Origin: Opitutaceae bacterium | Lineage (GTDB): Bacteria > Verrucomicrobiota > Verrucomicrobiia > Opitutales > Opitutaceae | Direction: 5' to 3' | Assembly: GCA_031254955.1 (NCBI GenBank) | Contig: JAIRTK010000012.1 | Span: 1-12,340, forward strand | Length of the DNA: 12,340 bases | In this document: positions 1 through 12,340 of the stretch, in pieces | Numbering within the stretch: the stretch's first letter is position 1 | Layout of the letters: the number at the start of each line of letters is the position of its first letter | The notes under the pieces: generated by a model | Seen by the model: only the letters and a program-made list of their open reading frames with translations | Told to the model about the DNA's origin: nothing | Database searches by the model: none | Translations under genes and position numbers: made by a program

Positions 1-2
1 GC

Positions 3-110
3 TGCCGCCTGGACTCCCGCAGCCAGCTCTACCTCGACTACGAATACGCCAAAGCCCCCGCCTACGAACGCCCCTGGAGCCTCCACCTGGGCTACCGCCA
101 CCTCTGGTAA
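3..110 (+). CDS. C-terminal end of an outer-membrane beta-barrel protein (partial)
   Basis: The window opens inside a reading frame that ends at the TAA at 108-110. The 35 visible residues end in LHLGYRHLW. Alternating hydrophobic and polar residues with a terminal aromatic are typical of the last strand of Gram-negative outer-membrane barrels, where the C-terminal Phe or Trp is read by the BAM insertion machinery. The segment YLDYEYAKAPAYERPWSLHL fits a penultimate strand and turn. It could be an autotransporter barrel or another porin-like barrel; the visible part cannot separate these. The reading frame is clear, but the function rests on the C-terminal pattern alone. Confidence 0.6.
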   Translation, partial: CRLDSRSQLYLDYEYAKAPAYERPWSLHLGYRHLW

Positions 111-169
111 ACACCCCCCATGAAACCCGGACAAAAGCCCTTTCCCGACGCAACTGCGTCTTTGGCAGA

Positions 170-188
170 GCGGTCTCTCCGAGACCGC
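170..188 (-). repeat. Small palindromic dispersed repeat, copy 1
   Basis: An 8-bp perfect stem (GCGGTCTC at 170-177, GAGACCGC at 181-188) encloses TCC. Read on the minus strand the loop is GGA, as in the other copies at 994, 2001, 4434 and 4509, so this is a diverged member in opposite orientation. It lies 60 bp after the barrel gene stop and might also end its transcript, although no U-tract follows. Confidence 0.6.
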
Positions 189-207
189 CGCCCCATCCCG
201 CCCTCCG

Positions 208-268
208 CATCCTTCCCATCCTTCCCATCCTTCCCATTCTTTCGCACCCTTCGCGCCCTTCGCGGTTA
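208..268. repeat. 9-bp tandem repeat followed by CTTCGCG direct repeats
   Basis: CATCCTTCC occurs three times in tandem (208-216, 217-225, 226-234) and is followed by a degenerate fourth unit. The next bases contain a duplicated CCCTTCGCG ending in CGCGGTTAA. The segment is non-coding and sits between the barrel gene and the protein starting at 310. Confidence 0.7.
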
Positions 269-309
269 ATTTTCACCCTCTCCCTTATTTTTAGAAATTC
301 CCAAAGGCC

Positions 310-879
310 ATGCCAACCGGACAACCCGCAAAAACAGTGAACCAGCCAGCCAAAACAACGCCTCCCACCTCCAATCCGCCGCAAACCGCCGGCCAGCCCG
401 GCGCCCAAACCGCCATGCCGACAAAAGAGGCGACCGCCGTAAACGGCATTGTCCTCCGCCGCACCGGCGCCCAAACCATCATGCCGACGAAAACGCATCC
501 AGCCCCCAAAACACCGCCAAACGCGGGCCAGACCAAAGCCAAAGGCATGGTGATAACGAAAGCGAGTTCCAACCCCGGACTTCCGCAAAACGCAGGCAAG
601 CCTGTCCTGATCGACTCGCTGCCCATGACACGATACAGCTTTGTCGTGCGCGGACGCCTGTCCAGCGGCGCCGAGACGGTCATCCGAGGGATCGTCCATG
701 CCAGAAAAGGCCTGTATTACCAAGCGCGGGCGCGAGTGCTCGATTCCGTCCTGAAGGAAATCCCCACGCTCGTGCTCGACGAAGACGGCCCCGTGGGATT
801 GAAAATGCACGCCCCGCGCCGATGCCTCCCCCCGCAAGACCCCTCCCGCCTCGAACGCTCCAGACCGCCCCGCCCCTGA
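310..879 (+). CDS. Hypothetical protein with disordered repetitive N-terminus
   Basis: A 189-residue open frame that I do not recognise. Residues 1 to about 100 are rich in Pro, Thr, Ala, Gln and Lys and contain an internal repeat (GAQTAMPTK near residue 32 and GAQTIMPTK near residue 54), so this part is probably disordered. Residues about 106-165 look like a small folded domain, starting MTRYSFVVRGRLSSG and continuing through GLYYQARARVLDSVLKEIPTLVLDEDGP with a beta-beta-alpha-like pattern. The last 25 residues are again Pro/Arg-rich. GC-rich third positions in the second half support real coding. A weak AAAGG lies just before the ATG at 310. The in-frame ATG at 625 would give only the folded part and is an alternative start. 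No signal peptide or membrane segment is seen. It is followed by the palindrome at 994. Confidence 0.5.
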   Translation: MPTGQPAKTVNQPAKTTPPTSNPPQTAGQPGAQTAMPTKEATAVNGIVLRRTGAQTIMPTKTHPAPKTPPNAGQTKAKGMVITKASSNPGLPQNAGKPVLIDSLPMTRYSFVVRGRLSSGAETVIRGIVHARKGLYYQARARVLDSVLKEIPTLVLDEDGPVGLKMHAPRRCLPPQDPSRLERSRPPRP

Positions 880-993
880 ACGCCCCGCCCGATGCCGTGA
901 CCACAGTCTGCCGGCGCGCAACTCCGAAATAATAGCCATTTCGGTTTAAGGTGTCGCCAACGCCAGACCGCAAAAGGACTGGCGCGGCAGCCC

Positions 994-1026
994 CGGTAGG
1001 GAGGCCTCGGAGAGGCCTTCCTACCG
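994..1026 (+). repeat. Small palindromic dispersed repeat, copy 2 (longest stem)
   Basis: A 15-bp stem (994-1008 with 1012-1026, one G-T wobble) encloses the loop GGA. The stem runs from CGGTAGG into GAGGCCTC and returns. The core GAGGCCTCGGAGAGGCCTT is shared with the copies at 4434 and 4509. No U-tract follows, so a repeat element is a better explanation than an intrinsic terminator. Confidence 0.8.
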
Positions 1027-1265
1027 GCTCCGCGCAACCTCATGTCCTTTCCCGCTCAAAACGATACTAAAGCGACGACGCACTCCATAAAGCGCACTCC
1101 AAACAGGCATCCGTTATCCTAGGTTTGAGCAAGAAAGGGCTTCAGGTCTTCCGCAGGATTTTGAGCAACTGAAACCTCGCGACGCGTAACCTCAGTCAAC
1201 CAAGGGGAACCAGGCTGCGCTCTCCGTCCTTTTGGCGTGGGGCCGCGTGTTGGGCGGACGGGGAC

Positions 1266-1383
1266 GGGACGTTGGCGTGGAATGGGACGTTAGGCGCGGG
1301 GCGGCGTTGGCACAGGGCGGCGTTTGCACAGGGCGGCGTTGGACGTGGGGTGGCGTTTGCGCGGGGTGGCTCGGACTTGGGGC
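1266..1383. repeat. Degenerate 16-19 bp G-rich tandem repeat
   Basis: Successive units begin at 1266, 1284, 1303, 1319, 1335, 1352 and 1368. The first two start GGGACGTT and the next four start GGCGTT followed by a variable stretch ending in a G-run; the last is the most diverged. The two units GGCGTTGGCACAGGGC and GGCGTTTGCACAGGGC differ by one base. The plus strand is strongly G-rich with several GGG or GGGG runs. It lies directly downstream of the XRE gene. Confidence 0.65.
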
Positions 1384-1427
1384 GGGCGCGCATGTCGCGG
1401 GGCGGGCGCAGTTGTGTTCGGGGGTGC

Positions 1428-1682
1428 TCACTTTTGACCGTAGAGCTGCGTGATCGAGACATGCAGGGCCTCGGCTATCTCCAGGACTTCGAAATCCAGA
1501 ACGATACGCTGCCGGCTTTCGATCTTGGACAGGGTGGACTTGCTCAGAAATAGCCCGCGGATTTCCAGACGGGCGACCAAATCATCCAGCGTGACCGCAG
1601 GGTCACGGGCGTAACGGAGCCTCTGTAAATTCCGTCCAATGAGATTGCGGCCTTTGAGTTTCCTGTGTGCGGGCAGCTTCAA
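1428..1682 (-). CDS. Small XRE (Cro/CI-type) HTH transcriptional regulator
   Basis: An 84-residue protein that is almost entirely one helix-turn-helix domain. Residues about 15-80 follow the XRE pattern: GRNLQRLRYARDPAVTLDDL (helices 1-2), a stretch ending in SKSTLSKIESRQR (recognition helix and the conserved IE...R), then FEVLEIAEALHVSITQLYG (helices 4-5). Such proteins bind operator DNA as dimers and usually repress. The insertion EIRGLFL before the recognition helix is seen in a group of short regulators that I associate with Verrucomicrobia. The first usable start is TTG at 1682; no ATG or GTG precedes the conserved domain in frame and no clear Shine-Dalgarno is present, so the start is uncertain by a few residues. 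No effector domain or toxin-antitoxin partner is adjacent. Confidence 0.85.
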   Translation of the reverse strand: MKLPAHRKLKGRNLIGRNLQRLRYARDPAVTLDDLVARLEIRGLFLSKSTLSKIESRQRIVLDFEVLEIAEALHVSITQLYGQK

Positions 1683-1752
1683 GTTTTCAAAAAGAGGCTT
1701 GACGATAACGAATTAAGATGCGGTTTGGTTTCCGCATTGGAAACTTATCGGT

Positions 1753-1780
1753 ATTCTAAAAGACTTCATCCAACTGTCAG
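1753..1780 (-). promoter_or_regulatory. Candidate sigma-70 promoter for the XRE gene
   Basis: On the minus strand CTGACA (1780-1775) is followed after 16 bp by TAGAAT (1758-1753). Each hexamer matches five of six consensus bases. Transcription would begin about 60 nt before the TTG start of the regulator. Predicted by eye only. Confidence 0.4.
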
Positions 1781-1914
1781 ATTGCCGCCGCGCTTCCTCA
1801 TCCTTGGTCTGATTCCGTTATTTTTCCACTTTCGGAAACTCGAAAATTTTTATGTCAATTCATTACTTACTGATGTTGCGCGGAGGAGTCCTTTGGAACC
1901 GCCCAATGCAATCC

Positions 1915-1943
1915 GTCCTTGGCGGGGAGGCCTCGCCGAGGAC
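1915..1943. repeat. Small palindromic repeat, diverged copy 3
   Basis: GTCCTTGGCG (1915-1924) pairs with CGCCGAGGAC (1934-1943) with one wobble, around a 9-nt loop containing GAGGCCT. It shares the GGGAGGCCTCG string with copies 2, 4, 5 and 6 but pairs in a different register. Confidence 0.5.
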
Positions 1944-2000
1944 GGCGCCGCCATGTTTCGATTTTCCTGTGAAATTCCAAAACCGTCCACCCCATCTGAC

Positions 2001-2021
2001 GGAGGTCTCGGAGAGGCCTCC
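2001..2021 (+). repeat. Small palindromic dispersed repeat, copy 4
   Basis: GGAGGTCTC (2001-2009) pairs with GAGGCCTCC (2013-2021) with one wobble around loop GGA. The flanking C2000-G2022 pair extends the stem to 10 bp. Same orientation as copies 2, 5 and 6. Confidence 0.75.
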
Positions 2022-2070
2022 GCGCCGGCGCTCCCGCGTCTGGACCACGCCGGCCCGCGCAATCTCGGTT

Positions 2071-2093
2071 AATCATTAAAAACCTGAATGATT
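2071..2093. promoter_or_regulatory. Inverted repeat, candidate operator upstream of the LytTR gene
   Basis: AATCATT (2071-2077) and AATGATT (2087-2093) are perfect reverse complements separated by 9 bp. The centre lies about 70 bp before the ATG at 2153. A protein dimer could bind here; either the LytTR protein itself or the divergent XRE protein is a candidate. LytTR sites are more often direct repeats, so the binder is open. Confidence 0.35.
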
Positions 2094-2137
2094 GCGTGCC
2101 GCAAATTTATGAATAAAGACCTTTGCCTTCAATGAAC

Positions 2138-2143
2138 AGGAGA
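2138..2143 (+). promoter_or_regulatory. Ribosome binding site of the GAF-LytTR gene
   Basis: AGGAGA, 9 nt before ATG 2153. It is the strongest Shine-Dalgarno in the window and decides between three in-frame starts. Confidence 0.65.
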
Positions 2144-2152
2144 GTCGCCTCA

Positions 2153-3169
2153 ATGCTGGCGCCCAAGACCGCCAAGGAGTCTCCAAGCTCCCAAGCCTTC
2201 AGTCTCATGACTTCACTAAACCCGGCGCACTGGCTGGATGTCGCCCGCTGGCTTGCCTTCTATCCGTCCGATGCCGCGATCAAGCGCCTGCTCGGGCATG
2301 TGGGCGGACTGCTGGAGGCCGACCGGACATGGGTGTTCCGCCACGATGCCGAAGGGGATGGGTTTGTCTGCGTCCACAAATGGGTGCGCGATGGATGCCG
2401 TCCGACGCTGGAGGATTTCCAGAAGCTGCCGCTCGCCGCCCTTCAGGGGTTGCACGCGGTGTTGCAACGCGGACGGGTGGTGCATTTCCCGGACATCAAC
2501 GGGGTGGCCGGCGGCCCGCTGGAATTGAGGCGGCGTCTGGTTCGCAGCGGCATCCGCGCGGTGGTCGCGGTGCCGGTTTTTGCCAACGAGCAGCTTTTCG
2601 GCATTTTGGGCCAGAACACGGAGCGCGACACTCGCGAGTGGAACGAGGAGGCCCGCGCGACCCTCAAGGCGACGGCTGAAATCATCGGCGGAATTTTCGC
2701 CAAGGAATCTCCCCCGGAGTCCGCCCTTGCCGCGCCGGGGGCGGGGCCGGTCCCGCCGGTGCTTTATGTCGTGCAGGGCAACGGCGTGGTGTCGCTTCCG
2801 CATGAGCGGATTTTGCATGTCAGCTCGGAGCGGAACCGTTCCTGCCTGCACACCGTCGATGGCCGGAAATTCGACGGGTTGCGCTCGCTCAGCGAATGGG
2901 AGAACCTCCTTCCGTCCGGGAGTTTCACGCGGGTGCATCGTTCGCACATCGTGAACATCGACAGGATTGCCCGTCTGGATCGAACCGGCGGGGACTGGCG
3001 ATTGCGGCTGGACGACGGCGCGACATCGCTGCCCGTCGGGCGGCCCCATCGTTTCAAGGTGCAGAAGCTGCTGCTGCCGGGTTTGCGGCATGCCATGCAG
3101 GAGGACGACGCCCATGCGGTTCAAGCCCGCGCGCGGATAACGCCGTTTTTTCTGCGCCCGATGGCGTGA
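2153..3169 (+). CDS. GAF-LytTR transcriptional regulator
   Basis: A 338-residue soluble protein. Residues about 30-185 form a GAF sensor domain (DAAIKRLLGHVGGLLEADRTW, then VRSGIRAVVAVPVFANEQLFGILG and a final helix). A Pro/Ala linker at about 186-202 leads to a LytTR DNA-binding domain at about 207-310, with the family signatures ILHVSSERN, FTRVHRSHIVN and LPVGRPHRFKVQKLL. LytTR domains bind DNA through beta strands and usually sit behind a receiver domain; here the GAF domain replaces it, so a small ligand or redox signal is a better guess than phosphorelay. The frame is open from TTG 2123 and ATG 2132, but AGGAGA at 2138-2143 lies 9 nt before ATG 2153, which I therefore choose. No histidine kinase gene is nearby. 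The gene is convergent with the lipoprotein gene. Confidence 0.88.
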   Translation: MLAPKTAKESPSSQAFSLMTSLNPAHWLDVARWLAFYPSDAAIKRLLGHVGGLLEADRTWVFRHDAEGDGFVCVHKWVRDGCRPTLEDFQKLPLAALQGLHAVLQRGRVVHFPDINGVAGGPLELRRRLVRSGIRAVVAVPVFANEQLFGILGQNTERDTREWNEEARATLKATAEIIGGIFAKESPPESALAAPGAGPVPPVLYVVQGNGVVSLPHERILHVSSERNRSCLHTVDGRKFDGLRSLSEWENLLPSGSFTRVHRSHIVNIDRIARLDRTGGDWRLRLDDGATSLPVGRPHRFKVQKLLLPGLRHAMQEDDAHAVQARARITPFFLRPMA

Positions 3170-3197
3170 GGCCATTTTCCAATGATATTTGGACTTT

Positions 3198-3276
3198 GGA
3201 GGGCCTAGTTCCTGCGAGGCCGTTGCCGGAAAACGTCGCGTATGACCGCGACGGCCTCGCAGGAACTCGGCCCTCC
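3198..3276. repeat. Large near-perfect palindrome between convergent genes
   Basis: The 26-bp arm at 3198-3223 is the reverse complement of 3251-3276 with one mismatch (T3206 against the G that would pair). The 27-bp centre contains an inner hairpin, CGTCGCG (3234-3240) with CGCGACG (3247-3253). It begins 28 bp after the LytTR stop and ends 44 bp before the lipoprotein stop, so it could stop transcription from both sides. The lack of T-tracts and the sequence length suggest a dispersed repeat or MITE-like unit. Confidence 0.8.
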
Positions 3277-3320
3277 AGCGAAAGGATATTTTTTATTGGG
3301 AATTGGTATGAGACCGCCAA

Positions 3321-4376
3321 TCATTGGGTGGCGGCGGAGTATTTATAGAGCGCCCAGGTTTTGCTTTGGTGGTAGCGCTTTTGTTCAGGATTTCCATCCG
3401 GGTCCCATATGGCCGGGCACACGGCGTCGCCCATTTCCTGGAACAGGCGTCCGGCGGTCGCCTTGTCCCTCGCCATGCAAGCCGCATGGCAATACATGTT
3501 TAATATCGTTGCCGAACGAGGGTATTTGGCCCGCATTTCCTCGAAGCCGGATTTCATGCGTTCCCAGCTCACGTTTTCCTCCTTGAACAATTTGCCCCAG
3601 CCCACCCAGCGGGTCATATAAACACAAATCCTGGCATACATTTCGTCACCCTGTGCGAGACCCGCGTCCTCGGCAAATCGCAGCCAGTCGCCTTGGTCGC
3701 CGTGCCAGCGGGGCAGAAGGTCGAAGGCTTTTGAAAAATAGAGTGTGTAGAATTTCGGCCACGCTTGGACGGCCTCGTCAAACAAGGCGTCATACCGCGC
3801 GCGTCCCCAGCTTTGCCCTTGGGCAAGTTCAAGCATGCTGTCATGCCATCCGGGGCACATTTTTTCATTTGGATGCCGTTTTTTGAAATCCATCAGGATC
3901 TCGGCGGCCTTGTCCTGCCGCTCAGAAAACAATTTCCATCCTTCCTCGGTGACAGTGTGCGCGTAGCCGCCGCCTCTGGCCTTCCACGCATGGCGAATAT
4001 ACGCCATGCCTTTTGCCACCGGCGCGATGCGCGAATCGGGCTGCCGGGTCATCCAGCGGTCGATTCTTTCAAAATGCCGCAGCCAGTCGGACTCGGAACG
4101 GGTGCCGCCTGGCGCCTTGATGGCCCTATACAAGGCGTTTACCCGCCAGCCGCCGTCCAGATAATGCCGCTTTTTATTGGTGAGGCTGGCGGCCAGCGCA
4201 TCCAGTTTTTGAAATTCCTCGTTCTGGAACAATTCCAGCGCCTCGTAATATAAATTCTCCCTTGCGACATCGCCGTCGTCATCGGACAATTTCATGGTTT
4301 TGCCGCATGCGGAGAGAAAAAGGCAGGCGAGCGTGGCCGCAAGAATCCTGATGAGCGGGGGGGCGAGGGGTTTCAT
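3321..4376 (-). CDS. Lipoprotein, DUF4034-like
   Basis: A 351-residue protein exported as a lipoprotein. MKPLAPPLIR is followed by a hydrophobic stretch and the lipobox LSAC, so Cys24 would be lipidated after signal peptidase II cleavage. The mature part is alpha-helical with spaced Trp, Gly and Arg: DGGWRVNALYRAI, HAWKARGGGYAHTV, CPGWHDSMLELA, AQAWPKFYTLYF-like helix pairs and LLPRWHGDQGDW. This order resembles the DUF4034 group, whose role is unknown and which looks like a helical-repeat fold; the assignment is from memory of the pattern. An in-frame GTG at 4397 would add seven residues; ATG at 4376 gives the usual signal-peptide length and is preferred, but neither has a clear ribosome site. 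The LOG-like gene lies 247 bp upstream on the same strand, with two palindromes between them. Confidence 0.8.
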   Translation of the reverse strand: MKPLAPPLIRILAATLACLFLSACGKTMKLSDDDGDVARENLYYEALELFQNEEFQKLDALAASLTNKKRHYLDGGWRVNALYRAIKAPGGTRSESDWLRHFERIDRWMTRQPDSRIAPVAKGMAYIRHAWKARGGGYAHTVTEEGWKLFSERQDKAAEILMDFKKRHPNEKMCPGWHDSMLELAQGQSWGRARYDALFDEAVQAWPKFYTLYFSKAFDLLPRWHGDQGDWLRFAEDAGLAQGDEMYARICVYMTRWVGWGKLFKEENVSWERMKSGFEEMRAKYPRSATILNMYCHAACMARDKATAGRLFQEMGDAVCPAIWDPDGNPEQKRYHQSKTWALYKYSAATQ

Positions 4377-4433
4377 GGGGATGGATGGTTTATTCACTGA
4401 GATGGGACGCGGGCGTGTTTCCGAAGGCGGCAG

Positions 4434-4454
4434 GGAGGCCTCGGAGAGGCCTCC
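4434..4454 (+). repeat. Small palindromic dispersed repeat, copy 5
   Basis: A perfect 9-bp stem, GGAGGCCTC (4434-4442) with GAGGCCTCC (4446-4454), encloses loop GGA. CGGC and GCCG outside the stem can pair beyond a 2-nt bulge. It lies upstream of the lipoprotein gene. Confidence 0.85.
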
Positions 4455-4508
4455 GCCGGGCGGGGGCAGGATGGTTGGGATTTCATAGGTGAATCGGAGC
4501 GTGGTGGC

Positions 4509-4529
4509 GGAGGCCTCGGAGAGGCCTCC
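4509..4529 (+). repeat. Small palindromic dispersed repeat, copy 6
   Basis: The 21 bp are identical to copy 5, 75 bp further on and in the same orientation. It is followed by CTACCG, the same end as copy 2. Two identical copies in tandem could recombine. Confidence 0.85.
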
Positions 4530-4623
4530 CTACCGTGGGCTGGGTTCGTTTGGTGGTCTGAACGGCGGCATTCGCGGAGCATCAGTTTATAATAAAAGCG
4601 GGCGGGCGGTGTCATTACAGGCA

Positions 4624-6717
4624 TCATAAAACCCGCAGCGTTTTTCTATAAAAGTCCACAACTTCGTCGGGGTCGTCGGTGAATAGTATATAGTCCAGCA
4701 TCCATTCGGGGGCGCGTTTGGTTTTGACCATGTTGCGGACTTGTTTTCGGAGGTCGGTCCAGAAGCGGCTGTTGTAGAATATATAGGGGACGCGCGGGCG
4801 GATGCCGAGTTTCAGGTTGCAGAGTTCGATGCCGATTTCCTCCAGCGTGCCGACGCCGCCGACGTTGAAGATGCAAAAGTCCGCCACTTCAAACCATTTC
4901 TGGCGGTAGTGGCGCGAGGTTTCCTGGAAGGTGTTGAAGAAATCGACGCCGATTTCCGGGGGCTGGGCTTCGAGTTCGAGGAAACAGGCGCCGGTGAGGG
5001 CGCCTTTGCCGCGGGCTTGCTCGGTGGCCAGGCGCATGACGCCGCCGCCGCCGCCGGTGAGCACGCCGACGTTGGCGCCGATGAAGCCGGTGAGTTTGTT
5101 GATGAGCGCGGAGATGCGGTCGGTGTCGGCTTGGTCGAGGCCGACGGCGGAGCCGTAGAAGGCCAGGATGGTGGTTTCCTGAAATTTGCGGGCGAGTTCC
5201 TCGCGCACGAAGAAGCCGTGGTCTTTTTTGTAGGTGTGGAGGTAGAGGTCGCCGAGTTGGTCGTTATACCAGTAAACGTCGATGCCGAGGTCGGCGTAGT
5301 TGACGAGGCGTCCGTGGGCGTTGTGCGAGAGGAAGAAGCCGTGGGTGCGGGAGGGGCGGCGGAAGATGAGGCGTTTGAGTTTGAGTTGGGGTAGGCGGGC
5401 GAGGATTTCGATTTGCTCGGGGAGATTGGGGAAGTAGTCGGTGACGAGTGTGTCGGCGTCGGCGGGGGCGGCGTCGAGGGCGTTGACCACGGTGCGGTGG
5501 GTGACGGGGCCGGGGGGGGCACTGGCGGCGGCGGCGGCGCTGGCGGGGGAGGAGGAGGAGGCGGCGGGAGCGGAGGAGGAGGCTGGGGAGATGGCGGCGG
5601 CGGCGGGGGCATTGGCGGTGAGCGCAGTGGTGGTGGTGGCGGCGAGCGCGGTTTTCAGGGCGGCGTGGTCGAAGAGCAGTGTCGAGGGGAGGAAAAGGGA
5701 GCGGTTTTCCTGGGTGGAGTTTTGTCCGTTGACCGTGACGCGGGCGCGGGGTCTGGCTTCGGCGGTGTCGCGGGGCGGGTTTTCGTCGAGGGAGCGGTAA
5801 AGTTCGGTGGCGGAGGCGAGGAGGCGCGTGCGTTTTTTGAGGAGGGATTTGCGGTCGGTGTCGGCGGGGGCGGGGGCGCGGAAGACTTCGACGGAGACAA
5901 CCGGGTTGATGACGGGTTGGTCGCCGGTGTTGTAGATTTCCAGCATGATGTTGGTGCCGAAGGTTTTTATGGGGTCGAGGAGGACGGCGGAGGTGTGGAT
6001 GCCGAAGTTGCCTTCGCCGCGGTTGAGGATGACGTAGTGCTCTTTCAAATACATGGAGCAGCTGGTGAGGATGCCGGAGCGGGGCGGGATGGTGAGGAGC
6101 GGGGTCTCGTGGCGCACTTGGACTTTGTCGAGGTAGGCGCGTCCGGCGTCGCCGGAGACCAGGCGTTCGAACTCGGGGCGCTGGAGGCGGGGGTTGAGCG
6201 TGTAGCGGACGTTGTGCGGGGTGAGGAAGACGGAGCCGCGGCGGTCGATGCTGATGGTGGAGGGGAGTTTGAGGGCGTTGGCGGCGATGGCGGCCTGAAT
6301 TTCGGCGGAGGAGAGCCGGGCCGATTCGGGGGCGTGGAAGAGGCGTCCGACGGGCGCGCCGGAGCGGAGGAGTTTTTTCCAGTAGGAGGCGTGGGGGAGG
6401 CTGTGGTCGAAGAGGAACGCCTCGGCGTCAAACACGAGCCGGTTGCCGTCAATGGAGAGCGGGGTGGTGCGGACCATCTCGATGCCGATGCGGGCGAGCG
6501 TGCTGCGTTCGGTAAAATGGAGGTCGGCGATGCGGGCCTTCATGGTGTCGAACTCGGCGGGGTGGCGCGGCCAGAAGGCGAGGGTGAGCGAGACGGTGCG
6601 GTCGCCGTCGGCGGACGGGCGGACGGTGAGGATCTGGCCGTCCTGGCTGGTCCAGAAGGCGGCGGCGGCGGCGGGTTGCGGGCGGGCTTTGTCGGAGGAG
6701 GCTGTGTTGGCGGGCAT
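4624..6717 (-). CDS. LOG-family (nucleosidase-like) protein with large N-terminal extension
   Basis: A 697-residue protein. Residues about 420-697 form a LOG/TIGR00730-type Rossmann domain: FYGSAVG (520-526), TGGGGGVM (554-561) and VGGVGTLEE (619-627), the last matching the PGGxGTxxE phosphoribohydrolase motif with Val for Pro. Known LOG proteins cleave nucleoside 5'-monophosphates to free base and ribose 5-phosphate. Residues about 355-406 are an Ala/Ser/Pro/Thr linker. In the N-terminal part, residues 205-282 (IPPRSGILTSC, then HTSAVLLDP and FGTNIMLEIYNTGDQPV) read like the core of a dUTPase/dCTP-deaminase beta fold, but the usual catalytic RSS motif is not evident; this is inference. No signal peptide or membrane segment is seen, so it is probably cytoplasmic. 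The LOG family is usually 180-280 residues, so this is a large, unusual architecture. The start ATG 6717 has no Shine-Dalgarno. It is divergent from the beta-CASP gene. Confidence 0.85.
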   Translation of the reverse strand: MPANTASSDKARPQPAAAAAFWTSQDGQILTVRPSADGDRTVSLTLAFWPRHPAEFDTMKARIADLHFTERSTLARIGIEMVRTTPLSIDGNRLVFDAEAFLFDHSLPHASYWKKLLRSGAPVGRLFHAPESARLSSAEIQAAIAANALKLPSTISIDRRGSVFLTPHNVRYTLNPRLQRPEFERLVSGDAGRAYLDKVQVRHETPLLTIPPRSGILTSCSMYLKEHYVILNRGEGNFGIHTSAVLLDPIKTFGTNIMLEIYNTGDQPVINPVVSVEVFRAPAPADTDRKSLLKKRTRLLASATELYRSLDENPPRDTAEARPRARVTVNGQNSTQENRSLFLPSTLLFDHAALKTALAATTTTALTANAPAAAAISPASSSAPAASSSSPASAAAAASAPPGPVTHRTVVNALDAAPADADTLVTDYFPNLPEQIEILARLPQLKLKRLIFRRPSRTHGFFLSHNAHGRLVNYADLGIDVYWYNDQLGDLYLHTYKKDHGFFVREELARKFQETTILAFYGSAVGLDQADTDRISALINKLTGFIGANVGVLTGGGGGVMRLATEQARGKGALTGACFLELEAQPPEIGVDFFNTFQETSRHYRQKWFEVADFCIFNVGGVGTLEEIGIELCNLKLGIRPRVPYIFYNSRFWTDLRKQVRNMVKTKRAPEWMLDYILFTDDPDEVVDFYRKTLRVL

Positions 6718-6820
6718 GGTTTTGTCGCGGGATGGCTGGTTTTTGGTGGAGTTGGAAAAATGGGAAAGCCGTAAGTGAATGCCCGATGCGCCCGCCGGGC
6801 AAGGTGGGAGTTCCAGCGCC

Positions 6821-7096
6821 CTCTTCCTCGTGATTTCTATCGTTCTCGTTCTCGTTATTTTTCTCGTTTTCTTTATTTTTTTCTTTCCTCGTTCTCGTTC
6901 TCTTTCTTCGTTCTCGTTCTCGTTCTTCTTTTTTCTTATCTTTCCTCTTTTTTCTTATCTTGCTTCTTTCTTCTTGCTCCTCCGGGCGGTGCCGCTGCGG
7001 GTGAAAGAGAATGATAAAGATAAAGAAAATGATAAAGAGGAGAAAACGAGAACGAGAACGATAAAAAAGATAACGAGGAGCGAGGAACAAAGAAAG
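6821..7096 (+). repeat. Hexamer-array fold-back element, copy 1
   Basis: A pyrimidine tract of about 160 nt (6821-6983) built from TCGTTC and TATCTTT-like units is followed by the core GGGCGGTGCCGCTGCGGGT (from 6984) and then a purine tract of about 95 nt (to 7096) built from AAAGAT, AATGAT and AACGAG units. The two tracts are imperfect reverse complements; for example CGTTCTCGTTCTCGTT near the left end matches AACGAGAACGAGAACG on the right. The arms are unequal in length. It sits between the divergent LOG-like and beta-CASP genes. Confidence 0.85.
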
Positions 7097-7120
7097 CACC
7101 TGCCCCGCCTGGCCTTCGCA

Positions 7121-7139
7121 TTTGAAATGCCCCCGTTTC
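7121..7139 (+). repeat. 19-bp sequence shared with 10523-10541
   Basis: TTTGAAATGCCCCCGTTTC matches TTTGAAGTGCCCCCGTCTC in 17 of 19 positions; GGCGG follows closely in both. This copy contains a 5-bp inverted repeat (TGAAA/TTTCA). It lies 24 bp after the first fold-back element, whereas the other copy precedes the second element. Confidence 0.55.
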
Positions 7140-7182
7140 ATGGCGGATTTATGGCGGACTCATGGCGGATTCATGGCGACTG
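7140..7182 (+). repeat. 11-bp tandem repeat (ATGGCGGAYTY)
   Basis: Units start at 7140, 7151, 7162 and 7173: ATGGCGGATTT, ATGGCGGACTC, ATGGCGGATTC and a partial ATGGCGACTG. It lies directly upstream of the beta-CASP promoter candidate. Confidence 0.75.
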
Positions 7183-7196
7183 CCGGCTCCCCGGCA

Positions 7197-7226
7197 TTGG
7201 CAAACACAGGATTCATGCGTTATATT
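7197..7226 (+). promoter_or_regulatory. Candidate sigma-70 promoter for the beta-CASP gene
   Basis: TTGGCA (7197-7202), 18 bp, then TATATT (7221-7226); each hexamer matches five of six consensus bases. Transcription would start near 7233, leaving a leader of about 250 nt before ATG 7483. Predicted by eye. Confidence 0.5.
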
Positions 7227-7482
7227 GCCATCCAGCATTATTCCGCCGTGCCGCCAACTCGCTCACACTTCCCGGACCAGCCGCGCGCACGCGCGCACGC
7301 CGGGATTCCATGCCGGCCTGTTTCCCGGCGTGGCCCCAATCCTCCGCGCAATCCCCAAAAACGACGCTCGCCACCGCCCCGTCAAGACGCCCCCGAGGGT
7401 TTGCCTCCGGCGGACCTTGCATTCCCGCGCAAATCTTGCTCTTGCGGAAGCGCGCCCGCTCCCTCTTTCTCGCTAGCACGAC

Positions 7483-8841
7483 ATGAAGCTCATTGACCTG
7501 AACCGCGACGGCGAAATCGGCGCGAATTGCCACTACATCCAGATCGGAAGCCTCAACCTTGTCATCGACAGCGGCTTGCATCCGAAAAAAGCGGGACGGC
7601 TCGCCATGCCCGATTTCGGGCCGATACGCGGCGTCCACCTCGACCTCATCATCATCACGCACTGCCACCTCGACCATATCGGCAGCCTGCCCGTGCTCCT
7701 GCGCGAACATCCCGAGGCCCCCGTCATCATGAGCACCTCCAGCCGCATGCTGGTCGAACGCATGCTGCATAATTCCGCCAACGTCATGATGCGCCAGAAA
7801 GAGGAAGCCAACATCCCCGAGTATCCCCTTTTCACCCACGAGGAAATCGACCGCATCGCGAAACGCCTCACCGGCATCCCCTTCGGCCAAGCCAAACGCA
7901 TCCAAGGCGGCAAGGACGACATCACCTTCATCCTCCACCCAGCCGGCCACGTCGCCGGCGCGGCGGGAGTGGAACTTCACCACAAACGCCGCCAGATATT
8001 CCTCACCGGCGACGTGCTCTTCGAGGACCAACGCACGCTCCCCGGCGCGAAATTCCCGGCCGGACGCTTCGACACGCTCGTCATGGAAACCACTCGCGGC
8101 ATCACCGCGCGCGGCTCCGAAAAAACCCGCCTCATCGAAGTCTCCCGCCTCATCGACAGCATCAACGACACCATCCAGCGCGGCGGCTCGTATCTCATCC
8201 CCGTGTTCGCGCTCGGCCGCCAGCAGGAAATCCTCTCCATCATCCACGACGCGCGCAAATTCCGCCGCCTCGTTGACTGCCCCATCTTCGCAGCCGGCCT
8301 CGGCATGGACCTGGCCGACTACTTCGACGAAATCTCGCGCAAAACCAAACACGTCCGCTTCAACCGCGGCATCATCAAGGAACTCCAGCTCAAGCCCACC
8401 CCGCGCAAACTCAACCCCGGCGAAGACCCGCGGCAAAACGGCCTCTACATCATCAGCTCCGGCATGATGGTCGAGCGCACGCCCTCCTACACCCTCGCCT
8501 CCGGACTCGTCGGCCACGCCCGCAACACCATAGGCTTCGTCGGCTACTGCGACCCCGACACGCCCGGCGGCGAACTCCTGGCCTCGAAACCCGGCGACCA
8601 GTTTCTCTTCAAAGCGTGCAACGTGAAAGCCAAGATCAAAGCCCGCATCGAACGCTTCGACCTGAGCGGCCACGCCGACCGCGAAGAGCTGCTCGAATTC
8701 GCCGTGCAAGCCAGCCCGCGCGCCATCGTCCTCACGCACGGTGAAAACGAAGCCCGCGCCTGGTTCGCCGAACAACTCGCCGAAAAGCTTCCCAAAACCA
8801 AGCTCATCGACCCGCGCCCCCTCGAAACCTACCAAGTCTAA
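7483..8841 (+). CDS. MBL-fold beta-CASP RNA metallo-hydrolase
   Basis: A 452-residue protein with complete zinc-site and beta-CASP signatures. HCHLDH at 60-65 gives the metal ligands H60, H62, D64 and H65; H156 (HPAGHVAG) and D177 (TGDVLF) complete the lactamase half. A beta-CASP cap follows at about 205-380 (GGSYLIPVFALGRQQEIL, then SSGMMVE), and the C-terminal SGHAD (H397) and THGE (H419) close the site. Family members are zinc-dependent endo- or 5'-3' exoribonucleases related to CPSF-73 and RNase J; the length fits the single-domain bacterial type like Thermus TTHA0252. It is cytoplasmic, probably acting in mRNA or stable RNA processing; the substrate is not readable. ATG 7483 immediately precedes the conserved first strand and has no Shine-Dalgarno. 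No catalytic residue is missing. The RluA-type gene lies 638 bp downstream on the same strand. Confidence 0.95.
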   Translation: MKLIDLNRDGEIGANCHYIQIGSLNLVIDSGLHPKKAGRLAMPDFGPIRGVHLDLIIITHCHLDHIGSLPVLLREHPEAPVIMSTSSRMLVERMLHNSANVMMRQKEEANIPEYPLFTHEEIDRIAKRLTGIPFGQAKRIQGGKDDITFILHPAGHVAGAAGVELHHKRRQIFLTGDVLFEDQRTLPGAKFPAGRFDTLVMETTRGITARGSEKTRLIEVSRLIDSINDTIQRGGSYLIPVFALGRQQEILSIIHDARKFRRLVDCPIFAAGLGMDLADYFDEISRKTKHVRFNRGIIKELQLKPTPRKLNPGEDPRQNGLYIISSGMMVERTPSYTLASGLVGHARNTIGFVGYCDPDTPGGELLASKPGDQFLFKACNVKAKIKARIERFDLSGHADREELLEFAVQASPRAIVLTHGENEARAWFAEQLAEKLPKTKLIDPRPLETYQV

Positions 8842-9479
8842 GGCGGAGGCCCCCAAAAGTGCCGCCAACCAAAGCAACAGCGCCAACCAAAGCAGCAGCA
8901 AGCCGAAGCTAGTGGCACCAACCGAAGCAGCAGCGCCATAGCCGAAGCACCGATGTCATAGCCGAAGCAGTGGTGCCCCCGCCGCCAGTCGGCCCGGTCG
9001 CCCCGCAGTCCCTCGCCCGGTCCGCCCAGTCCACCCGCGACTGGGAGTGCCGGCATCCTGACGGCAGACAATCCCGCCGCGCTCGGCCTCGGTCATTTTG
9101 CCCCATCCTCCGCGCCAGCGCGACCTCCTCCTGTCATGGCAGAGCATCCTCCCGTCATGGAAGGCGGTCCCCTTTAATCCGTCCATGACGCCGCGCTTGT
9201 TGTTGTTGGGTTGACTACCGAGGGCGGGAACGGGCACACCCTGCGTGCCGTGCCTGTGTCGATTTCAGCCCTCGAAAACCGCGCCGCCCCGCCCGCCAAG
9301 CGAAGCGGCGTCTCCGTTGCCGGGATTGCCGCCGTCATAAAGCCCGCCGCGCAATGCATCGGGCGGGGCCGGCTTGGCGACCGGATGCGACGAGGGGCGC
9401 GCATGTTTCGGCGGGGGTCTATGCGGGGTCGGCCCGAGGGCGACGCGCGGGATTGCGCCACGAGCGGGGGGATTGCCGC
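8842..9479. other. Gene-free stretch after the beta-CASP gene
   Basis: It holds the degenerate repeat at 8861-8974 and a short direct repeat (CCTCCTGTCATGG at 9124 and CCTCCCGTCATGG at 9145). The rest is GC-rich sequence in which open frames occur on both strands without recognisable content, including an upstream extension of the RluA-type frame from 9354. Confidence 0.5.
8861..8974 (+). repeat. Degenerate repeat of about 20 bp (AACCRAAGCAGCAGC)
   Basis: Units such as GCGCCAACCAAAGCAGCAGC, GCACCAACCGAAGCAGCAGC, GCCATAGCCGAAGCACCGAT and GTCATAGCCGAAGCAGTGGT follow one another after the beta-CASP stop. Spacing is irregular in the second quarter, so the array is eroded. A frame shifted relative to the beta-CASP gene runs through part of it, giving Ser/Asn/Gln-rich sequence, but nothing indicates translation. 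Confidence 0.6.
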
Positions 9480-10355
9480 ATGAGCGCGGACGCGGCGGAA
9501 AACACAGGCCCGCTACCGGCGGCGCGGGCGGATGCGAACGCTTACGCGAAACCCGCCGGCCCCTGGCCGCGCCGGGAGCGTCCGCCGGGAGCGATGCGCA
9601 AACTCTCGCCCGACGAGCTGGCCGCGGCGGTGCTGCATGCCGACGCGCAGCTGCTGGTCATCAACAAGCCCGGCGACATTCCCTGCCATCCGTCGAAGGA
9701 CGGCCCGTGGTCGAGCCTCTCGGGCGCGGTGCGCGAGCATTTTGGCGATGCGACGGCGCATTTGGTTTTCCGGCTCGACCGCGAGACGAGCGGGCTGGTG
9801 GTGTATGCGCGCGACCCGGCGACGGCGCGGCGGCTGCAAATGGCCGCGCAAAACCGGCGTTATGAAAAGACGTATCTCGCGATTTTGTGCGGGGAAATGC
9901 CGGCGCCGGTCATCGTCGATCAGCCGCTCGGCGATGATTACGACAGCCCGGTGGCCATCAAAAGCCGCGTGGTGCCCCCGCCGGAAATACCGGGGCGGGC
10001 GTCGCAGCCCTCGCAGCCGGCGGTGACGCGCTTCGAGCCGCTCGCGCGCGGCGGCGGCTTCACGCTGGCCCGGGTGCGCACGGAGACGGGGCGCAAGCAC
10101 CAGATTCGCGCTCATGCGCAATGGCTCGGTCACGCGCTCGTCGGCGACAAGATTTACGGCCCCGACGCGCGCCTTTTTCTTGAGTTTATCGAAACCGGCT
10201 GGACTCCCGCGCTGGCCAGCCGGCTGTTGCTTCCGCGACAGGCGCTGCATTGCGAGACGATCGACTTGCGCGCGGCGGGCGTGACGCGGGTTTTCACCGC
10301 GCCGCTGCCCGCGGACATGGCGGGCTTTTTGCGCGGCGCGGGCATGAATGCATGA
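9480..10355 (+). CDS. RluA-family RNA pseudouridine synthase
   Basis: A 291-residue protein. After a poorly conserved N-terminus (about 1-50), VLHADAQLLVINKPGDIPCHPS opens the catalytic domain. FRLDRETSG at 97-105 is the HRLDxxTSG motif of the family, with Phe for His and catalytic Asp100. TGRKHQIRAH at 203-212 and GDKIYGP soon after are further RluA motifs. The enzyme isomerises specific uridines in rRNA or tRNA; the position cannot be read from sequence. No S4 RNA-binding domain is present, as in RluA or TruC types. The frame is open from 9354, but the extra 42 residues are Arg/Gly-rich and unlike the family; ATG 9480 has a G-run 5-10 nt upstream and is preferred. ATG 9594 is a shorter alternative. 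Confidence 0.92.
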   Translation: MSADAAENTGPLPAARADANAYAKPAGPWPRRERPPGAMRKLSPDELAAAVLHADAQLLVINKPGDIPCHPSKDGPWSSLSGAVREHFGDATAHLVFRLDRETSGLVVYARDPATARRLQMAAQNRRYEKTYLAILCGEMPAPVIVDQPLGDDYDSPVAIKSRVVPPPEIPGRASQPSQPAVTRFEPLARGGGFTLARVRTETGRKHQIRAHAQWLGHALVGDKIYGPDARLFLEFIETGWTPALASRLLLPRQALHCETIDLRAAGVTRVFTAPLPADMAGFLRGAGMNA

Positions 10356-10522
10356 ATAAATGCCCACGCGTCTCCAAAGGCGCCTGAATTGGAGCCGGCC
10401 AAAGACAGGGCGAAACGTCCGGCTGCGCCGCGATAGCCCAACGGCTCACCAAGACGCCTCGTCGGGACACCGCTGCTCCTTGCGCAAACGGCTTTCCTCG
10501 TCTTTTCGGATTCCGACACCAC

Positions 10523-10541
10523 TTTGAAGTGCCCCCGTCTC
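10523..10541 (+). repeat. 19-bp sequence shared with 7121-7139
   Basis: TTTGAAGTGCCCCCGTCTC, 17 of 19 identical to the copy at 7121 and in the same orientation. It lies about 100 bp before the second fold-back element. Confidence 0.55.
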
Positions 10542-10642
10542 GGCGGTTGGCTCTACTTTGTCAACAGGGGTTAAGCGGGCGGCGGGCGGGATTGCGTGGC
10601 ATGGGCGAGGACGCCCGCGCCCTACGCCCCGCCCCCTTTTAC

Positions 10643-10839
10643 TCGTTCTCGTTCCTCGTTCTCGTTCTCGTTCTCTTTATCTTTCTCTTTCTTCTTTATC
10701 TTTCTTCTTCGGGCGGTGCCACTGAGGGAGAAAGATAAAGATAAAGATAACGATAACGAGAAAGATAAAGATAAAGAGGAAAGAAGAAAGATAACGAGAA
10801 AGAGATAAAGAGAACGAGAACGAGGGAAGAGGAAAGAAG
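10643..10839 (+). repeat. Hexamer-array fold-back element, copy 2
   Basis: Left arm 10643-10710 is pyrimidine only (TCGTTC units outside, TTTATC units inside). The core GGGCGGTGCCACTGAGGGA starts at 10711, and the right arm to about 10839 is nearly pure purine (AAAGAT and AACGAT inside, AACGAG outside). Read on the purine strand from the core outward, both arms are arrays of AAMGAK with occasional 1-2 nt slips. The longest paired blocks include CTTTATCTTTCTC with GAGAAAGATAAAG and CTCGTTCTCGTTCTC with GAGAACGAGAACGAG. The first 25 core bases match copy 1 in 22 positions. Confidence 0.88.
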
Positions 10840-10970
10840 GTGGGGCTTTGGTTTGAAGAGCACCCTCCGAAACGGCTGCCGCAACCAGCACCCCGACGGC
10901 GGTAATGATTACGATAGGATATGGGATGCGTGTCCTCGATGGGCTTGCCCTGCGGGCCAAATTGTAATTT

Positions 10971-11747
10971 ATGTCCGCCATGCCCACCTCAATCCGGTTT
11001 GTTCTCGGCATCCTGATTGGCGGCGCGTGCCTGGCGCTGCCGGCACAGCACTCGCCCGCGTCCTATGTGCCCAAACAAAGCGACCGGCCCGCGCCGGTCG
11101 AAGGCGACGAGCCGGGGTTCCGGCCCATCTTCGATGGCCGGACGCTCGACGGCTGGGAGGGCAATCCGGTTTACTGGCGCGTGGAGGACGGCTGCATCGT
11201 CGGCGAAATCACGCCCGCGACCATCGTGAAGAGCAACACGTTCATCATCTGGCAGGGCGGACAGCCCGCGGATTTTGAATTGAAGCTCGAATACCGCATC
11301 AGTGAAAAGGGCAACAGCGGCATCAACTACCGCAGCGCCGTCGTCCCCGTCCCCGCGACGCCGGAAAACAAATTCGCGATGCGCGGCTACCAGTGCGACC
11401 TCGACGGGCGCAATCGGTATTCGGGAAACAACTACGAGGAGCGGGGGCGCCTCTTTCTCGCCGTGCGCGGGCAGCTTACACGCGTGACCGGAGATCGCCC
11501 GCCGGTGCTGGTCGCCAAAACAGGAGCGGAAACGGAACTGGCCGGAGCGGTCGGTCCGGGCTGGAACGAGGTTCACTTGATCATCCGGGGCAACACTCTC
11601 GTGCACATGATCAACGGGCGGGTGATGAGCATCACGATGGACGACGATGCGCGCAATCGCGCGGAGCGCGGCTTGATCGGCATGCAGGTGCACGTCGGGC
11701 CGCCGATGAAAGTGGAGTTCCGCAACATCCGCCTGAAAACATGGTGA
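10971..11747 (+). CDS. Secreted DUF1080 (3-keto-disaccharide hydrolase-like) protein
   Basis: A 258-residue protein with an N-terminal signal sequence: hydrophobic core at about 9-24 (RFVLGILIGGACLALPA), cleavage probably near residue 25-31. A DUF1080 concanavalin-like jelly roll follows, with the motifs FDGRTLDGWEG (54-64), NSGINYRS (115-122), GYQCDLDG (139-146) and a C-terminal GLIGMQVHVGPPMKVEFRNIRLK (234-256). Members are common in Planctomycetes, Verrucomicrobia and Bacteroidetes, and some hydrolyse 3-keto-glycosides, so a periplasmic or extracellular carbohydrate role is likely; substrate unknown. ATG 10971 is followed by a second ATG at 10980 and either may be used; no Shine-Dalgarno is visible. 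The acetyltransferase gene begins 61 bp after the stop and might be cotranscribed. No 3-keto-glycoside dehydrogenase is in the window. Confidence 0.9.
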   Translation: MSAMPTSIRFVLGILIGGACLALPAQHSPASYVPKQSDRPAPVEGDEPGFRPIFDGRTLDGWEGNPVYWRVEDGCIVGEITPATIVKSNTFIIWQGGQPADFELKLEYRISEKGNSGINYRSAVVPVPATPENKFAMRGYQCDLDGRNRYSGNNYEERGRLFLAVRGQLTRVTGDRPPVLVAKTGAETELAGAVGPGWNEVHLIIRGNTLVHMINGRVMSITMDDDARNRAERGLIGMQVHVGPPMKVEFRNIRLKTW

Positions 11748-11808
11748 TGCGAAAGGTTTTTGGCCGCGCGCTTTCATCACGCCCTGAACGTCGCGGCGCG
11801 AATCGTCC

Positions 11809-12333
11809 ATGAGTCCGCCCGTCCGCCTGCGCCTTGCCGCCGAGTCCGATCTTCCGGCCATCGTCGGGATATTCAACAGCGCCATTCCGGGGCACAGGGT
11901 CACGGCGCACACGCGCCCGGTCACGGTGGCGGAGCGGCTGCCTTGGTTTCGCGAGCACCATCCGCAGACACGCCCGCTCTGGGTGGCGGAACAGGCGGCG
12001 GACGGGGAAGGGCGGGAGAGCGCGATTGTGGCGTGGGCGGGGTTGTCGCTGGTTTCGGAGCGTCCGGCCTATTATCCGACGGCGGAGGTGAGTCTTTATA
12101 TTGAGGAACATCATCGCCGCCGGGGATTGGGGCGCTGGCTGTTGCGCGCGGTCATCGCACGCGCGCCAGCCTGCAAGGTGACGACCTTGGTCGGGCTGAT
12201 ATGGGCGCACAACCAGCCCAGCCTCGCGTTGTTCGAGGCAGAGGGCTTTGAGCGATGGGGACATCTGCCGCGCGTGGCAGAGCTTGCGGGCATCGAGCGC
12301 GATCTCGTGATCGTGGGACGGCGGGTGGATTGA
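11809..12333 (+). CDS. GNAT N-acetyltransferase (phosphinothricin/MnaT-like)
   Basis: A 174-residue protein with a full GNAT fold. The first strand and helix VRLRLAAESDLPAIVGIFNSAI start at residue 5. The acetyl-CoA-binding motif A is VSLYIEEHHRRRGLGRWLL (94-112) with the R-R-x-G-L-G loop at 104-108. IWAHNQPSLALFEAEGFERWG (131-151) holds the Asn and aromatic residues of motif B. The pattern YNSAI...E...WF...P near the start, here IFNSAI and ERLPWFREHHP, matches the Pat/Bar/YncA group that acetylates phosphinothricin-like compounds or amino acids such as methionine sulfoximine; the substrate is not determined. It is cytoplasmic. ATG 11809 leads directly into the conserved strand. Complete, ending 7 bp before the window edge. 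Confidence 0.9.
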   Translation: MSPPVRLRLAAESDLPAIVGIFNSAIPGHRVTAHTRPVTVAERLPWFREHHPQTRPLWVAEQAADGEGRESAIVAWAGLSLVSERPAYYPTAEVSLYIEEHHRRRGLGRWLLRAVIARAPACKVTTLVGLIWAHNQPSLALFEAEGFERWGHLPRVAELAGIERDLVIVGRRVD

Positions 12334-12340
12334 CACAGGG

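Follow-up and report, generated by a model that had tools for sequence, protein, structure and literature searches.

Uptake sequences of Neisseria (DUS) and Haemophilus (USS) occur in pairs that double as terminators. REP elements and BIMEs are palindromes of 20–40 bp tagged by GTAG or CGTC, in which the tag lies unpaired at the foot of the stem, and PMC3733652 describes Opitutus terrae as highly enriched in GTAG repeats. Bacterial MITEs such as RUP, NEMIS, ERIC and Nezha are non-coding, foldable elements of 70–300 bp with inverted ends, which are present in some relatives and absent from others. According to PMC4679880, arrays of the heptamer TAACTGA in Beggiatoaceae are direct repeats located just upstream of start codons, and the intrastrand triplex motifs of PMC4666352 need a third, Hoogsteen strand. 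Our literature search, made mostly outside subscription papers, returned no description or function of the hairpins reported below.

Here we analyze a window of 12,340 nt (contig JAIRTK010000012.1 of the Opitutaceae assembly GCA_031254955.1, forward strand), in which a sequence-only reading had singled out a fold-back tract at 6821–7096. We classify this tract and its relatives as a variant of extragenic palindromic repeats, with REPs and MITEs as the nearest kinds. Like the REPs and BIMEs of PMC3733652, they are short extragenic palindromes dispersed in the genome, frequently close to the ends of genes, in which both stem and loop vary, and their loop motif GTCAGG/CCTGAC contains CGTC if preceded by C. 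Unlike the REPs of that same text, they have stems made of word strings of 30–160 nt, and carry the motif at the loop. They share with MITEs the features listed above, but their arms are word arrays whose make-up varies among copies, direct repeats accompany just 3/14 copies, and the class spans genera without common outer ends. With DUS and USS pairs they have in common a short word in inverted pairs at the gene ends of one taxon, but the Opitutaceae words form arrays of degenerate units in place of one fixed 9–12-mer. The TAACTGA arrays are likewise intergenic, built of a short word, limited to some lineages and of unknown function, but the Opitutaceae arrays are inverted and lie for the most part on the side of the stop codon. 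Polypurine/polypyrimidine units that fold along one strand also make up intrastrand triplex motifs, but our element shows only two complementary arms. We do not call the hairpins REPs or intrinsic terminators, because the defining features of both were looked for and not found. In particular, a RAYT-driven REP was rejected: none of the 20 Y1_Tnp loci in three genomes of the genus is flanked by word hairpins (one has such a hairpin, more than 1.2 kb away), and the tract is not a 20–40 bp palindrome with a tag at its foot.

Structure and setting of the element

Read on the opposite strand, the left, pyrimidine arm (6821–6983, + strand) contains AAMGAK 11 times, against a mean of 2.1 and a maximum of 7 in mononucleotide shuffles. 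Its repeats had been described as pure pyrimidine, which is too strong: 144 of the 163 positions (88%) are pyrimidines, the remainder being 6 A and 13 G. The core GGGCGGTGCCGCTGCGGGT (6984–7002, +), which forms the apical part of the hairpin, is an exact match to the degenerate core and is common to other copies in the genome. It is followed by the right, purine arm (7003–7096, +; 86% purine, 81/94), with 8 AAMGAK units against a shuffle mean of 1.2 and a maximum of 5 (again mononucleotide shuffles). The right arm aligns with the left one over its full length with a score of 69, compared with a mean of 38 and a maximum of 60 for shuffled right arms (n = 300), in agreement with the proposal of a fold-back tract with a GC-rich core between mirror arms. 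The predicted RNA fold of the tract has z = -5.3 on the + strand and -5.9 on the - strand, and 0 of 200 dinucleotide shuffles were as stable on either strand. The hexamer AAMGAK, although enriched in both arms, is too narrow a description, as the stems of this class string together words of six or seven nucleotides that fall into two or more types, either GAACGA/GAGTAA/GAATGA-like words or AAAGAK with AAAGARG/AAAGAAT, and enclose variable loops.

The tract itself is real, but it is longer than 6821–7096. Visual comparison with the right ends of other copies (...GGCCTCACTTTGAAACGCACCC) reveals a degenerate right outer end of type B (...GGCCTTCGCATTTGAAATGCCCCC) at 7097–7134 (+), and the orthologous sequence of a congener picks up again just past it (~7134). 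The left outer end appears truncated, with the GGGTGCGTTTCAAACCAAAGCCACGCCC of other copies being unrecognizable by eye beyond ...CGCCC. Next to the right end of the element we observed 3.8 tandem copies of an 11-mer, TTCATGGCGGA (7137–7178), an array that is shorter at the same site of the congener.

The tract lies in a divergent promoter setting, between a minus-strand ORF starting at 6717 and a plus-strand ORF starting at 7483. The left neighbor lies on the minus strand, and the C-terminal part of its product matches Lysine_decarbox. The right neighbor (7483–8841, +) encodes a beta-CASP metallo-hydrolase with an RMMBL domain, of a ribonuclease-like family; its adjacency implies no connection to the hairpin. 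A search of the window against Rfam gave no family match at the gathering score. Two open frames cross the arms, 6449–7141 (-, 230 codons) and 6779–7486 (+, 235 codons), as none of the words supplies a stop codon in either frame; both are likely to be spurious genes in automatic annotation.

The window contains a second copy at 10639–10865, composed of a pyrimidine arm (10639–10710, +; 89% pyrimidine), the core GGGCGGTGCCACTGAGGGA (10711–10729, +), which has no mismatch to the degenerate core, a purine arm (10730–10839, +), and a right outer end of type A, GTGGGGCTTTGGTTTGAAGAGCACCC (10840–10865, +), recognized by eye as the reverse complement of end A. Its arms align with a score of 73, against a shuffled maximum of 50. 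This copy is situated downstream of a pseudouridine synthase gene and upstream of a gene for a 3-keto-disaccharide hydrolase-like protein.

A core-bearing subfamily in the host genome

The host assembly (G000) comprises 3,582,559 bases in 574 contigs and is 68.7% complete. The core proposed in the sequence-only reading is present at other places of this genome, with seven places at up to one mismatch; at three mismatches there are 141 matches against 117 for the reversed pattern, and therefore only close matches are meaningful. The degenerate core with up to two mismatches occurs at 50 places (reversed control 26), and a pattern that adds the beginning of the purine arm to the core matches 20 places (reversed control 0). 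We collected 25 core-bearing copies with both arms. Among the 57 relatives searched, however, the exact core is found in one only, namely this genome, and a wider collection of genome contigs, from which the window's own genome may be absent, yielded 0 stretches. The core is thus conserved in the host and ruled out as a marker of a broad family.

The copies share a common plan: an outer end, either A (GGGTGCGTTTCAAACCAAAGCCACGCCC) or B (GGGTGCGATTCAAAGTGAGGCCATGCGTCC), the pyrimidine arm, the core, the purine arm and an inverted end. The host genome has end A at 8 places and end B at 22, and neither was found in the congeners G001 and G002; related ends (GATTCAAAGTGGTGTCAT) are attached to some hairpins of G002 (4 ends). 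As in MITEs, these ends form terminal inverted repeats: they are paired around 14 copies of the host genome, the left end being truncated in the 6821–7096 copy. Direct repeats of 8–10 bp flank 3 of the 14 two-ended copies, compared with 0 of 182 mispaired flanks, and repeats of at least 8 bp are missing in the other 11. No transposase with matching ends adjoined the ends that we inspected (near-consensus ends, about 10% of G002).

A scan for hairpins with 18-nt arms in 218,662 bases of the host genome, in which many contigs were already known to hold core matches, identified 14 pyrimidine-first hairpins and 1 purine-first hairpin. Separate repeats are also present. One, ATACCCATTCCCAATGAAAATCAC...TAGGGGCGTCGCTTGCGACGCC...GGGTAT, is frequent in the host genome (five loci recorded, among others) and occurs once within a word element. 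Further palindromic repeats, seen at four loci, are those ending in (CT)GATGTTACGCG...CGCGTAACATCAG, and GGGAGGCCTCTCCGAGGCCTCC; some of them sit in word arms.

Related hairpins in Opitutaceae and beyond

Arrays of GAACGA were detected in 10 of the 57 relatives, the reversed control giving 0 in each. Many of those inspected are hairpins with unrelated loops, and at least one is a lone array. A compact pattern of this type (GTTCTCGTTCTC-loop-GAGAACGAGAAC) was found in 24 of 252 Opitutaceae genomes, from 15 of 49 genera (reversed control 0), with 62 forward matches, some of them overlapping. The opposite, purine-first order is present in 3 of the 252 genomes with 4 matches, the two patterns being out of phase by half a word. 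On the complementary strand, pyrimidine-loop-purine once more reads pyrimidine-loop-purine, so that either strand gives the same hairpin. An AAAGAK-type pattern (TCTTTCYTCTTT-loop-AAAGARGAAAGA) is present in 31 of the 252 genomes and 16 of the 49 genera (reversed control 0), and is commonest in the genus of the window, with 201 overlapping places in G002. That the tract is an assembly artefact, which had been listed as a possible objection, is unlikely, because hairpins of this kind recur across a large number of separate assemblies (24 and 31 of 252) and in a single congener contig of 7.82 Mb.

In 84,980 genomes the GAACGA-type pattern matched 50 stretches, of which 45 bear the titles Opitutaceae, Opitutus, Opitutae, Rariglobus or Verrucomicrobia. 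The five others, with a single hairpin each, are titled Sumerlaeota, Contendobacter, Desulfobacterales, Kiritimatiellae and Fimbriimonadales; they could stem from transfer or from contigs binned wrongly, or be due to chance.

Within 400 kb of G002 sampled at even steps, all 8 pyrimidine-first hairpins with 18-nt arms are of the word type, and all 7 purine-first ones are unrelated palindromes. Purine-first palindromes beginning with TGAACAGAAGGAAACGAAGG recur in G002 (two loci) and represent a separate repeat. The same scan of 400 kb of G005 found none. G008, a complete genome of another genus, contains GAACGA arrays that run on without a break over long stretches (77 forward and 39 reverse overlapping matches), and the compact GAACGA hairpin pattern is absent from it. 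At two places in ACE_VER3 a GAACGA hairpin is nested in the loop of an AAAGAK hairpin, and the loop sequence is identical in both copies.

Of 46 AAAGAK-type loops in G002, 16 contain the motif GTCAGG/CCTGAC, and GTCAG/CTGAC is present at the loop in 7 of 22 family copies. The orientation of GTCAGG relative to transcription in G002 (4 same, 5 opposite) gave no signal.

Covariation of the arms and stem perfection

In the 25 core-bearing copies of the host genome the two arms of the same copy align with a score of 64.4, compared with 49.7 between copies, and 0 of 20,000 permutations reached this difference. The set used fixed 110-nt arms picked regardless of complementarity; this arm length was chosen after a 13-copy result, and two members of the set (L027 and L168) are near-duplicates. 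The 13 copies that pass a strict purine filter show weaker covariation (1,229 of 20,000 permutations). In 38 congener copies the corresponding values are 0.82 within and 0.685 between copies (0 of 10,000 permutations), which proves little because these copies had been chosen for complementarity. The between-copy scores of the 25-copy set are alike for left-left (51.0), right-right (53.8) and left-right (49.7) comparisons, and therefore all arms share one lexicon, the extra match being copy-specific. The effect is a tendency for the two arms of one copy to change together: the own partner ranks best of 25 in just 4 copies, and that of the 6821–7096 copy stands behind six others. Complementarity is thus retained where the arms of different copies differ, as the sequence-only reading had asked to be checked.

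Paired changes can also be recognized by eye in the family set (cttactc..gagtaag, cgtaatc..gattacg, cctactc..gagtagg). In G002, 18 of 50 copies contain an ungapped perfect stem of at least 30 bp, the longest being 42, and 8 of 50 have 5–12 bp of non-word sequence inversely repeated outside the words (10 were listed by the script, two of which are word sequence and were left out).

Position relative to genes

Neighboring genes were called with a home-made codon-bias script. Hairpins inside called genes are rare: 1 of 51, 2 of 50 in G002, and 1 of 22 in the family set. In G002, 35 hairpins are located between co-directional genes, 5 between convergent and 7 between divergent genes, and 1 at an edge; gaps of at least 100 nt in this genome number 134 co-directional, 34 convergent and 54 divergent. 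The divergent location emphasized in the sequence-only reading holds for 6821–7096 but is untypical of the class, though not rare in it. Where both neighbors were called, 7 of 47 hairpins are divergent in G002 (the expected share of gaps being 54/222), and 5 of 45 and 3 of 20 in further sets. In co-directional gaps of G002, 27 of 35 hairpins are closer to the stop codon upstream than to the start codon that follows (medians 26 and 72 nt); the corresponding counts are 19 of 31, with one tie, in the 51-hairpin set and just 7 of 13 in the 22-copy family set. The skew towards stop codons is thus moderate, and tolerance of insertions could yield an equal one.

Word hairpins are present in viral sequences as well. 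The GAACGA type gave 0 matches in viral contigs, and the AAAGAK type gave 8 stretches on 7 contigs, with a script-confirmed hairpin in 4 of the stretches. The IMG/VR contig 3300017766_004787, which has portal and head-maturation-protease matches, carries five word hairpins within about 23 kb, in a row of co-directional genes, at 1, 9, 7, 5 and 85 nt past stop codons. Three of the four with a called downstream gene are closer to the stop, and all five contain the GTCAGG/CCTGAC loop motif. In two viral contigs a comparable hairpin, CTTCTTTCTTCTTTCA...TGAAAGAAGAAAGAAG, encloses a different loop.

Orthologous sites in congeners

The right-hand neighbor of the 6821–7096 copy has orthologs in G002 (96% identity) and G001 (93%), and the gap upstream of the ortholog lacks the element in both. 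By eye, the flanks in G002 continue through the site, with a short unrelated stretch in place of the element. The copy is therefore, as MITEs are, present in one relative and absent from others at the orthologous site, and it was either gained in the lineage of the window or lost in two others. Close to the second copy, the hairpin that G002 carries directly after the pseudouridine synthase gene is a different one. Two further orthologous gaps contain word elements of different make in both species, and one contains a word element in G002 only. These five gaps, compared by eye, are too few for a conclusion.

Possible origin and role of the hairpins

The tract at 6821–7096 belongs to a dispersed class of extragenic hairpin repeats in Opitutaceae, for which we favor, at an even chance, the interpretation that the hairpin serves as a signal at the 3' ends of genes and also spreads like a REP or a MITE. 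The hairpin may mark or protect gene 3' ends without a U-tract, as an mRNA end, a transcription boundary or a stalling hairpin. In the species of the window, copies that share a fixed core and the inverted outer ends A and B would have spread as a subfamily, and the 6821–7096 copy would be a MITE-like insertion into a divergent promoter region that took place after the split from the two congeners. The arms could stay matched through replication, if one were copied from the other, or through selection on the hairpin. The structure, recurrence, arm order, covariation and intergenic location of the hairpins, their presence in the phage and the lack of this copy in the congeners are direct observations; the role at 3' ends, mobility as the source of the gain and the upkeep of the arms are inferred from them.

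The main rival, to which we give a substantial but clearly smaller probability, is that the hairpins are purely parasitic MITE- or REP-like repeats served by a transposase in trans, with the bias to gene ends due to selection against other insertions. The absence of the 6821–7096 copy from the site in the congeners, the outer inverted ends in the host genome, the short direct repeats in 3 of 14 copies, the nesting of one hairpin type in the loop of the other at two places of one genome, and other repeats within arms (two loci) all argue for it. The five phage hairpins among structural genes, four of them 1–9 nt past stops, would be hard to obtain from random insertion. In addition, no transposase gene with ends A or B was seen at the inspected places, and the GAACGA type occurs in other genera without recognizable outer ends.

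A bolder version of the preferred interpretation, which we regard as rather doubtful, is that the hairpins are self-matching. Upon a change of words in one arm, the other would be rewritten from it by template switching across the hairpin during replication, which would leave stems of 30–42 bp perfect despite copy-specific word order, length and even non-word flanks. Cells and phages alike would use the hairpins as 3'-end signals free of U-tracts on both strands, and one species would have mobilized a subfamily. Perfect stems built of differing words, as well as the inverted non-word flanks, could be explained by the copying of one arm from the other, but also by the young age of each copy or by selection on the hairpin.

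It is unlikely that the stem is maintained solely by selection on the sense-strand RNA. The stable predicted RNA folds and the location of the hairpins downstream of genes speak for such selection. However, no excess of wobble pairs was found on the sense strand in 65 elements between co-directional genes, a comparison of low power, in which G-U-type transition mismatches (AG+CT) number 17 and A-C-type ones (GA+TC) 19.

We consider it very improbable that the hairpins are standard Rho-independent terminators grown long and repetitive. Many copies sit just past stop codons, but there is no U-tract on either strand: a T-rich tract (at least 5 T in 8 nt) was found in 2 of 100 flanks in G002 and 9 of 92 in the family GAACGA-type set. 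The stems are made of A-T and G-C words instead of a short GC-rich stem. Because they have no U-tract, the hairpins are not standard intrinsic terminators; they may be U-independent terminators, a reading that forms part of the interpretation that we favor.

Finally, ordinary microsatellite expansion, in which two slippage-prone tracts came face to face by chance, is hardly credible: the arms are indeed low-complexity words whose number varies among copies, but the pyrimidine-first order is consistent (62 forward against 4 purine-first matches), the copies share a core or loop motif, 18 of 50 congener copies have long perfect stems, the arms covary, and the reversed-pattern controls gave 0. 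Nor is the tract one tandem array lacking a mirror-image partner, as the arms are paired, fixed in order and covarying.

Implications

If the favored interpretation is true, Opitutaceae possess an extragenic hairpin signal of variable sequence and constant form, which they have in common with a phage. The concerted variation of the arms makes the copies a natural experiment on the upkeep of matched long inverted repeats, and the hairpins make a gene-end signal free of U-tracts testable. They would also explain tracts that are read as false open frames or as microsatellites in the genomes of this family.
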